Source: Halolamina salifodinae
GTDB lineage: Archaea; Halobacteriota; Halobacteria; Halobacteriales; Haloferacaceae
Length of the DNA stretch: 64,000 bases
Assembly (NCBI RefSeq): GCF_017874235.1
Contig: NZ_JAGGLC010000005.1
Location: 124,001 to 188,000, forward strand
Direction: 5' to 3'
Shown: piece by piece, positions 1-64,000 of the stretch
Layout of the letters: the number at the start of each line of letters is the position of its first letter
Numbering within the stretch: the stretch's first letter is position 1
Translations under genes and position numbers: made by a program
Notes under the pieces: model-generated
Databases searched by the model: none
Told to the model about the DNA's origin: nothing
The model's input: the letters and a program-made list of their open reading frames with translations, nothing else

Positions 1-792
1 TTGGACATGTCCCTGAACATCGGAGAGGCCCTCTCGACGGGAGCGGAAAAGCTGACGACGACGGCGGGGATCCAACTCGGCGTTGCCTACGTCGTCCTCC
101 AACTGATTACGGCGCTGGGTACCAACTCGGCCATCTCGACCATCGACACGGGTACCGGTGCTGGTGGCATGGGCACCCCGGCGCTCTCGCTGCCGATCGG
201 GATCGCGGGCGGCGCGGCACTCGTTGCGCTCGGGATCATTCTCAACATCGCGTTGACCATCGTCGCCTTCCGGACGCTGGCACACAGTTCGAGCGAACTC
301 GGCAGCATCCCGAGCGGCGTCGCCGACGGCCTGCTGAAGCCCGGCGTGTTCCTCGTGATCGCCAGCATCGTGCAGGGGATCGCGATCTTCCTCGGCTTCA
401 TCGCGCTGATCATCCCTGGGTTCTTCATCATGATCAGCCTGATCTTCACGCAGGTGTACATCGCCGTCGAGGACGAGGGACCCTTCGAGGCGCTCTCTTC
501 CAGTTGGTCGCTCGCGAAGGGGGACCGCTTCCCGCTGTTCGGTCTCGGCGTGATCCTCTTCGTCGTCAGCCTGCTGGCGTCGATCCCGGCGGCCATCGTC
601 TCGATCCTGAGCCCGCTCGCCGGATCGGTGCTGAACTACGTCGTCACGGGGTTCATCTCCATCTTCTCGTGGGGCGTGCTCGTCGCTGCCTACCAGCAGC
701 TCAAGGGCGAGGCGGCGACGACGACGACCACGACCGAGGAGGAGGACGGCGTCGAGCACCTCGACGACGACTCGGGCTTCGACTACGCCTGA
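1..792 (+). CDS. polytopic membrane protein, DUF7847-like
   Basis: A 263-residue protein read from a TTG at the window edge; an ATG at base 7 is an equally good start, and the true start may lie outside the window. It has about six hydrophobic stretches (roughly residues 22-42, 62-90, 112-135, 135-158, 178-203 and 211-233). The loop EDEGPFEALSSSWSLAKGD resembles the FEALxxSWxLxKG motif of YciC/DUF975-type membrane proteins, so this is probably a haloarchaeal relative of unknown function. The tail is a Thr run followed by an acidic stretch, expected to be cytoplasmic. It precedes the tRNA-Pro gene. No catalytic motif is visible. Confidence 0.75.
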   Translation: MDMSLNIGEALSTGAEKLTTTAGIQLGVAYVVLQLITALGTNSAISTIDTGTGAGGMGTPALSLPIGIAGGAALVALGIILNIALTIVAFRTLAHSSSELGSIPSGVADGLLKPGVFLVIASIVQGIAIFLGFIALIIPGFFIMISLIFTQVYIAVEDEGPFEALSSSWSLAKGDRFPLFGLGVILFVVSLLASIPAAIVSILSPLAGSVLNYVVTGFISIFSWGVLVAAYQQLKGEAATTTTTTEEEDGVEHLDDDSGFDYA

Positions 793-867
793 TCCGGCTC
801 GGGTCGGGCGACGGCGCCGCTGTCAGATGGTAACCCTTAACCTCGCTGGGGTCGTTTTCTCAAGTGC

Positions 868-940
868 GGGCCGGTGGGGTAGCTTGGTATCCTTCGGCCT
901 TCGGGTGGCCGTAACCGCGATTCGAATTCGCGCCGGCCCA
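868..940 (+). tRNA. tRNA-Pro (anticodon CGG)
   Basis: The 73-nt sequence folds as a complete cloverleaf. The acceptor stem pairs GGGCCGG with CCGGCCC and ends in discriminator A at 940. The anticodon stem pairs CGGCC with GGCCG around the loop TTCGGGT, giving anticodon CGG (codon CCG, proline). The T arm is CGCGA-TTCGAAT-TCGCG. There is no intron and no encoded CCA. Fragments of the 3' half and the anticodon arm recur downstream, which marks this gene as an integration target. Confidence 0.93.
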
Positions 941-1125
941 TTTTCACCCCACTTCGCAACGACGAGCACTAGCGAGGAGTCCGTAGTGCGTGTGTCAATT
1001 ACGCCGCGCGAATTCGGGCACGGGAGACAAGCGAAGCGAGTCTCCCGGAGTTCGACATTCGCGCCGGCCCACTTCTCCCGCATTCTCACACTGTGAGCAA
1101 CGGCCTTCGGGTGGCCGTAACCGCG
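920..1125 (+). repeat. 290-bp-period direct repeat, copy 1, rooted in the tRNA 3' end
   Basis: Copy 1 begins inside the T arm of tRNA-Pro and matches the sequence exactly 290 bp downstream. Bases 920-1090 and 1210-1380 differ at about three positions, and similarity decays by about 1125. Inside this copy a 15-nt piece of the tRNA T-arm/acceptor 3' end recurs at 1057-1071 and a copy of the anticodon arm lies at about 1101-1125. A hairpin sits at 1021-1047: 8-bp stem, 11-nt loop. The pattern looks like an attachment-site scar from serial integration at the tRNA; no integrase gene is present. Confidence 0.85.
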
Positions 1126-1209
1126 TCCCCGTGAGCGAAGCGAACGGGGAACGACGAGTCGCATGCCCGGGAAGCGACCGAAGGGAGCGACCCGGAACGT
1201 CTTGTCTGT
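1126..1209 (+). repeat. palindromic spacer between the tRNA-derived repeats
   Basis: This interval separates the partial anticodon-arm copy from the second tRNA 3' end. It contains a hairpin at 1127-1149, with a 6-bp stem CCCCGT/ACGGGG around the loop GAGCGAAGCGA. An imperfect palindrome follows at about 1167-1196. The 11-nt loop is the same as, or one base from, the loops of the hairpins at 1021-1047 and 1311-1337. No coding sequence is apparent. Confidence 0.6.
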
Positions 1210-1415
1210 ATTCGAATTCGCGCCGGCCCATTTTCACCCCACTTCGCAACGACGAGCACTAGCGATGAGTCCGTAGTGCGTGTGTCAATTACGCCGCGCG
1301 AATTCGGGCACGGGAGACGAGCGAAGCGAGTCTCCCGGAGTTCGACATTCGCGCCGGCCCACTTCTCCCGCATTCTTACACACCGAGCAACGGCTTTCGG
1401 GTGGCTGTGCCCGCA
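1210..1415 (+). repeat. 290-bp-period direct repeat, copy 2 (tRNA-derived)
   Basis: This second copy starts with a 21-nt duplicate of the tRNA-Pro 3' end (1210-1230) that is not attached to a 5' tRNA half. It repeats the downstream 150 bp of copy 1 almost perfectly. It includes the partial acceptor copy at 1347-1361, the hairpin at 1311-1337 and a degenerate anticodon arm at 1391-1405. It is not a functional tRNA. It most likely marks the far attachment site of a lost or shrunken element. Confidence 0.82.
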
Positions 1416-1446
1416 TCTCGAGCGAACGGGGACTGGCTGTGGCCGC

Positions 1447-1846
1447 TCAGTACGTCATCACTTCCAGCCCCTCCACGTCCCGTAAGTCGGCGTCGTTCGA
1501 CACCACCGGTTCAGCGAGGACCAGCCCGTGAGCGGCGACTGCAGAATCGGCACCATCGAGGTTCTTCAGCCGGTCCGACGCCTCGTGTTTCCCCGGAGTG
1601 TTCCGGCACGGCGAGCCCCCTTCTCATCCAGTTCGATGATCGTCGACGCCTCGAACAACGACTCGTAGTTCCGGCGGATCCGTGTGGCGCGACCGGCCGT
1701 GAGCTTCCCGAGGCCGTAGAAGATCTCCCAGACGACCGTCGACGGGATTCGCGTCGGTGCCTCGCTGGCGTCGATTTCCGCCGCTAGCGTTCGGGCATCC
1801 GATCCTGTTAGGCCAGCGCCCCGAGATACTGCGTATCGAGAATCAC
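1447..1846 (-). pseudogene. vapC: VapC-type PIN-domain toxin, two frameshifts
   Basis: A GTG at 1846 overlaps the vapB stop by 4 nt and opens a typical PIN start (VILDTQYLGALA), but that frame stops after 12 codons near 1811. Homology resumes one frame over (TGSDARTLAAEIDAS to RRAGTLRG). It shifts again near 1590 into a frame reading HEASDRLKNLDGADSAVAAH and NDADL, and ends at a TGA at 1447-1449. The conserved acidic residues of PIN nucleases (early D, mid E, DxD-like pair) are still present in the three pieces. The toxin is therefore predicted to be inactive unless the frameshifts are sequencing errors. Confidence 0.82.
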
Positions 1847-2082
1847 GAAAGCTGCTCCTCGATCTCTTCGCGGGCCCGCTCGTCGGAGTTCTCGATCGCC
1901 TGCTCAAGGTTTTCGACGGTCGGGTGCTCGTCGGCCACGTCGGCCATGTCGTCCGCAAAGTCCACCAGCCCGTAGTCGCCCAGCAGCCGCTCGAGCGTCT
2001 CCCCGAGGGTCTCCCCATCCTCTCGCTCCGCTTTGACGCGAGCGTGCAGGTCCTCGCTCACGCGGATCTGCTTCGTCCCCAT
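1843..2082 (-). CDS. vapB: VapB-family antitoxin
   Basis: A 79-residue protein with start ATG at 2082. The N-terminus MGTKQIRVSEDLHARVKAER is a ribbon-helix-helix/AbrB-like antitoxin opening seen in haloarchaeal VapB proteins. It is followed by a DGETLGETLERLLGDYGL segment and an acidic C-terminal tail that would contact the toxin. It overlaps the start of the broken vapC by 4 nt, so the pair was one operon. The antitoxin looks intact while the toxin is dead, so it may survive as an orphan regulator or a drifting remnant. Confidence 0.8.
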   Translation of the reverse strand: MGTKQIRVSEDLHARVKAEREDGETLGETLERLLGDYGLVDFADDMADVADEHPTVENLEQAIENSDERAREEIEEQLS

Positions 2083-2223
2083 ACGGCTTCGTTGACACTG
2101 TCGACAGTTGAAGCTGACGCCGACTACCGTCGATTCGTCAGCAGGACCCGTCGTCGTAGCCGGGCATACCCCATCAAAACCGCCCCAAATAGCCGCCAAT
2201 CGGACCAGAAACCACCAACACCC

Positions 2224-3203
2224 CTACTCAGCCGGCAGCGTGAACCGGAACGTCGACCCCTCGCCGGGCGCCGAATCGACGCCGATCGAGCCGCCGTGGT
2301 TCTCGACGATCTCCTGACACAGCGAGAGGCCGATCCCGGTGCCCTCGTACTCGTCGGCGTTGTGGAGTCGCTTGAACATCTCGAAGATGCGGTCGGTCCG
2401 GTCGGGGTCGATCCCGATCCCGTTGTCGGCGACGGCGAACGCCCAGTCGTCGCCGCGTCGCTCCGCGCTGATCTCCACCCGCGGCGTCTCGCTCTCGTTG
2501 TACTTGACCCCGTTCGAGACGAGGTTGCTGAACAGCTGCTGGAGCTGTTCGGAATCGCCGGAGAGCGTCGGCAGCGAGTCGGCGACGATCACCGCGTCGT
2601 TCTCCGCGATCTGGATCTGGAGGTCGTCGGTGACTCGGTCGACGACGGCCTCGCAGTCGACCGGCTCGAACGCGTTCTCGGCCTGTTCGACCCGCGAGAA
2701 CGCGAGCAGGTCGTCCACCATCGCCCGCATCCGGTCGGCGCCGTCGACCGCGAAGTCGATGAACTCCTGTGCGTCCTGATCGAGGTCGTCGCGGTAGCGG
2801 TTCTCCAGTAGCTGGAGGTACGAGGAGACCATCCGAAGGCGCTCCTGCAGATCGTGGGAGGCCGCGTAGGCGAACTGCTTCAGTCAGTCGTTGGACTGCT
2901 CCAGTTGCTCGATGGTTTCCTCGAGGTCGGCCTTGTGCTGGCGGCGCTCGATCTCGTAGCCGACACACTGGCCCAGCAGGTCGAGGAACGCCTGCTCGGC
3001 CTCGGTGAACGCCTCGCGTGGCGCCGTGTTCGTGAAGAAGACGGTGCCGTACGTCTCGCCGCGGACGGTGATCCGCGTCCCGGCGTAGCACTCGAGGCCG
3101 AACTCGTGATAGAGCGCCTCCTTCCCCAGCCGACTGCGCCGGTGTCGCCGACGCTGATCGACTCGCCGCTCTCGACGACCTCGCGGCAGTAGTTCTCGGT
3201 CAC
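2224..3203 (-). pseudogene. sensor histidine kinase (GAF-HisKA-HATPase), disrupted
   Basis: Read right to left, the gene opens in a GAF-like domain (TENYCREVVESGESISVGD). It loses frame near 3120-3135 and continues in another frame (ALYHEFGLECYAGTRI to LEQSND). An in-frame TGA at 2884-2886 follows, at a position where a one-base change from CGA (Arg) would restore the frame. The remainder is a normal HisKA H-box (FAYAASHDLQERL), N-box (NLVSNGVKYN) and G-boxes (NGIGIDPDR, GTGIGLSLC). The usual N-terminal PAS/receiver region is missing. An internal ATG at 2832 could still yield a 202-residue catalytic fragment, but it lacks the phosphoacceptor His. No partner regulator is adjacent. Confidence 0.82.
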
Positions 3204-3292
3204 CGTCGGCTCGGTCGCGGTTCCTCCATGCCGGAACAGCCGGCGAGGAACAGCATGCCGACGGCCGCGAGGGCCAGTATCGGTCGGGACAT
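3200..3292 (-). pseudogene. truncated lipoprotein gene (signal peptide only)
   Basis: An ATG at 3292 starts a 30-codon frame that reads as a lipoprotein signal peptide: positive N-terminus (MSRP), hydrophobic core (ILALAAVGMLFL) and lipobox AGC followed by SGMEEP. It then runs out of frame into the kinase remnant and stops at 3200-3202. The mature domain is missing. The simplest reading is a deletion or recombination joint between a lipoprotein gene and the kinase. Confidence 0.6.
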
Positions 3293-3365
3293 TCGTGCTG
3301 GGCGAGGCTCCCGGATCGGCCTGAAGCGCTGACTATTAGTACGACGCTACCTGCCCTCCGAGCGA

Positions 3366-3881
3366 ATGCTCGTCCTCGTCTGCGGGCTCCCCGGGACCGG
3401 CAAATCGACGGTCGCCGAGCGCGTCGCCGACCTGCTCTCGGCGGAGCGCCTCCGGACCGACGTGGTCCGAAAGGAACTGTTTCCCGAGCCGACCTACGCG
3501 GCCGCGGAGTCCGCGACGGTGTACGACGAACTGTTCAGCCGCGCCCGCGAGACGCTCGCATCGAACGAGCACGTCGTCCTCGACGCCACGTTCCGCCGAC
3601 GCGAACTCCGCGAGCGCGCCGCAGCCCTCGCCCACGAGGCCGACACCGAGTACCAACTGGTGCGGGTCGCCTGCGAGGAGTCGGTCGTGCGCGAGCGCAT
3701 CCGCAAGCGCCAGACCGAGGAAGACGACGAGAGCGACGCCGACTTCGATATCTACACGGAACTCAAAGCGGAGTTCGAACCCATCGAGGGCGACGACCAC
3801 ATGGTCATCGACAACTCCGGCCCGCTCGTGGAGACGCTCGCGGCCGTCGACGACGCGTTCCGGGCCGTCGCAGCCGCCTGA
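3366..3881 (+). CDS. P-loop kinase (AAA_33 / zeta-like)
   Basis: A 171-residue cytoplasmic protein with Walker A motif GLPGTGKS at residues 7-14. A VLDATFRRRELRERA segment follows in the middle, where this family has its Walker B-like Asp and lid arginines, and the C-terminal half is rich in Arg and acidic residues. Length and motifs fit the predicted ATP-dependent kinases (COG0645/COG4639 type) that phosphorylate small molecules or nucleic-acid ends; the substrate cannot be inferred. An AT-rich CTATTAGT box about 28 nt upstream of the ATG suggests a leaderless transcript. It stands alone between the kinase remnant and an arylsulfotransferase-like gene. Confidence 0.8.
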   Translation: MLVLVCGLPGTGKSTVAERVADLLSAERLRTDVVRKELFPEPTYAAAESATVYDELFSRARETLASNEHVVLDATFRRRELRERAAALAHEADTEYQLVRVACEESVVRERIRKRQTEEDDESDADFDIYTELKAEFEPIEGDDHMVIDNSGPLVETLAAVDDAFRAVAAA

Positions 3882-3930
3882 TTCTGTACCTCACAAAGGT
3901 TATGCCACACGCCCCACGCAAGCTACGGTA

Positions 3931-5256
3931 ATGGACAGGAAGACGCGCGGGACCGTTCTCGTCGTCGGCGCCGTCGTACTGCTGGTCGCCACGCTCGGCG
4001 TCAGCGCGGCGCTGGCGCCCGACACGGCGGTCGCCGGCGACGACAGCGAGCGACGGACGCTCGTCGGGATTCAGGGCGGCGGGCCAGGGTGGCATGAATA
4101 CGGCAGCATCGCCAACGTCGAGGGGACCGACGTGACCTGGCGCCTCGCGGACACTGACAGCTACTTCGACGTGACGCTGCTCGACAACGGCAGCGTGATG
4201 GCCGGGTTCATGCACGGCGGCTACGAGGACTGTGGCCCCTACGAGTCGCCGTGTACCCACACCGGCTTCCGCATCCTCGACCCCGACACCAAGGAGATCC
4301 AGTACGAGTACTCCTACCCCGTCCGATCCAGCAGCAACAGCGAGGTCCACGACGTGGAGCAACTGGAGAACGGTGAGTTCCTCCTCACCGACATGGACCG
4401 CGAGGGGCTGACCATCGTGAAAAACGACGAGGTCGTCTGGCAGTGGAACGCCAGTAGCTACTACGAGGCGCCGGCGGATCCGACCCGCGTCGACTGGCTC
4501 CACATCAACGACGTGGACGTGGTGGGCGAGGGGCAGTTCCTCGTCTCGGTCAGGAACGCCAACCAGATCCTCGTCGTCGACCGCCAGGAGGGCGTCGTCG
4601 AGACCATCAACGCCGACGAGGGAGGCTCCGACAACACCTGTACGCCCTCCGGCCGGAACCAACTCGAAGATCAGGACGGCGACGGCGACGTACGCTGTGG
4701 CGACCCCGCGGTGCTCAACCACCAGCACAACCCACAGTGGCTCGGCGGCGACCCGACCGGTGAGGGTGAGGCGGCCGTGCTGGTCGCCGACAGCGACAAC
4801 GACCGCGTCGCGGAACTCCACCGCCAGAACGGCTCTTGGGAGGTCGCGTGGACGCTCGAACGCGCGGGCGGCATCGACCTGCGCTGGCCCCGCGACGCCG
4901 ACCGTCTCGCGAACGGCAACACGCTGGTGACGGACACGCTCAACAAGCGCGTCTTCGAGGTCACCGAGAACGGGACGGTCGTCTGGTCGATCGGCTACAA
5001 AGCGCTCAACCATAAGGTCCCCTACGAGGCCGACCGCGAGCCACAGGGCGAACTGACCCAGGCCGAGTGGTACGTTGGCGAGTCGCCCAACGAGGGCCGG
5101 AGCGGCGAGATCCCGGTACTCACCGAGGCTGCGGCACTACTCCCCGGCGTGTTCCCGTGGCTGCCGTTCTGGTTCAACGGCGCCCAACTCGGCCTGACCA
5201 TCGTCTCGGTCGCCGTCGCCGGTGTCGGCGCCCGCGACCTCTGGCGGACGCGGTAG
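3931..5256 (+). CDS. arylsulfotransferase (ASST)-like beta-propeller protein
   Basis: A 441-residue protein with an N-terminal hydrophobic segment (about residues 9-30), a large extracellular region and a C-terminal transmembrane helix (about 412-434) followed by Arg residues. Repeats of the type DVTLLDNGSVMAG, HDVEQLENGEFLLTD and DRLANGNTLVTDTLNKRV are the propeller blades of the ASST/arylsulfotransferase family. Conserved His residues lie in HDVEQL, HINDVDVV and NHQHNPQW. Haloarchaeal members are common, but sulfotransfer has not been shown for them as far as I know. The protein is likely anchored outside the cell at both ends. A GGTTATGCC box about 30 nt upstream may be the promoter. Confidence 0.8.
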   Translation: MDRKTRGTVLVVGAVVLLVATLGVSAALAPDTAVAGDDSERRTLVGIQGGGPGWHEYGSIANVEGTDVTWRLADTDSYFDVTLLDNGSVMAGFMHGGYEDCGPYESPCTHTGFRILDPDTKEIQYEYSYPVRSSSNSEVHDVEQLENGEFLLTDMDREGLTIVKNDEVVWQWNASSYYEAPADPTRVDWLHINDVDVVGEGQFLVSVRNANQILVVDRQEGVVETINADEGGSDNTCTPSGRNQLEDQDGDGDVRCGDPAVLNHQHNPQWLGGDPTGEGEAAVLVADSDNDRVAELHRQNGSWEVAWTLERAGGIDLRWPRDADRLANGNTLVTDTLNKRVFEVTENGTVVWSIGYKALNHKVPYEADREPQGELTQAEWYVGESPNEGRSGEIPVLTEAAALLPGVFPWLPFWFNGAQLGLTIVSVAVAGVGARDLWRTR

Positions 5257-5296
5257 GACCGACCCCTTTTCCTTCAGCCGGTCGCCACCCCCAGCC

Positions 5297-5893
5297 ATGA
5301 CCGACGACATCGATGCCGCGGGCGACGCAAGCGAAAGTGAGGCCGACGCCCACGCCGACGAACTCGCGTGGGAGACCCACGACACCGAAATCGACTACCG
5401 CTGCCCGGGCTTTTCGGTCCGGCAGGACGACGTGACCCTCCCCGACGGCACGGAGACCGACTACCACTACGTCGAGGAGGTCGAGACAGTCGTCGTCCTC
5501 CCGTTTCTCTCCGACGGCGACGAGGTGGTGATGATCGAAGAGTGGCGACAGGCGGTCGGCCGGGTCAACCGCGGCCTCCCGGCCGGCGGCGTCGAACCCG
5601 AGGAGGACGACCTCGAGCGTGCGGCCCGGCGTGAACTCCGGGAGGAGACCGGCTACACCGCCGAGACGGTCGAGCATCTCTGCACCACCGAACCGGTCAA
5701 CGGCGTCGCGAACTCGATCCACCACACGCTCGTCGCGCGGGGCTGTGAGCCGGCCGCCGAGCAGGATCTCGACCACAACGAGAGCATCCGGGCGCTGACC
5801 GCGGACTACGACGACCTCGTGGCGGCGGTCCGGGACGGCGAGATCCGCGACGGCCGGACGACGCTGGCGGTGAGTCGCCACGAACTGGACTGA
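5297..5893 (+). CDS. Nudix hydrolase (ADP-ribose pyrophosphatase-like)
   Basis: A 198-residue protein with the Nudix box GGVEPEEDDLERAARRELRE followed by ETGY, which supplies the metal-binding Glu residues. Flanking residues EEWRQAVGRVNRGLPAG match the ADP-sugar pyrophosphatase subgroup (RQxR-like plus P-A-G). The N-terminus is an acidic low-complexity extension of about 25 residues. The ATG at 5297 was chosen because an upstream in-frame start would run into the preceding gene. The expected reaction is hydrolysis of ADP-ribose or a similar nucleoside diphosphate derivative. Confidence 0.88.
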   Translation: MTDDIDAAGDASESEADAHADELAWETHDTEIDYRCPGFSVRQDDVTLPDGTETDYHYVEEVETVVVLPFLSDGDEVVMIEEWRQAVGRVNRGLPAGGVEPEEDDLERAARRELREETGYTAETVEHLCTTEPVNGVANSIHHTLVARGCEPAAEQDLDHNESIRALTADYDDLVAAVRDGEIRDGRTTLAVSRHELD

Positions 5894-5935
5894 TCGAGGA
5901 CAACGGCTTTGACGGTCCGGGCCCGACTCCGGCGT

Positions 5936-6703
5936 ATGGATTCACGGCTGCGAGCCGCCGGCGTCGGCCTCGGTGTCGGCGTCGCCGGCTTCATCGGCGG
6001 CAACGTGATCGCCCTCCTCATCGCGCTGTCACTGTCCGCGGCCGGCGTCGACATCACGCCGGTGCTGAACATCGTCGTTTCGCTGCTGTTCCTGACCGGC
6101 GTCGGGTTCATGGGCACCGCGGTCGCCTACCTCCGGTATCGGGGGATCCCGCTGCGCTCGCTGGGGATCAAGGTGCCCTCGATCAAGGAGTTCGGGCTGG
6201 TGATCGGGGCGCTCGTGGCGTCGATGGTCTACCTGATGGTGCTCGGATCGCTCCTGCAGGCGACCGGGACCGAGTCCGCGAACAACCAGATCGCCGATCT
6301 AGCGGTGCAGAACCCCGAAATCGTGCTCTATCTGTTGCCCGGCGCGTACCTCCTGATCGGGCCGGGCGAGGAACTGCTCTTCCGAGGCGTCGTCCAGAAC
6401 CGTATCCGGGAGTCCTTCGGCGCGAAATCGGGCGTGTTCATCGCGAGCGTCGTCTTCGCCGCGATCCACGTCACCTCGCTGGTCGGGACCGACGCCTCGG
6501 CGGTCCTGGTGTCGCTGATCGGCCTGATGGGCCCGAGCCTGCTGCTGGGTGGCCTCTACGAGTACACCCGGAACCTCGTGGTGCCGATCCTGGTCCACGG
6601 CACCTACGACGCCCTCATCTTCCTCGCGCTGTACGCCGTCGCCACCGGCACCGTCGAGGAGTCAGGCAACGCCGCCGCGGCCATCGTCGCCGTTCTCCCC
6701 TGA
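5936..6703 (+). CDS. CPBP-family intramembrane metalloprotease
   Basis: A 255-residue polytopic membrane protein with start ATG at 5936. It has about eight hydrophobic helices and carries the three CPBP/Abi motifs in order: GEELLFRG (EExxxR type, about residue 145), FAAIHVTSL (second motif His) and HGTYDALIF (third motif). These residues form the active site of type II CAAX-prenyl endopeptidase-related enzymes. The substrate is unknown; archaeal members may process membrane proteins. It lies just upstream of tgtA but has its own spacing. Confidence 0.88.
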
Positions 6704-6749
6704 ACCGCCGAACGGAACCCCCTTAGGCCGGGGCACCGGAATCTCGCCC

Positions 6750-8231
6750 ATGCGCGACGCCTTCGAGATCCGGGCGACCGACGGGATGGCCCGCGTCGGT
6801 CGGCTGACGGTGCCACGGGCGGGGGTCACCGTCGAGACGCCGGCGCTGATGCCGGTGGTCAACCCCAACCTCCAGACGATCCCCCCCCGCCGACTCCACG
6901 AGGAGTTCGGCGCCGACATCCTGATCACCAACTCCTACATCATCCGCAACACCGAGGACCTGCGGGAGCGCGCCGAGAAGGAGGGCCTCCACGAGATGCT
7001 CGACTTCCCCGGCGCCATCGTCACCGACTCCGGGTCGTTCCAGCTGGCGGAGTACGGCGAGATCGACACCACGACGACCGAGATCCTGAACTTCCAGCAC
7101 GAGATCGGCTCCGACATCGGCACCCCAGTCGACATCCCGACGCCGCCGGACGTCTCCCGCGAGCAGGCCGAAGAAGAACTCGCCGCCACCGAGGAGGCGC
7201 TGTCGGATGCCGAGGCCGTCGATACGGGCGAGATGCTGGTCAACGCGCCCGTCCAAGGATCCACGTACCCCGCCCTCCGCGAGGAAGCGGGCGCCCACGC
7301 CGCGAGCACGGATCTGGACGTGTTCCCCGTCGGCGCCGTGGTCCCCCTGCTGAACAGCTACCGATACGACGACATGATCGACGTGACCGCCGCCGCCAAG
7401 CGCGGCCTCGGCGCGGACTGCCCGGTCCACCTGTTCGGCGCCGGCCACCCCATGATGTTCGCGATGGCCGCCGCCGTGGGCTGTGACCTGTTCGACTCCG
7501 CCGCGTACGCGCTGTACGCCCGCGACGGCCGGTATCTGACGGTTCGCGGGACCGAGCAGGTCGACGAACTCGCCTACCTCCCCTGTCCGTGCCCGATCTG
7601 TACGGAGCACGACCCCGAATCCCTGCGCGCACTCGACCAGCGCGACCGGGAGAACGCACTCGCCGAGCACAACCTCCACGTCACGTTCGCGGAGATCCGC
7701 CGCGTCCGGCAGGCGATCCGGGAGGGGAGCCTGCTGGAACTGGTCGAGGAGCGTGCCCGCGCCCACCCGGCGAGCGCCGACGGCTTCCGCGCGCTGCTGG
7801 ATCATGCCGAGCAACTGGAGGAGAGCGACCGCGTCTCGAAGGGGACGTTCTTCTACACCTCGCCCGAGAGCGCCCGCCGGCCGGAAGTGCTCCGGCACCA
7901 CGAGCGCCTCCAGCGACTGGAGACGCCCGGCAAACTGCTGCTGACAGAGTTCGGCGAGCCTGCGGACCACGACCACGACGCCGTCTGGCGCGTCGAACCG
8001 CCGTTCGGCCCGTTCCCGCCGTCGCTCTCCGAGACGTACCCGCTGCACGCCGAGACGCCGGATCGGCTGGAGGACGTTGCCTATGTCGCCGCTGCCGATG
8101 GGGTTGTGTCGCTCGCGGAGGCAAATCCGGAGACCGAGTTCACGCTCGGCCACGACGACTGGCCCGCCGCGGCGCTGGGGACGGTTCCTGACGACGTCGA
8201 AACTGAAGACCTCTCGGCGCTGGGTGAGTAG
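6750..8231 (+). CDS. tgtA: archaeosine tRNA-guanine transglycosylase
   Basis: A 493-residue enzyme that exchanges guanine at position 15 of archaeal tRNA for preQ0, the first step of archaeosine formation. The N-terminal TIM-barrel region carries [13 protein letters not shown] and the catalytic-site VTDSGSFQL motif (about residues 88-96). [15 protein letters not shown] and [14 protein letters not shown] line the base pocket. A zinc site of the form CPCPIC is followed by a downstream His. The C-terminal extension is the truncated archaeal type, without a PUA domain. The start at 6750 gives the conserved [12 protein letters not shown] opening. CTTAGG about 28 nt upstream is a plausible promoter box. 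Confidence 0.95.
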
Positions 8232-8240
8232 TACGCAGAG

Positions 8241-8669
8241 TCAGTTCCCGGGTTCGATCCGCTTTATCACGCCGTCGAAGTCGTCGTCGAAGCTCAACAC
8301 TGCGTCGATATCTCGAGACTCACAGAGGTGAACCGTTGTCGCGTCCGTGAAGCGAAGCGACTGGTCGTCATACCGTCGAAACGTCTCCATCGACGCCTGC
8401 AGATCATCCGGCGCAACGTGGACCAGTTCGAACACCTTCGGGAACGTCCCGTTCCCGAGTATACGGTCCGCAACCGTTTCCGCCGCCTCGAAGGAGTCCG
8501 TCCGGACGCGGGTGAGCGTCACCGTCTCGTCGAACACGTAGTCGCTCGTGTACGGTTGGCCGTACTCTCCGGCAAGTAGCTTCTCGAGAGCGGCCACGGC
8601 GTCGTCGTGGCGCTCGGCGTCCGTGTCGTGGTGAGCAAACAACACACCAGTGTCTACGAGGACGCTCAT
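8241..8669 (-). CDS. vapC: VapC-like PIN-domain ribonuclease toxin
   Basis: A 142-residue PIN domain with the four acidic catalytic positions visible: D6 (MSVLVDTG), E in DYVFDETVTL, D in RFTDATTVHL and D in LSFDDDFDGV. Unlike the copy at 1.4 kb it is intact. Its ATG overlaps the stop of the upstream antitoxin by 4 nt (8666-8669), so the two are translationally coupled. It is predicted to cleave a structured RNA when released from the antitoxin. Confidence 0.88.
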   Translation of the reverse strand: MSVLVDTGVLFAHHDTDAERHDDAVAALEKLLAGEYGQPYTSDYVFDETVTLTRVRTDSFEAAETVADRILGNGTFPKVFELVHVAPDDLQASMETFRRYDDQSLRFTDATTVHLCESRDIDAVLSFDDDFDGVIKRIEPGN

Positions 8670-8941
8670 CCGTACAGTAGATCGTCGATATCCTCCTCGC
8701 TCGTCGCCGTCCCCGACGAGATCATCCCCTCGTGGAACGCCCCCTGTTCGTCCGCAGAAACCGGAACGCGTTCCTCTCGGAAGGAGTCGATCAACTCCGC
8801 CTTCGATTCGATCGCGTTCTCGACGAGGCGAGCGAGCACCTCCTGTTGGGTGACGCGATTCCCCGTTTTCAGACGGATTTCGGCCTGAAGCCGTTCGAGA
8901 CGGGTTTTAGTCTCATCATCCATCTTCACCGAGGTGGCCAT
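8666..8941 (-). CDS. antitoxin partner of the PIN toxin
   Basis: A 91-residue protein starting MATSVKMDDETKTRLERLQA, a ribbon-helix-helix DNA-binding opening, followed by a helical segment (VTQQEVLARLVENAIESKAE). The acidic tail ending SEEDIDDLLYG is a typical toxin-neutralising C-terminus. It precedes and overlaps the toxin gene by 4 nt. Autorepression of the pair is likely by analogy with known VapBC operons; no operator was identified. Confidence 0.8.
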   Translation of the reverse strand: MATSVKMDDETKTRLERLQAEIRLKTGNRVTQQEVLARLVENAIESKAELIDSFREERVPVSADEQGAFHEGMISSGTATSEEDIDDLLYG

Positions 8942-8999
8942 ACGGGGAGTAGAACGTACTACTGGGTAAACGTTGCTACGATCAGAAGCGGTTGCCAGC

Positions 9000-10181
9000 T
9001 CAGAGCGCCTCGATCCCGGCCATCACCCCGTAGCTCACGAGCAGCGAGAGCGCCAGCGAGCCGATCCACGCCAGCACCGTAAAGAGCATCTTCCGCCGAC
9101 TCACGCCCGCGCCGCCGGCGGCGTAGCCCGACCCCACGATGGCCGAGACGATGATCTCGTTGAACGAGACGGGGATGCCGAACGCGACGGCGACCTGCGC
9201 GATGGCGAAACTGGGGATCAGCGCCGCAATCGAGCGCCGCGGCCCCAAACTGGAGTAGTCCTGTGAGAGCGCCTTGATCATCCGCGGCGCGCCGGTCCAC
9301 GAGCCAGCGAGCAGGCCGACGCCGCCGCCGAACAGCAGCGCGAACACCGGGATCGACTGGAACGTGTCCAGCAGCGGCACGAGCGGGCCGATAGCCAGCC
9401 CCACCTGCGAACCGCCGGCGGAGAACGCCACCAGCCCACCCAGCGCGAGCAGGAACCGTCGCTGAGCGCCGTCCTCGTCGCGCCGGGCGTCAGCGGCGAC
9501 GACGGCGACGACAACGGCCGCGAGCGCGAGGGTGGCCACCCCGCGCGAGGGGAGTCCGCCGCCGCCGAGCGCCTGTGCGGCCTCGCCGGCGATGGAGCCA
9601 CCCTCGTCGGGCGGCCCGAGCAGCGCGAACTGGATGTTGGCGACGATGGCGCCGACCAGCCCCGCGAGCCCCGGGACGAGCAGCCGTTCGGGCGCCCGGT
9701 CGGAGCGGAGCAGGCGCGCGGTCGCGTAGGCGATGCCGCCGCCGATGAAGGGTGTGAGGACCCAGAGAGTGACGATCTGCTGGTACTTCCCCCACGCCGG
9801 CTCCCCGCCCATCGCGAGGCCGACGCCGACGACGGCGCCGGTGACGGTGAACGCGGTGGCGATGGGGTAGCCCTTGAACACGCCCAGCGCGACCAGTATC
9901 GCCGCCGTGAGCAGGCCGACCGTCGCCGCCATCGCGGAGATGGAGACGCCGACGATGAGGTCCGAGCCGACCGCCTCGGTGACGCTCTGGCCCTGCAACA
10001 CCGCGCCGGCGAAGCCGAGCACGCCGACGATGAGGCCGGCCCGCATCACCGAGATGGCGTTGGCGCCGACTGCGGGGGCGAACGGCGTCGATCCGGACGA
10101 GCCGGCGCCGATGGCCCACGCCATGAACAGGCTCGCGAGCGCCGCCACGACGGCCGTTCCGAGGGTTGCCGGGTCTACCAT
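9000..10181 (-). CDS. inorganic phosphate transporter (PiT family)
   Basis: A 393-residue membrane protein with about ten hydrophobic helices in two related halves. The PiT/PHO4 signature occurs as FAPAVGANAISVMRA near the N-terminus and VSFNEIIVSAIVGSG in the C-terminal half. Family members import phosphate with H+ or Na+. A 56-codon membrane-protein gene ends 10 bp upstream, and scpA and smc are further upstream on the same strand, so read-through from that operon is possible. Confidence 0.9.
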   Translation of the reverse strand: MVDPATLGTAVVAALASLFMAWAIGAGSSGSTPFAPAVGANAISVMRAGLIVGVLGFAGAVLQGQSVTEAVGSDLIVGVSISAMAATVGLLTAAILVALGVFKGYPIATAFTVTGAVVGVGLAMGGEPAWGKYQQIVTLWVLTPFIGGGIAYATARLLRSDRAPERLLVPGLAGLVGAIVANIQFALLGPPDEGGSIAGEAAQALGGGGLPSRGVATLALAAVVVAVVAADARRDEDGAQRRFLLALGGLVAFSAGGSQVGLAIGPLVPLLDTFQSIPVFALLFGGGVGLLAGSWTGAPRMIKALSQDYSSLGPRRSIAALIPSFAIAQVAVAFGIPVSFNEIIVSAIVGSGYAAGGAGVSRRKMLFTVLAWIGSLALSLLVSYGVMAGIEAL

Positions 10182-10191
10182 CGTCGCTCAG

Positions 10192-10362
10192 TCATCGGTC
10201 CTTCCCGCTCTCGAACCCTTCACGGAGTCCGAGTACCGTCCGGCGTACGAGCAGATACATGAAGAAGACGAACCCCAGCATCCCCGCCAGCACCACGGTA
10301 AACAGGGGGTTCGAGACGAGGAAGTCGAGGGCCTCGCCGACGATGTTCGCTGGAGCAGCCAT
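10192..10362 (-). CDS. small single-span membrane protein next to the phosphate transporter
   Basis: A 56-codon frame with ATG at 10362 and TGA at 10192-10194. It has an amphipathic N-terminus (MAAPANIVGEALDFL), one strong transmembrane segment (LFTVVLAGMLGFVFFMYLL) and a basic tail (VRRTVLGLREGFESGKDR). It sits 10 bp before the PiT gene and 40 bp after scpA. Placement suggests a co-translated accessory of the phosphate transporter. No function is known to me. Confidence 0.7.
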   Translation of the reverse strand: MAAPANIVGEALDFLVSNPLFTVVLAGMLGFVFFMYLLVRRTVLGLREGFESGKDR

Positions 10363-10402
10363 ACCCGGCGTTCTGTCGGGTCTCGGTTAGGCGTTTCGGC
10401 GG

Positions 10403-11404
10403 CTACGCGACGTCGGACTCCGACGCCGTCCCCGCTTCGTCCGCGCTCCCGGACTCGGCCGGTTCCGTCTCCGGATCGGCCTCCGCCTCGACGACGCCCG
10501 CGCCGGCGGGGCCCTCGACATCGACGGCGTCCGGGTCCTGCACCCAGAGGTCGCCGAACAGGTCGTCCTGTGCCAGCCGCACGTCGCCCCGGTTCGAGAG
10601 GAACAGCAGGCCGAGATACGTCATGACCGGCCGGCCGCCGGCGTCGCGCACTTCCGCGAACAGCACCTCGTCGCGCCCGCGGTCGTACTGCTCGGCGAGC
10701 GCCGCCTCCACGTCGGCGATGACGACGTCGATGTCCTCGCTGTGGGTGGTGCCGGTGACCTCTTCCTCGGTCGGTTCGGCGTCGCGCCGCAGGTCGTCGC
10801 CGGCGTGGTAGTCGAGCGTCTGCGGCCCGCGGTCGTAGCCCGCTGGCGACTCGCTGGTGTCGTAGCTCCGGGACTCCTTCCACCACGTGCCGCGCTCGGC
10901 GTCCCGTAGCTCCCGGACCAGTTCGTCCAGCGTCTCGGGGGTGCCGCGGGTGGATTTGCGTTCGAGTCGGCGGTCCATCTCGTCCTCGAGCTGGTCGACC
11001 GGGTCGAATCCCGGCTCCTCGCCAGGCGGCGGCGCCTCGCCCTCCATCGCCAGCTCCCAGGGTTCGGGTTCGGGCTCCTCGGGTTCGTTCTCGCCGAGCA
11101 TCGCGTCGGACTTCATCCGGAGCAGGACGGACGCGTAGAACAGCGCCCGGCCGGAGGCCCGGAGGTCAGCCGCATCGAGTTCTTCGAGGAACGCGTCCGT
11201 GACGGCGACGATGTCGATGTCCCACGGGTCGATCTCCCCGGCCTCGGCGAGGTTGACGAGGACTTCGACCGGCTCGACCTCGCCATCGTCGTCGGGTTCC
11301 TCCGGCGGCGCATCGTCGCTCAGCAGGCCGTCGTCGACGCCGGGGTCGCCGGTGTCGGGTCGGTCCGGCGAGAGGCTGAAGGAAAACTCCTCGTCCTCGC
11401 TCAT
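10403..11404 (-). CDS. scpA: segregation and condensation protein A (kleisin)
   Basis: A 333-residue acidic protein. The kleisin N-terminal region EVLVNLAEAGEIDPWDIDIV (about residues 47-66) and the helix ALFYASVLLRMKSDAML are diagnostic of ScpA, which clamps Smc heads. The C-terminal winged-helix region (EVLFAEVRDAGGRPVMTYLG to LFLSNRGDVRL) binds the Smc cap. A long Glu/Pro-rich linker and acidic tails are haloarchaeal features. It lies 105 bp downstream of smc on the same strand, consistent with one condensin operon; no ScpB gene is seen here. Confidence 0.93.
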   Translation of the reverse strand: MSEDEEFSFSLSPDRPDTGDPGVDDGLLSDDAPPEEPDDDGEVEPVEVLVNLAEAGEIDPWDIDIVAVTDAFLEELDAADLRASGRALFYASVLLRMKSDAMLGENEPEEPEPEPWELAMEGEAPPPGEEPGFDPVDQLEDEMDRRLERKSTRGTPETLDELVRELRDAERGTWWKESRSYDTSESPAGYDRGPQTLDYHAGDDLRRDAEPTEEEVTGTTHSEDIDVVIADVEAALAEQYDRGRDEVLFAEVRDAGGRPVMTYLGLLFLSNRGDVRLAQDDLFGDLWVQDPDAVDVEGPAGAGVVEAEADPETEPAESGSADEAGTASESDVA

Positions 11405-11509
11405 CGCGTCGCCTCGGGCTCACGGCTCGCTTCACTCACCGTTCGACATACCGAGACGGTTTCCCGCTCGGTCGCGATGCTCCCTCCCGTTTTCCCGCCT
11501 CGCGCCTCA

Positions 11510-14500
11510 CTAATCATCGTCTGTCACCACCTCCGTCTCGGACGTCTCGCCGCCCGCGAGGTCGATCCCCGTCACCGCCGAGACGTTGTTCTCCTGCATC
11601 GTGACGCCGATAGCGCGCTCCGAGCGGTCGAGCAGCGCCGAGCGGTGGCTGACGACGACGAACTGCGCGTCGCCCGCCAGGTCGTCGACCATCTCGCCGA
11701 CGCGCTCGGCGTTGACCGCGTCGAGGAACGCGTCGATCTCGTCCAGCGCGTAGAACGGCGCGGGGTTGTGGCGCTGGATCGCGAAGATGAACGCCAGCGC
11801 GGTCAGGGATTTCTCGCCGCCGCTCATGGCGTCGAGGCGCTGGACCGGCTTGTCGCCGGGTTCGGCCTTCATCGTCAGCCCTTCCTCGAACGGGTCCTCG
11901 GGGTTCTCGAGCACCAGTTCCCCGGAACCATCAGAGAGCCGGGAGAAGATGCGCTGGAACTGCTCGTCGATGGCCTCGAACGCGTCCATGAACGTCTCGA
12001 CCTTGCGCTGTTCGAAGCCAGCGATGCGCTCCTCGATCCCGTCGCGCTCGTCGACGAGCACGCCGCGCTGCTCGCGGAGTTCCTCGAGGTCGCTCTCGAC
12101 CTCGTCGTACTCGTCGATGGCGAGCATGTTCACCGGCTCTAGCTCCTCCATCGCCGCGGTCAGGCGCTCGATCTCGGCCTCGACCTCGTCGTGGTCCGGG
12201 ATCTCGTCGGCGTCGTACTCGCCGACCTGACTCTCGAGGTCGGCGATCTCCTCGCTGAGTGCGACGGCGCTGCGCTTGAGCGAGTCGAGTCGCGACTCGA
12301 CGCGGTCGACCGCGTCCTTCTGTTCGTCGCGCTCGCTGCGAGCCTCGCGGACCTCGGCTTTGAGCTCCTCGCGCTCTTCCTTGAGCTCCGCGAGCTGCTC
12401 CTCGAGCTCCGCGACTTTCTCGTGTTTCTCCTCGAGTGTGGCCTCCTTCTCCTCGATCTGGGCCTCGAACTCCGCGATGTCGTCCTCGAGTTCGGCCTTC
12501 TTGTTCTGGGCGGACTCCACGGTGTCGTGGAGGTCCTCCAGTGACTCCTCGGCGTACTCCTTCTCGCGGCGGCGGTCGCCGAGGTCGGCGTCGAGGTCGT
12601 CGCTGCGGTCCTCGAGTTCGTCGATCTCTTCCTGAATCTCGTCGGCGCGGGCCGAGAGCTCCGGGATCTTGGAGTCGGCCATCTCGGCTTCCAACTCCTC
12701 GATGGTCGCCTCGGTCGCCTCGATCTCGCCGTCGAGGTCGGCGATCTCCGAATCGAGTTCGGTCATCTGCGCGTCGACCGCTTCTCGCTCCGCGCGGAGG
12801 TCGGCGAGTTCGTCCTCGATATCCCCGATTCGCTCCTCGGCCTCGGTCACGTCGTCTTCGGCGCTCTCGATGTCGGCCTCGATGGACCGGACCTTCTCCG
12901 AGGCCGCGCTCTTGCGCTCGCGGGCGTCCGTGAGGTCCGTTTCCACGCTGTCCAGGTCGTTCTGAATCGACCGGCGCTCGTCCTCGAGGTCGTGGATCTC
13001 CTCGGCCAGCCGTTCGAGTCGGCCGCCGCCGGATTTCGAGAACGAGTAGCGCGACCCGCCGCCCGAGCCACCGGTCATGGCGCCGGACTTCTCCACGAGG
13101 TCGCCGTCGAGCGTGACCATCCGGTACTGACCCATCAGGTGCTGTGCCGTGTCCATGTCCTCGACGACCAGCGTCGACCCCAGCACGTACGAGAAGATGC
13201 CCGAGTAGCGGTCGTCGTACTCCACGAGTTCCCGGGCGAAGCCGACGACGCCGGGGTCGTTCGGCTCGCGGGGGAGGCTGCGGTCGTCCATCTCCGTCAT
13301 CGGGAGGAACGTCGCCCGCCCCGCGTTCCGGGACTTCAGGTAGTCGATACACTCAGACCCCACGCCGTCGTCGTCGACGACGACGTTCGCGAGGCGGCCG
13401 CCGGCGGCGGTCTCACACGCCTCGGCGTACTCCCGCGGGACGGACGCAAGTTCGCCCACGGGGCCGTGGACGCCGCGCTTGCCGGCGTTCTTGATCGACG
13501 TGACCGCGCGGGGCCACGACGTGTCGCCGGTGTCGCTGGCCTTCGCTTCCAGTTCCGCGTACTCGTTGCGGAGTTCGCGGAGTTCCTCGTCGATCTCCGA
13601 GAGGTCGCCGTTGAGCTCCTGTTTCCGGTCTTTGAGCTCCTCGACCATCTCGTCGGCGGTCGACTCGTTCTTCTCGGCTTTGTCCAACTCCGAGTGGAGG
13701 TTCGACACCCGCGCCCGGAGGTCCGGCAGCGAGTCACGAACCTTCTGCAGTTCGTCCTCGCGGTCGCTGACGCGGTTGGATCGACGCCGCGCCTCGTCGA
13801 GCAGGCGGTCCTTCTCCCGTTGCTTCTCGTTTTTCGCCTCGCGCAGGTCCTCTAACTGCTCTTTCTCGGCCTGCAGGTCGGCTTTGAGTTCGTCGAACGC
13901 GGTGTCGACGTTCTCGATCTCCGCTTCGACCTCGGCGAGTTCGCTCTCCTTCGAGACGATGTCGCTTTTGACGTTGGCTTTCTCGACTTTCAGGCTCCGG
14001 ATCTGGTCGTCGAGCTCCTCGATCTCCTCTTCCTTCCGGTCGATGTCGACGAACGCGCTCCGGCGCTCGGCCTCGGCCTCGTCGATGCGCTCCTGATTGG
14101 CCTCGATACGGTCCTCGAGACGGGCGATCTCGCCTTTGACCGCCTCGATCTCGCTTTTGACCCGGAGCTGTTCGTCCTCGCCGGTGCGCTCGATCTCCGA
14201 GTCGAGGTCGTCGAGTTCGTCCTCGAGGCGGCTGAGTTTCCCCTCGGCCTCGTCGAGTTCGGTCTGTTTCTCCGCGAGGTCGGCCTCGGCGGACTCGATC
14301 TTGGCCTCGGTCCGCTCGAGGTCCTCGCGCTTCTCCTCCAGTTCGGCGGCACGGAGGTAGCCCTCGTACTCCTCACGCTCGTCGCGGAGTTCCTGGTACT
14401 CGAGGGCGGTCTCCCGTTCGTCGGCCAGCTGTTCGAGGCGGTCCTCCTTCTCCTCGATCCGGAGGTCGGCCTCGCCGATGCGCTCCTCGACGACCGCCAA

Positions 14501-15097
14501 CTCCTCGCGGGCGGACTCCTTCTTGGCGTCGAACTCGGCGACGCCGGCGATCTCGTCGATGATCCCCCGTCGCTGGTAGGGGGTCATGTTGATGATCTCG
14601 GTCACGTCGCCCTGCATGACGACGTTGTACCCCTCCGGGGTGATCCCGGCCTGGGCCAGCAGGTCCTGGATGTCCGAGAGGTTCGTCGACCGACCGTTGA
14701 GGTAGTAGTAGGAATAGTAGTTGTCGTCGGTCTCCTTCACCCGGCGCTTGACGGTGATCTCGTCGACATCGCCGACCTTCTCGGTGCCGGCGGCGGTGGT
14801 CACCTGCGAGCGCGAGAGGGTGCCGTCAGAGTTGTCCAGCACGACCATCACCGACGCCTCCCGTGGCCCGGCGCGCTGGGTATCGTCGTCGCCGGGGTTG
14901 TAGATCAGGTCGGTGAGCTTCTCCGCGCGGATGCCCCGCGTCCGGGCCAGTCCCAGCGCGAACAGGACGCCGTCGATGATGTTCGACTTGCCCGACCCGT
15001 TTGGGCCGGTGATGACCGTGAAGTCCTCGTAGAACGGGATGTGGGTCTCGCGCCCGAAGCTCTTGAAGTCGTCCAGAACGAGTTCCTGAATGTGCAT
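11510..15097 (-). CDS. smc: chromosome segregation protein Smc
   Basis: A 1195-residue SMC ATPase. Walker A GPNGSGKSNIIDG lies at about residues 32-44 in the N-terminal head. Two long coiled coils rich in Glu, Lys and Arg flank a hinge at about residues 510-650 (KRGVHGPVGELASVPREYAE and a glycine-rich GGSGGGSRYSFS end). The C-terminal head carries the signature MSGGEKSLTALAFIFAIQ and Walker B FYALDEIDAFLD. It condenses and segregates chromosomes with ScpA. The upstream coiled-coil gene ends 6 bp before its start, so the three genes form an operon. Confidence 0.97.
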   Translation of the reverse strand: MHIQELVLDDFKSFGRETHIPFYEDFTVITGPNGSGKSNIIDGVLFALGLARTRGIRAEKLTDLIYNPGDDDTQRAGPREASVMVVLDNSDGTLSRSQVTTAAGTEKVGDVDEITVKRRVKETDDNYYSYYYLNGRSTNLSDIQDLLAQAGITPEGYNVVMQGDVTEIINMTPYQRRGIIDEIAGVAEFDAKKESAREELAVVEERIGEADLRIEEKEDRLEQLADERETALEYQELRDEREEYEGYLRAAELEEKREDLERTEAKIESAEADLAEKQTELDEAEGKLSRLEDELDDLDSEIERTGEDEQLRVKSEIEAVKGEIARLEDRIEANQERIDEAEAERRSAFVDIDRKEEEIEELDDQIRSLKVEKANVKSDIVSKESELAEVEAEIENVDTAFDELKADLQAEKEQLEDLREAKNEKQREKDRLLDEARRRSNRVSDREDELQKVRDSLPDLRARVSNLHSELDKAEKNESTADEMVEELKDRKQELNGDLSEIDEELRELRNEYAELEAKASDTGDTSWPRAVTSIKNAGKRGVHGPVGELASVPREYAEACETAAGGRLANVVVDDDGVGSECIDYLKSRNAGRATFLPMTEMDDRSLPREPNDPGVVGFARELVEYDDRYSGIFSYVLGSTLVVEDMDTAQHLMGQYRMVTLDGDLVEKSGAMTGGSGGGSRYSFSKSGGGRLERLAEEIHDLEDERRSIQNDLDSVETDLTDARERKSAASEKVRSIEADIESAEDDVTEAEERIGDIEDELADLRAEREAVDAQMTELDSEIADLDGEIEATEATIEELEAEMADSKIPELSARADEIQEEIDELEDRSDDLDADLGDRRREKEYAEESLEDLHDTVESAQNKKAELEDDIAEFEAQIEEKEATLEEKHEKVAELEEQLAELKEEREELKAEVREARSERDEQKDAVDRVESRLDSLKRSAVALSEEIADLESQVGEYDADEIPDHDEVEAEIERLTAAMEELEPVNMLAIDEYDEVESDLEELREQRGVLVDERDGIEERIAGFEQRKVETFMDAFEAIDEQFQRIFSRLSDGSGELVLENPEDPFEEGLTMKAEPGDKPVQRLDAMSGGEKSLTALAFIFAIQRHNPAPFYALDEIDAFLDAVNAERVGEMVDDLAGDAQFVVVSHRSALLDRSERAIGVTMQENNVSAVTGIDLAGGETSETEVVTDDD

Positions 15098-15103
15098 GCG
15101 GCC

Positions 15104-15448
15104 TCAGGCGACGATGATGTCGTCGCCGTCGTCGTCGGAGTCGTCCTCCTCTTCAGTGGCCGCCTCCGGCTCGGCCTGCTCCTCCTCGCTGTCGTCGCGG
15201 TTGGCCACGAACTCGGCGTCGCGGCGCTCGTCGGTCCCGCGGGCCTGCGCCTGCTCCTCGGCGGTGCTGCGCTCGCCCTGTTGCTGGCTGCGCTCCGTTC
15301 GGGCGGCGTCGGCCTCCTCGAGGGACTCGGTGGTCTCCTCGAGCTGGCGGACGCGCTCTTTGGTCTCCACGAGTTCCTCGGTCAACCCGTCGACCGTCGC
15401 CTGTAGGTCCGCGACCTGCGACTCGAGATCGTCGCCTCGGTTGGTCAT
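15104..15448 (-). CDS. acidic coiled-coil protein upstream of smc (DUF7518-like)
   Basis: A 114-residue soluble protein. The N-terminal half is a predicted coiled coil (LESQVADLQATVDGLTEELV then ETKERVRQLEETTESL); the C-terminal half is low-complexity Gln/Glu/Asp ending DDIIVA. It is the first gene of the smc-scpA operon, 6 bp from smc, and this position suggests a condensin-linked role, though nothing direct is known to me. A TATA-like box lies 24 nt upstream of its ATG. Confidence 0.78.
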   Translation of the reverse strand: MTNRGDDLESQVADLQATVDGLTEELVETKERVRQLEETTESLEEADAARTERSQQQGERSTAEEQAQARGTDERRDAEFVANRDDSEEEQAEPEAATEEEDDSDDDGDDIIVA

Positions 15449-15471
15449 GGGCGATTTACCGAGGCCACTAG

Positions 15472-15477
15472 TATAAA
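15472..15477 (-). promoter_or_regulatory. TATA-like box of the smc operon
   Basis: On the minus strand TTTATA lies about 24 nt before the ATG at 15448, the spacing expected for a haloarchaeal leaderless promoter. No Shine-Dalgarno-like sequence is needed. Position and spacing are seen in the sequence; activity is inferred. Confidence 0.6.
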
Positions 15478-15574
15478 CCCACGGACGGTGATCGCGGGAT
15501 CGATAAACCGGATGCAGGGATATCGAACACCGAACGACGGCTCCCCAGAGATTCAGAAGGTGAGTAGCTACAAA

Positions 15575-15880
15575 TCACAATGGTTCCAACTCAGAAGGTA
15601 GGATATTTAACCAGTCCAGTGGGAAACAGTCCGGCGTACCACGAACTTGACCGCTATTTACTCCAGTAGGGAGTAGAGAGGCTATTTCTGGGATCCCGCT
15701 GAACTTATCGAACAGGTCAAGAACTCGCTGTTCGATCTCATCGTGAATTTCACGCACGCGATCTAGATGTCCGTTGGGATCATCAAGCGCCCACTCACGT
15801 CAACGTCGCTCCCGTGTCTAACTATTGTGCTGAAGCGTGACTACGCGAATCCACCTCTTGACTGCGAGGCCAAACCTGTG
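15575..15880 (-). pseudogene. arsC: arsenate reductase (LMW phosphatase-type ArsC) remnant
   Basis: The minus strand encodes pieces of the C-terminal half of a haloarchaeal ArsC in several frames. Around 15850 a VVT segment reads directly into STI with the catalytic-loop residues lost. Next comes LDTGATLT, then EWALDDPNGHLDRVREIHDE and IEQRVLDLFDKF, which matches the usual C-terminus WALDDPxGxxLxxVREIRDEIE closely. The normal stop is lost and the frame runs on to 15575. The N-terminal half with the Cys nucleophile is gone. With arsR, an ArsP-like permease and an arsM remnant nearby, this marks a decayed arsenic island. Local base composition is more AT-rich than the neighbouring core genes. 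Confidence 0.65.
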
Positions 15881-15925
15881 CCACCACAACTTTCATATGA
15901 ATCGGGAAAATACGATACGATAGAG

Positions 15926-16069
15926 ATGGCACAGAGTACCCTCGACCGAATCTGGAACCGCCTCGTAAACCGTTACGGGCAGGATGAGGGGTCCGACTGT
16001 TGTGGAGCCACTATCGAAGAAGCCCAATCTGATTCGATAGAAACCGAATCCGAGAGCTGCTGCGAATAA
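15926..16069 (+). CDS. Cys-pair miniprotein of the arsenic island
   Basis: A 47-residue protein (ATG at 15926): an amphipathic N-terminus (MAQSTLDRIWNRLVNRYGQD) followed by an acidic segment with two CC pairs, DCCGATIEE and a terminal SCCE. Longer in-frame starts upstream run into the arsC remnant and are not credible. Vicinal cysteines are the usual way proteins bind trivalent arsenic or soft metals, so a metallochaperone or sensor role is plausible but not shown. It ends 21 bp before arsR and is probably co-transcribed with it. Confidence 0.65.
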   Translation: MAQSTLDRIWNRLVNRYGQDEGSDCCGATIEEAQSDSIETESESCCE

Positions 16070-16090
16070 TTCGAACCGAGAAATTCAAAT

Positions 16091-16474
16091 ATGTCTGAGA
16101 CAGATTCGCCACCCGACGAAGCCCACAGCGCACTCGAACGGCTGTACGACGATCCAGAGGAACGAATCGCCGCCTTACAGGACATCCGGCCTTCTGAACA
16201 AGCTGTCGCCGGTCAGGAAACCGTCTTCAAGGCCCTCGGGAATGCGGACCGCCTCCGCGTTCTCAGCGCACTCCGTGAATCGGAGTGCTGTGGGTGTGAG
16301 TTACAGATCGTGCTCGACGCCCCCCAATCGACGGTCGCAACCCACCTCCGGAAGCTGAAAGAGGCAGGACTGGTCAAATCCCGGAAGAAGGGCAAGTGGA
16401 GCTACTACCGCATCGCCGATACCGCGGTCTTCGAACTACTCGATCTCGCCCACGCTATGCAGGAGGACGCGTGA
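16091..16474 (+). CDS. arsR: ArsR-family metalloregulator
   Basis: A 127-residue winged-helix repressor. The core [20 protein letters not shown] to [20 protein letters not shown] is the ArsR/SmtB fold. The sequence ESECCGCEL sits where classical ArsR proteins have ELCVCDL, giving a CCxC cluster in the alpha-3 metal site, so As(III), Sb(III) or another soft metal is the likely inducer. The N-terminal 45 residues are an acidic extension. The stop is followed after 1 bp by the permease start, indicating a regulated operon. Confidence 0.88.
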
Positions 16475-16475
16475 G

Positions 16476-17432
16476 ATGCTTCCACCGGGCCTTCCCAACG
16501 CGCTCCTCGACTCGTGGAACTACTTCCTCCACCTCGCGTTCCTTCTCGTCCCGCTGTTCATCGGAGCGTCGTTCCTCGTCGGATTAACACAGGAGTATCT
16601 CCCACCGGAGCGAGTCGAGCAAAAACTCCGCGGCCACGATGAAGGCACTGGTAATGTCGCCGCCGCCGGACTAGGCGCGGTAACGCCGTTTTGCTCGTGC
16701 TCGACCGTCCCGGTTCTGGCCGGCCTTCTTCAAGCGGGTGCGCCGCTCGGGCTTGCCTTCTCGTTCCTCCTTGCTTCCCCACTCGTCAACGAGATCGCCG
16801 TGCTGCTGCTCATTGGGCTGTTTGGACTCGAAGTGACCGTCTGGTACGTCATCATAACGTTCATCGCATCCGTCGTCGGTGGGCTCGTTATCGGTCGGCT
16901 CGGGTTAGCCGACCACGTCAAGGAGGTCCGCATTACGGATGGTACAAGTCAGACCGTAGCGGACGGCGGGACAGTCGACTGCTGTGCTGGAGGAACGGCG
17001 AACACAGAGCAGACGCACCAACAGCATTTCGAATCAGCCGCGCGTGAAGCGTGGTCGTTTTTCGTCGACACACTTCCGTATCTTCTCCTCGGGATGGTCC
17101 TCGGAGCACTAATTCACGGGGTCGTCCCCGTCGACGTACTGCACACCGTGCTCGGCCCGGAGAACCCGCTCGCCGTGCCACTGGCCGCGCTCGCCGGCGC
17201 TCCTGTCTACGTCAGCCTCAGTGGAATGCTTCCGATCGCGGCCTCCCTCAGCGAACAGGGAATCGCCATCGGAACCGTCCTCGCGTTCGTCATCGGCGGA
17301 GCCGGTGTGAGCATTCCAAACCTAATTCTCCTGAACAAGCTGTTCCAGCGCCGGCTATTGCTCGTCTACGCCGGAACCGTCGTCACAATCGGTATTACCG
17401 TTGGCGTCGTGTTCAATCTCTTCATCGTCTGA
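16476..17432 (+). CDS. ArsP-like permease (DUF318 family)
   Basis: A 318-residue permease with eight predicted helices in two four-helix halves. The first half carries the family motif [14 protein letters not shown] (about residues 69-82), and the second half has the partner motif [20 protein letters not shown]. The cytoplasmic linker between the halves contains a Cys pair (VDCCAGG). DUF318 members include ArsP, an exporter of trivalent organoarsenicals, and related metal permeases. With arsR upstream and an arsM (methyltransferase) remnant downstream, efflux of methylated arsenite is the best guess. It starts 1 bp after arsR. Confidence 0.82.
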
Positions 17433-17579
17433 TTTCCAAAATACGAGAGCGCAACACTCAGACCCCGCTGGTGAAGGTCGCAAGCCCGTTTGACTGTAAA
17501 CCGGGTCTTGGCCCGTCGAACCAACATTGACACAACCCCCGTAGCAGCAGATTCCGGAAAAACTGGCACCCAGCTATAA

Positions 17580-17800
17580 ACAACAACGACTGAAAACACG
17601 ACCCCTCGAGAAGAATCGACTTTCACTGACGATGAACAGCACGGGACAGTCCGCGACCGCTACGCGGAAGTGGCATCTGATGACACGGGCTGTTGCGAAT
17701 CGAGTTCGGCCGCTGACTGCTGTAGTGGTACGGAACCACCGACAAGTGACGATACCGACACAGAGACGCTAACGGGGTGCTGTACGACCGATGAAACATC
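17580..17800 (+). pseudogene. arsM: arsenite methyltransferase (ArsM) N-terminal remnant
   Basis: An open frame without a usable start codon reads DDEQHGTVRDRYAEVASDD, then GCCESSS, DCCSG and GCCTTD. The VRxRYAEVA opening followed by Cys pairs is the N-terminus of haloarchaeal ArsM proteins, which methylate As(III) with SAM. The methyltransferase domain is absent: the frame runs into a transposase fragment at about 17800. No promoter is recognisable after the permease gene. The remnant supports methylarsenite as the former permease substrate. Confidence 0.7.
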
Positions 17801-17805
17801 AGCAA

Positions 17806-17985
17806 CTTATGGCCGACAGCGGGTTCGACGGCCGTGAGGTGCTCCACACGCTCGATAGCCACGACCTCACCTACCTTATCCCGAAACGGGAGTACGAGGC
17901 GGAGTTAGAGGGTATCGAGAAAGTTGAAGACCACTCGGTCGCGGACGTGGGTGTCGAACCCGACGTGGAGTTAGGCGTCGACGCC
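17806..17985 (+). mobile_element. transposase C-terminal fragment
   Basis: Reads LMADSGFDGREVLHTLDSHD, then LTYLIPKREYEAELEGIEKV and EDHSVADVGVEPDVELG. The ADxGFD, YLIPKR and KVEDHxVADV pattern is that of DDE transposases in haloarchaeal insertion sequences; the D of ADSGFD would be a catalytic Asp. Only about 60 residues survive, without terminal repeats. It directly abuts the arsM remnant, so it is the probable cause of that truncation. The exact IS family is not assigned. Confidence 0.6.
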
Positions 17986-18003
17986 GAGCACGCCGCGTCG
18001 GGG

Positions 18004-18204
18004 CTACCTGACGCCCCGATACAGCGCGTAGCCGACGAACGCGACGAGATACGCGACGGCGAGCAGTTCGGTCGCGAGCGACCGCCCGAGCACGGCGATC
18101 AGCAGGATGAGGGGCGGGCCGAGCAGCAGCAGCGAGTCGAACACGCGGTCGTCGGCGCCCGACTCGAACACGTGGGCGACGAGCGGGAGCTCCCGGAACT
18201 TCAT
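18004..18204 (-). CDS. small membrane protein at the end of the trk operon
   Basis: A 66-residue protein starting at the ATG at 18204, which overlaps the trkH stop by 4 nt. It opens MKFRELPLVAHVFESGADDR and has two hydrophobic segments (VFDSLLLLGPPLILLIAVLG and ELLAVAYLVAFVGYALYRGV). Tight coupling to trkH suggests an accessory of the K+ uptake system; I do not recognise the family. The transposase fragment lies immediately beyond its stop. Confidence 0.7.
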   Translation of the reverse strand: MKFRELPLVAHVFESGADDRVFDSLLLLGPPLILLIAVLGRSLATELLAVAYLVAFVGYALYRGVR

Positions 18205-19751
18205 GCGTAGAGCCCTCCGCGCTTGAACAGCGTTCGCAGCGTCACCAGCACCGGGATGATCTCGAGGCGCCCGATCCACATGTGAAAGAGGAACGTGATC
18301 TTCCCGACCGCCGGGAGCGATTCGGGCCCCGTGATCCCCGCCGAGAGGCCGACGTTCCCCTGCGCGCTGGCGACCTCGAAGAGGATGTTGGGCAGCGAGT
18401 ACGCAGACGCCGGGAGCGCAACCAGTAGCACGAAGCTTCCGACGATCAGGAACGCCGCCCAGAGCACGACGATGATCGCCGCCTCCATGAACTCGCGGCT
18501 GGCCTCCTCCTCGCTGAGTCGACGGCCATCGATCTCGAGTCGCCGGAGCGCGCTGTCGGGGTAGAACACGTCCGTGATCTGGTACCAGATCCCCTTCGCG
18601 AGGGTCAGCCCGCGGATGATCTTGATCCCGCCGACGGTCGACCCGGCGGCGCCGCCGACGAACATCCCGAACACGACGGTTAGCTGGGCCTGTGCCGGCC
18701 AGCGTCCCAGCGCGACGTTGGTGGCGTCGACGGCCGTCTGGAACCCCGTACAGGTGGCCGCCGAGACGAACTGGAACAGGCCGTAGCGCAGCGCCGCAAA
18801 GGGCGTCTGGTAGGTGCCGCTGGCGTAGAGGAACGCCCACAGCAGCGCCGACGCGGCGCCCATGTAGCCGAACACCCAGCGCGTCTGGAGGTCCGTGTAG
18901 AGGTTCTTCAGGTCACCCTGCAGGATCAGGTAGTGGACCGGGAACGCGATGCTCCCCAGCAGCATGATGGGGAGCAGCACGAAGTCGATCACCGTGCTGT
19001 CGTAGGTCGCGATGGAGTTGTCCGTGATCGAGAACCCCCCCGTCGCGAGCCCCGTCATCGCGTGGTTGATCGCGTCCCAGATCGGCATCCCCGCCAGCCA
19101 GAGCGCCAGGATCGACCCGAACGTAAAGAGGATGAAGATCCACCAGATCGTCCGGACCGTCGAGACGATGCTCGGGTGGATCTTCTCGGAGCGCGCCTCG
19201 CTCTCGTAGAGCGTCAGCGACCCGCTCCCGGGCCGCGAGAGGATCGCGGTCGTGAGGACGATCACGCCGACGCCGCCGATCCACTCGGTGAACGTGCGCC
19301 ACCACTGGAGCGTCCGGGGGAGCACCGCCTCGTTGTCGGTCATCGTCAGCCCCGTGCCGGTGAAGCCGCTCATGCTCTCGAAGACGGCGTTGAGCGGGTC
19401 GGTGAACGCCGCGAGCGTCGCCGTCCCGCTCGGCGTCGCCAGCATCGGGACGCCGAGTTCGACGCTCCAGGCGGTGAACAGGAACGGGAGCGCGCCGAAG
19501 ACGCCGACGGAGAACCACCCCGTCGCGGCGACGATCATTCCGTGGAGACGGCCGGGCGCCTCAGCGTTCCGGAACCGCCTGTACAGCACGCGACCGATCC
19601 CCAGCGGGATGGCGCCCGCGAGCAGAAGCCCCGGAAGCGCGTAGTACTCCCCCCAGACGACGGGGACGACCACCGAGACGAGCATCAGCGCGCCGAGCGC
19701 CTCCAGAATCCGGCCGAGGTCCCGGGCGACCGTCGCGGTCGCGCCGTTCAT
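18201..19751 (-). CDS. trkH: TrkH potassium uptake channel subunit
   Basis: A 516-residue membrane protein with the four M1-P-M2 repeats of the Trk/Ktr/HKT superfamily. Pore-loop segments include SMSGFTGTGLTMTDN, TGLATGGFSITDNS, SAATCTGFQTAVDA and EVASAQGNVGLSAG, each with the filter Gly. The loop GGAAGSTVGGIKIIR is also conserved in TrkH. It conducts K+ into the cell under control of TrkA, encoded 57 bp upstream. The downstream small membrane-protein gene overlaps its stop. Confidence 0.94.
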   Translation of the reverse strand: MNGATATVARDLGRILEALGALMLVSVVVPVVWGEYYALPGLLLAGAIPLGIGRVLYRRFRNAEAPGRLHGMIVAATGWFSVGVFGALPFLFTAWSVELGVPMLATPSGTATLAAFTDPLNAVFESMSGFTGTGLTMTDNEAVLPRTLQWWRTFTEWIGGVGVIVLTTAILSRPGSGSLTLYESEARSEKIHPSIVSTVRTIWWIFILFTFGSILALWLAGMPIWDAINHAMTGLATGGFSITDNSIATYDSTVIDFVLLPIMLLGSIAFPVHYLILQGDLKNLYTDLQTRWVFGYMGAASALLWAFLYASGTYQTPFAALRYGLFQFVSAATCTGFQTAVDATNVALGRWPAQAQLTVVFGMFVGGAAGSTVGGIKIIRGLTLAKGIWYQITDVFYPDSALRRLEIDGRRLSEEEASREFMEAAIIVVLWAAFLIVGSFVLLVALPASAYSLPNILFEVASAQGNVGLSAGITGPESLPAVGKITFLFHMWIGRLEIIPVLVTLRTLFKRGGLYA

Positions 19752-19808
19752 GCTGTCCTCCTGCGCGGCGCCGTGACGCCGAACGCGTCGGCGCCCGGGC
19801 CCGCGCTG

Positions 19809-20495
19809 TCAGTCGATCCGGTCCTCATAGTGGCCAAAGATGTCCGTGATCTCCGGGTCGGCGCCGACGGCGGAGTAGACCGTCAGCAGGTCGCCTTCTC
19901 GGATCACCGTGTCCCCGCGGGGCGTGATCGGCTGGGACTCCTCCTCGCGCTCGATGGCGACGACGAGCATGTCGTCGGTGAGGTCGCCCGACCGCGCGGC
20001 CTCCTGCAGGGTTTTCCCGGCAATCGGCGCGTTCTCGGTGACGGTGATCTCGAACACCTCCGCCTCATCGCCGATGCGCATGTAGTCGACGATGGCCGGG
20101 CGCGCGACCGCCCGGTAGAGATACTCGGCGATCAGCTGTTGGGGGTTCTCCATCGTGTTGACGCCGATCTGCTCGAACACACCCATATGCTCGGGGTTGT
20201 GGACGACCGAGAGGATCGACGGGATATCGAACTCCTTTGCCAGCAGGCAGACCATGATGTTGGTCGCGTCCTGATCGGTCGTCGAGATGATGGCGTCGGC
20301 GCGCTCGGCCCCGGCGTCGGCCAGCGTCTCCTTGGTCGTCGCGTCGGCGTCGATGACCAGACAGTCGTACGCGTCGGCCGCGCGGTTGGCGCGTTCGTCG
20401 TCCTGTTCGATCACGACGACTTCGTTCCCGGAGCGGGTCGCGATCTCGATGAGCGGCGACCCGATGTCGCCCGCCCCCACGATGATGATGTACAT
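19809..20495 (-). CDS. trkA: TrkA-type RCK regulatory subunit
   Basis: A 228-residue cytoplasmic protein. The RCK_N Rossmann fold shows the NAD-binding GAGDIGSPLIEIATRSG motif at residues 7-23 and acidic EQDD at the end of the second strand. RCK_C follows (EVFEITVTENAPIAGKTLQE to REGDLLTVYSAV). It gates TrkH in response to nucleotides. It starts 2 bp after the upstream zinc-ribbon gene, and trkH follows, forming one operon. Confidence 0.94.
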   Translation of the reverse strand: MYIIIVGAGDIGSPLIEIATRSGNEVVVIEQDDERANRAADAYDCLVIDADATTKETLADAGAERADAIISTTDQDATNIMVCLLAKEFDIPSILSVVHNPEHMGVFEQIGVNTMENPQQLIAEYLYRAVARPAIVDYMRIGDEAEVFEITVTENAPIAGKTLQEAARSGDLTDDMLVVAIEREEESQPITPRGDTVIREGDLLTVYSAVGADPEITDIFGHYEDRID

Positions 20496-20497
20496 GG

Positions 20498-20950
20498 TCA
20501 GTGTTCCTCCGTGTGTTCGACGTCCTCACTGCCACAGTGCGGGCAGACGGCGACGGTCTCGTCGACGCTCCGGCCGCAGTTCTTACAGCGCACGCGGCCG
20601 GTGTTCCGGATGTCGCCCAGATACGCCCAGTGCAGCGACTCCTCGCCGTCCAGCCCCCGCTCCCGGCTGACGTGGTAGAGCGAGGCCGGTTCGGCCTCGG
20701 ACACCTCGCCGTCGGGGCCCGGCGGGCGCATCCGTACGAGCGCGTACACGCCGTGGTTCTCGATCCCGAGCAGTTCGCCGGCCGCCTCGGCCTCGATCTC
20801 CTCGGACAGTGGCGTCCGGAGCGACTCGATCCGCTGTTCGACGTGGGACATGAGCGCCCGCAGTTCGGACATCCCCAACCTGTCGACCGCCTCGATCAGC
20901 GTGTCGGGCAGGCGATCCGACGGGGCCGGCCCTCCGACCGAGTCGCTCAT
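20498..20950 (-). CDS. zinc-ribbon protein heading the trk operon
   Basis: A 150-residue soluble protein: a helical N-terminal region (RLPDTLIEAVDRLGMSELRA), a middle domain (LLGIENHGVYALVRMRPPG) and a C-terminal zinc ribbon CKNCGRSV then CPHCGSED. It is a conserved-looking haloarchaeal hypothetical; no enzymatic motif is seen. It is encoded 2 bp before trkA and divergently from the Lrp-RCK regulator, so a link to K+ transport control is reasonable but unproven. Confidence 0.75.
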   Translation of the reverse strand: MSDSVGGPAPSDRLPDTLIEAVDRLGMSELRALMSHVEQRIESLRTPLSEEIEAEAAGELLGIENHGVYALVRMRPPGPDGEVSEAEPASLYHVSRERGLDGEESLHWAYLGDIRNTGRVRCKNCGRSVDETVAVCPHCGSEDVEHTEEH

Positions 20951-21235
20951 GCACGCACCACCCCGGCGACAGCGACGACGCCGACGGAACCGTGTGAATC
21001 CATGGGCGAACCGACTACAGCGATCAATAAGTATTTGCCGAATACGCGAACGATAGCGTACTTTCCCAGAAAGTTTCTTTCTTTTCGTTCGATCTCTCCG
21101 AGAGACCCTCTACGGCCGATTGCGGCGGGAGTAGGGCGAGGTTACGCAGTTCTAGGACGGCCCCGAGACCCGGAGCGCAAACAGACGCGTACCAGTAACG
21201 TAAAAGGCGCCAGGGGACCAACCCGGGGTATAAAT
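20951..21235. promoter_or_regulatory. divergent intergenic region between trk operon and Lrp-RCK gene
   Basis: This 285-bp region must hold promoters for both directions. It is more AT-rich than its surroundings. A dyad GTATT-TGCCG-AATAC lies at 21031-21045, and a GAAAGTTTC near-palindrome sits at about 21068-21076; either could be an operator, for example for the adjacent Lrp-type protein. A TATAAAT sequence at 21229-21235 abuts the downstream ATG, too close to act as its TATA box; GTAAAAGG at about 21200 is better placed. No gene is seen. Confidence 0.45.
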
Positions 21236-21976
21236 ATGGGTCTTCAGATCGATGTAATCGACGAGCAGATCCTCTACTTCCTCACCGAGGAAGCCCGCCA
21301 CACGTCCGCGCCGGACATCGCGGAGAGGGTGGACGTCTCGGCGCCGACAGTACGCAACCGGATCCGGCGCCTCGAGGAGGCGGGCGTCATCCGGGGGTAT
21401 CACGCCGACATCGACTACGAGAAAGTGGACGGTCGGCTGACCAACCACTACATCTGCAGTACCGGGAACCGCAACCGACAGGAGATGGCCCAGCGAGTGC
21501 TCGACGTGCCCGGCGTGACCAACGTCCGGGAGATCATGTCCGGGAAGGGCGACCTCCGGATCACCGTCGTCGGCGACGACACTGACGACCTCACCCGGAT
21601 CGCCCAGGACATCACGTCGCTGGGGATCGAAATCGACGACGAGGACCTGATCCACCGCGAGTACTTCCGCCCGTACGCGCCGTTCGGTCCGCGGGACGAG
21701 GTTGTCTCGCCGGTCACGGGCGTCGCGGGTCTCGCCGGCGACGCCGACGTGGTCGAAGTGATCGTCCGCGAGGGCGCACCGATGGCCGGGATGACGCTGC
21801 AGGAAGCGAACGAGGCGGGACTGGTCGGCTCAGACATCCTCGTCGTGCAGATCAACCGCGACGAGGAAGCCATCACGCCGACCGGGGAGACACAGATCCG
21901 CCCGGGCGATTTCGTCACGGTCCACTCGCGGTCGGGCGTGACCGACGAGACGCTCGAAGCGTTCACCGACTACTGA
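21236..21976 (+). CDS. Lrp/AsnC-type regulator with C-terminal RCK_C (TrkA-C) domain
   Basis: A 246-residue fusion. Residues 1-60 are a winged helix (AEEARHTSAPDIAERVDVSA is in register as TEEARHTSAPDIAERVDVSA, followed by PTVRNRIRRLEEAGVI). Residues 60-150 are an Lrp-like ligand/oligomerisation domain. Residues 165-246 are RCK_C (VVEVIVREGAPMAGMTLQEA, RPGDFVTVHSRSGV), close in sequence to the same domain of the neighbouring TrkA. The combination suggests a regulator that reads a cytoplasmic ligand such as a nucleotide and controls K+ or Na+ transport genes. It is divergent from the trk operon and converges with the Mrp operon. Confidence 0.88.
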   Translation: MGLQIDVIDEQILYFLTEEARHTSAPDIAERVDVSAPTVRNRIRRLEEAGVIRGYHADIDYEKVDGRLTNHYICSTGNRNRQEMAQRVLDVPGVTNVREIMSGKGDLRITVVGDDTDDLTRIAQDITSLGIEIDDEDLIHREYFRPYAPFGPRDEVVSPVTGVAGLAGDADVVEVIVREGAPMAGMTLQEANEAGLVGSDILVVQINRDEEAITPTGETQIRPGDFVTVHSRSGVTDETLEAFTDY

Positions 21977-21991
21977 AAACGCCGCCGGCGC

Positions 21992-23767
21992 TCAGACCAG
22001 CAGCAGCGCCATCGCCGCCACCAGCGTCGCCAGCAGGAGGATCAGGCTCCGGTCGATGCCGGCTTTCGTGTCGACCTCCTCGCGGCCGGTCGCCCGGGCG
22101 ATGGCCGCGTCCGGGTCCTTCGCCGTCCGGACCGAGAACTTCGCCAGCGCCACCGCGGCGTCGTCGACGCGGGCGTAGAGTTCGGTGACGCCGACGACGA
22201 GATAGCGCGTCCCGTAGAACGTCGCGGGGTTGTAGAGCCGGTCGATGTCGGGCACCCGCCCCAGCCCCGAGAGGGGCTTTTTCACGAGGCCGAAGCCGAT
22301 CAGGCCGGCCACCGCGAGCGCGACGCCCTCGGCGACGTGGCTCACCGTGTAAGTGTGGTAGACGTGCGAGACGACCGCCTTGTCGGTCACGTCGAACGGC
22401 AGCAGGCTAAAGAGCGCGCCGTCGGCGACGCCGAAGAACACACAGAGCGCCGCGACGGTCACCATCGCGACCGACTGGCCGCGGTTGGCGTCTTTCACGC
22501 TCCCCTCGTACTCGCCGTGGAAGAAGGCGTAGTAGCCGAACTTGATGAACGACATGAACGTCCCGACGCCACCGATCAGCAGCAGCCACTCCAGTCCCGT
22601 GCGGCCGGCGATGTGGACCACGCCCTGGAAGTCGTAGTGGCTGGCGGCGATCACGATACCCTTGCTCACGAAGCCGTTGAAGCCGGGGAAGCCCGCGATG
22701 GAGAGCGCGGCGACGGTGAACGCCCCTGCGGTGATCGGCATCTCCCGGGCGAGGCCGCCGAGCTTTTTCAGGCTCTCCTCGCCGGTGCGGTAGATCACCA
22801 CGCCGGCGGTCATGAACAGCAGCCCCTTGTAGAGGATGTGGTTGAACACGTGGGCGAACGCGCCGGCCTGGGCCAGCGCGGAGCCGATACCGACCCCCGC
22901 GACCATGTACCCCACCTGCGACTGGATGTGGTAGGAGAGCAGGCGGCGCATGTCGTTCTGGAACAGCGCCATCGTCGCCCCGAAGACGGCCATGATGCCG
23001 CCCATGTAGGCGACGGCGACGCTCCCGTGCTCCGGGAACACGCGGTACAGTCCGTACACACCGGTCTTGGTGGTGAAGACACAGAGGAACACGCTTGCCG
23101 CGATATGCGGGCGCGGGTACGTGTCGGGCAGCCACGCGTGCAGGCCCACGAAGCCGACGTTGACGCCGATGCCCAGCGCCGCGAGGACCGGCGCCACGGG
23201 GCCGGCCAGCCCCGCGCTCTCGGGGCCGCCGGGCACGCTCGCGAACAGGAAGGTTCCAGCCTCGGCGAAGTGCCAGATCACGGCGCCCAAAAAGAGCGTG
23301 CCGCCGATGCCGTGGAGTACGGCGTAGCGGAAGCCCGCGCGCACCGCCTTCCCGCCGTAGTGCCAGACCAGCAGCGTGCTGGTGACGGCCATCAGCTCCC
23401 AGAAGAAAACGAGCGTGAGCCAGTCGCCGCCGAAGACGGCGCCCAGACTGCTCGCGACGTAGGTCAGCGCGAACGCGGTCTGGATCGCCTCGGCGTCGCT
23501 GTAGTAAGAGTAGAGCACCCCCACGGCGCCGATGAAGGCGAATATCAGCCCCATCAGCGTCGAGAACGGGTCGACGTTGAAGATCACCGTCTCGAAGCCG
23601 AACAGGCCGAACTCGGTGAAGTGGGCGCCGGAGTCGACCAGCCAGACGTACGGCACCATCGCGAACGTCACGAGACCAGCAACGGCGTGGCCGAGTCGGC
23701 GACCGAGCAGCGGCAGCAACAGCGCCGCGACGAACACGGGCAGGAAGGGGGGAACGATCGGTTCCAT
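21992..23767 (-). CDS. Mrp antiporter proton-translocating subunit (NuoL/MrpD-like), last of three
   Basis: A 591-residue membrane protein with about 14 helices and the proton-channel core FFWELMAVTSTLLVWHYGG, containing the conserved Glu of the fifth helix. HAWLPDTYPRP and LSYHIQSQVGYMVAG are further conserved elements of Mrp/NuoL/N subunits. The ATG at 23767 overlaps the preceding stop by 1 nt (TGATG). The C-terminal 100 residues (NPATFYGTRYLVVGVTELYA) are an extra cytoplasmic/helical extension typical of this haloarchaeal paralogue. It is the last gene of the Mrp operon and converges with the Lrp-RCK gene. Confidence 0.9.
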   Translation of the reverse strand: MEPIVPPFLPVFVAALLLPLLGRRLGHAVAGLVTFAMVPYVWLVDSGAHFTEFGLFGFETVIFNVDPFSTLMGLIFAFIGAVGVLYSYYSDAEAIQTAFALTYVASSLGAVFGGDWLTLVFFWELMAVTSTLLVWHYGGKAVRAGFRYAVLHGIGGTLFLGAVIWHFAEAGTFLFASVPGGPESAGLAGPVAPVLAALGIGVNVGFVGLHAWLPDTYPRPHIAASVFLCVFTTKTGVYGLYRVFPEHGSVAVAYMGGIMAVFGATMALFQNDMRRLLSYHIQSQVGYMVAGVGIGSALAQAGAFAHVFNHILYKGLLFMTAGVVIYRTGEESLKKLGGLAREMPITAGAFTVAALSIAGFPGFNGFVSKGIVIAASHYDFQGVVHIAGRTGLEWLLLIGGVGTFMSFIKFGYYAFFHGEYEGSVKDANRGQSVAMVTVAALCVFFGVADGALFSLLPFDVTDKAVVSHVYHTYTVSHVAEGVALAVAGLIGFGLVKKPLSGLGRVPDIDRLYNPATFYGTRYLVVGVTELYARVDDAAVALAKFSVRTAKDPDAAIARATGREEVDTKAGIDRSLILLLATLVAAMALLLV

Positions 23768-25404
23768 CAGACACGCACCCCCGTGACCGCGAAGACGATC
23801 TCCCTGACGATCCGCAGGAACACTGCGGCGTCCGGGATCACGCCGAGCACGATGGAGCCGCCGGCCGCGAACAGGATCGGGCCGAGCATGAACCACGTCG
23901 ACTCCTGGCCGCCCCAGCCACGGACGTCCCAGTCGCCGCCGTGGCCGTGATCACCCTCGTGGTCGTCACCGTGCCCGCCGTCGGTAGCCAGTTCGGCGTC
24001 GTCGCCGAAGAGGCGCCCCCCGAGGGGGCTCTCGATCAGCGGCTTCTCGTCGCTCCCCTCTTTCGACTCGAAGAAGGCGGCGTACACCACCGGCCAGAAG
24101 TACGCGATGTTGAGCACGCCCGAGAGCAGCAGCGCGCCCGTAAAGACGAGATAGCCCGCGGACACCGTCCCGATCAGCAGGAAGTACTTGCTGACGAAGC
24201 CGGCGACGAGGGGGATACCCGCCATCCCCAACGCGGCGATCCCGAAGGCGGTTATCGTCAGTGGCATCCGCTTGCCGATCCCCGCCATGTCGCTGATGTC
24301 GTCGGTGTGGGTCTCGACGTGGATCGCGCCCGCACAGAAAAACAGCGTGAGCTTCATGAACGCGTGAGCGGGGATGTGGAGCAGTCCGCCCACCAGCGCG
24401 TACGCCGAGGCTTGACTCGGCGCCGCCGCGGCGCCGACGGCCAGTCCGAGCACGATGTAGGATAGCTGGCTCACCGTCGAGAACGCGAGCCGGCGCTTGA
24501 GGTTGTCCTGCCGGAGCGCGATCACGCTCGCGACCACGAGCGTGAAGCCGGCGACGGCCGCCAGCGGGAGCCCCATCCCGATCTCGGCGACGGTTTCGGG
24601 GCCGTACACGTCGAGGACGACGCGGGCGATCCCGAAGATCCCGGACTTCACGACCGCGACCGCGTGGAGCAGGCCGGAGACGGGCGTCGGCGCCACCATC
24701 GCGTCGGGGAGCCAGGAGTGCAGCGGCATCAGCGCCGCCTTGACGCCGAAGCCGGTGATCAGCAGGCCGAAGGCGACGCGGGCGAGCGTGAGGTCGACGC
24801 CCGAGAGGCCGGCGATGCCGCCGGGCGTGAACGCGGTCGTCCCGGTCAGCCAGTAGATCAGTACCGCACCCGCGAGGACGGCGACGCCGCCGCCGAACGT
24901 GTAGGTGAGGTACTTGCGGCCGGCCGCGCGGGCCTCGTCGGTCTCGTCGTGGCTGACCAGCGGGTAGGTCGCCACCGTGAGCAGTTCGTAGAACACGAAC
25001 AGCACGAGGAGGTTCCCGGCGAACGCGATGCCGACCGCGGAGGCGACGCTGCCCGCGAACGCCGCGAAGTAGCGCGTCTGGTCGCTCTCGTCGAGGCCGC
25101 GCATGTAGCCGATACTGTAGAAACTCGTGATCAGCCAGAGCAGGCTGGCCACCAGGCCGAACAGCACGCCGAGCGCGTCGGCCTGGAGCGTGAACTCGAC
25201 GCCGGGCACGAGCGTGCCGACCGTGGTCTCGTAGGTCTGCCCGTCGAGCACGCCCGGCACCATGCTGCCGACGATAGCGAGGTTCGCTACTGCTGCGAGC
25301 AGCGTCCATCCCTCCCGGAGGTCCGGCCGCCCGCGGGAGGCCAGGATCGGGAGGATGGCGGCTGCCGTGACGAGCACTGCCGCGAGGGGTCTGAGTGATT
25401 CCAT
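23767..25404 (-). CDS. Mrp antiporter proton-translocating subunit, second of three
   Basis: A 545-residue NuoL/N/MrpD-family protein with about 14 helices. Conserved features are FVFYELLTVATYPLVSHDE (transmembrane Glu), LMPLHSWLPDAM and FSTVSQLSYIVLGLA. Between the last helices is a His/Asp/Gly-rich loop at about residues 470-490 (GGHGDDHEGDHGHGGDW), unusual for the family and possibly metal- or proton-buffering. Start and stop overlap the neighbouring subunit genes by one base each, so all three are translationally coupled. Confidence 0.9.
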   Translation of the reverse strand: MESLRPLAAVLVTAAAILPILASRGRPDLREGWTLLAAVANLAIVGSMVPGVLDGQTYETTVGTLVPGVEFTLQADALGVLFGLVASLLWLITSFYSIGYMRGLDESDQTRYFAAFAGSVASAVGIAFAGNLLVLFVFYELLTVATYPLVSHDETDEARAAGRKYLTYTFGGGVAVLAGAVLIYWLTGTTAFTPGGIAGLSGVDLTLARVAFGLLITGFGVKAALMPLHSWLPDAMVAPTPVSGLLHAVAVVKSGIFGIARVVLDVYGPETVAEIGMGLPLAAVAGFTLVVASVIALRQDNLKRRLAFSTVSQLSYIVLGLAVGAAAAPSQASAYALVGGLLHIPAHAFMKLTLFFCAGAIHVETHTDDISDMAGIGKRMPLTITAFGIAALGMAGIPLVAGFVSKYFLLIGTVSAGYLVFTGALLLSGVLNIAYFWPVVYAAFFESKEGSDEKPLIESPLGGRLFGDDAELATDGGHGDDHEGDHGHGGDWDVRGWGGQESTWFMLGPILFAAGGSIVLGVIPDAAVFLRIVREIVFAVTGVRV

Positions 25405-26915
25405 TATGCGAGTAGTTCCGCGACGGTTGGTTGTAGCATCTGTCCGTACTCGAAGGCGAGCATGCCGAGGCCGACCGCCGCGAGCGCGGCGACGACGATG
25501 GTCATCTGCATCCCCGTCGAGAGCGCGCTCACGTCGACGTCACCAGAACGCTCCGCGTTCTGGTTGGCAGACGAGTGCCTCTGGCTCTCGTCGACGCCGC
25601 TCCCGTCGGGGTCACGGAAGAAGATCCGTTCGAGCACCCGCGCGAAGTACGCCAGCGTGAGCAGCGTGCTCGCGAGGATCACGACCACGAGCGGCCACGC
25701 CTCGGCCTCGACGGCGCCCAACACGATGTACCACTTGCCGACGAAGCCGACCGCGGGCGGGACACCCACCATCGCCAGCGCGAGCACGCCGAACACGCCC
25801 GCGCCGAGCGGGAGCCGCTGGATCAGCCCCTCGTAGTCGTCGACGGCCCGGGCGCCCGTGGCGGTCGCGATCAGGCCGGCGGTGAGGAACAGGCCGCCCT
25901 TCATCACTGCGTGGCCCACGAGCTGGACCGTCGCGCCGATCATCGCCGTCTCGTTGGCGACGGCGACGGCGCCGACGACGAGGCCGAACTGCGACACCGA
26001 GGAGTACGCCAGCGTGCGCTTGATCTCGGTCTGGGCGACCGCGAGCACGCTACCGAACACGATGCTCACGACGGCGCCCGCCGCGAGCAGCGACTGGGCC
26101 GCCGGGTTCGCCTGCAGGAACTCGACGGTGAACACGGTGTAGACGATCCGGATCAGCGCGTAGGCCGCGACCGTCGACACCAGCGCCGAGATGAACGCGC
26201 TCACGGAGTCGGGCGCGCCGGCGTAGGCGTCGGGCTGCCAGGCGTGCAGTGGGAAGACGGCGACCTTGACGAACAGGCCGACCACCAGCAGCGCGAACGA
26301 CGCCTGGACCAGCGGGTCGGTGTGGCCGACCTCGGCCAACTGCGCCGAGAGGTCGTTCATGTTCAGCGTCCCCGTCGCGATGTAGGCGTAGCCGATCCCG
26401 AGCAGGAACAGGCTGGCGCCGACAGTGCCCACGATCAGGTACTTGAGCGCGGCCAGCGCGGAGCGGCCGCCCTCGCCGCTGGCGACCAGCGCGTAGGCCG
26501 CCAGCCCCGTGATCTCGAGGAACACGTACATGTTGAAGATGTCGCCGGTGATGCTCATCCCCGTCAGGCCGCCGACCAGCAGCAGGTAGACGGCGTAGAA
26601 CGCGTTGGTCCGGGGGCCGGCGACCCGCGAGTACGCGAGCACCGCAAGCGAGATGACCGCGACCAGCAGCGCCATCGTCGCCGAGAGCCCGTCGACCACG
26701 AGTTCGATGCCATACGGCGCGGTGAAGCCGCCGACGACGTAGGTGACCGTCTCCTCGAACGCGCGGTCCGCGAGCACGGCGGCGGCGACGACCTGGACGG
26801 CCGTGGCGACGACCGCCACCGGCCAGCCAGTGTCCTGCCGGACGAGGCCGGCCAGCAGTGCGACCACCGAGAACAGCATCGGGAACGCCACGAGCATGGC
26901 GGGCAGGTCACTCAT
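25404..26915 (-). CDS. mrpD: Mrp Na+/H+ antiporter subunit D
   Basis: A 503-residue MrpD/MnhD homologue: YVFLEITGLAAYALVASGEG carries the conserved helix-5 Glu, AVFPLHAWQPDAYAGAPDS the helix-7 motif and LAYSSVSQFGLVVGA the helix-8 Lys-region equivalent. Of the three large subunits it is the one encoded directly after mrpC, as in bacterial mrpABCDEFG operons. It forms part of the proton path of a Na+(K+)/H+ antiporter. Its start overlaps the mrpC stop by 8 nt. Confidence 0.92.
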   Translation of the reverse strand: MSDLPAMLVAFPMLFSVVALLAGLVRQDTGWPVAVVATAVQVVAAAVLADRAFEETVTYVVGGFTAPYGIELVVDGLSATMALLVAVISLAVLAYSRVAGPRTNAFYAVYLLLVGGLTGMSITGDIFNMYVFLEITGLAAYALVASGEGGRSALAALKYLIVGTVGASLFLLGIGYAYIATGTLNMNDLSAQLAEVGHTDPLVQASFALLVVGLFVKVAVFPLHAWQPDAYAGAPDSVSAFISALVSTVAAYALIRIVYTVFTVEFLQANPAAQSLLAAGAVVSIVFGSVLAVAQTEIKRTLAYSSVSQFGLVVGAVAVANETAMIGATVQLVGHAVMKGGLFLTAGLIATATGARAVDDYEGLIQRLPLGAGVFGVLALAMVGVPPAVGFVGKWYIVLGAVEAEAWPLVVVILASTLLTLAYFARVLERIFFRDPDGSGVDESQRHSSANQNAERSGDVDVSALSTGMQMTIVVAALAAVGLGMLAFEYGQMLQPTVAELLA

Positions 26916-27264
26916 CGCGGACCACCTCCCGGATCTCGCCCTCGCGAAGCGTGCCGTACGCGTCGTTGATGCGGACGATCAGCCCCAGCGCCACCGCGGT
27001 GAGGCTGACCCCGACGACGATGGCGGTCAGGATCAGCACGTGTGGCAGCGGGCTGACGTACGGTTCGGGCGCGGAGACCAGCGGGGGGCTCGCGCCGTCG
27101 ACGAACGCCGACGCGATGAAAAAGAGGAAGATCCCCGTCTGGAACACGTTCATCCCGATCACCTTCTTGATCAGGTTGGCGTTGCCGATCAGCATGTACG
27201 TCCCGATCCCCGACAGCAGGAAGGCGACGAGGAAGTAGCTCCGGGACGCGAGCATGTCGATCAT
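26908..27264 (-). CDS. mrpC: Mrp Na+/H+ antiporter subunit C (NuoK-like)
   Basis: A 118-residue protein with three helices. YFLVAFLLSGIGTYMLIGNA and LIKKVIGMNVFQTGIFLFFI are the MnhC/NuoK hallmark, with the conserved basic residues after the first helix. The C-terminal helix reads VLILTAIVVGVSLTAVALGL. It overlaps mrpB upstream by 4 nt and mrpD downstream by 8 nt. Confidence 0.93.
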   Translation of the reverse strand: MIDMLASRSYFLVAFLLSGIGTYMLIGNANLIKKVIGMNVFQTGIFLFFIASAFVDGASPPLVSAPEPYVSPLPHVLILTAIVVGVSLTAVALGLIVRINDAYGTLREGEIREVVRDE

Positions 27265-27728
27265 TCGCGCTCACCCCCGACTCCCGCGGCGATGCTGAAA
27301 AACAGGCCGGTGACGATGCCGGCGACGATGACGCCGATGGCGAGTTCCACGAACTCGATCCCGTACTTCGTGGCGTGCGGGATGCCGAGGTCGTGGTAGA
27401 CCGAGTACTCGAGGAAGCCGGCGCCGAGCAGCACGCTCCCGAACCCGGTGAACAGGAACGCGAGCACGCCGATCCCGACCAGCGCGACCGGGAGTCGTGG
27501 CCCGATCCAGTCGCGGGTGGCGCCGATGCCGAAGGCGATGCCCAGCATCAGGACGACGGTGCCGACGATGACGCCGCCCTGGAAGCCGCCGCCGGAGGAG
27601 TCGGCGCCGTGGAACATCACGAACAGGCCGAACGTGAACACGAACGGCATCACCACGCGCACCGTGGCCATGATGATCGGGCTGCCGACGTACGACGAGA
27701 CGCCGACCGTCTCGGGCGCGTCGCTCAT
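27261..27728 (-). CDS. mrpB: Mrp Na+/H+ antiporter subunit B
   Basis: A 155-residue membrane protein with four helices. VRVVMPFVFTFGLFVMFHGA and SSGGGFQGGVIVGTVVLMLG are the MnhB signature (G-x-GGGFxGG), and the C-terminal helix FVELAIGVIVAGIVTGLFF fits. The short N-terminus MSDAPETVGVSSYVGSP is cytoplasmic. It overlaps both neighbours by 4 nt. Confidence 0.93.
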   Translation of the reverse strand: MSDAPETVGVSSYVGSPIIMATVRVVMPFVFTFGLFVMFHGADSSGGGFQGGVIVGTVVLMLGIAFGIGATRDWIGPRLPVALVGIGVLAFLFTGFGSVLLGAGFLEYSVYHDLGIPHATKYGIEFVELAIGVIVAGIVTGLFFSIAAGVGGERE

Positions 27729-28261
27729 CCGAACACCTCCCGGTTGAGCACGACGAGCAGTCCGACGCCCGCCGAGTAGACCACGACGGCCTCACCCATG
27801 GTGTCGAACCCACGGTACGCCGCGAGCACCGCGGTCACGACGTTCTCGACGTGGGTCTCCTCGTAGGCGCTGTCGAGGTAGTAGCTCGTTACGTCGTCGG
27901 TCGCGACCGGCGATCCGGCGTCGCCCACTGCGGGGAGGGCAAACACCGTCGACGACAGCGCGAGCACGAGTGCGAGCGCAACGGCGGCGGCCCGCAGGTC
28001 GATCTGTTCGAACGTCCGTTCGACGGTCGGTGAATCGGTTTTCACGATAGTGAGCAGGAACAGGACGGTCATCACGCCGGCACCCACGGCGGCCTCCGTG
28101 AGCCCCACGTCGGGGGCCCGGAGGAACACCCAGATGATGGCGATACTGAGGCTGTACGCGCCGAACGCGACCACGGCGCTGAGCACGCTGCGCAGCACGG
28201 CGGTCGCGGCGGCGGCGGCGACGACGAGCGCGAGCAGCGCGATCTGGAGCGCCGCCGTCAT
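27725..28261 (-). CDS. Mrp subunit with DUF4040 domain (MrpA C-terminal / MbhD-E-like)
   Basis: A 178-residue membrane protein. The first 85 residues match the DUF4040/MbhD domain (FGAYSLSIAIIWVFLRAPDV followed by GLTEAAVGAGVMTVLFLLT), which in bacteria is the C-terminal part of MrpA. The second part (YRGFDTMGEAVVVYSAGVGL) is the MbhE-like segment that usually joins DUF4040 to MnhB. It starts at 28261, overlapping the mrpG stop by 4 nt, and ends overlapping mrpB. Confidence 0.87.
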   Translation of the reverse strand: MTAALQIALLALVVAAAAATAVLRSVLSAVVAFGAYSLSIAIIWVFLRAPDVGLTEAAVGAGVMTVLFLLTIVKTDSPTVERTFEQIDLRAAAVALALVLALSSTVFALPAVGDAGSPVATDDVTSYYLDSAYEETHVENVVTAVLAAYRGFDTMGEAVVVYSAGVGLLVVLNREVFG

Positions 28262-28569
28262 TGCTCGTCCTCCGTGGTCCAGGGCTCGATGCCCCGTTCG
28301 CGGGCCGCCCGCGTGATGGCGTGGGCGGCGGTCGGGTTCGTCAGGAACATGAACAGGAGCAGGAGCACGACTTTCAGCGTGTTGTGGCCGAGTCCGTAGC
28401 TCGTGGCGACGGCCGCCAGCGCCAGCACGGCGCCCAGCGTCTCGCTCTTGGAGGTGCTGTGGGCCCGGGCGTAGATGTCGGGGAGCCGGAGCAGCCCGAC
28501 GGCGGCGACGATGGCGAAAAACACCGCGCCAAGCGAGAGCACCAGCACCGCGATCTCGCGGGGCGTCAT
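28258..28569 (-). CDS. mrpG: Mrp Na+/H+ antiporter subunit G
   Basis: A 103-residue three-helix protein. The motif AAVGLLRLPDIYARAHSTSK followed by SETLGA is the PhaG_MnhG signature, and KVVLLLLFMFLTNPTAAHAI is its third helix. The ATG at 28569 overlaps the mrpF stop by 4 nt. The C-terminal tail is hydrophilic. Confidence 0.94.
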   Translation of the reverse strand: MTPREIAVLVLSLGAVFFAIVAAVGLLRLPDIYARAHSTSKSETLGAVLALAAVATSYGLGHNTLKVVLLLLFMFLTNPTAAHAITRAARERGIEPWTTEDEQ

Positions 28570-28835
28570 AGCGCACCCCCGCGTTCGACCTGGAACTTCG
28601 AGATCGAGATGCTGAGCAGGAAGTTCAGCAGGGCGTACACCAGCGCGATGTCGAGCGCGCCGGGTTCGCCGATGGCGGCGGCGATCAGCGCGATCACGAT
28701 CACGACGTTCGAGCCGATGAAGTTGATCGCGATCACCCGGTCGGGCACTGTCGGCCCGACGACGGCGCGGTAGATCCCCACCAGCGACGTGAGGACGAAC
28801 ACGGTCGCGGCGCCCAGCAGGATGGTCTCGATCAT
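28566..28835 (-). CDS. mrpF: Mrp Na+/H+ antiporter subunit F
   Basis: An 89-residue three-helix protein. YRAVVGPTVPDRVIAINFIG is the MrpF signature (R-x-xxGPTxxDRVxAxN), with the conserved Asp in its first cytoplasmic loop. The tail FLLSISISKFQVERGGAL is also family-like. It overlaps mrpE and mrpG by 4 nt each. Confidence 0.94.
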   Translation of the reverse strand: MIETILLGAATVFVLTSLVGIYRAVVGPTVPDRVIAINFIGSNVVIVIALIAAAIGEPGALDIALVYALLNFLLSISISKFQVERGGAL

Positions 28836-29875
28836 TCTTCACCCTCCTCGGACTCGCGGCGTTCGATGGGGCTGGGGATCCGGGCGGCCGCGCGGCCGTA
28901 GAAGACGAACCGGACCGCGCGTTCGAGCGTTCCGGCGAACAGGTCCTCGCGAGCGCTCGCAGTCAGGCTGTGGACGACCAGATGGCTGCGCTCCACGTCG
29001 ACGGTGAGGGTCCCTGGCGTGAGCGTGATGCTGTTGGCCAGCGTCGTGACCGGGAGCGACGACCAGACGGCGGCGTCGAACTCCACGGTTTTGGGCTGGA
29101 TCGGCAGGGCCGGGTGGAGCACGATGTACGCGATCTGGAAGTTCGCCTTCGCGATCTCCCAGAGCAGGAACGGGACGTACAGCACGAAGCGGGCCAGTCG
29201 CTTGACGGTCCGGAGCGGGTCGACCGACGATGTCAGCGAGACGCGCCACAGCGAGACGGCGACGATGCCGGCGCTGATGGCGCCGGTCGCGAGTTCGAAC
29301 GCTTTGAGCGAGCCAGCGAGCACGAGGTAGAACAGGAACGAGGCGGCGAACAGCGTGAAAAACTGCGTGAGCGTCCCGCTGCGGACGAGTTGGGACTGCT
29401 GCTGTTCGGCCGACACCGGTGCCTCGTCGACATCGAGGCCCGCGCGGCGCACCTCCGCCTCCAGCGACGGGAGCAGCGGCGTCGACCCGATGGGGTCGTA
29501 GCGGGGGTCGAACATCGCACGGTCCAGCCCCTCCCGCTCGGCGTAGCGGACGAGCACGTCGGCGTAGTCGCCGGGCGTGGAGAGGTACACGTGGGTGGCG
29601 ATCAGCGCCGTCTCGACGGTCAGGTCGGCGTCGCCGGCGTCCTCCTCGGCCCACGAGGCGACGCGATCCAGCAGCGACTCGGCCGCGTCCGTGCGGCCGG
29701 ACCGGTCGACGTACGAGACGCGCTCGGGTAGGGGGTAGACGAAGTGGATCGACGCCGACGATCCGTCCTCGTCGGCGTGGTCGAGCGCGTGCTCGACCGC
29801 GTACGTAACCGTGTTCCGGAGGCTGGCCGACTCGGCCACGGGTACCAGCAGCCCCGACTCGGTCACGGCGACCAC
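28832..29875 (-). CDS. mrpE: MrpE with N-terminal universal-stress-protein-like domain
   Basis: A 347-residue fusion. Residues 1-145 resemble a UspA-type domain (ESGLLVPVAESASLRNTVTY, DVLVRYAEREGLDRAMFDP). Residues 170-345 are MnhE: two to three helices then VLYVPFLLWEIAKANFQIAY and TLANSITLTPGTLTVDV. The GTG at 29875 is used here. A frame starting at ATG 29919 (MPLDPIRSEDRPSVG) would join this protein if the G run near 29882-29885 had one more base, so the annotated N-terminus may be short. It is the first gene of the nine-gene Mrp operon. Confidence 0.88.
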   Translation of the reverse strand: MVAVTESGLLVPVAESASLRNTVTYAVEHALDHADEDGSSASIHFVYPLPERVSYVDRSGRTDAAESLLDRVASWAEEDAGDADLTVETALIATHVYLSTPGDYADVLVRYAEREGLDRAMFDPRYDPIGSTPLLPSLEAEVRRAGLDVDEAPVSAEQQQSQLVRSGTLTQFFTLFAASFLFYLVLAGSLKAFELATGAISAGIVAVSLWRVSLTSSVDPLRTVKRLARFVLYVPFLLWEIAKANFQIAYIVLHPALPIQPKTVEFDAAVWSSLPVTTLANSITLTPGTLTVDVERSHLVVHSLTASAREDLFAGTLERAVRFVFYGRAAARIPSPIERRESEEGEE

Positions 29876-29950
29876 CCCACCGACGGACGGTCCTCCGAAC
29901 GGATGGGATCGAGTGGCATCGGTAGTTCGCTTATTGGTTCGTCCACGCGG

Positions 29951-29956
29951 TTTAAA
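29951..29956 (-). promoter_or_regulatory. TATA-like box of the Mrp operon
   Basis: TTTAAA on the minus strand, placed so that initiation about 25 nt downstream (near 29926) would fall just before the ATG at 29919 and about 50 nt before the annotated GTG at 29875. This spacing favours the upstream ATG as the original mrpE start. Confidence 0.5.
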
Positions 29957-30128
29957 GGATTTCCCACTCGCCCCCGGCCCCGCATACGAGAAACGATAAC
30001 GGATCGAGCATCAAACCCGGCAGTCACACAGCAACCCGTTAACGAACGCTCTCCAGATTCACGATCCGTCAGTCTATCTCGGTTACAGTCGGATCTACGG
30101 AGGGGAACGTTTTTGTCACACCAGCGTT
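29957..30128. other. intergenic region between Mrp and tup operons
   Basis: This divergent spacer has no ORF of note. It holds the upstream part of the Mrp promoter region and, near 30108-30116, a T-rich stretch (CGTTTTTGTC) about 15-20 nt before the tupA ATG. No repeat or terminator is evident. Confidence 0.4.
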
Positions 30129-31064
30129 ATGCCGAGTACGATGCAACGCCGCAAGTTCCTACAGGGAGTCGGCCTCGCCGCCGTCGCGAGCACCGCTGGC
30201 TGTACCCAAATCACCGGATCGGAGTCAACCGAGGCCGCGGGCGTGAGCGGCGAGACGCTCACGCTCACGACGACGACGAGCACGTACGACACGGGACTGC
30301 TCGACGCGATTCACAGCGACTTCGAGGAGATGTACGGTGTCACCGTCGACGCCGTCGCCCAGGGGACCGGCGCCGCCCTGGAGTCGGCCCGGAACGGCGA
30401 CTCGGACGTGGTGATGGTCCACGCACGCGGCCTCGAGGACGAGTTCATGCGCAACGGCTACGGGATCAACCGTCGGGACCTGATGTTCAACGACTTCGTG
30501 ATCGTCGGGCCCACGAGCGACCCGGCCGGGATCGAGGGCTCGTCGTCGGCGACGGAGGCCCTCGCCACCATCGCCGAGACCCAGTCGGCGTTCGTCTCCC
30601 GCGGGGACAACTCGGGAACCCATACGAAGGAGAAGAACCTCTGGGAGGCCGCGGGCGTCGACCCCGGCGGCGACTGGTACCAGGAGATCGGCGCCGGGAT
30701 GGGCGAGGCGCTGAACAACGCGAACCAGCAGGGCGCCTACACGCTCTCGGACCGCGGGACGTACATCTCCCAGCGCTCCGAGATCGACCTCACCATTCTG
30801 GTGCAGGGCCCAATCGAGGGCGGCCCGGAGATTCTCGCGAACCCCTACGGGATCATGGCGGTCAACCCCGGGGTCCACGACAACGCCAACTACGACCTCG
30901 CGATGGCGTACATCGGCTGGATCACGAGCCCCGGCGCGCAGGACGCCATCTCGAACTACGAGATGAACGGGGAACAGCTGTTCTACCCCGAGGCCGTCTC
31001 GGAGGAGCCCAACTTCCAGCAGTACGTTCCGGAAGGTTGGAGTAGCGACTCCGACAGCGAGTAA
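30129..31064 (+). CDS. tupA: tungstate-binding lipoprotein of an ABC transporter
   Basis: A 311-residue exported protein. A twin-arginine signal ([17 protein letters not shown]) is followed by lipobox AGC at about residues 27-29, then a linker and a type-II periplasmic-binding fold. [40 protein letters not shown] and [18 protein letters not shown] are the oxyanion-binding motifs of TupA/PBP2 tungstate binders. Either ATG (30129 or 30141) gives a good signal peptide; the second starts directly at MQRRK. tupB follows after 2 bp. Confidence 0.92.
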
Positions 31065-31066
31065 GC

Positions 31067-31777
31067 GTGCCAATCGAGTCGGCTGTCCCGCTGCTGCTCG
31101 ACAACCCCTTCCAGCGGGGGTACGTCCCGAGCATCGTCTACGTCTCGCTGTACGTGAGCGTGATCGCGGTGACGCTGAGCACGCTGGTCAGCCTCCCCAT
31201 CGGCCTCGTGATGGGGTTCACCCAGTTCCCGGGCAAGCAGTTCGTGAAGTCGGTGATCAACACCGGGATGGGGTTTCCCAGCGTCGTCGTCGGCCTCATG
31301 GTGCTGTTCGCGGTGTCGAACCAGGGGCCGCTGGGGGCGCTTGATCTGATCTTCACCAAGCAGGCGATGATCATCTCGCAGTTCGTGCTCGCGACGCCGC
31401 CGATCACCGCCATCAGCCTCGCAGCCATCACGGGCGTCGACGAGAACGTCCGCGACGCCGCCCGCGCACTCGGCGGCACACGCCTCGACGTGGCGCTGGT
31501 CGTCATCAAGGAGGCCCGCTACGGCATCGCGACAGCGGTCCTCGCCGGCTTCGGCCGCGCGATCAGCGAGGTCGGGTCGGTGCTCATCGTCGGCGGGAAC
31601 ATCACCAGCGCCGACGGCATCTCGAAGACCCGGACGCTGACCACTGCGATCCAACTTGAGGCCCGACAGGGCCGCTACGAGACGGCGATGGTGCTCGGCG
31701 CCGTCCTCGTGACTATCGTGCTGCTGGTCAACGCCATCGTGGTCCGCCTCGGCGAGACGGGGGCGATGAACCGATGA
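31067..31777 (+). CDS. tupB: tungstate ABC transporter permease
   Basis: A 236-residue membrane protein starting with GTG. It has five to six helices and the ABC-permease EAA loop region ([20 protein letters not shown] then [20 protein letters not shown]) that contacts the ATPase. Length and pattern match TupB/WtpB-type single-domain permeases. It overlaps the ATPase gene by 4 nt. Confidence 0.9.
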
Positions 31778-32538
31778 TCCGGCTCTCGAACGTCTCGCAC
31801 AGCTACGGCGTGGAGCAGGTCGTCGACGACGTCTCCCTCGACGTGGAACCGGGCGAAGTCGTCGCCGTCATCGGCCCCTCCGGCGTCGGGAAGACCACCC
31901 TGCTCCGGACGATGGCGCTGTTCCTCGAACCCGACGCGGGGACGGTCGCACTCGACGGCGACGCGGTGTGGGACGCCGCCGAGGACGAACGGCTGGCGCT
32001 CCGCCGCCGAATCGGGATGGTGTTTCAGGAGGCCAGCCTGTTCGACGCCTCCGTTGCCCGGAACGTCGAGTACGGCCTGCGGGTCAGGCAGGACTGGCGC
32101 GAACGGATCCGGGAGCAGCTTCGGTCGCTCGCCGGTTCGACCAACCCCGCAGCGGCCGTCGAGGACGCGCTGGAGGTCGTCGGCCTCGCCGACAAACTCG
32201 ACCAGCAGGCCCGCTCGCTCTCGGGCGGCGAGGCCCAGCGCGTCTCGTTCGCGCGAGCGCTCGCGTACGAGCCGAGCTACCTCCTGCTCGACGAACCGAC
32301 CTCCGACCTCGACCCGCGGAACACCGGACTGATCGAGGAGGCGGTGTTCGAGGCTCGCGACCGCGGCATCGGCGTCGTGGTCGCCACCCACGACATGCAC
32401 CAAGCCGAGCGCGTCGCCGACCGCGTTGGCGTGCTGCTGGGCGACGGATTCACCGAGGTCGGCCCCACGGAGCGGATCTTCGATGACCCGAGCGACGAGC
32501 GCACCCGGAAGTTCATCTCCGGGGAACTGGTGTACTGA
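31774..32538 (+). CDS. tupC: tungstate ABC transporter ATP-binding protein
   Basis: A 254-residue ABC ATPase: Walker [10 protein letters not shown] (about residues 34-42), Q-loop FQEASLFD, signature [15 protein letters not shown], Walker [13 protein letters not shown] and switch His in ATHDMHQA. An insert of about 20 residues sits between the Q-loop and the signature. It is the last gene of tupABC; tungstate supports tungsten enzymes in some archaea. A hairpin repeat array follows its stop. Confidence 0.92.
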
Positions 32539-32556
32539 GCCGGCGCCGACGCCCCC

Positions 32557-32692
32557 GACGCCGCGGGTGACCGTTCCCGTGGCGATCTCCGACGCCGCGG
32601 GTGGCCGTTCCCGCGGAGATCTCCGACGCCGCGGGTGGCCGTTCCCGCGGAGATCTCCGACGCCGCGGGTGGCCGTTCCCGTGGCGACGCAA
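32557..32692 (+). repeat. four tandem 34-bp units, each a hairpin
   Basis: The core GACGCCGCGGGT starts at 32557, 32591, 32625 and 32659, a period of exactly 34 bp. In the central two units the stem is CCGCGGG/CCCGCGG around an 8-nt loop (TGGCCGTT); the outer units have one changed base in the 3' arm that still pairs by wobble in RNA. The array lies between the tupC stop and the gatB promoter, so it may stabilise or terminate the tup transcript. It has no spacers, so it is not a CRISPR. Confidence 0.9.
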
Positions 32693-32736
32693 GCTTCCCG
32701 ACACGCTTAACCACGAACCACGGGAACCGGAAACCA

Positions 32737-34224
32737 ATGAGTCAGGCGCTCGCGGACCGGGAGCTCGCGGCCGTCATCGGGCTGGAGGTCCACGTTCAAC
32801 TGGAGACGGACACGAAGATCTTCTGTAACTGCTCGACCGACGCCGCCGACGACGAGGAGTCGAACAGCCGCACCTGCCCCGTCTGTCTGGGGCTGCCGGG
32901 CGCGCTGCCCGTGCTGAACGAGGCCGCCGTCGAGTCGGCGGTCAAGATCGGCAAGGCCCTCGACGCCGACATCCCCGAGGGGACCACGTTCCACCGGAAG
33001 AACTACTTCTATCCCGACCTCCCCAAGGGGTTCCAGCTAACCCAGTACGACGCGCCGATCTGTGCCGACGGCGAACTCGACGTTCGGGTGGAGGGCGAGC
33101 GCTACCAGATCGGCGTCCGCCGCGCCCACCTAGAGGAGGACCCCGGCAGCCTCCAGCACGAGGGCGGGAACATCGACACCGCCGACTACACGCTGGTGAA
33201 CTACAACCGCGCGGGCACGCCGCTGATGGAGATCGTCACCCGGCCGGACTTCCGCTCGCCCGCCGAGACCCGTGCGTTCCTCGCGAAACTGGAGGAGGTA
33301 CTGGAGTACCTCGGCGTGTTCGACGCCACCCGCGACGGCAGCCTGCGCGTCGACGCCAACATCTCGCTGGTGCCCGCCGAGGAGATCGGTGAGGACCGCG
33401 AGATCAGCGAGGACGCCCTCGGGAACGCCAACCGCACCGAGGTCAAGAACATCTCCAGCCACAAGGGCGCCGAGCAGGCGCTGGCCTACGAGGTCACCCG
33501 GCAGAAGAACGCGGTCAAGCGCGGCCGCGAGGTCGAACAGGAGACCCGCCACTGGGACGAGAGCCGCGGCGTCACCGTCTCGATGCGCTCGAAGGAGGAG
33601 GAGAAGGACTACCGCTACTTCCGCGAGGCGGACCTGCCGCCGCTGCAGGTCGCCGACTGGAAGGAGCAGATCCCGATCCCGGAACTCCCGGACGACCGCC
33701 GCGAGCGCTTCCGCGAGGAGTACGGCCTGAGCGAGGAGGCCGCCTCGAAACTCACCTCCCGGAAGTCCGTCGCCGACCTCTACGAGGAGATGGCCGAGGA
33801 GTTCGAACCGGATCTGGCGGCGACGTGGGTCGCCGACAACCTGCTGGGCGAACTCAACTACCGCGACATGCAGATCGTCGACATCACCGACCGCCTCGAC
33901 GAGATCGAGCACGTGATCCGGCTGGTCGCTGAGGACGAACTCACCGCGAAAAACGCCGAGGAGGTCGTCCTGCGCCGGATGCTCGACGAGGGCGAGCACC
34001 CCGAGGCGATCATCGAGGCGGAGGACCTCGGGAAAGCCAGCGGCGGCGAGGTCGAGCAGGCCGTCGAGGCGGCCATCGAGGAGAACCCCGACGCCGTCGC
34101 GGACTACGAGTCCGGCGACGAGGGCGCGCTGAACTTCCTCGTCGGGCAGGTGATGGGGAAGACCGGCGGCTCCGCGGATCCGGGGCAGGTGAATCAGCTA
34201 CTGCGGGAAGAACTGGACGACTGA
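32737..34224 (+). CDS. gatB: Asp-tRNA(Asn)/Glu-tRNA(Gln) amidotransferase subunit B
   Basis: A 495-residue protein. IGLEVHVQLETDTKIFCNC, the CPVCLGLPGALPVLN zinc/cradle motif and RKNYFYPDLPKGFQLTQYDA are diagnostic of GatB, followed by RVDANISL and a C-terminal GatB_Yqey domain (about residues 350-495). With GatA and GatC it makes Gln-tRNA or Asn-tRNA by transamidation; those genes are not in this window. The ATG at 32737 is preceded by GCTTAAC about 28 nt upstream. The Met 102 nt upstream lies in the repeat array and is not used. Confidence 0.96.
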   Translation: MSQALADRELAAVIGLEVHVQLETDTKIFCNCSTDAADDEESNSRTCPVCLGLPGALPVLNEAAVESAVKIGKALDADIPEGTTFHRKNYFYPDLPKGFQLTQYDAPICADGELDVRVEGERYQIGVRRAHLEEDPGSLQHEGGNIDTADYTLVNYNRAGTPLMEIVTRPDFRSPAETRAFLAKLEEVLEYLGVFDATRDGSLRVDANISLVPAEEIGEDREISEDALGNANRTEVKNISSHKGAEQALAYEVTRQKNAVKRGREVEQETRHWDESRGVTVSMRSKEEEKDYRYFREADLPPLQVADWKEQIPIPELPDDRRERFREEYGLSEEAASKLTSRKSVADLYEEMAEEFEPDLAATWVADNLLGELNYRDMQIVDITDRLDEIEHVIRLVAEDELTAKNAEEVVLRRMLDEGEHPEAIIEAEDLGKASGGEVEQAVEAAIEENPDAVADYESGDEGALNFLVGQVMGKTGGSADPGQVNQLLREELDD

Positions 34225-34225
34225 C

Positions 34226-34240
34226 CGCGGTTTTTTCGGC
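34226..34240 (+). terminator. T-run terminator after gatB
   Basis: CCGCGGTTTTTTCGG immediately follows the gatB stop. A G/C-rich stretch then six T residues is the usual haloarchaeal termination signal. The convergent MATE gene ends 6 bp further on. Confidence 0.55.
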
Positions 34241-34245
34241 TCTTC

Positions 34246-35667
34246 TTAGTCGTCGCCGGCGGCCACATCCGGCTCCGTGTCCACCACACCTTCCCGCCAG
34301 TTCCCGCGGTTGAACCACGCGGCGCCGATGACGAACGTCACGACGCCGGAGAAGACGATGGCCCACCAGAGGCCGGCGACCCCCCACGCCAGCGCGTACG
34401 CGAGCAGCCACGCGACCGGGATTCGGAACAGCCAGCGCGAGGCCAGCGAGAGCGCCATCGCCTGTGTCGTCTGGCCGGCACCGCGGAAGCCGCCCTGCAC
34501 CACCATCAGCCCGCCCGTGAACGCCCAGAACGGGGACATGATCCGGAGCAGCACCACGCCCTCCTCGATCACGGCCTGCTCGTCGACGAAGATGCCGATG
34601 GCTCTCGCCGGGAAGACGAACGCGAGCGCGCCCACAGCAAAGAGGAACAGCATCGTCGCCGCCGTCGCCTTCCGAGCGACCTCTTCGGCGCGGTCGGGTG
34701 TGTCGGCGCCGAGGTTCTGCCCGACACCGGTCGCGGTCGCCTGCCCGACGGCGCCCGAGACGGTCCACGAGACCGACATCAGCCGGACGCCGATGCCGTA
34801 CGCGGCAGTCGCAATCGGGCCAAAGCGGGCGACTAGCGCGGCGAAGAAGACTGCAGCGAACGAGCGCGCGAGGCCGTCGGCGGACCCTGGCGCGCCGATT
34901 CGCACCAGTTCGGTCAGCACCTCGCGGTCGGGGCGGAGGTCCGGAATGCGGAGCCGGACGCCCCAGCCACCGTTCAGCAGGACACCCAAGCCGATCAGCG
35001 CCGCGAGCACGCGGGAGATGAGGGTCGCGACGCCAGCGCCGCGGACACCCATCGCCGGAAAGCTGATCGTGCCGATCAGCGGTGCGCCCTCGACGAGCGT
35101 CCAGCCGAGGATCAGGAACGGGTCGAGGACGACGTTCACGCCGGCAGAGATGACGACCAGCCACATCGCCGTCCGCACGTCGCCAGCGGCCCGGAGGACC
35201 GCCCGGAACGCGAAGAAGAGGAAGGTGAACGGGATGGCCGCCAGAATCGGTTCGAGGTAGTCCATCGAGTAGATGAACACCTGCCCCTGCGCGCCGATCA
35301 GGGACACGAGGGGGTAGCGGATCGCGAAGCCGATGGAGGCGAGCGCCAGCCCCATCACGACCGTCAGCAGCACCGTCTGGCCCACGGCGTGGTCGGCCTG
35401 GCGCTGCTCGTCGGCGCCGACGTACTGCGAGACCAGCGCGACCGAGGCGGCGGTGATCCCCATGGCGACGGAGACGAACATCCACGAGGTGGGGAACATC
35501 AGCGAGACGGCGGCGACGGCCTCGGCGTTGACGCGGCCGACCCAGAACATGTCCGCGAGGTTGTAGAGTGTCTGGACGAGGTTGCCGAGCACCAGCGGCC
35601 AGGCCAGCGCGAACAGTTTGGGCGTGATCGCGCCGGTCGTCATGTCGACGCGGGCGTCGTCGCTCAC
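34246..35667 (-). CDS. MATE-family efflux transporter
   Basis: A 473-residue protein with 12 predicted helices in two six-helix halves. LFALAWPLVLGNLVQTLYNL followed by ADMFWVGRV is the NorM-branch opening, and the second half repeats the pattern (VRIGAPGSADGLARS). It exports organic cations or drugs using Na+ or H+. The GTG at 35667 is chosen because a TATA-like box lies about 26 nt upstream; an ATG at 35643 would shorten it by eight residues. Confidence 0.9.
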   Translation of the reverse strand: MSDDARVDMTTGAITPKLFALAWPLVLGNLVQTLYNLADMFWVGRVNAEAVAAVSLMFPTSWMFVSVAMGITAASVALVSQYVGADEQRQADHAVGQTVLLTVVMGLALASIGFAIRYPLVSLIGAQGQVFIYSMDYLEPILAAIPFTFLFFAFRAVLRAAGDVRTAMWLVVISAGVNVVLDPFLILGWTLVEGAPLIGTISFPAMGVRGAGVATLISRVLAALIGLGVLLNGGWGVRLRIPDLRPDREVLTELVRIGAPGSADGLARSFAAVFFAALVARFGPIATAAYGIGVRLMSVSWTVSGAVGQATATGVGQNLGADTPDRAEEVARKATAATMLFLFAVGALAFVFPARAIGIFVDEQAVIEEGVVLLRIMSPFWAFTGGLMVVQGGFRGAGQTTQAMALSLASRWLFRIPVAWLLAYALAWGVAGLWWAIVFSGVVTFVIGAAWFNRGNWREGVVDTEPDVAAGDD

Positions 35668-35692
35668 GGCGAGGGCGTCGTGTCCGGGGGCG

Positions 35693-35698
35693 ATAAAT
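35693..35698 (-). promoter_or_regulatory. TATA-like box of the MATE gene
   Basis: On the minus strand the sequence reads GGATTTATCG, about 26-30 nt before the GTG at 35667, giving a leaderless arrangement. This supports the GTG over the internal ATG. Confidence 0.5.
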
Positions 35699-35740
35699 CC
35701 CGCCGTTGCGGTCGAACTGGTGGGGTTCTTGATTCCGGAT

Positions 35741-35960
35741 CTGGGATGCGGTGGCGCGAAGCGTTCGCGTCGACGGACGCGAACCGAGCGCGAGGGATGA
35801 GCGAACGGAGTGAGCGAATCGGCTGGGGAGGGTGTGGGCTGTGTGGTGGGACTGAAAGGGGCCGGGTGCTCCGCGAACCCCGACGAAGCAAGCACCGCAG
35901 CGAAGTGAGGAGCGCAGCGAGTCGCGGGAGCGGAGCCCTCGGGGGCTTTCTCGGTGTTGC
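35741..35960 (+). repeat. composite dispersed repeat upstream of the S9 peptidase
   Basis: The left part (about 35741-35850), read on the minus strand, contains CTCCCCAGCCGATTCGC, GCTCATCC and TTCGCGCCACCGC in the same order as the plus strand at 38025-38100. The right part (about 35852-35955) runs from ACTGAAAGG through GTGCTC-GCGAACCCCGACGAAG to GGGGGCTTTC and resembles 60985-61150. No coding potential is credible. It is probably made of two decayed palindrome-rich elements. Confidence 0.6.
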
Positions 35961-36065
35961 TGGCCCAATCAGCCACGACACACCTGAACCCACCACCAAA
36001 TCCCCATAGCGGCACACACAGCCCGTGCCCGAACGCCTTTGGCCGAACCCCCACCACACATCCCC

Positions 36066-37892
36066 ATGACCGACGACATAGCCCGCTATCTGGGCATCGA
36101 CAGCACCGACACGCCGACGTTCACCGCCGGCGGCGACCTTGCCTTCCTCGCGGACACCACCGGCACGCCGCAGGTCTACCGCCTCAGCTCACCGGGTGCC
36201 TGGCCCGAGCGCCTGACCGCCCACGACGAGCGCGTCTCGTTCGTCGACGCCTCCCCCACCCGCGACGAACTCGTGTTCGGGATGGACGAGGGGAGCAACG
36301 AGCGCGACCAGCTCTACCGCTACGACCTCGAAACCGGCCACGAGCACCAACTCACCGACCAGCCCGAGGCCAAACACCTCTGGGGCGGCTGGGGGCCGGA
36401 GGGCGACCGATTCGCCTTCGCCGCGAACCGCCGGAAGGGCGACACCTTCGACGTGTACGTACAGGGTCGCAAGGGGGACACGGGCAACCTCGTCTGGGAG
36501 GGCCCGGGCGGCTTCGTCGGCGTCGCCGCGTGGCACCCCGACGGCGACGCGCTGGTCCTGCAGGGGTCGAACTCCAGTTCCGATCAGGTGCTCTACTGGC
36601 TCGACATCGACAGCGGGGAGACCGAGCGCCTCACCGACGCCGCCGAGGAGGCGCGCTACCACCACGTCACGTTCGGCCCCGACGGCGACCTCTATGCAGT
36701 CACGGATTACGGCGCCGAAACCGCCTATGTCGGGCGAATCGACCCCGCCGGACGGGGCGACCGCGGCGTCGATTCGGTCGGGACGGTGGAGGCGGGCGAC
36801 GAGGACTGGAACGTCGACTCGCTCCAGATCGAGGGCGATTCCGTTGCGTACACGCTGAACGCCGACGGCTACTCGGAAACCTACGTCGGCGAACTCGCCG
36901 AGTCCGGCGACGCCATCGTCGACACCGCCTCACCCGACCTCCCGGAGGGCGTCGTCGCCGGCGTCGAACTCGGCCCCGAGGGCGAGCAGGCCGCGCTGGC
37001 GTTCAGCGCCGACGACCATCCACACTCCATCTACGTTGCCGACGTTGACTCCGGATCCGCCGAAACGGAGCGCTGGACGACTCCCGGCACGCTCGGCATC
37101 CCGGAAGATCGTTTCCTGCGCTCGGAGACGATCCGGTACGAGACGTTCGACGGGCGGGAGATTCCGGCCTACTGGACGCTCCCGGAGGGCGTCGACGCCG
37201 ACGGGAGCGACGGTGAGGTGCCCGTAATGGTCGACATCCACGGCGGCCCCGAGCACCAGCGCCGGCCGTGGTTCTACCCGACCAAGCAGTACTTCCTGAA
37301 CCAGGGCTACGCCGTGCTGGAGCCGAACGTCCGGGGCTCCTCGGGCTACGGGAAGGAGTACACCCACCTCGACGATCAGGAGAAGCGCCTCGACTCGGTG
37401 CAGGACATCGAGTACGCGGTGAACTGGCTGGAGCGCCAGCCGGCAGCCGACACCGACCGGCTGATCGCCTACGGGCGCTCCTACGGCGGCTTCATGGTGC
37501 TCTCGGCCATCACGCAGTACCCGGACCTCTGGGCCGCCGCAGTGGACTTCGTCGGCATCGCCGACTTCGAGACGTTCCTCGAGAACACGGGCGAGTGGCG
37601 CCGCAGCCACCGCGCGGCGGAGTACGGCAGCCTCGACGATCCGGAGCTACTCGAACGCATCTCGCCGATCCACGACGTGGACGAGATCCAGTGTCCGCTG
37701 TTCATCCAGCACGGCGCGAACGACCCGCGGGTGCCCGTGGGCGAGGCCGAACAGATCGCCGAGGCCGTCGAAGCGCGGGGGATTCCTGTCGAGACGTGCA
37801 TCTTCGAGGACGAGGGCCACCACACGACCGACCGGGCGAACCTGATCGAGGAGTTCGAGCGGATCTCGGCGTTCGTGGACGAGCATGTCTGA
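36066..37892 (+). CDS. S9-family serine peptidase (acylaminoacyl-peptidase-like)
   Basis: A 608-residue protein. Residues 1 to about 340 form a WD40-like/TolB beta-propeller (repeats such as RDELVFGMDEGSNERDQLYR). The C-terminal 250 residues are a prolyl-oligopeptidase-type hydrolase with oxyanion MVDIHGGPE, nucleophile Ser472 in GRSYGGFM, acid Asp in HGANDPRVP and His in DEGHHTTDR. No signal peptide is present, so it is cytosolic and likely trims peptides. The ATG at 36066 is the conserved MTDDIARYLGI start. It is flanked by inverted copies of a dispersed repeat. Confidence 0.92.
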   Translation: MTDDIARYLGIDSTDTPTFTAGGDLAFLADTTGTPQVYRLSSPGAWPERLTAHDERVSFVDASPTRDELVFGMDEGSNERDQLYRYDLETGHEHQLTDQPEAKHLWGGWGPEGDRFAFAANRRKGDTFDVYVQGRKGDTGNLVWEGPGGFVGVAAWHPDGDALVLQGSNSSSDQVLYWLDIDSGETERLTDAAEEARYHHVTFGPDGDLYAVTDYGAETAYVGRIDPAGRGDRGVDSVGTVEAGDEDWNVDSLQIEGDSVAYTLNADGYSETYVGELAESGDAIVDTASPDLPEGVVAGVELGPEGEQAALAFSADDHPHSIYVADVDSGSAETERWTTPGTLGIPEDRFLRSETIRYETFDGREIPAYWTLPEGVDADGSDGEVPVMVDIHGGPEHQRRPWFYPTKQYFLNQGYAVLEPNVRGSSGYGKEYTHLDDQEKRLDSVQDIEYAVNWLERQPAADTDRLIAYGRSYGGFMVLSAITQYPDLWAAAVDFVGIADFETFLENTGEWRRSHRAAEYGSLDDPELLERISPIHDVDEIQCPLFIQHGANDPRVPVGEAEQIAEAVEARGIPVETCIFEDEGHHTTDRANLIEEFERISAFVDEHV

Positions 37893-38184
37893 TTAGGCGC
37901 CGTTTTTGCTGAGAGAGTCGAGTGATCTGACGAGGTTTTTGAAGGAGTGGCCGACGACGCAGCAACCGCAAACACGACCGCGGAGTTCCCAGGGCCACTT
38001 GTGACCGCGCCGCCCCGCACCGCGGCCACAGCCTCCCCAGCCGACTCGCGCCGGCTCATCCACGGAGGGATTCGCGTTTCGCGCCACCGCCCGCTGCGGT
38101 CGCGGAGCGGTCCAATTTGTCAATCGCGGTGATGGTCGCGGCTGCGGCGCCGTACGTCGCCGCAGTCACCGAACCGTCCACTGC
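37893..38184. repeat. intergenic region with a dispersed-repeat copy
   Basis: Bases about 37975-38100 match the inverted copy at 35741-35850 and the left part of the 62.97-63.35 kb element (TTGTGACCGC...CCTCCCCAGCCG...TCGC). A GTTTTTG run right after the peptidase stop could act as terminator. A palindrome TGCGGCG...CGCCGCA lies at about 38144-38165. No ORF is credible. Confidence 0.55.
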
Positions 38185-38973
38185 CTACCACCCAGCGTCG
38201 ATGTCGTCTTTCAGCGCCTCGATGATCTGCTCGGTCCCGTGGTCGATCACCTCGGCGACAGCCTCCGGATCGGCGTTCGTCGGGTCGCCCATCCCCCCGA
38301 GGTCGGTCACGCGGTCGAAGTAGCCGTAGGTGGCGGTCTCAGGCATCTCCTCGGCGTTCTGGGGCTCCTTCTTCCCCTCCTTCACCAGCTCCGGGCGGTA
38401 GTGCTCGATCACGCTGGTCTCGTGGTCGCCGGCGTGGCCCCAGCCCTCGCCGAACACCTCCTGCAGGCGCTCGCGGGCGAAGTCCGTCCAGTGGACGAAG
38501 TGCGTCGAGAGGTCGTACTCCCGTACGAGTCGGTCCGCGGCCTGCGAGAGCGGTTCGCGGTTGCCGCCGTGGCAGTTGACGATCACGAACCGGTCGACGC
38601 CGTGGCGCGCGAGGCTGGCGCCGATGTCGACGATGGCGTCCTGATACGTCTGGGGGTGGAGGGTGATCGTTCCGGGGAAGTTCATGTGGTGCTCGCTCAT
38701 CCCGTAGGGGAGCGTGGGCAGGCGGACGAACTGCAAGTCGTGCTCGTCGGCGGCGTCATCAGACTGCGTCTGATTGGCGGCCGAGCTTCGCTCGGTGGCG
38801 TCGACCAGTTCTTCGGTCAGGTGTTCGGCGCGGAGCGTGTCCACCGAGACCGGCAGGTGGACCGAGTGCTGTTCGATGCTCCCCGTTCCCAGCAGGGCCG
38901 CGTCGGCGTCCTCGAAGGCCGCTTCGGCGTCCTCCCACGTCATCTTGAACAGGTCGTCGTCAGTCTCGGGCAT
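38185..38973 (-). CDS. creatininase-family amidohydrolase
   Basis: A 262-residue protein with metal-binding motifs of the creatininase family: GSIEQHSVHLPVSVDTLRAE (Glu, His, Asp ligands), VIVNCHGGNREPL and GHAGDHETSVIEHY. Archaeal members include enzymes of riboflavin/F420 synthesis (ArfB, FAPy deformylase) and uncharacterised ones; the sequence does not separate these. A hydrophilic insert at about residues 62-80 (ERSSAANQTQSDDAADEHD) is a halophile-type loop. It is divergent from the serine hydrolase gene, with 97 bp between. Confidence 0.85.
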   Translation of the reverse strand: MPETDDDLFKMTWEDAEAAFEDADAALLGTGSIEQHSVHLPVSVDTLRAEHLTEELVDATERSSAANQTQSDDAADEHDLQFVRLPTLPYGMSEHHMNFPGTITLHPQTYQDAIVDIGASLARHGVDRFVIVNCHGGNREPLSQAADRLVREYDLSTHFVHWTDFARERLQEVFGEGWGHAGDHETSVIEHYRPELVKEGKKEPQNAEEMPETATYGYFDRVTDLGGMGDPTNADPEAVAEVIDHGTEQIIEALKDDIDAGW

Positions 38974-39070
38974 GGGCGCTCGTGTGAGTGGACGGGCCAA
39001 AGAACTACGGGAACGAGCGAACCGGGGACTCACCACTAGCTTCTTCGACGCGGGAGCCCGAGCCCCGTGC

Positions 39071-40498
39071 GTGACCATCGACGACGCCGCCGAACGGGGG
39101 GTCACCCGGCTCTGTCGCCGGGTCGTCCGCGACGAGGGGCTGCCGGGGCTGAGCGTCGCCGTGACCGACGGCGACGGCGTGCTGTTCGCCGACGGCTTCG
39201 GCTCGCGGGATCTGGCCGGGAACCGCCCGGCGACGCCCGACACGCTGTACGGCATCGCCTCCTGCACCAAATCGTTCGCGGGCGTCGCGCTGCTCCAGTT
39301 GGCCGAAAGCGGGATCTGCTCGGTCGACGACCCCGTCTCGGCGTACCTCCCCGTGGAGTTCGACGACCCTGAACCGACGCTGCACCACCTGCTGACCCAC
39401 TCCTCCGGACTGCCCTCGCTGGGCGTGAGCGAGACGCTGCTCGCACGGCGGATGCGCCTCCCCGATCCGGGCGTCGCGCTGGGCGACATCGACGACTTCT
39501 ACGCGCACGTCAACGGGGCCACCGACGAGCGCACTGACCCGCCGGGCGAGCGCTTCGCCTACTGCAACACGGGCTACGCGCTGCTGGGCGAGGTGGTCGA
39601 GTCGCTCACGGGCCGGCCGTTCGACGAGTACGTCGCCGAACACGTGTTCGAGCCGCTGGGGATGGAACGTTCGACGTTCGATGACCACGAGTTCTCGATG
39701 GCCGACGACCACATGACCCAGTACCGCCGGACCGAGGACGGCGACCTCGTGGCGTCGTCGCTCCCCACGCGGGATATCGGGAAAGCCACGGGCGGCATCC
39801 TCGCGCCCGTCTCGGAGTTGGCGACCTACCTCCGTCTGCACATGAACGGCGGCGAGGCGGCGGGGTCGCGCGTGCTCGACGCGAACACGCTCGCGCAGGC
39901 CCACGTCGGCCACGTCGACGTGCCCGGGCGCGCCGCTGGGGCTTCTGAACAGGCCGGCGACGACCGGACGTACGGCTACGGCTGGTTCCGCGACGAGTCG
40001 TTCCTCGGCGACCGCACGCTGCTGGGTCATTCGGGGTCGATCACCGTCTCCTCGGCGTATCTGGGCTTCCTCCCGGACGAGGACCTCGGCGTCGCGATAG
40101 CGTCGAACACCTCACCCGACTTCCCGCTGGGCGTCGTCGGCGAAGGGGTGCTAGCGGCCGCTCTCGGAGCGGATCCACACGAGTCAGTCCCGTTCTTCCG
40201 CCAGCAGCGACGCCACGCGCGGCTCTGCGGGGAGTACACGGCCTACGAGGGCGTGATGGACGCGACCGTCGAGCGCGAGGGGAACGTCCTGCAGGTCAGC
40301 TTCGACCACCCGCTGAACCGCAGTGCGCTGCCGCTGACTCCGAGCGATCCGGTCCGGGAGTCCGGGCCGCAGCAGGCTGACGTGGTGTATCGCTACGAGC
40401 ACGTCGCCAGCGACGGCCGCCGGGAGCCAGCGGCGTTCCGGGTGAAGGACGGCGAGGTGTCGCTCCTGATCGACCGCTGGCGGCTCCGGCAGGTGTAG
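39071..40498 (+). CDS. class C beta-lactamase-fold serine hydrolase
   Basis: A 475-residue protein read from a GTG. The catalytic triad motifs are S-x-x-K in ASCTKSFAGV, Y-x-N in YCNTGYALLG and H-x-G in LGHSGSITVS, as in penicillin-binding proteins and esterases of family S12. The C-terminal 100 residues form an extra beta domain (DUF3471-like). No signal peptide is visible, which favours a cytoplasmic esterase or peptidase over a true lactamase; archaea lack peptidoglycan. An upstream in-frame ATG would overlap the divergent gene and is less likely. Confidence 0.87.
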   Translation: MTIDDAAERGVTRLCRRVVRDEGLPGLSVAVTDGDGVLFADGFGSRDLAGNRPATPDTLYGIASCTKSFAGVALLQLAESGICSVDDPVSAYLPVEFDDPEPTLHHLLTHSSGLPSLGVSETLLARRMRLPDPGVALGDIDDFYAHVNGATDERTDPPGERFAYCNTGYALLGEVVESLTGRPFDEYVAEHVFEPLGMERSTFDDHEFSMADDHMTQYRRTEDGDLVASSLPTRDIGKATGGILAPVSELATYLRLHMNGGEAAGSRVLDANTLAQAHVGHVDVPGRAAGASEQAGDDRTYGYGWFRDESFLGDRTLLGHSGSITVSSAYLGFLPDEDLGVAIASNTSPDFPLGVVGEGVLAAALGADPHESVPFFRQQRRHARLCGEYTAYEGVMDATVEREGNVLQVSFDHPLNRSALPLTPSDPVRESGPQQADVVYRYEHVASDGRREPAAFRVKDGEVSLLIDRWRLRQV

Positions 40499-40503
40499 CA
40501 GCC

Positions 40504-40908
40504 TCAGAAGACCACCGCGAACAGGCTCCGGCGGAAGAGCAGCACGGCGAGGTTGTTCCAGAAGACGACGAAGCCGGCCGCGACCAGCAGGACCAGATAC
40601 ACCCGCGCGGCGCGGAGCATCACGTCGCCGAATCGCTCGGAGCGCCGGGAGAGCACCTCGTAGGCGGCGAAGCCCGCGACAGCAGTCATCCCGACGGCGA
40701 CGTGGACCCCGATCAGCACCGACAGTGGCTGGGCCAACAGCCACGCCATCCACGGGTTCGCCTCGGCGTCGGCGCCGACGACCGCCGCACAGAGCAGCGT
40801 CGTGAGCAGGTCGACCGGCAGGAGGAGGAACAGCGCCGCCGCCACCCAGCCCCAGTAGGACTCCCGGTCGACCGCGCCGGGACGTGGGAGGCGACGGGGG
40901 AGCGTCAT
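40504..40908 (-). CDS. four-helix membrane protein (DUF5658-like)
   Basis: A 134-residue protein with four hydrophobic segments (WGWVAAALFLLLPVDLLTTL, a second with EANPWMAWLL, then VLIGVHVAVGMTAVAGFAAY and VYLVLLVAAGFVVFWNNLAV). The pattern D-x-LTT...EANPWMxW...NN is that of DUF5658-type membrane proteins. Its start overlaps the halocyanin stop by 4 nt, so the two are co-expressed; it may be a membrane partner of the copper protein. Confidence 0.75.
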   Translation of the reverse strand: MTLPRRLPRPGAVDRESYWGWVAAALFLLLPVDLLTTLLCAAVVGADAEANPWMAWLLAQPLSVLIGVHVAVGMTAVAGFAAYEVLSRRSERFGDVMLRAARVYLVLLVAAGFVVFWNNLAVLLFRRSLFAVVF

Positions 40909-41306
40909 TCGACGACGATGTCGGCGACCATCCCCCTCCCCTCGTGGGGTTCACAGACGTAGTGGTACTGGCCGGGAACGTCGAAGGTGTACTCGTAGGT
41001 GTGGTCGGTGCGGTAGATGTCCGGTTCCCCGCCCCAGTCGGCGTCGGCTGGCTGGTCCCGGACGGCGATGTTGTGGTTGGCCGAGCGCCAGACCCAGCGG
41101 ACGCTGGTGCCGGCCTCGATGCGCAGCGGGTCGGTGGTTCCGGGGGTGAAGACGTTCCGGGCGTCCGGGCCCACCTCGACGACCTCGCCGTCGAAGTTCT
41201 CGGTCTCGGTCGTGTCGCCGCCCGAACAGCCAGCGAGCGCCGTCGTCGCCGCGAGGGCGGCGCCGCCGCGGCGCAGCAGCGCGCGGCGGGAGTAGTGATC
41301 GCCCAT
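40905..41306 (-). CDS. halocyanin-type blue copper lipoprotein
   Basis: A 133-residue exported protein with a twin-arginine signal (SRRALLRRGGAALAATTALA) and lipobox AGC. A plastocyanin-like domain follows. The type-1 copper ligands are visible: His in RSANHNIAVR, then Cys, His and Met in YVCEPHEGRGM. It carries electrons at the outer membrane face. The ATG at 41306 gives the best signal; a start 18 nt upstream is possible. Confidence 0.92.
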   Translation of the reverse strand: MGDHYSRRALLRRGGAALAATTALAGCSGGDTTETENFDGEVVEVGPDARNVFTPGTTDPLRIEAGTSVRWVWRSANHNIAVRDQPADADWGGEPDIYRTDHTYEYTFDVPGQYHYVCEPHEGRGMVADIVVE

Positions 41307-41395
41307 GCGCCAGCGTGGGCGCACACGCGGGAACCGTTGTGCGGTCTCGGAGCGCGAAACGTTTAGGCCGGGGAGCGGCCTAGCTTCCGTACTGA

Positions 41396-43909
41396 ATGGA
41401 ACTCATCGTCACCGAGAAGGACAACGCGGCCCGTCGCATCGCCGACATCCTCAGCGACGGGACCGCCGACGCCGACCGGGTCAACGGCGTCAACGTCTAC
41501 GGCTGGGGGGGCAAGCGGGTCATCGGCCTCTCGGGCCACGTCGTCGGCGTCGACTTCCCGCCGGAGTACGACGACTGGCGGGACGTCGAACCTCACGAAC
41601 TCATCGACGCGCCGATCGACACCGAACCCACCCAGGAGGCCATCGTCGCCGCGCTGCGCCGTCTCTCCCGGGACGCCGGCCGCGTGATTATCGCGACAGA
41701 CTACGACCGCGAGGGCGAACTCATCGGGAAGGAGGCGTTCGACATCGTGCGCGAGGTGGACGAACACGTCCCCATCGAGCGCGCCCGATTCTCCTCGATT
41801 ACGGAGCGTGAGGTCACGGAGGCGTTCACCAACACCGGCGAACTCGACTTCGACCTCGCCGCGGCGGGGGAGGCCCGCCAGACCGTCGACCTCGTCTGGG
41901 GCGCCGCCCTCACGCGGTTCCTCTCGCTTTCGGCGGGCCAACTCGGCGAGGACTTCATCTCCGTCGGCCGGGTGCAGGGGCCGACGCTGAAGCTACTGGT
42001 CGACCGCGAGCGGGAAATCGAGGCGTTTGACCCCGACGACTACTGGGAGCTGTTCGCCGACCTCACGAAAGAGGCCGGCGCCGGCTTCGAGGCCCAGTAC
42101 TTCTACCTCGACGAGGACGGCAACGAAGCCCGGCGCATCTGGGAGGAGGCCGCCGCCGACGACGCCCACGAGGCGCTCGCGGCGACCGAGTCTGCCGCCG
42201 TCGGGGAGGTCAATCGGCGCACACGCACCGACGACCCCCCGGCGCCGTTCAACACCACCCAGTTCATCCGCGCGGCGAGTTCGCTGGGCTACTCGGCTCA
42301 GCGCGCGATGAGCATGGCCGAGGACCTGTACACGGCTGGCTACATCACCTACCCCCGGACAGACAACACCGTCTACCCGGACGATCTGGACCCAGAAGAG
42401 CTACTCAAGTCGTTCTCGGAGACGTTCTTCGGCGAGAGCGTCGCGGAACTGCTGGAGCAGGACGAGATCGAACCCACCGAGGGAGACGAGGAGACTACCG
42501 ACCACCCGCCGATCCACCCGACCGGCGAGATGCCGACGGATCTGGACGACGACGAGTGGGAGGTGTACGAACTGGTCGTGCGGCGGTTCTTCGCCACCTG
42601 TGCGCCCGCGGCGACGTGGGAGCACCTGCGCGTGGTGGCGGGCGTGGAGGGCGAGGTCGGCCTCCCCTCGGGCGGCGAGCGCGGCCTCTCGCTGAAGGCC
42701 AACGGGAAGCGCCTGCTGGAGGAGGGGTACCACTCAGTGTATCCGTACTCCTCGGCCGACGAGACGGTCGTTCCGGACGTGGAGCGCGGCGAGGAACTGG
42801 CCGTCAGCGACGTCCACCTCGACGCGAAGGAGACCCAGCCACCGCGGCGCTACGGCCAGTCGCGCCTCATCGAGACGATGGAGGAGATGGGCGTCGGGAC
42901 AAAGTCCACGCGGCACAACACCATCGAGAAGCTCTACGACCGGAACTACGTCGAGAGCGACCCCCCCCGGCCGACGCAGTTGGCCCGCGCGGTCGTCGAG
43001 GCCGCCGAGGAGTTCGCCGACCGCATCGTCAGCGAGGAGATGACCGCCCAGCTGGAGGCGGACATGCGCGCCATCGCCGCCGGCGAGAAGGGGTTCCAGG
43101 AGGTCACTGAGGAGTCCCGCGAGATGCTCGATACGGTGTTCGAGGAGCTCCGAGAGTCCCGCGAGGAGGTCGGCGACCACCTGCGCACGTCGATGAAGGC
43201 CGACAAGATTCTGGGCCCATGTCCGGAGTGTGGCTCGGACCTGCTGGTGCGGAAATCCCGCTACGGCAGCTACTTCGTCGGCTGTGACGGCTACCCCGAC
43301 TGCGAGTACACGCTGCCGCTGCCCTCCACGGGCAAGCCGCTGATCCTCGACGAGGAGTGCGAGGAGCACGGCCTCAACCACGTGAAGATGCTCGCCGGGC
43401 GCAAGACGTTCGTCCACGGCTGCCCGCTCTGCAAGGCCGAGGAAGCCGACGCCGAAGCCGACCGCATCATCGGCGCCTGCCCCGAGTGTGGCGACGAGGA
43501 GGGCGGCGAACTGGCGATCAAGCAACTCCGTTCGGGGTCGCGACTGGTCGGCTGTACGCGCTACCCGGACTGTGACTACTCGCTGCCGCTGCCCCGCCGC
43601 GGCGAGATCGAGGTCACCGACGAGGAGTGTGAGGAGCACGGCCTCCCGCATCTCGTGGTCCACGGCGACGACGACGAGCCCTGGGAACTGGGCTGTCCGA
43701 TCTGCAACTACCGGGAGTTCCAGGCCCGCGAGGCTGGCTCGGAGTTAGAGACCGTCGAAGGGATCGGCGAGAAGACGGCCGAAAAGCTGGAGGAAGCGGG
43801 CGTCGAGAACGTCGAGGGACTGAAGGAAGCGGATCCGGACGACCTCGCGGCGAGCGTTGAGGGCGTTAGTGCGGGGTCCGTGCGGGACTGGCAGGCGAAG
43901 GCGGACTGA
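41396..43909 (+). CDS. topA: DNA topoisomerase I (type IA)
   Basis: An 837-residue enzyme that relaxes negatively supercoiled DNA. The Toprim domain holds ELIVTEKDNAARRIADIL at the start and IIATDYDREGELIGKEAF (Asp-x-Asp-x-Glu metal site). The catalytic Tyr is residue 319 in YITYPRTDNTVYP. The C-terminus carries zinc-ribbon modules (CPECGSDLL...CDGYPDC; CPECGDEEGG...CTRYPDC; CPIC) and a helix-hairpin-helix (TVEGIGEKTAEKLEEAGVEN). GTTTAGG about 32 nt upstream may be the promoter box. Confidence 0.96.
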   Translation: MELIVTEKDNAARRIADILSDGTADADRVNGVNVYGWGGKRVIGLSGHVVGVDFPPEYDDWRDVEPHELIDAPIDTEPTQEAIVAALRRLSRDAGRVIIATDYDREGELIGKEAFDIVREVDEHVPIERARFSSITEREVTEAFTNTGELDFDLAAAGEARQTVDLVWGAALTRFLSLSAGQLGEDFISVGRVQGPTLKLLVDREREIEAFDPDDYWELFADLTKEAGAGFEAQYFYLDEDGNEARRIWEEAAADDAHEALAATESAAVGEVNRRTRTDDPPAPFNTTQFIRAASSLGYSAQRAMSMAEDLYTAGYITYPRTDNTVYPDDLDPEELLKSFSETFFGESVAELLEQDEIEPTEGDEETTDHPPIHPTGEMPTDLDDDEWEVYELVVRRFFATCAPAATWEHLRVVAGVEGEVGLPSGGERGLSLKANGKRLLEEGYHSVYPYSSADETVVPDVERGEELAVSDVHLDAKETQPPRRYGQSRLIETMEEMGVGTKSTRHNTIEKLYDRNYVESDPPRPTQLARAVVEAAEEFADRIVSEEMTAQLEADMRAIAAGEKGFQEVTEESREMLDTVFEELRESREEVGDHLRTSMKADKILGPCPECGSDLLVRKSRYGSYFVGCDGYPDCEYTLPLPSTGKPLILDEECEEHGLNHVKMLAGRKTFVHGCPLCKAEEADAEADRIIGACPECGDEEGGELAIKQLRSGSRLVGCTRYPDCDYSLPLPRRGEIEVTDEECEEHGLPHLVVHGDDDEPWELGCPICNYREFQAREAGSELETVEGIGEKTAEKLEEAGVENVEGLKEADPDDLAASVEGVSAGSVRDWQAKAD

Positions 43910-43953
43910 CCGCGTTCGCACCGGTTTCGATAAAAAACCAGATTTCGTTCCGA

Positions 43954-44088
43954 CTACTCAGATTCGTCTGCGAGGGCTCGGAGTCGGCGTTCGACCCACG
44001 ACGAGACGCGCTGGGCGAACTGGGGGCTATGCGTCAGGGTTTCTCCCTCGAACGCTTCACCGTTTGTCGACAGTTCGCTCTTACTCAT
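43954..44088 (-). CDS. small hydrophilic protein, 44 residues
   Basis: A 44-codon frame with ATG at 44086-44088 (minus) opens MSKSELSTNGEAFEGETLTH and ends RRLRALADESE. The acidic/basic composition is haloarchaeal. The stretch FAQRVSSWVERRLRALAD could be an amphipathic helix. It lies in a 290-bp gap between topA and a membrane-protein gene and is otherwise unrecognised; it may be chance. Confidence 0.35.
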   Translation of the reverse strand: MSKSELSTNGEAFEGETLTHSPQFAQRVSSWVERRLRALADESE

Positions 44089-44201
44089 ACACGGACTTCC
44101 CTCGGCCACGGTTATAATTGTATGGAATCATTCATCGTCCCGAGGGTCGTGACAAACTATTCACGGGCTGTTACGGCTCTTTTTCGCGGTTAGATGTGGG
44201 A

Positions 44202-45014
44202 TTAGTACCACAGCGCGACGAGAGTCATGAGCGCGAGACTGAACGTGGAGCCGATAATCAACGAATCGCCGACTGCTGTCGGAAGCAGCGAGAGGATTCC
44301 CAAGACAGTGAATACGGTTCCGTAGACCAGTAACAGGATGGTCAACGTCACCAAGTCCGAATTGAGAGCGATCGTTCGGCGGTTCTGTTGGATCCAGCGC
44401 CGATAGCTGGTCATCAGTTTGTGGGTGTACTCCTCGTCGGAGAGGTCGCTTTGGTGCACGCTCTCGATGTCGTTACTGCTCATACCGACCTTCATCGAGG
44501 AAGCAGTGTAGGTCAGCGCAGCGAGACTGGTCGATCCGACGAGCGCCAGAACTCCCATGAGAAGGAACGGATCAGTGACTTCCTCGACACCGTCGATGAT
44601 CCCGCGGTCGAGCAGGATGGAGACGCCGGACACCACGCCTCCGAGAATGAGTACGTTGAATCGAAGCGTCCGCATCGCTTTGTCGTCGATTCCGTTGACC
44701 CACGCGATCTGTTGGTCGATCGTCTCACGGGCTTCCCGCCGGACTGAATCCCGGACGTACCACGAAGCGGGGCGGGCGGGGGGAGATAACGACTCATCGT
44801 CGTCCTCGAAGAGTCCGAGGACACGGTCCTGGACCCGCTCACTGTACCAGAAGACGACGAGACCGACGGCGAGCAGCCCACCGACCGCCACGAAGATGAA
44901 GAGCGCGTACCGCTCCACCGCGCGACGGACCGCCGCGTGGAACCGCTGGTTCAACACCCAGAGAAGCCAACCGAGGACGGTCAGCGTGAACACCAAGAAG
45001 AGCCGCTGTCGCAT
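44202..45014 (-). CDS. membrane protein downstream of the McrBC locus
   Basis: A 270-residue protein, ATG at 45014. Two N-terminal helices (FLVFTLTVLGWLLWVL and LFIFVAVGGLLAVGLVVFW) are followed by a soluble segment of about 60 residues and four more helices (LRFNVLILGGVVSGVSILL, PFLLMGVLALVGSTSLAALT, VTLTILLLVYGTVFTVLGIL, LIIGSTFSLALMTLVALWY). The loop before the last pair (IESVHQSDLSDEEYTHKLMT then SYRRWIQQNRR) is polar. The family is not recognised. It lies downstream of mcrBC on the same strand, next to a restriction-modification remnant. Confidence 0.7.
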   Translation of the reverse strand: MRQRLFLVFTLTVLGWLLWVLNQRFHAAVRRAVERYALFIFVAVGGLLAVGLVVFWYSERVQDRVLGLFEDDDESLSPPARPASWYVRDSVRREARETIDQQIAWVNGIDDKAMRTLRFNVLILGGVVSGVSILLDRGIIDGVEEVTDPFLLMGVLALVGSTSLAALTYTASSMKVGMSSNDIESVHQSDLSDEEYTHKLMTSYRRWIQQNRRTIALNSDLVTLTILLLVYGTVFTVLGILSLLPTAVGDSLIIGSTFSLALMTLVALWY

Positions 45015-45092
45015 ACCCCTATCTGGTGGCACGGTAGTATTTATTTTCTCCGTTGCAACGGCGATACAGAACGGACGACTCCGGACCGCGGC

Positions 45093-45323
45093 CTACTCCC
45101 CGACGCTCTCCTCCACGATCTCGATTTCCTCGTCGGTCAGGCCGTAGAGGTCGTAGACGATCTCGTCGATCAGGTCGTCGGTGCGCTGGATCTTCTCGTC
45201 GAGTTCGTCGGCGCGCTCCTTGGTCTCGCGGTACTGCGCCAGCCCATCGGCCACGTCGTCGACGCGCGGGAGCGTCAGCGCGCGCAGGCGATCCACCAGC
45301 GAGTTAGCCCGTTCAGAGAACTT
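45093..45323 (-). pseudogene. C-terminal tail of a restriction-modification methylase
   Basis: The last 76 codons of a frame ending at 45093 read SLVDRLRALTLPRVDDVADG, LAQYRETKERADELDEKIQR, then TDDLIDEIVYDLYGLTDEEI and EIVEESV. The ending TDxLIDxxVYxLYGLTDEEIxIVE is the standard C-terminus of Eco57I/type IIG and related adenine methylases. No start or catalytic domain accompanies it; it overlaps the last codons of mcrC in another frame. It is the stub of a methylase gene replaced by, or deleted during, arrival of the McrBC pair. Confidence 0.72.
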
Positions 45324-46653
45324 CTTCGAGCACTCGTATGAGCCGTTGCTCGACCTCGGAGGCCTGCAGGATCCGGATCGACTCCTGTTCGGCCAGACCC
45401 GCCGTCTCCTCACCGTCGAGGTCCTGAACCACGAGCACACCGTTCCACCCCGAACCGAACGGCCGGTCGTCGTCGAACACGAGGTCGCCGTCCTGCCGGA
45501 GGAAGGCGAGATACTCCAGTGTCTCCTTGATTCCCGAGCGGACGGTGTCGAAGTTGGTGGAGTTCTTCACCTCGGTCACGAGATACTCCCGGCGGCTCTC
45601 CTCGCGGATTTCGAGGACGATCACGTCGGGGCGTCCCGTCGACCGGCGGAGTTCGCGGTCTTGGAAGTACGTCTCCGCCACCGACTGGGCCTCGCGCTGG
45701 ACGACGCCGGCCCGGGAGAGTTCCTCGCGCGGGCGCTCGAACTCCTCCGGGAGGAAGGAGAGCCCACGGCCCCGTGCGGAGCTATCGTGATAGAGCAGTA
45801 GCTCCCGGCTGTCATGCTCCAGTCGGGCGATTTCCTGAGATCCGGACTCGATGGTCCGGATCGTGAACGAGCCCTCATCGAGGGATTCGATGGCCGAGAC
45901 GTACCGGAACAGCACGTACAGTTCCAGCAGCGTCTCCTCGTCGTCGGGCGTGACAGCGGTCTGTTCGAGTAGTTCGGCGATGGCGTCTTCCTCGGCCGCG
46001 AGGCTCCGTCGATAGGTCCGGAGCAGTCGGGCGGCCTCGCGGTAGATCTCGCTTCGAGAGTTCTCGGCGCGCTGGAGCATCCGGTCGGTCGGTTCGTACT
46101 CGGCAGGCTCCCGGATTCGGGTGACGTGGACGTTCCGCTCGACAATGTTGCGGAGCACGTCGACGAGTTCGAGGTTCTCGCGCCAGCGGTCGGTGACCCA
46201 GTCGTACTCCCGCTCGAACAGCGCCGCACAGTCCGCGAGCGTCTCGTGGATCAGCGCAAGCAGTCGCTTCAGGACGACGTTCTCGTCGATGTCGTAGTCC
46301 TCCGAGCGACTCTCACAGACGAACAGCGAGCGGTCGTTCGGGTTTTGGGAGTAGCGCGCTTGGATCGTCCGGTTCCAGTTGATCCGGCCGTCGACCTGCC
46401 CTCGGGAGGTCTTCGAGACGTTCTCGGTCTCGGTCCGGATGCTGCGGAGCCGTTTCGGCAGGTCCTCGACGAACGACACCACGTCCGGCCGGAGCACGAA
46501 GTGAAGCCGGATCAGGCTCTCGTAGTCGTCGAACCGGCCGTCGACGCCGTCGGGGCGGAGTTCCTCGACGATCTGTTGCTCGGGGAACGAGCCGTGCATG
46601 ACGTACGCGAGGATGTCCCGCGACAGCCCCTCGACCAGTTGTTCGCGCCTCAT
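45313..46653 (-). CDS. mcrC: McrC-like nuclease subunit of a modification-dependent restriction system
   Basis: A 446-residue protein. The N-terminal two-thirds is the helical DUF2357/McrC scaffold. The C-terminal third is a PD-(D/E)xK nuclease: Asp in GRPDVIVLEIREE, Glu-x-Lys in YLVTEVKNSTNFDTV and a following helix (GIKETLEYLAFLRQD). With McrB it would cut DNA bearing modified bases after GTP-driven translocation. Its ATG overlaps the mcrB stop by 4 nt. Confidence 0.85.
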   Translation of the reverse strand: MRREQLVEGLSRDILAYVMHGSFPEQQIVEELRPDGVDGRFDDYESLIRLHFVLRPDVVSFVEDLPKRLRSIRTETENVSKTSRGQVDGRINWNRTIQARYSQNPNDRSLFVCESRSEDYDIDENVVLKRLLALIHETLADCAALFEREYDWVTDRWRENLELVDVLRNIVERNVHVTRIREPAEYEPTDRMLQRAENSRSEIYREAARLLRTYRRSLAAEEDAIAELLEQTAVTPDDEETLLELYVLFRYVSAIESLDEGSFTIRTIESGSQEIARLEHDSRELLLYHDSSARGRGLSFLPEEFERPREELSRAGVVQREAQSVAETYFQDRELRRSTGRPDVIVLEIREESRREYLVTEVKNSTNFDTVRSGIKETLEYLAFLRQDGDLVFDDDRPFGSGWNGVLVVQDLDGEETAGLAEQESIRILQASEVEQRLIRVLEEVL

Positions 46654-48200
46654 CGACCGTCTGTCAGCCTGACTTGGAGCATATTCCGGGCCAGTGTCCC
46701 GAGCCGGGCAGCGTCGATGCAGTCCAACGCCAGCAGTTCCGAGACGATGGCCTCACCCCGGGCGACCCCCTCCAACTGCGGGAACACGTAGTCTGCGACG
46801 GCCCGCGTGAGCGCTGCCTTCCGGGGCATCCCCGAGTGCGAGACGTGCGCGAGGATGTCCTTCACGATGGCGGGGCCGAGCTTTCGCTCCTCGATGGTGG
46901 TGTTCGCGATGCGCCAGATCCGGCCCACGTCGGTCAGGAGGGCGTCGTCAGCGTCGATCCCCCAGACGGCCGCGTACGCCGCGACGAGCGCGCCGGGGTC
47001 GTCCTCCGGGATTTCGGGGGCGTCGACGTGGACGAACGCGAACCGGCGCATGAACGCGTAGGACATCTCGTAGAGCGCAGTCTTGTCGTAGCTGTTCATC
47101 GTCGCGAACAGCCGCCACGATTCGGGCATGACGTACTCGTTGGCCGCGAGGTCGCCGTCGAACTCGCTGCCGGGCTGGATCTCGATCTCCGCGCCGTCGC
47201 GGGTGAACGGGAGCGTGACGCCCTGTCCCGAGAGCAGCGTGAACAGTTGGCCGAACGACTTGTCGATGTCGGCACGATTGATCTCGTCGATCACCAGCGG
47301 TTCGTTGCGCTGGACGCCGTCGCGCTTGAAGCGCCGGAGCACCTGCCCTGGGACGAACGAGAGGTCGCCGTCGCCCTCCTCTTCGGGCATATAGCCGCCG
47401 ACGGTCTCGAACGTCGACCAGTCAGCAGTCGCGGTCGTCATCTCGTAGCCCGAGTAGATCTCCCCGTGGGCGTCCGCGAGGTGTCGAGAGACACGGCGGG
47501 CGATCTCTGTCTTCCCGGTTCCCGGCGGCCCGGTGAAGATGACGTGTTTGCCTGCGTTGAGTGCCGCGTTCACCTGATCGACGATGTCGGCCGCCTGCTC
47601 ATCCGGGAAGTAGAGGTCGTCGAGCACCGATTCCGGCACCTGAACGTCCGGGACCGCCCGCACGTCCACATCGGGCGTACCTTCGCCTTCCGGCGGTTCC
47701 TCCTGTTCCGAACCGTAGACGAACTCCTCGACGGAGCCCCAGCGCCCGCGGATACCGCCGATCCCCATCTCGTTGAGCGGGCTAAATCCCATCGTGTGGT
47801 CCATCTCGTAGCCCGCGAGGTCGTGGACCTCCGCGGAGTCGACGCCCAACTCGACTGGCTCCTCGAGGTAGATGATGCAGACCCACGGGGATCCCTCCTC
47901 GTGATTCGGCCAAATTTCGCGGCCCAGTTCCTCGTTTCGTTCGGTCTCGAGCACTTCGGCGGCGTACTCGTACTTCCCGTCGCGGTAGAAGATGAGGAAG
48001 TCACCCGGGTCGACTTTCTGCCACGAACTCTCGACAGTGGATTTCGTCCCCCACAGTCGGACAGTTCCCTGAAGCTCCCGCTCGGTCGACGCGTCGATAT
48101 CGTCGGCGTCGACGCCCGAGAGCACGGTCCGCTCGAAGTTCTCGAGTGCAGCGTCGTTCCCGAACGGCGCCCGGTAGATCTCCGGCCCGTCGTAGCCCAT
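46650..48200 (-). CDS. mcrB: McrB-like AAA+ GTPase with N-terminal EVE-type reader domain
   Basis: A 516-residue protein. Residues 1 to about 150 form an EVE/PUA-like domain (RLWGTKSTVESSWQKVDPGD, FLIFYRDGKYEYAAEVLET), the fold that reads modified cytosines. Residues 190-500 are the McrB AAA+ core: Walker A GPPGTGKT at 224-231, Walker B/signature PLVIDEINRADIDKSFGQLF and sensor ATMNSYDKTALYEMSYAFMR. The start at 48200 is the first ATG giving a complete EVE domain. It is the first gene of the mcrBC operon. Confidence 0.88.
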   Translation of the reverse strand: MGYDGPEIYRAPFGNDAALENFERTVLSGVDADDIDASTERELQGTVRLWGTKSTVESSWQKVDPGDFLIFYRDGKYEYAAEVLETERNEELGREIWPNHEEGSPWVCIIYLEEPVELGVDSAEVHDLAGYEMDHTMGFSPLNEMGIGGIRGRWGSVEEFVYGSEQEEPPEGEGTPDVDVRAVPDVQVPESVLDDLYFPDEQAADIVDQVNAALNAGKHVIFTGPPGTGKTEIARRVSRHLADAHGEIYSGYEMTTATADWSTFETVGGYMPEEEGDGDLSFVPGQVLRRFKRDGVQRNEPLVIDEINRADIDKSFGQLFTLLSGQGVTLPFTRDGAEIEIQPGSEFDGDLAANEYVMPESWRLFATMNSYDKTALYEMSYAFMRRFAFVHVDAPEIPEDDPGALVAAYAAVWGIDADDALLTDVGRIWRIANTTIEERKLGPAIVKDILAHVSHSGMPRKAALTRAVADYVFPQLEGVARGEAIVSELLALDCIDAARLGTLARNMLQVRLTDGR

Positions 48201-48293
48201 TACCCACGCCTCTCGCTGGGGAGCACAAAAACCCACACGCTGACACGCCGCCCCGGAACTCAGGTAGGAAGCCGCGGGGAGGACCGACGACCG

Positions 48294-48503
48294 ATGCAGA
48301 TGGTTCGACACGACACCGCGACCTGCCCGGACTGCGACAGCCTGCTCTGGTTCGGGACTAAGTCGGAGGGGAACGGCTGGGCCGTCTACTACGAGTGTAC
48401 GGCCTGTGGCTTCGAGCGCCGAGCGGGGAGAATCGCGATGGCCGACGTCGACGACCGGGACGCCGTCTGGGAGCGCGCCGAAGGGATGGGCGAGCAGTTC
48501 TGA
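48294..48503 (+). CDS. small zinc-finger protein, 69 residues
   Basis: The ATG at 48294 opens MQMVRHDTATCPDCDSLLWF. Two CxxC pairs (CPDC and CTAC, 20 residues apart) form one zinc ribbon; YYECTACGFERRAG is typical of haloarchaeal single-ribbon proteins. The C-terminus is acidic. Function is unknown. It is divergent from mcrB (93-bp gap) and ends 3 bp before a convergent gene. Confidence 0.75.
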   Translation: MQMVRHDTATCPDCDSLLWFGTKSEGNGWAVYYECTACGFERRAGRIAMADVDDRDAVWERAEGMGEQF

Positions 48504-48506
48504 GCC

Positions 48507-48965
48507 CTACACGACCCCACGCTTCCGAAGCCGTCCCCGAACTGAGTCGGCGACCAGCGCCCCGAGTATCCCCTCGATGCCCAGCAGCGGCATCAACAGG
48601 AAGAACGTGACCATCGTCGGCCCGGTGAACATGAACGTGAGCACGGAGTCGGCGCCGTACCCCCGGACAATCGAGAGCGCGATCCCGTAGCAGGAGATCG
48701 TCGTCACGAGCAGTGCCGCGCCGCCGACAGTCGCGAGGAACGCCTGCTTCATCAAGGGGGCGTAGTCGTGGGCGACGGCGCCGGTGACGAGGCCCCCCGG
48801 CACACCCCCGAGCAGCAGCCACGGGGAGACGTTCTGGACGGTATCCAGCGCCAGGACGATGGACGGCGCGCGGAGCGCGTGGACGGCGAGCACGGCGCCG
48901 ATCCAGAGGACCGTCGCGGCCGCCCCGGCCAGCACCGCACGAGCGGGGACCAAGTTCGAACGCAT
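48507..48965 (-). CDS. four-helix membrane protein
   Basis: A 152-residue protein (MRSNLVPARAVLAGAAATVL start at 48965) with four helices: ATVLWIGAVLAVHALRAPSI, SPWLLLGGVPGGLVTGAVAH, ALLVTTISCYGIALSIV and FFLLMPLLGIEGILGALVAD. The short basic tail RGRLRKRGVV is cytoplasmic. It resembles haloarchaeal DUF5518-type small membrane proteins, but that assignment is weak. It converges with the zinc-finger gene. Confidence 0.7.
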   Translation of the reverse strand: MRSNLVPARAVLAGAAATVLWIGAVLAVHALRAPSIVLALDTVQNVSPWLLLGGVPGGLVTGAVAHDYAPLMKQAFLATVGGAALLVTTISCYGIALSIVRGYGADSVLTFMFTGPTMVTFFLLMPLLGIEGILGALVADSVRGRLRKRGVV

Positions 48966-49044
48966 ACCCAACCCGTTCCGCCGCGCCCCAATAAACGAAT
49001 GGGTGGCCACCACGCTCTTCGGCGTCCAATGCGTCCGGACGGCT

Positions 49045-49992
49045 ATGGTCGACTTCGAGATCACCAGGCGGAAAGCGCTCGCGGGCGCCGGCGCAGGGGC
49101 GGCGGTGGGCGGTGCCGCCCTGTTCGGTGGCTCGGTGCTGGGGAGCGACTGGGCGACCGCCGACACCGACACGACCGAGACGCTCCACGACGTGAGCGGG
49201 ACGGCAACCTCCTCCTTCGCGGTCGGCGACAACGGCGTCGTGCTGGAACGCGGCGACGGCGGCGCGTGGCAGACCGTCGTCGACAGCGGACCGACCGGCG
49301 ACGGCCGGGACCTGCTCGCGGCCGACGCCACCGACGACGGCGAGCGACTCTGGTTCGCGGGCGCCAGCGGCGCCGTGGGCGCACTGGACGTGAGCGAGGG
49401 CAACGCCGGGCCGACGGACTACTCCGCGCCGACTGACAGCACCGCCAACTTCGACGGCCTCGCAGTCACCGGCGCGGCCGGCGAGGAGCACGTCTACCTC
49501 ACCGACCAGTCCGGGCAGGTGTTCGCCTCCCACGACGGCGGCGAGTCGTGGCAGCGCACCACCCCCGGGAGCAGCGCGTCGATGCCCGCGGTCTCCTTCT
49601 ACGGCGCCCGTGCCGGCCACGTCTGCGACACCGACGGGACCGTCTTCGCCACGACCGACGGCGAGACGTGGAGCGAAATCGGCGTCGAGGACGCCGACGT
49701 GAGCTACTACGGCATCGACGGCACCGCGAGCGACGACGTGACCGTCGTCGGCGGGAACGGCACCGTCCGGACGTACGACGGCGAGACCTGGAGCGAGACG
49801 AACGTCGGCGACGCGCGGCTGAACGCAGTGACGACCGGCAGCGAGCACATCGCCGTCGGCGCCAGCGGCGCGGTGTTTCAGGGCGAGGACTGGGTCGGCG
49901 TCGCGACGCCGACTGACGAGAACCTCCACGCGGTGCTCACCGGCGAGCGATCCATCGCCGTCGGCGCTAGCGGCACCGTGATCGAGCGATAG
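49045..49992 (+). CDS. Tat-exported beta-propeller protein (YCF48/WD40-like)
   Basis: A 315-residue protein. A twin-arginine signal ([20 protein letters not shown]) is followed by repeats of the type [51 protein letters not shown] and [18 protein letters not shown]. These G-x-G-x-V/I...DGxxW blades are those of Ycf48/sialidase-type propellers. No lipobox Cys is seen. It probably binds a ligand or partner at the cell surface. It is divergent from the preceding membrane-protein gene. Confidence 0.78.
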
Positions 49993-50010
49993 GGCGCCGG
50001 CTTCGCACCC

Positions 50011-50016
50011 TTTATA
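50011..50016 (+). promoter_or_regulatory. TATA-like box of the GGGP synthase gene
   Basis: TTTATA lies 25 nt before the ATG at 50042, a textbook leaderless haloarchaeal promoter spacing. Confidence 0.65.
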
Positions 50017-50041
50017 CGCGGGGACCGAGGAGTCGCTCCCC

Positions 50042-50743
50042 ATGACCGGCCCGTGGGCGGAGTGGGACCACGTCCTGAAAGTGGACCCCGACAAGGAGCT
50101 ACACGACGACGAGACGTTCGAGGACGTCGCCGCGACAGGCACCGACGCCCTCGAAATCGGCGGCACGATGGACGTGACCAGCGAGAAGATGCAGCGCGTG
50201 GTCGACGCCTGCGCGGCCCACGACGTGCCCATCTATCAGGAGCCGTCGAACCCCGGGGTCGTCATCGACCACGAGGCACTGGACGGCTATCTCGTCCCCA
50301 CAGTACTCAACGCGGGCGACCCGTTCTGGATCACCGGCGCACACAAGGAGTGGGCCCGGATCGACGACGACCTCGACTGGGAAAACACCCACACCGAGGC
50401 GTACATCGTCCTGAACCCCGACGCCTCCGTGGCGACCTACACCGAGGCCGACTGCGACCTGACCGCCGAGGAGGTCGCGTCCTACGCGGGCGTCGCCGAG
50501 CGCATGTTCGGCCAAGAGATCGTCTATCTCGAGTATTCGGGCACCTACGGTGACTCGGAGACCGTCGCGGCCGCCAGCGAGGCCGTCGACGACGCGACGC
50601 TGTTCTACGGCGGCGGCATCCACGGCTACGAGAGCGCCAACGAGATGGGCCAGTACGCCGACACCGTCGTCGTCGGCGACCTGCTCCACGACGAGGGCGT
50701 CGACGCCGTCGCCGAAACCGTCGCGGGCGCGAAGGACGCCTGA
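50042..50743 (+). CDS. geranylgeranylglyceryl phosphate synthase
   Basis: A 233-residue TIM-barrel enzyme of the PcrB/GGGPS family that joins sn-glycerol-1-phosphate to geranylgeranyl diphosphate, the first committed step of archaeal ether lipids. The opening [20 protein letters not shown], the middle [20 protein letters not shown], the phosphate-binding [10 protein letters not shown] and the glycine-rich [16 protein letters not shown] are conserved. It stands as a single gene with its own promoter. Confidence 0.94.
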
Positions 50744-50846
50744 ACAGCGCCCGAGCGAGGTACCACACCGCAGCCTGTCGAACGGCGTATTCCGAGGAAG
50801 CCAGCCGCTCGCCCCCGAAACACGGCGTTCGAGCGAACTCTCTGGC

Positions 50847-51010
50847 ATGCAGAACCGAACCTACACGGGAGACGTGGACGCCGGCGAGGCGGCCACGGTG
50901 GCCGGCTGGGGGATGGGCGCCGAGCGCCTCGTGATGACGATGCTGGATCTGGACAACATCCGCGAAGCCGTGCTGTTCCTGCACGACCGGCAGCGACTGC
51001 GCCCTGTCGG
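50847..51010 (+). pseudogene. aspartyl-tRNA synthetase C-terminal fragment
   Basis: A short frame reads [20 protein letters not shown] then [21 protein letters not shown], matching the class II motif 3 and C-terminus of archaeal AspS ([14 protein letters not shown]...DRxRLxP). The remaining nine-tenths of the gene is absent, and one residue in the usual FPRDRQR motif is changed (FLHDRQR). The ATG at 50847 seems fortuitous. It is a dead duplicate or rearrangement scar; the functional aspS must be elsewhere. Bases 50744-50846 just upstream show nothing recognisable. Confidence 0.7.
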
Positions 51011-51061
51011 CCAGAATCACCAACCGAGAACGGCTCTCAAAACCGTCCCGACAGCGACGGC

Positions 51062-52444
51062 TTACTCCGCGTCGGCGTCGACGGGGTCGGCGTCGCCCTC
51101 GTCGTCGTCCGACGCGTAGTACTCCTCGGTCACCGTCACCCGGGCCCGCTTGATCCGGGTGGTGTCGACCTCCTCGACGCGGATGCGGACGCCGTCGTAC
51201 TCGATGGTCTCGCCCTCCTCGACCAGGCGGCCGGCGCGGTTGAAGATGAAGCCCGCGAGCGTCTCGAACTCCTCGCCCTCCGGCAGGTCGAGTTCGAGCG
51301 CCTCGTTCACCTCGTCGATGTTTACCTCGCCGCGCACCATCGCCGTGTCGTCGCCGACGAACTCGATGGCCATCTCCTCGTCGCCCTCGAGGATGTCGCC
51401 GACGATCTCCTCGACCATGTCCTCCATCGTGATCAGCCCCTCCGTGGTGCCGAACTCGTCGATGACGATCACCATCCGGAGGCGGTTCTCCTGGATCTCC
51501 TCCAGCAGTTCGTCGACGTTCTTCGACTCCGGAACGTGGAGCGTGGGCTGGACGATGTCCTCGAGCACCGGCTCACCCTCGCCGTAGTGGGCCGCCCGGA
51601 CCAGATCCCGGATGTTGACGACGCCGATGATGTTGTCGAGGTTCCCCTCGTAGACGGGGACGCGCTCGTGGTCGGACTGGACACACTCCTCGATGGCTTC
51701 CTCGACGGTGGCGTCTTTCGGCACCGCGGTCATGTCCAGGCGCGGGGTCATCACCTCCTTGGCGATGGTCTGGTTGAACCGGAAGATGCGCTGGAGCATC
51801 TCGCGTTCCTCCTCGTCGATGACCCCTTCGCGCTCCCCCGTCTGGATCATGTTCTGGATCTCGTCGCGGGTGACGTAGGAGTCCTCGATGGCCGAACCCC
51901 CGCCGGTGATCCGGTTGATCACCTGCGTGAGGTAGTCGAAGACGACGATCAGCGGGAGCAGCAGGCGCTCGGCCCACTTCAGCGGCCGGGCGATACGCAG
52001 CGACCACGACTCGCTGTGCTCGACGGCGTAGGACTTCGGCGCGCTCTCGCCGAACAGCAGCACGACCGTCGTGATGCCGAACGTCGCCGCCAACACGGCC
52101 TGTCCCTCGGAGAGGTAGAAGGTGAACAGCCACGTCGCAATCGAGGACATCGCGACGTTGGCGATGTTGTTGCCGACGAGGATCGTCACCAGCAGCCGGT
52201 GGGGATCGGCGAGGAGATCCTGGACGAGCGAGGCACCGGGGACGCCCTCCTCGACGAGGGAGTCGACGCGGTGGCTCTCGAGCCCGAACATCGCGATCTC
52301 CGAGGACGAGAAGAACGCGGAGAACCCGATGAGCACGATCAGTAGACCGACACCCACCGCGGTGGTGAGCGGGTCGGCCTCCTGCGAGCCAGTTTGCAGA
52401 ACGCCCCTGCTAAGGGCGGGGATAACCGTGGGAAGCAAGCCCAT
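51062..52444 (-). CDS. CNNM/CBS-domain membrane protein (CorC/HlyC family)
   Basis: A 460-residue protein. Four N-terminal helices form the DUF21/CNNM domain ([40 protein letters not shown]). Two CBS domains follow ([40 protein letters not shown]) and a C-terminal CorC/HlyC transporter-associated domain ([20 protein letters not shown]). Family members control Mg2+ or Na+ flux. The ATG at 52444 has a CTTAAT box about 28 nt upstream, supporting this start over longer frames. Confidence 0.88.
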
Positions 52445-52600
52445 TTCCAGTCGGGCTTGTTCGGGGTCCGGATTAAGGGTTCCCCTCCCGGCGGCGTACG
52501 CAGCGTTTACGCCGGTCTGGGGCGACAGTTCGGCGTCGATCCAACGCGACCCCGTGCCGTCGCCGACGGTTTTACGCGCTGGCCGCCCCAAGCAGTCGGT

Positions 52601-52861
52601 ATGACCGACGAGCCAGCAATCACGCTCTACCGGCTACAGGCCTGCCCGTTCTGTGAACGGGTGGTCCGGAAACTGGACGCGTACGGCCTCGACTACCGGT
52701 CGCGGTTCGTCGAACCGATGCACGCCAACCGGGACGTGGTCAAGCGCATCAGCGGCAAGCGCTCGGTGCCGGCCATCGTCGACGAGAACACCGGGCTCAC
52801 GATGTCCGAGTCGGGCAACATCGTCGAGTACCTCGAGAAGACCTACGGGGGTGAGGCCTGA
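52601..52861 (+). CDS. glutaredoxin-like thiol protein
   Basis: An 86-residue thioredoxin-fold protein with redox motif CPFC (residues 15-18 in LQACPFCERVVRKL), cis-Pro in RSVPAIVDENTG and a C-terminal helix (SGNIVEYLEKTYGG). It fits glutaredoxin/GST-N-like electron donors. A GTTTTACG box lies about 28 nt upstream. Its stop overlaps the start of the redoxin gene by 1 nt (TGATG), so the two proteins probably work together. Confidence 0.88.
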   Translation: MTDEPAITLYRLQACPFCERVVRKLDAYGLDYRSRFVEPMHANRDVVKRISGKRSVPAIVDENTGLTMSESGNIVEYLEKTYGGEA

Positions 52862-53376
52862 TGGTGATGGGTCTCGACTTCGACGTCGTCGACCTGCCCG
52901 CCGCCGACTACCCCGAGGTGGGCGACACCGCCCCCGACTTCACGCGCCCGCTGGTCAACGAGGAGTTCTGGGAGGACCGCTCGCTTGCCTCGTTGACTGA
53001 GGAGGGCCCGGTCCTCCTCGTCGCCCACCCGATGGACGGCGCGTTCCTGGCAACGTACGTCTGGAACGAGATCGACGACCGCGGCTGGGCCAACGACGTC
53101 GAGGTGATCGGCCTCTCGATCTCCTCGCCCTACGAGCACAAGGACCTGCTCGCCGAACGCGGCGAGGATGCCCGGCTGTTCTCGGACCCCGGCGCCGGCG
53201 TCGCCGCGCAGTACGGCATCGAACGGGACCTCGACGGCATGACCGGCGTCACTGAACACCGGCCCGCCGCCTTCCTCATCGACGAGGACCAGACTGTGCA
53301 GTACGCGTGGGTCGCCGAGACGTGGCCGGACTTCCCGGACTACGACGCGGTGGAGGCGGCCATCGAGGACCTGTAG
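52861..53376 (+). CDS. peroxiredoxin-fold (AhpC/TSA-like) protein lacking the peroxidatic Cys
   Basis: A 171-residue redoxin. The peroxiredoxin frame is clear: YPEVGDTAPDFTRPLVNEEF, LLVAHPMDGAFLATYVWNEI in the active-site strand-helix, and FLIDEDQTVQYAWVAETWP. Where peroxiredoxins have P-x-x-x-T-x-x-C this protein has HPMDGAFLATY, with no Cys; indeed no Cys is seen in the whole sequence. It therefore cannot be a classical thiol peroxidase. It is translationally coupled to the glutaredoxin gene. Confidence 0.82.
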   Translation: MVMGLDFDVVDLPAADYPEVGDTAPDFTRPLVNEEFWEDRSLASLTEEGPVLLVAHPMDGAFLATYVWNEIDDRGWANDVEVIGLSISSPYEHKDLLAERGEDARLFSDPGAGVAAQYGIERDLDGMTGVTEHRPAAFLIDEDQTVQYAWVAETWPDFPDYDAVEAAIEDL

Positions 53377-53454
53377 GCCGAGGTTACCTGCCAGCGGGTT
53401 TGCCCGGGAACGTTCGACCGCGCGCTTTTTTCCCGCCGACCTCCCAGCCCGAGT

Positions 53455-54039
53455 ATGCGCGACGACATGATTCAGGCCACCAGCATGCTCGCGATGGGCG
53501 AACTGGCGGTCTACCCCACCGACACCGTCTACGGCCTCGGCGCCGACGCCATCGCCGCCGACGCCGTCGAACGGGTGTACGACCTCAAGGGCCGCTCCCG
53601 GGACGAACCGCTCTCGATGGCCGTGCCCGACGTGGACGCGGCGCTCGAACACGTCGAGGCGAGCGAGCGCGAGGAGGCGTTCATGCGCGCGTTCCTCCCC
53701 GGCCCGGTGACGGTGGTGCTCGAACGCCAGTCCCACGTCCCGGACGTGCTCACGGCCGGCAAGGACCGCGTCGGGATCCGCATCCCGGACCACGATCTCG
53801 CGCTGGACCTCCTCGGGGAGTTCGCGCCGATCACCGCTACCAGCGCGAACCCCAGCGGCGAGGCAAACGTCCTCGACCCCGACGAACTCGACCCGCAGAT
53901 CCGCGAGGGCGTCGGCGCCGTCGTCGACGCCGGCGAACTGCCGGGCGGCGAGAGCACCGTCGTCGACCCCGGGAGCGGCGAGATCCACCGCCGCGGCGCG
54001 GGCGCCGACGAGGTGGAAGCGTGGCTGGACGAGCACTGA
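53455..54039 (+). CDS. threonylcarbamoyl-AMP synthase (Sua5/YrdC family)
   Basis: A 194-residue enzyme of t6A tRNA modification; it makes threonylcarbamoyl-AMP from Thr, bicarbonate and ATP. The YrdC motifs are present: GELAVYPTDTVYGLGADAIA at residues 16-35, VYDLKGRSRDEPLSMAVPD, the catalytic-pocket FLPGPVTVVLER and ITATSANPSGEANV. It lacks the C-terminal Sua5 domain, so it is the short form. Confidence 0.92.
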   Translation: MRDDMIQATSMLAMGELAVYPTDTVYGLGADAIAADAVERVYDLKGRSRDEPLSMAVPDVDAALEHVEASEREEAFMRAFLPGPVTVVLERQSHVPDVLTAGKDRVGIRIPDHDLALDLLGEFAPITATSANPSGEANVLDPDELDPQIREGVGAVVDAGELPGGESTVVDPGSGEIHRRGAGADEVEAWLDEH

Positions 54040-54047
54040 GCGGCGGT

Positions 54048-54722
54048 TCAGAGCCCCAGTAGCGACCGGAGCGACCGCGTTTTCACTCCGCACTCCCCGC
54101 GGTAGTCGCAGGTGTCGCACTTGGCGTCGTCGCTGATCCGCGGCGGCGGCCCGTCGAGGTTTCTCACCGTCCGGAGCAGTTCCCGGTAGCGGGCCTTCTT
54201 GCGCGTGGTGAGTCTGACCGGCCGGACGACGCCGACCGCCGGGTACTCGACGAGCGCCCGCGGGACCTCGCGCTCATGCTCCCACGCGAGCGCCTTCGCC
54301 AGCGCGACCGCGCGAACCGACTGGGGCCCCCAGACGCCTTGAGGCGGCGGGACGCCGCCGGAAACGAGTACGGGGATCGGTGCCTCCTGCTCTTCGCCGC
54401 CAAGGAGTTTGTGCGCGACGCCGCGGCAGTCCTTCCCGTGCAGCAGCGCGTTTCGCTCGGCAGGGTCGACGAGGCGGTCCCAGAGCGGGTCGTCCGCGAG
54501 CGAATCGAGATTCTCGCGGTATTCAGGAGGTGAGACGGCGAGCGGGAGTTCTCGGAGAGCGGCGTCGCTGGCGGTTCGAAGTTCCGGATACCGGAACGCC
54601 AGATTCCGGCGTTCGAGCACCTCGGCTGGCGGCTCGTGGTCCTCGCGCTTCCGGGCGTAGTAGAGTTGGCGCGGGCAGTACGCGGCGCGGCCGAGGTCAC
54701 TCGCGGCGACAGTGTCGGACAC
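54048..54722 (-). CDS. Cas4-like PD-(D/E)xK nuclease (standalone)
   Basis: A 224-residue protein resembling Cas4/RecB-type nucleases. The N-terminus SDTVAASDLGRAAYCPRQLY has the first Cys. The mid region holds His in ALLHGKDCRG. A late core has Glu in ALVEYPAVG and basic residues in TTRKKARYRE. The C-terminal cluster CDTCDYRGEC supplies three Cys, giving the four-Cys Fe-S pattern of Cas4. No CRISPR array or other cas gene is nearby, so it is a free-standing haloarchaeal homologue, perhaps in DNA repair. It converges with the Sua5 gene. Confidence 0.78.
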   Translation of the reverse strand: MSDTVAASDLGRAAYCPRQLYYARKREDHEPPAEVLERRNLAFRYPELRTASDAALRELPLAVSPPEYRENLDSLADDPLWDRLVDPAERNALLHGKDCRGVAHKLLGGEEQEAPIPVLVSGGVPPPQGVWGPQSVRAVALAKALAWEHEREVPRALVEYPAVGVVRPVRLTTRKKARYRELLRTVRNLDGPPPRISDDAKCDTCDYRGECGVKTRSLRSLLGL

Positions 54723-54758
54723 GGGACGGGTGGTCCCGCTATCGTACCTAAAAGCTCG

Positions 54759-55367
54759 CTATAGCTGGGTGTTCGTCTCGATGTCCTCGGCGGCCTCCTC
54801 GAGGCCGGTCTCGTGGGCGTCGCCCGTGTGGCTCTCTCGGAGGTCGGCGTCGGTCAGCAGGTCGGCGAACTGGGCGGTGAAGCGGTCGTTCGCGCGCGTG
54901 GACCGGAGTTCGGCCTCGACGACGCGAGAGTAGTGCTCGACGGCCTCGGTGTCGGCGTCACCGTCTAGCCGGTCGGCGCGCTCCTCGAGAGGAACGTCGT
55001 CGACGATCAACTCACGAAGGTCCGCAAGCGGGAACGTGGCGTCGCGGTCGGAGTCCCGAACGAGGTGAAGGTCCACCCGGGCGAGGAACACCGTCTCCTC
55101 GTCGGCGTCGACAGCCTCGGCGATCTCGGCGTCGCTCTCGTCGCGGTAGAACCCCATCACGACCCGGACGAGCGCGTCGTCGTCGAGCCCCGACTCGAAC
55201 TCGTAGCGTTCGCGCATCTCCGCGACCAGTTCGGCGATCCGTTCCTCGGCATCCTCGGCCGTGACGTCCGAGAGGTCGCCGCGGTCGGCCTCCTGGCGCT
55301 CCGTGACCGACTCCTCGCCGGTGGTCTCGACGAACAGGTCCCGGAGCTCCTCGGTTTGTTCGTCCAT
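54759..55367 (-). CDS. acidic conserved haloarchaeal protein (conditioned-medium-induced protein 4-like)
   Basis: A 202-residue, very acidic, Cys-free soluble protein. The opening MDEQTEELRDLFVETTGEES and the helix FYRDESDAEIAEAVDADEET resemble sequences named conditioned medium-induced protein 4 in haloarchaeal annotations; this is recalled family knowledge, not proven. An HTH-like element (DAEIAEAVDADEETVFLARV) is plausible near the middle. No enzyme motif is present. It is upstream of, and on the same strand as, the Cas4-like gene. Confidence 0.65.
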   Translation of the reverse strand: MDEQTEELRDLFVETTGEESVTERQEADRGDLSDVTAEDAEERIAELVAEMRERYEFESGLDDDALVRVVMGFYRDESDAEIAEAVDADEETVFLARVDLHLVRDSDRDATFPLADLRELIVDDVPLEERADRLDGDADTEAVEHYSRVVEAELRSTRANDRFTAQFADLLTDADLRESHTGDAHETGLEEAAEDIETNTQL

Positions 55368-55457
55368 TGACTCGAACGAGGGCCTGTGGCGGAATAAGGA
55401 TGTGGGTGGCCGTCTGTAAACCGTAGCGTTAAGGTGGGTTTACGAGAACCGTCGGGC

Positions 55458-56042
55458 GTGTCTACTGCAACTGATTCGGTCGACCTCGTCGGCGACGACG
55501 TCGTCGGCAACCTCGTCCGCGCGGCGCTGCTGGCGGCGCTGATGGGGGCGTTCGCGTTCGTCTCGTTCCCGAACCCGCTGAACCCCGCGGTCCCGGTCAC
55601 CGCGCAGGTGCTGGGTGTGTTCCTCGCCGGGATCTATCTCGGCCCCGCGTGGGGCGGGTTCGCGATGGCGCTGTACGTGCTGGCCGGCGTGCTCGGCGCC
55701 CCGGTGTTCTCCGGCGCCAGCGCCGGCCTGGGTCAACTGTTCGGCCCGACCGGCGGCTATCTCCTCTCGTACCCGTTCGCCGCCGCACTGATCGGGGCGC
55801 TGATCCACGGGACCGACGGCCTGGCCGACCCCGAATCGGTCTCGCTCCCCCGACTCGTCGCCGCGATGGCCGCCGGGACGGTCGTCATCTACGGCTTCGG
55901 GATTCCGGTGTACTGGTACTACCTCGACACGAACCTCGTCGCGGCAGTCGTCGGCGCCGGCCTCGCGTTCGTCCCCGCCGAACTGGTGAAGATGGCCGCC
56001 GCCGTGGGGATCGTCCGCTCCGAGGAGGTACAGGCGACCTGA
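55458..56042 (+). CDS. bioY: biotin transporter substrate-binding subunit
   Basis: A 194-residue membrane protein with six helices, read from a GTG. VPVTAQVLGVFLAGIYLGPA and LGAPVFSGASAGLGQLFGPT followed by GGYLLSYP are the BioY biotin-pocket motifs. It is the S component of an ECF importer. The ATPase start follows after 1 bp and the transmembrane subunit after that. Confidence 0.94.
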   Translation: MSTATDSVDLVGDDVVGNLVRAALLAALMGAFAFVSFPNPLNPAVPVTAQVLGVFLAGIYLGPAWGGFAMALYVLAGVLGAPVFSGASAGLGQLFGPTGGYLLSYPFAAALIGALIHGTDGLADPESVSLPRLVAAMAAGTVVIYGFGIPVYWYYLDTNLVAAVVGAGLAFVPAELVKMAAAVGIVRSEEVQAT

Positions 56043-56043
56043 C

Positions 56044-56775
56044 GTGCTCGATATCGACTCGCTGACCCACCGGTACGGCGGGGAAGACGACGACGGCGAC
56101 GCCGCCGTCGACGACGTCTCGCTCACGATTCCCGACGGCCAGTTCCTCGTGCTCTGTGGCCCCAACGGCTCCGGGAAGTCGACGCTCGTCCGGCACCTGA
56201 ACGGCCTGCTCGAACCGGACGCGGGCCGGGTGCTCGTGAACGGGACCGCGGCCGCCGAGGACCCCGTCGCGGCCCGCACGGCCGTCGGGATGGCGTTTCA
56301 GGAGCCCCGCGACCAGTTCGTCGCAGCCACTGTCGGCGGCGACGTGGCGTTCGGCCCGGAGAACCTCGGCCTCTCACACGACGAGATCGACCGCCGAGTC
56401 GCGCGGGCGCTCGATGCGGTGGGCCTCAACGGCCGCGAAACCGACCGCATCGAGACGCTCTCGGGCGGCGAGCGCGAGCGCCTCGCGGTCGCGGGCGCGT
56501 TGGCGATGGAGCCCGATCACCTCGTGCTGGACGAACCGTTCACGGGGCTCGATTCGCCCGCCCGCAAGGGGCTGCTCGACCGCCTGCGGGACCTCCACGC
56601 CGACGGCACGGGGCTGATCGTCGTCACCCACGACCTCCGGGATCTGCTCTCGGACGCCGAGCGCGTGGTCTGTCTCGCCGACGGCGCAGTGGTCGTCGAC
56701 ACCGAACCGGCGGACGCGGCCGCGGAACTGGAACAGTACGGCGTGCGCGTCCCGGACCGACGGACCACCGACTGA
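56044..56775 (+). CDS. bioM: ECF transporter ATPase (biotin)
   Basis: A 243-residue ABC ATPase, GTG start. Walker A is CGPNGSGKSTL (about residues 38-48), Q-loop FQEPRDQFVA, signature LSGGERERLAVAGALAM, Walker B HLVLDEPFTGLD and switch His in VTHDLRD. The Q-loop EPRDQ is typical of ECF ATPases. It overlaps the T component by 1 nt. Confidence 0.9.
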   Translation: MLDIDSLTHRYGGEDDDGDAAVDDVSLTIPDGQFLVLCGPNGSGKSTLVRHLNGLLEPDAGRVLVNGTAAAEDPVAARTAVGMAFQEPRDQFVAATVGGDVAFGPENLGLSHDEIDRRVARALDAVGLNGRETDRIETLSGGERERLAVAGALAMEPDHLVLDEPFTGLDSPARKGLLDRLRDLHADGTGLIVVTHDLRDLLSDAERVVCLADGAVVVDTEPADAAAELEQYGVRVPDRRTTD

Positions 56776-57479
56776 TGCTCGGCTACGAACCCGGCGACAC
56801 GCCCGCCCACCGACTCGACCCGCGGACGAAGCTGGCGGTCCAGCTTTGCTTCGCGGTCGCCGCGTTCGCTCACACGGGTCCGCGGGGGCTCCTCGTGCTG
56901 ACCGGCGTGACCGCGCTGGCGCTCGCGAGCGCCCGGCTCTCGCCGGTTTCGGTGCTGTGGGACTACCGCTTCCTCCTCCCCCTGCTCGCGGCCGCAGTGC
57001 TGTTCGAGTTGGTGACGCTCGGCCCGCCGTGGGTGGATCCGGCTGCTGCCGTGGACCCCCTGCTCGCCAGCTACCGGACCCTGCTGATCGTCGCCGTCGC
57101 CGCCGGCTACGTCCGGACGACGCCGGCCCGCGAGTCCCGCGCGGCGGTCCAGTGGGCGATCCCGGGGAAGGCTGGCCGGCTTTTGGGTGCGGGTGTGGGG
57201 CTGGTGTTCCGCTTCTTGCCGCTGCTGCGCCGGGATCTCGCGGCGATCCGGGACGCCGAGACGGCACGGCTCGGGGATCAGCGGCCGACGCGGGAGCGAC
57301 TGGCGACCGTCGGCGCCGCCGGCCTCCGTCGGGCGTTTGCCCGGGCGGATCGGCTGTCGACGGCGCTGTCGGCGCGATGTTTCTCGTGGAACGGGACGCT
57401 GCCACGGATCCGGTTCGGCGTCGTCGACGCGCCGGCGCTGATGCTGGCCGCCGGACTGGCCGTCACGGCGGTCGTGTGA
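56775..57479 (+). CDS. bioN: ECF transporter transmembrane (T) component (biotin)
   Basis: A 234-residue protein. The opening GYEPGDTPAHRLDPRTKLAV is the CbiQ/BioN signature (HxLDPRxKL). Four to five helices follow, then the coupling-helix motifs RRDLAAIRDAETARLGD and AFARADRLSTALSARCF (A-R-S/G type). It couples BioY to the ATPase. The operon bioY-bioM-bioN is complete here. Confidence 0.9.
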   Translation: MLGYEPGDTPAHRLDPRTKLAVQLCFAVAAFAHTGPRGLLVLTGVTALALASARLSPVSVLWDYRFLLPLLAAAVLFELVTLGPPWVDPAAAVDPLLASYRTLLIVAVAAGYVRTTPARESRAAVQWAIPGKAGRLLGAGVGLVFRFLPLLRRDLAAIRDAETARLGDQRPTRERLATVGAAGLRRAFARADRLSTALSARCFSWNGTLPRIRFGVVDAPALMLAAGLAVTAVV

Positions 57480-57530
57480 GTTCGCTCGCAGTCGGCAGGA
57501 TTTTGCCGGCGGCGGCGTAGCACTCGGGGT

Positions 57531-59693
57531 ATGATCGCACAGACGCGCGAGACGTTCTGGACGATATCCCCGACGGGGAAGGCGGCGTTCTACTTCCTCG
57601 CGGCGGCGGCGATACTGGTGTTCGCCGTCGGCGTCTACGAACGGTTCCAGCGCTACACGCAGGCAAAGGAGGACCCGTTCCCGCGGCTGGACGACCTGCC
57701 ACACCGGGTCGTCGACGCCGCTGGGACGGTGCTCTCGAACCGGAATCAGTTCGACCGGGACCGCTACGCCGGCGCGATGCACGCCTTCATCCTCTGGGGG
57801 TTCCTGACGCTGCTGATCGGGACGACCATCCTCGGATTCGACATCGACGTCTACCGGACGGTGATGGGCGCCTCGTTCTTCCAAGGCGAGTTCTACCTCG
57901 CGTACTCGCTGGTGATGGACGCGATGGGGCTGCTGTTCGTCGTCGGCGTCGGCATGGCCATCTTCCGGCGCTACACCGAGCGTGAGGGTCGCCTCTGGGG
58001 CAAACACACGAGCCTCGAGGACGACGCGTTCGTCTGGACGCTCTTTGCCTTGGGCCTCGGCGGCTACATCCTCGAAGGCCTGCGCATCCGCGCGACCGGG
58101 TTCCCCGATTTCGAGTCGGTCAGCTTCGTCGGCTACTTCGTCGCGATGGTCATCGAGGCCGTCGGTATCGGCGCCGGCGGCGCCGAGGCGCTCTACTGGT
58201 GGGGCTGGTGGTCCCACTCACTGCTCGCGTTCGGCTTCGTCGCGTTCGTCCCCTACGCTAAGCCGTTCCACATGATCTCCAGTTTCGCGAACGTCGTTGT
58301 CCGGGACGAGAAAGCCGGCGCGCGCCTGCCCTCGGTCCCCGCCGATCTCGACGCCGACACCGGCGCCGAGTCCATCGACTCGTTCACCTGGAGCGAGACG
58401 CTGGATCAGGACGCCTGCACGAAGTGCGGGCGCTGTTCCTCGGTCTGTCCCGCGAACGCCTCGGGACGGAACCTCGACCCGCGTGACGTGATTCTCGACC
58501 TGAAGAGCTACCGCGAGGACGTCGACGCCGGCGGCGAGGAGGTCGACATCATCGCCGACGGCGGCGAGTCGGTCATCGATTCCAGCACGATGGAGTCGTG
58601 CCTCTCCTGTATGGCCTGCATGGACGCCTGCCCGGTCGATATCGAGCATCTGACCAGCTTCACGAAGATGAACCGCGAACTGGTCGACACGGGGCAGGTG
58701 AACTCGGAGATGCAGGACGTGTTCCAGGACGTGATGCAGAAGGGCAACACCTTCGGCGACCCGAACCGGAAGCGCGGCGACTGGTCTGATGAACTCGATT
58801 TCGAGGTCACCGACGCCCGCGAGGAGGAAGTCGAGTATCTCTGGTACGTCGGCGACTACCCGAGTTTCGACGACCGGAACAAGAAGGTCGCTCGCGCGCT
58901 CGCACAGGTGTTCGAGGCGGCGGACGTGAGCTTCGGCATCCTGTTCGACGACGAGAAACACGACGGCAACGACATCCGCCGGGTGGGCGAGGAGTTCCTC
59001 TACCTCGAACTGGCGGGCCACCATGTCGAGTCCTTCGAGGACTGCGAGTTCGAACAGATCGTCTGCACCGACCCACACTCGTTCAACACGATCAAAAACG
59101 AGTACCCGGAGATCGACTTCGCGGAGTTCGCCGACGACCCCGTGATGCCGTTCGACTACGACGAGGAGTGGAACCAGAACGGCGAAATCGGCGTGTTCCA
59201 CTGGACGCAGGTCGTCGCGGATCTGGTCGAGGCCGGCCGGCTGGACCTCTCGGGCGCCGATCTGGACTACACCGTCACCTACCACGACCCGTGTCACCTC
59301 GGCCGGTACAACGGCGAGTACGAGGCCCCCCGCCAACTCATCGAGGCGACTGGCTGTGACCTCCACGAGATGCCCCGCAGCCGCGATGATTCGTTCTGCT
59401 GCGGTGGCGGTGGTGGCGGCCTCTGGATGGAGTTCGACGACGAACCCAAACCCAGCGAGGAGCGCCTGCGCGAGGGGATCGAGGACACCGCCGCGGGCGC
59501 AGAGATCGAGAAGTTCGTCGTCGCCTGCCCGGTGTGTACGACGATGTTCGAGGACGGCCGCAAGACGGGCGGCTTCGAGGACGACCTCGAAATCGTCGAC
59601 GTGGCCGAACTGCTGTTCGAGGCGCTGGAGGAGACCGGCGGGCTGGCGTCGACGGCCGCCGACGAGGGCGCGGCACCCGCGAGCGCGGACTGA
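57531..59693 (+). CDS. membrane-bound heterodisulfide-reductase-like Fe-S oxidoreductase
   Basis: A 720-residue protein. The N-terminal 255 residues hold about six helices, like the haem-binding NarI/HdrE-type domain. Then come two 4Fe-4S clusters (CTKCGRCSSVCPANASGR and CLSCMACMDACPVDIEHL). The C-terminal half has CCG domains: DPHSFNTIKNEYP, then YHDPCHLGRYNGEYEAPR and SFCCGGGGGGLWMEF, plus CPVCTTMFED. This layout matches archaeal proteins annotated as HdrD/GlpC-like or ETF:quinone oxidoreductase-type membrane proteins that pass electrons from flavoproteins to menaquinone. Confidence 0.88.
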   Translation: MIAQTRETFWTISPTGKAAFYFLAAAAILVFAVGVYERFQRYTQAKEDPFPRLDDLPHRVVDAAGTVLSNRNQFDRDRYAGAMHAFILWGFLTLLIGTTILGFDIDVYRTVMGASFFQGEFYLAYSLVMDAMGLLFVVGVGMAIFRRYTEREGRLWGKHTSLEDDAFVWTLFALGLGGYILEGLRIRATGFPDFESVSFVGYFVAMVIEAVGIGAGGAEALYWWGWWSHSLLAFGFVAFVPYAKPFHMISSFANVVVRDEKAGARLPSVPADLDADTGAESIDSFTWSETLDQDACTKCGRCSSVCPANASGRNLDPRDVILDLKSYREDVDAGGEEVDIIADGGESVIDSSTMESCLSCMACMDACPVDIEHLTSFTKMNRELVDTGQVNSEMQDVFQDVMQKGNTFGDPNRKRGDWSDELDFEVTDAREEEVEYLWYVGDYPSFDDRNKKVARALAQVFEAADVSFGILFDDEKHDGNDIRRVGEEFLYLELAGHHVESFEDCEFEQIVCTDPHSFNTIKNEYPEIDFAEFADDPVMPFDYDEEWNQNGEIGVFHWTQVVADLVEAGRLDLSGADLDYTVTYHDPCHLGRYNGEYEAPRQLIEATGCDLHEMPRSRDDSFCCGGGGGGLWMEFDDEPKPSEERLREGIEDTAAGAEIEKFVVACPVCTTMFEDGRKTGGFEDDLEIVDVAELLFEALEETGGLASTAADEGAAPASAD

Positions 59694-59755
59694 TCGGCGG
59701 TACACCTTTTCCGTAGTCGGGGTGTTCGTTCGGGGGATAATCCGCCCGAAGAAGA

Positions 59756-59761
59756 TTTATA
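59756..59761 (+). promoter_or_regulatory. TATA-like box of the HTH/TumE pair
   Basis: TTTATA with its 3' end 24 nt before the ATG at 59785, consistent with a leaderless transcript covering both genes of the pair. Confidence 0.6.
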
Positions 59762-59784
59762 CCGTAGGCCGTCGAACGGGACGT

Positions 59785-60360
59785 ATGGAGGAACCGCGTG
59801 AAGAACGCCGCGCCGACGCGGAGGAGCGAGCCGACACCCCCGATTTCGACGCACTCACTGACCCGGCCGACCTCGTCCGGGGGGAACGGACACGAGACGA
59901 CTTCTTCGACGCCGTCCTCGGCCTCGCGGCGCCGACGACGGTGAGTGATGTCGCCGAGCGTGCTGGCCACGGCGTCGACGCCGCCAGAGAGTACTTGGAG
60001 TGGTTCGAGGAGGTGGGCATCGTGACACGAGTCAGCGACTCGCCGTCGACGTATCGGCGGAACCAGTCGTATCTGAACTGGCGGCGTGTCCAGACGTTAC
60101 GGAACGAGTACACGACGGATGAGTTGCTGGAGTTCCTTGAGACGGAAACCGACCGAATCGACAGGTTCGTCGAGGAACACGGGGTTTCCTCGCCCGATTC
60201 GGTTTCAGTGTCCGAAGAGACCGTCGATACCGACCGCTCCGTCAAATCGGTCTGGAACGACCTCTCGAATTGGCGGACTGCACAGCGTCACGTGATGCTG
60301 CTCGAACGGGCGCTCTCGTCAGAGCGAGGCGAGACAGCCGACCGACGTCCGGCCACATGA
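59785..60360 (+). CDS. winged-helix regulator, probable antitoxin (DUF7342-like)
   Basis: A 191-residue protein. An acidic/basic N-terminus leads to an HTH of MarR/ArsR type (AAPTTVSDVAERAGHGVDAA, REYLEWFEEVGIVTRVSDSP). A helical tail with a conserved-looking Tyr/Trp region follows (RRNQSYLNWRRVQTLRNEYT). Its stop overlaps the ATG of the TumE-like gene (ATGA). Haloarchaeal DUF7342 regulators are commonly found with this partner. It is expected to repress its own promoter and neutralise the partner. Confidence 0.75.
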   Translation: MEEPREERRADAEERADTPDFDALTDPADLVRGERTRDDFFDAVLGLAAPTTVSDVAERAGHGVDAAREYLEWFEEVGIVTRVSDSPSTYRRNQSYLNWRRVQTLRNEYTTDELLEFLETETDRIDRFVEEHGVSSPDSVSVSEETVDTDRSVKSVWNDLSNWRTAQRHVMLLERALSSERGETADRRPAT

Positions 60361-60806
60361 CTGGCGGAGACGACGCCGGTTCGCCCGATGTAGCATCGAA
60401 TGCGCCAATCGATGCGGATCTTCTCGACGTCTTCTACGAGCGCCTCACCACCGACGACCGGTTCGTCCGAATCGACGAACAGCCCGAATACGCACCTGAG
60501 CGTGTCGTCTGTATCTACGAGACGCGCTTCTACCCGAAGACTGTTCAGCAAGCCCGACTGGAGATCGTGTGGTTCGAGAACGGCGATTTCTCCCTCCACT
60601 ATCACGAGGACCACGAGGACGGGACGTTCAACCAGCGGTGGGACAGACACCCATCGGGCCACAACGAGCGCGAGCACGTTCATCCCGGGCCTGACGCACC
60701 GACCGTCGGGGACGACACGTCATATCCTGCCGACTGGCGAGACGTTCTCGCCGACGTGCTCGGTGAAATCGAGAGCCGGCAGCGGGCGTTCTGGGAGCCC
60801 GAGTAA
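60357..60806 (+). CDS. TumE/DUF6516-like protein, probable toxin
   Basis: A 149-residue protein. The core RVVCIYETRFYPKTVQQARL, EIVWFENGDFSLHYHEDHED, FNQRWDRHPSGHNEREHVHP is the DUF6516/TumE pattern (Y-x-F/Y-H...RWD-x-H...H-x-H). Conserved His and Asp residues could be catalytic, but the activity of this family is not established to my knowledge. The ATG at 60357 overlaps the regulator stop by 4 nt. The MITE-like element begins about 60 bp after its stop. Confidence 0.75.
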   Translation: MTGGDDAGSPDVASNAPIDADLLDVFYERLTTDDRFVRIDEQPEYAPERVVCIYETRFYPKTVQQARLEIVWFENGDFSLHYHEDHEDGTFNQRWDRHPSGHNEREHVHPGPDAPTVGDDTSYPADWRDVLADVLGEIESRQRAFWEPE

Positions 60807-60864
60807 ACTGTCAGCTGTTCCATCTCTCGACCGTGCCGATTGAACGAGACCGCCACAGACGCCG

Positions 60865-61196
60865 GGCGGTGTTCAGATAATCGGGTCAAAAAGGAAACTG
60901 CATCTGTGAATCAGCCGGCATTCCTGGTGGCCTGCGGAAATCGGAGATTTCCGGGCGACGGAAACGGCTCGCCGTTTCCGTAGATTGAAAGGGCGAGGCG
61001 TTCGCCGGGCGGCGCCGCCGCCCGGCGGCTAGAGGGAGCTCTGCTCCCTCCGTGCTCGGCGAACCCCGGCGAAGTAAGCACGTGAGCGACTGGAAGGAGC
61101 GAACGCGCACAGCGAGCCGCGGGAGCCGAGACAGCCGAGGGCTTTCAGCTGTTCCCACCACTTCTGCTGGTAGAAACTCCTTATCTGAACACTACC
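60865..61196 (+). mobile_element. MITE-like element, about 332 bp, with TIRs and target-site duplication
   Basis: Left end GGCGGTGTTCAGATAA (60865-60880) and the reverse complement of the right end GGTAGTGTTCAGATAA (61181-61196) match at 14 of 16 positions. The 9-bp sequence CAGACGCCG lies directly outside both ends (60856-60864 and 61197-61205), as expected for an 8-9 bp target-site duplication. The GG...TGTTC terminus and the duplication length recall IS6-family elements. The interior has no transposase; it holds a chain of short perfect hairpins and a dispersed-repeat segment also seen near 35.9 kb. Confidence 0.82.
60936..61050 (+). repeat. hairpin chain inside the MITE-like element
   Basis: There are four palindromes with tiny loops. 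60936-60952: 7-bp stem GGAAATC, loop GGA. 60958-60981: 10-bp stem ACGGAAACGG, loop CTCG. 61004-61026: 10-bp stem GCCGGGCGGC, loop GCC. 61032-61050: 8-bp stem GAGGGAGC, loop TCT. A similar chain lies at 63141-63267. Confidence 0.85.
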
Positions 61197-61244
61197 CAGA
61201 CGCCGCACCACACGCGTTTTACCCCTTCACCGACAAACCCGTCC

Positions 61245-62966
61245 ATGACCGACCCCGATTCGCTCTCCGTCACTATCGTCGACGGCTACGTCGACGAACC
61301 GGCCCACTTCGGGGTGCCGCCGTACATCTCCACCTACCCCCGGTTCACCGCCGGTGCGCTCGTCGACGCCGGCGTCCCCCGCGAGCAGATCACCTACCAC
61401 ACCATCGACGAACTCCGGGAGGACCGGATGAAGTGGGGCGACGTCTCCCAAGCCGACCTGTTCATCTACGTCGGCGGGATGACCGTCCCCGGGAAGTACG
61501 TCGGCGGCACCCCCGCCGAACCCGACGAAGTGAAGGAACTCGCCTGGACCGCCAACGGGACGACTCTGCTCGGCGGCCCCGTCCGCTTCGGCGTCGGCGA
61601 GGAGAACTCCGGCGCACAGGACATGGAGCGCAAGGACCTCGACTACGAGTTCGTCGCCAAGGGCGACATCGAGGCTGCGGCGTACGACCTCGTCGACTCC
61701 GGACTGGAGGGGTTCAACGACCGGATGCGGGACAACGACGAACTGGACCGCTGGGCCTCGGCGGGCGCGTTCGTCGTCGAGCAGCACCCCAACCACCCCG
61801 ACTACCTGATCGCCGAACTGGAGACCTCCCGCGGGTGTGCCTACCGCTGCTCGTTCTGTACCGAACCGCTGTACGGCAACCCCGCGTTCCGGAGCCCCGA
61901 GTCGGTCGTCGAGGAGGTCGACCGCCTCTCGGATCACGGCCTCGAACACTTCCGTATCGGCCGGCAGGCCGACATCCTCGCCTACGGCGGCGACGGCGAG
62001 GCACCCAACCCCGAGGCGCTCCACAACCTCTACGCCGGGATCCGCGAGGTGGCGCCGAACCTCCAGACGCTCCACCTCGACAACATGAACCCCGTGACGA
62101 TCACGGACTATCCCGAGGAGTCGCGGGAGGCTATTCGCATCATCGCCGAGTACAACACGCCCGGCGACACGGCTGCGTTCGGCCTCGAGAGCGCTGACCC
62201 GGTCGTGCAGGAGCAGAACAACCTCCTCGTGACCGCCGAGGAATGCCTGGAGGCAGTCCGCGTCGTGAACGAAGCCGGCGGCTGGCGCCCCGACGAGAAC
62301 CGCCTCCCCAAACTCCTGCCCGGGATCAACCTCGTCCACGGCTTGCAGGGCGAGCGCCCGGAGACGTACGACCACAACCGCCGGTTCCTCCGGCAGGTGT
62401 ACGACGAGGGGCTGATGCTCCGCCGGATCAACATCCGGCAGGTGATGGCCTTTGCCGGCACGGAGATGGGCGACACCGGCGCCGACATCGCGAAGGAGCA
62501 CAAAGCGCAGTTCCAGGAGTACAAACAGGAGGTCCGCGAGCAGGTGGACAACCCGATGCTCCAGCGCGTCGTCCCCCCCGGGACGGTGCTCCCGAACGTG
62601 CATCTGGAGTACCATCAGGACGGCAAGACGTTCGGCCGCCAGCTCGGGACCTACCCGCTGCTCGTGGGGATTCCCGGCGAGCGCGAACTCGGGAAATCCA
62701 TCGACGTGGCCATCGTCGACCACGGCTACCGCTCGGTGACGGGTGTGCCGTACCCGCTGGACGTGAACGCGGCGTCGATGGACGAACTCACGACGGTTCC
62801 GGGCGTCACCGACAGTCGCGCGGGCGACATCGTGGTCTCGCGGCCGTACGACTCGGTTGCGGAGGTCGCCAACGACGACGGCGTGGACCTGACGCGCTTC
62901 GCGACCGCGGGTGATGCTGACGTTGACGTGACGCGGACGTTCGAGCCGAACAGTCGGGCTGATTAG
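61245..62966 (+). CDS. radical SAM protein with C-terminal helix-hairpin-helix
   Basis: A 573-residue protein. The N-terminal 180 residues are a B12-binding-like/Rossmann region (VTIVDGYVDEPAHFGVPPYI). The radical SAM cluster motif is CAYRCSFC (about residues 201-208, in ELETSRGCAYRCSFCTEP). Conserved TIM-barrel elements follow (FRIGRQADILAYG, FGLESADPVVQEQNN, LPGINLVHGL). The C-terminus has an HhH motif (VNAASMDELTTVPGVTDSRA) that may bind nucleic acid. The family (DUF/COG1031-like) is uncharacterised; a tRNA or rRNA modification role is an inference from the HhH domain. GTTTTACC about 28 nt upstream is the likely promoter. Confidence 0.85.
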   Translation: MTDPDSLSVTIVDGYVDEPAHFGVPPYISTYPRFTAGALVDAGVPREQITYHTIDELREDRMKWGDVSQADLFIYVGGMTVPGKYVGGTPAEPDEVKELAWTANGTTLLGGPVRFGVGEENSGAQDMERKDLDYEFVAKGDIEAAAYDLVDSGLEGFNDRMRDNDELDRWASAGAFVVEQHPNHPDYLIAELETSRGCAYRCSFCTEPLYGNPAFRSPESVVEEVDRLSDHGLEHFRIGRQADILAYGGDGEAPNPEALHNLYAGIREVAPNLQTLHLDNMNPVTITDYPEESREAIRIIAEYNTPGDTAAFGLESADPVVQEQNNLLVTAEECLEAVRVVNEAGGWRPDENRLPKLLPGINLVHGLQGERPETYDHNRRFLRQVYDEGLMLRRINIRQVMAFAGTEMGDTGADIAKEHKAQFQEYKQEVREQVDNPMLQRVVPPGTVLPNVHLEYHQDGKTFGRQLGTYPLLVGIPGERELGKSIDVAIVDHGYRSVTGVPYPLDVNAASMDELTTVPGVTDSRAGDIVVSRPYDSVAEVANDDGVDLTRFATAGDADVDVTRTFEPNSRAD

Positions 62967-63415
62967 TTGCGGTTTTCGTGGGTATTGCGGCTGCTTCGGC
63001 GGATACTGAGCCACCAACGGCAACAGCGTCTCGAGGCTAGACTACTTGTACCGCACCGCTGACCGCTCAGCGGCCTCAAGCCTCCCCAGCCGGTTCGCTC
63101 GGGCTTAACCCTCGCTCACCCTCCGAGGGAGCAAGTGGTTCGAGAGAGCGAAGCTCTCTCGGCTGCTAGCCAGAAGGCGCTGCCTTCCTGCGAGGTCGAC
63201 GAGAGCCGCAGGCTCTCGTCTGCCAATCAGAGATCTCCGATTTCTGATGACCGGGCCTCGTGCCCGGCGCCCGGCGGTCTCTCAGGTGCCAACGAACGAG
63301 ATGCTGTTGCGGGTGCTGTTCCAGTAGTTCTCTATCAAGAGACAGCGGACCACCAATCACACAAACACGAATAGCGCGTCGTGGAACCTTTAGTCCCACC
63401 CACGAAATCCGACCC
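62967..63415 (+). repeat. palindrome-rich intergenic element with hairpin chain
   Basis: The region contains five hairpins: 63141-63161 (9-bp stem, loop GAA), 63173-63187 (6-bp, GCT), 63198-63220 (10-bp, GCA), 63226-63248 (10-bp with one G-T, TCC) and 63251-63267 (6-bp, 5-nt loop). The left part (about 63040-63105) matches the dispersed repeat at 37975-38060 (TTGTACCGCACCGC...CCTCCCCAGCCG). The ends show an imperfect inverted repeat: about 63026-63060 against the complement of about 63305-63350, sharing GTCTC and ACTACTTG/ACTACTGG. No ORF is credible. Confidence 0.65.
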
Positions 63416-64000
63416 ATGCACGTCGAACGCGTCTCGGTCCCCGTCGAGACTCGCGCCCCAACCGGCGCGACCAACGCCTACCTCGTCGGCGAGTCGCCCG
63501 CGCTGCTCGTCGACCCCGCGGGGCGAACCGCCGAACTCGACTCGCTCGTCGCGAACCACGACATCGGCGCCATCGCCGTCACACACACCCACCCGGATCA
63601 CGTCGGCGCCGTCGCCGAGTACGCCGCCGAGACTGACGCCGACCTGCTCGCCCGCCGGCCCGACCGATTCGCCGACGCGACCGGCGTCGAACCGGACCAG
63701 GAAATCTCGGAGGGCAGCGAGATCCACACCGGTTCCGGCCCGGTATCGGTGCTCGATACACAGGGCCACGCCAGCGATCACGTCGCGTTCGAGTTCGACG
63801 GCACCGTGATCTGTGGTGACCTCGCAGTCGCCGAGGGAAGCGTCGTCGTCGGCGCCCCCGAGGGCGACCTCCGGGCCTATCTCACCTCCCTCCGGCGGCT
63901 CTGGGCGCGGGATCCCGACCGACTACTGCCGGGGCACGGCCCGGCGATGACCGCGGAGGGCGGTGCCGGCCCGACCCCACGCGAGAGTCTCGAACGCCTG
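63416..64000 (+). CDS. metallo-beta-lactamase-fold hydrolase, 3' end cut by window
   Basis: The ATG at 63416 opens a frame that stays open for 195 codons to the window edge. It reads MHVERVSVPVETRAPTGATN, then AYLVGESPALLVDPAG. The metal-binding motifs are in order: THTHPDHVG (HxHxDH), GHASDHVAFE, CGDLAV and LLPGHGP. This is the glyoxalase II/LACTB2-like branch. CTTTAGTCC about 25 nt upstream is a candidate promoter. The C-terminal domain lies outside the window, so the substrate cannot be judged. Confidence 0.87.
   Translation, partial: MHVERVSVPVETRAPTGATNAYLVGESPALLVDPAGRTAELDSLVANHDIGAIAVTHTHPDHVGAVAEYAAETDADLLARRPDRFADATGVEPDQEISEGSEIHTGSGPVSVLDTQGHASDHVAFEFDGTVICGDLAVAEGSVVVGAPEGDLRAYLTSLRRLWARDPDRLLPGHGPAMTAEGGAGPTPRESLERL

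Follow-up and report, generated by a model that had tools for sequence, protein, structure and literature searches.

The insertion at the locus

The window, a stretch of 64,000 nucleotides from Halolamina salifodinae (contig NZ_JAGGLC010000005.1, positions 124,001 to 188,000), contains a 332-bp MITE-like insertion at 60865–61196, located upstream of a radical SAM gene. The insertion is bounded by the terminal inverted repeats GGCGGTGTTCAGATAA on the left (60865–60880, plus strand) and GGTAGTGTTCAGATAA on the right (complement of 61181–61196, minus strand), which match at 14 of 16 positions, as the first-pass annotation of this DNA had stated. Directly outside both ends lies the 9-bp direct repeat CAGACGCCG, at 60856–60864 and 61197–61205, likewise as described there, and the interval originally given for the element, 60856–61205, is correct for the insertion together with both duplications. 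When the window was scanned for 9-bp duplications next to inverted ends with at least 12 of 16 matching positions, 150 to 1000 bp apart, 60865–61196 was the sole structure recovered. None of 60 simulated windows contained 14/16 ends with a 9-bp duplication. No transposase ORF is present inside 60865–61196.

The interior is dominated by hairpins on the plus strand. A hairpin pair (60935–60953 and 60958–60981) is located between CCTGGTGG and GATTGAAAGG, a position without hairpins in compact relatives. Next to it lies a conserved folded core, GATTGAAAGGGCGAGGC...GCCGAGGGCTTTC, at 60983–61146, which is recognised by the covariance model described below with 76.1 bits (E 5.6e-15). The closing helix of the core is formed by GAAAG (60987–60991) and CTTTC (61142–61146), then GGC/GCC. 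Further in, CTCGGC (61055–61060) pairs with GCCGAG (61125–61130), leading to an inner helix with GA/GA steps. Two variable hairpins (61003–61027 and 61031–61050), inserted into the core's outer helix, are missing from compact relatives. Folded as RNA, the MITE reaches -161.2 kcal/mol (z = -4.8), and no shuffled sequence folds equally well.

The first-pass annotation considered the insertion a genuine transposition event and suggested looking for a second copy, for an empty site and for an IS6-type element with these ends. All three exist. The second copy, elsewhere in the window genome (G000) at approximately G000:C6:140782–141113, is 98% identical over 330 bp and is flanked by its own 8-bp duplication, GCGCGGCC. 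The empty orthologous site was found in the same-genus genome G005 and reads GAACGAGACCGCCTCACGCCCCGCACCACACGCG, where the window genome has GAACGAGACCGCCACAGACGCCG, the element, and CAGACGCCGCACCACACGCG; other members of the genus are likewise without an insert 5' of the radical SAM gene. Comparison of these genomes thus demonstrates insertion of the MITE at the window site with a 9-bp duplication. Shorter, diverged relatives of the MITE are located at G000:C5:60780–61046 (267 bp) and C4:240525–240742 (218 bp), each with one perfect end and a decayed right end, which suggests that the family is older in this genome than its two near-identical copies would imply.

A probable IS6-type mobiliser

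The end pattern GGNNNTGTTCAGATAA, with at most one mismatch, matches the genome 13 times, 12 of them exactly, compared with 0 matches for the reversed pattern as control. Two exact matches bound an intact IS6-type element of 697 bp (G000:C2:466796–467492). Its intact ORF encodes a 213-aa transposase that matches Pfam DDE_Tnp_IS240 and the NCBIfam IS6 model NF033587 (185.7 bits against a cut-off of 125; 7.8e-55), and it contains the archaeal signature E--F---K-R and W---F (PMC6807381). The right end of the MITE is identical to the right end of this element. Autonomous IS6-type elements in G005 and G002 (63–66% protein identity) carry the left end GGCGG... and the right end GGTAG... exactly as in the MITE, while the element in G049 (67% protein identity) has an identical left end and a right end that is one base off. 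Autonomous IS6-type elements of the genus thus possess both ends of the MITE.

Several IS6-type elements of the relatives are flanked by target duplications, either of 9 bp (GGAGTGATC, GCGCCCGGT, CGAGCGAGT) or of 8 bp (GCGCGAGG, GGTACTAG), and the 9-bp duplication of the MITE is therefore normal for the group. Published values are 8 bp for the IS6 group and 9 bp for ISH15 (PMC6807381). The intact copy in the window's own genome is without a target duplication and may thus have undergone rearrangement. At a distance of approximately 780 bp from it lies a second 3' fragment of an IS6 transposase gene with the same right end, an arrangement (G000:C2:465863–467492, L027) that suggests a local rearrangement between IS6 copies.

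Mobilisation in trans by an IS6-type transposase, as already proposed in the first-pass annotation, is strongly supported at the sequence level by the matching asymmetric ends, the length of the duplication and the intact partner in the same genome. An IS6-type transposase expressed elsewhere in the cell would recognise the ends of the MITE and copy or move the unit. The MITE and the IS have only about 16 terminal bp in common; a deleted transposase gene is consequently rejected as the origin of the MITE, in line with the earlier view of the interior as a set of hairpins.

A widespread family of folded cores

With the MITE as query, its interior (mostly query positions ~190–282) was found dispersed in the genomes of 14 of 59 genera. 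The copies follow a common order, GGAYTGAAAGGGS ... CTCGGCGAACCCCGGCGANGYAAGCAC ... GCGCAGCGAGCCGCGGGAGCCGAG ... GGGCTTTC, and 23 compact copies, which align over approximately 110 nt, were used to build a covariance model. In the window, this model detects a second copy at 35849–35950 (E 8.9e-22) besides the core of the MITE. The whole genome contains at least 18 copies at E <= 1e-4. Overall, the core is present in 103 of 147 relatives and 44 of 59 genera; about 70% of haloarchaeal genomes in the sample thus carry it. Copy numbers per genome are lower bounds: species of the genus hold between 1 and 21, and values in the order as a whole start at 0 and reach at least 25 in several genomes. When 393 genomes from across the phylum were sampled, the 67 positives all belonged to Halobacteriales, and among the matches listed in a scan of public genomes all loci are haloarchaeal.

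Viral contigs and phage records contained 0 matches to the core, and a virus-borne element was rejected on this basis. Rfam gave no match to the copies of the relatives at a threshold of E 0.1. For the copies in the window, Rfam returned chance-level matches far below the gathering scores, none of them to RF02656 or RF02657. An omega-RNA of IS200/IS605 or a PATE was rejected as an identity of the element, given the missing RF02656/RF02657 match and the presence of inverted ends and a duplication. The same applies to an SMR of Haloquadratum, as the ends are IS6-type ends and a duplication is present. In the openly licensed literature, no earlier description of the core, its motifs or the link to pNRC100 and an OB-fold gene outlined below was found. 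Widespread and strongly covarying as it is, the family is thus absent from Rfam and from every paper located.

RNAalifold, applied to a MAFFT alignment of the 23 compact copies, predicts 30 pairs, 22 of which retain pairing through changes in both partners, and this fold was confirmed against shuffles and slid partners. Across 100 copies from public genomes, the paired fraction of cells is 97.1%, compensatory changes affect 25 of the 30 pairs, and 601 cells are doubly changed. The covariation of this set is 0.536, compared with 0.026–0.046 for slid partners, and 0 of 500 shuffles scored as high. Having been fitted to the model, the 100-copy alignment is biased in favour of it; A1, an alignment made without such fitting, gives a consistent result, with a covariation of 0.429 against 0.036–0.080 for slid partners. 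The predicted fold of the core is thereby established. Among the 14 copies bounded left and right by IS6-type ends, 98.3% of cells are paired and the covariation is 0.498, while the largest value for a shuffle is 0.137. These copies are folded as well as the others, which indicates that selection on the fold also acts on copies borne by MITEs. At paired positions, G-U occurs 82 times and A-C 16 times, and this excess identifies the strand that folds.

Forms and genomic context of the family

The family occurs in several forms. Of the 79 monomers, 15 are bounded by IS6-type ends at both termini, usually at a distance of ~40 or ~52 bp to the core, compared with 0 in control stretches; one example (L125) is flanked by the duplication GATCCGTGC. 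Most family members are without recognisable IS6-type ends, and IS6 is therefore a vehicle for part of the family rather than a full explanation of it. In many genera, two different cores are joined 5' to 5' across a spacer of ~35 bp. In G084, such inverted dimers have IS6-type ends of other flavours (e.g., AGTAGTGTTTAGATAA) and duplications (TCGAACCG, TCAGCGAC, GGTGCGTGA). Dimers of non-identical cores around a short dyad were noted at L117–L123 (G084), L130, L146, L163, L187 and L214.

A three-domain form of ~190–270 nt (typically ~225) adds a conserved 5' part and a G-rich linker to the core. Its fold comprises 45 pairs, 31 of them with compensatory changes. The second family member in the window is of this type (35753–35975, plus strand) and is without IS6-type ends. 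It lies between two divergent genes, one for a MATE-type transporter and one for a prolyl-oligopeptidase-like protein, both named by eye from their translations, and has orthologous copies in G003 and G005. At the orthologous loci of G000, G003 and G005 that hold three-domain copies, the flanks are ~80–84% identical at the nucleotide level, and the core has diverged less than the surrounding spacer.

Some copies contain extra small hairpins inserted at fixed spots, and the MITE of the window has four of them. A near-identical double-hairpin insert of ~52 bp, TTCCCGTGAGCGAAGCGAACGGGAGCCAGCGAGRCGCGAAGCGTCTCGCGTG, occupies the same spot in copies at G000:C4:35096, C1:230246 and C6:24146 (L074, L075, L078), and other species lack it at the orthologous loci. 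The insert may be either a very small mobile hairpin or the result of gene conversion among copies.

Of the dispersed copies, 63 out of 70 lie outside predicted genes. No clear bias in orientation or gene context was observed for them, and a cis-regulatory element or terminator was rejected for this reason, despite the largely intergenic location. A TATA-like box accompanies 2 of 196 dispersed copies, and there is no excess of T-runs. Dispersed copies hence do not resemble separate RNA genes, and an independent transcription unit at these sites was rejected.

A plasmid locus beside an OB-fold gene

A BLAST search of plasmids with a three-domain copy matched 50 haloarchaeal records. In 9 of 11 plasmid records examined, a core-like match and a gene of 286–300 codons lie ~500–600 bp apart in divergent orientation; the other two are exceptions. 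The gene product is annotated as a 'DNA-binding protein' and shows a weak OB-fold match. The non-coding region of ~650 bp that extends from the core to this gene is highly conserved and ends in the folded core. The gene for the OB-fold/RPA-like protein occurs on approximately 196 plasmid records, including pNRC100 of H. salinarum; plasmid regions of this kind were catalogued as L309–L314, L316–L318, L320–L349 and L350, the last being pNRC100 144098–150994. At 30 loci of the genome set, the motif GCCCGGAATGGTCGGTCGCGA (at most two mismatches) is present in 28 and a strong core match in 15.

No Rfam match was obtained at the plasmid OB-fold loci. Both the OB-fold partner gene and any exact or near copy of GCCCGGAATGGTCGGTCGCGA are missing from the window genome. 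A role of the OB-fold protein as an anti-phage defence component was rejected, as there was no PADLOC match. We infer that the family and the plasmid region share a common descent. The plasmid region is likely to be the source or a sister of the mobile core, with the direction presumed.

Interpretation of the fold

The window element is best explained as a non-autonomous MITE of IS6 type (ISH14/ISH15/ISH29-like) whose cargo belongs to a folded family distributed throughout Halobacteriales, with a probability of roughly 0.8. The early guess that the element might be a vehicle for structured DNA or RNA has thus held, and it is stronger than could be known from the window, as the interior belongs to a family that covaries across the order. 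It is rather probable that the core is selected as a single strand, in the direction GGAYTGAAAGGG...GGGCTTTC, and most likely as RNA. The excess of G-U over A-C at paired positions and the fact that the same core ends a conserved plasmid region argue for RNA. However, a preference of G-T over A-C would be expected from a fold of single-stranded DNA as well, and dispersed copies lack a TATA-like box, a T-run terminator and an orientation bias. If RNA is involved, the MITE would represent a prokaryotic analogue of a SINE, namely a mobile unit built around a structured-RNA domain and moved by a DDE transposase. A more specific version is put forward tentatively: the cargo could be the mobile 3' domain of a large haloarchaeal structured RNA, the full-length form of which lies divergent to the plasmid OB-fold gene; IS6 would have spread this domain repeatedly through chromosomes in a SINE-like manner, and three-domain copies would have become fixed.

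The missing promoters, terminators and orientation bias fit a fold that acts at the DNA level, as a single-stranded or cruciform structure in replication, transposition or chromosome organisation, for which RNA is not needed. The recurrent 5'-to-5' dimers also point in this direction, as one transcript could not read both cores. Such a fold is a possible but less probable explanation, since the long asymmetric layout and the conserved unpaired motifs (GAA, GYAAGCAC, the GA/GA steps and the G-rich linker) are RNA-like, and the conserved non-coding region next to the gene of a nucleic-acid-binding protein terminates in this same core. An ordinary MITE with passive filler, in which the hairpins are functionless chance palindromes of GC-rich DNA, is hardly credible. 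GC hairpins abound in the intergenic DNA of haloarchaea, small extra hairpins are gained and lost between orthologous loci, and MITEs of Haloquadratum with interiors unrelated to their partners are known (PMC3119063). Nevertheless, the sequence of the core is conserved and 25 of its 30 pairs covary order-wide, including in copies with IS6-type ends. Covariation refutes passive filler for the core; for the four small inserted hairpins of the MITE, the passive-filler reading still holds.

The distribution of the family could also reflect a service to the host, with three-domain copies as domesticated RNAs at fixed loci and the MITE as a by-product. The orthologous copies in G000, G003 and G005, with a core that is better kept than the flanking spacer, agree with this. 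It is nonetheless doubtful, as copy numbers vary widely within the genus and across the order, and the gene context is not fixed. Mobility of the core family itself, either PATE- or SMR-like or derived from IS200/IS605, with IS6-type ends that are secondary in some copies, is rather unlikely. The sequence adjoining the L120 copy presumably resembles an IS200/IS605 right end and also ends in GGGGCTTTC, and IS6-type ends are missing from most copies. Transposase-free PATEs and SMRs are known in haloarchaea (PMC3119063). Against self-mobility stand the lack of any match to haloarchaeal omega-RNAs or other Rfam families up to E 0.1, the IS6-type ends on both sides of 15 of 79 monomers compared with 0 in controls, and the finding of no other defined termini.

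Comparison with known systems

By itself, the MITE is a further example of an established element type, and an IS6-type MITE, MITEHarch3, is already listed in ISFinder (PMC6807381); the part worth following up is the folded cargo family. Like the archaeal IS6 elements ISH14, ISH15, ISH29 and ISHarch12–14 (PMC6807381), the MITE and its relatives have ends of 15–17 bp that mostly start with GG and duplications of 8–9 bp, as well as a partner of ~697 bp with a DDE transposase of ~211–213 aa that carries E--F---K-R and W---F. The conserved covarying fold of its interior distinguishes the MITE from these insertion sequences and possibly from MITEHarch3.

The MITEs, PATEs and SMRs of Haloquadratum walsbyi are likewise short, transposase-free mobile repeats, and the MITEs among them share only terminal bases and duplication length with the partner IS (PMC3119063). 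PATEs and SMRs differ in having no target duplication, and PATEs also lack inverted ends. In the text of PMC3119063 that was consulted, no cross-genus conserved RNA-like fold is described for these repeats. The haloarchaeal omega-RNAs, or sotRNAs, of IS200/IS605 (RF02656, RF02657; PMC12558985) are also structured RNAs tied to halobacterial mobile elements. The present family differs from them by its lack of an Rfam match and by ends of IS6 type instead of IS200/IS605 type.

If the core acts as RNA, the family would constitute a new class of archaeal structured RNAs, and its carriage by a MITE would offer a clear counterpart of SINEs in prokaryotes. Should it instead work as DNA, the family would be a remarkable instance of a conserved fold in single-stranded DNA. 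In both cases, the family accounts for part of the previously unexplained hairpin-rich intergenic DNA of haloarchaea, and model strains allow it to be tested because the plasmid form is present on pNRC100 of Halobacterium salinarum.

OLE, ROOL and GOLLD are long conserved structured non-coding RNAs that are often found on mobile DNA, some of them with a protein partner. The plasmid locus is similar to these, and it differs by the lack of an Rfam match, by its candidate OB-fold partner and by an occurrence restricted to Halobacteriales as searched. SINEs, such as Alu, which derives from 7SL RNA, and the tRNA-derived elements, are non-autonomous units around a structured-RNA domain that are moved by a foreign enzyme. 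The MITE resembles SINEs as a non-autonomous unit that surrounds a putative structured-RNA domain and would rely on the enzyme of another element, but this enzyme would be a DDE transposase that works on DNA ends, and transcription of the MITE is putative.
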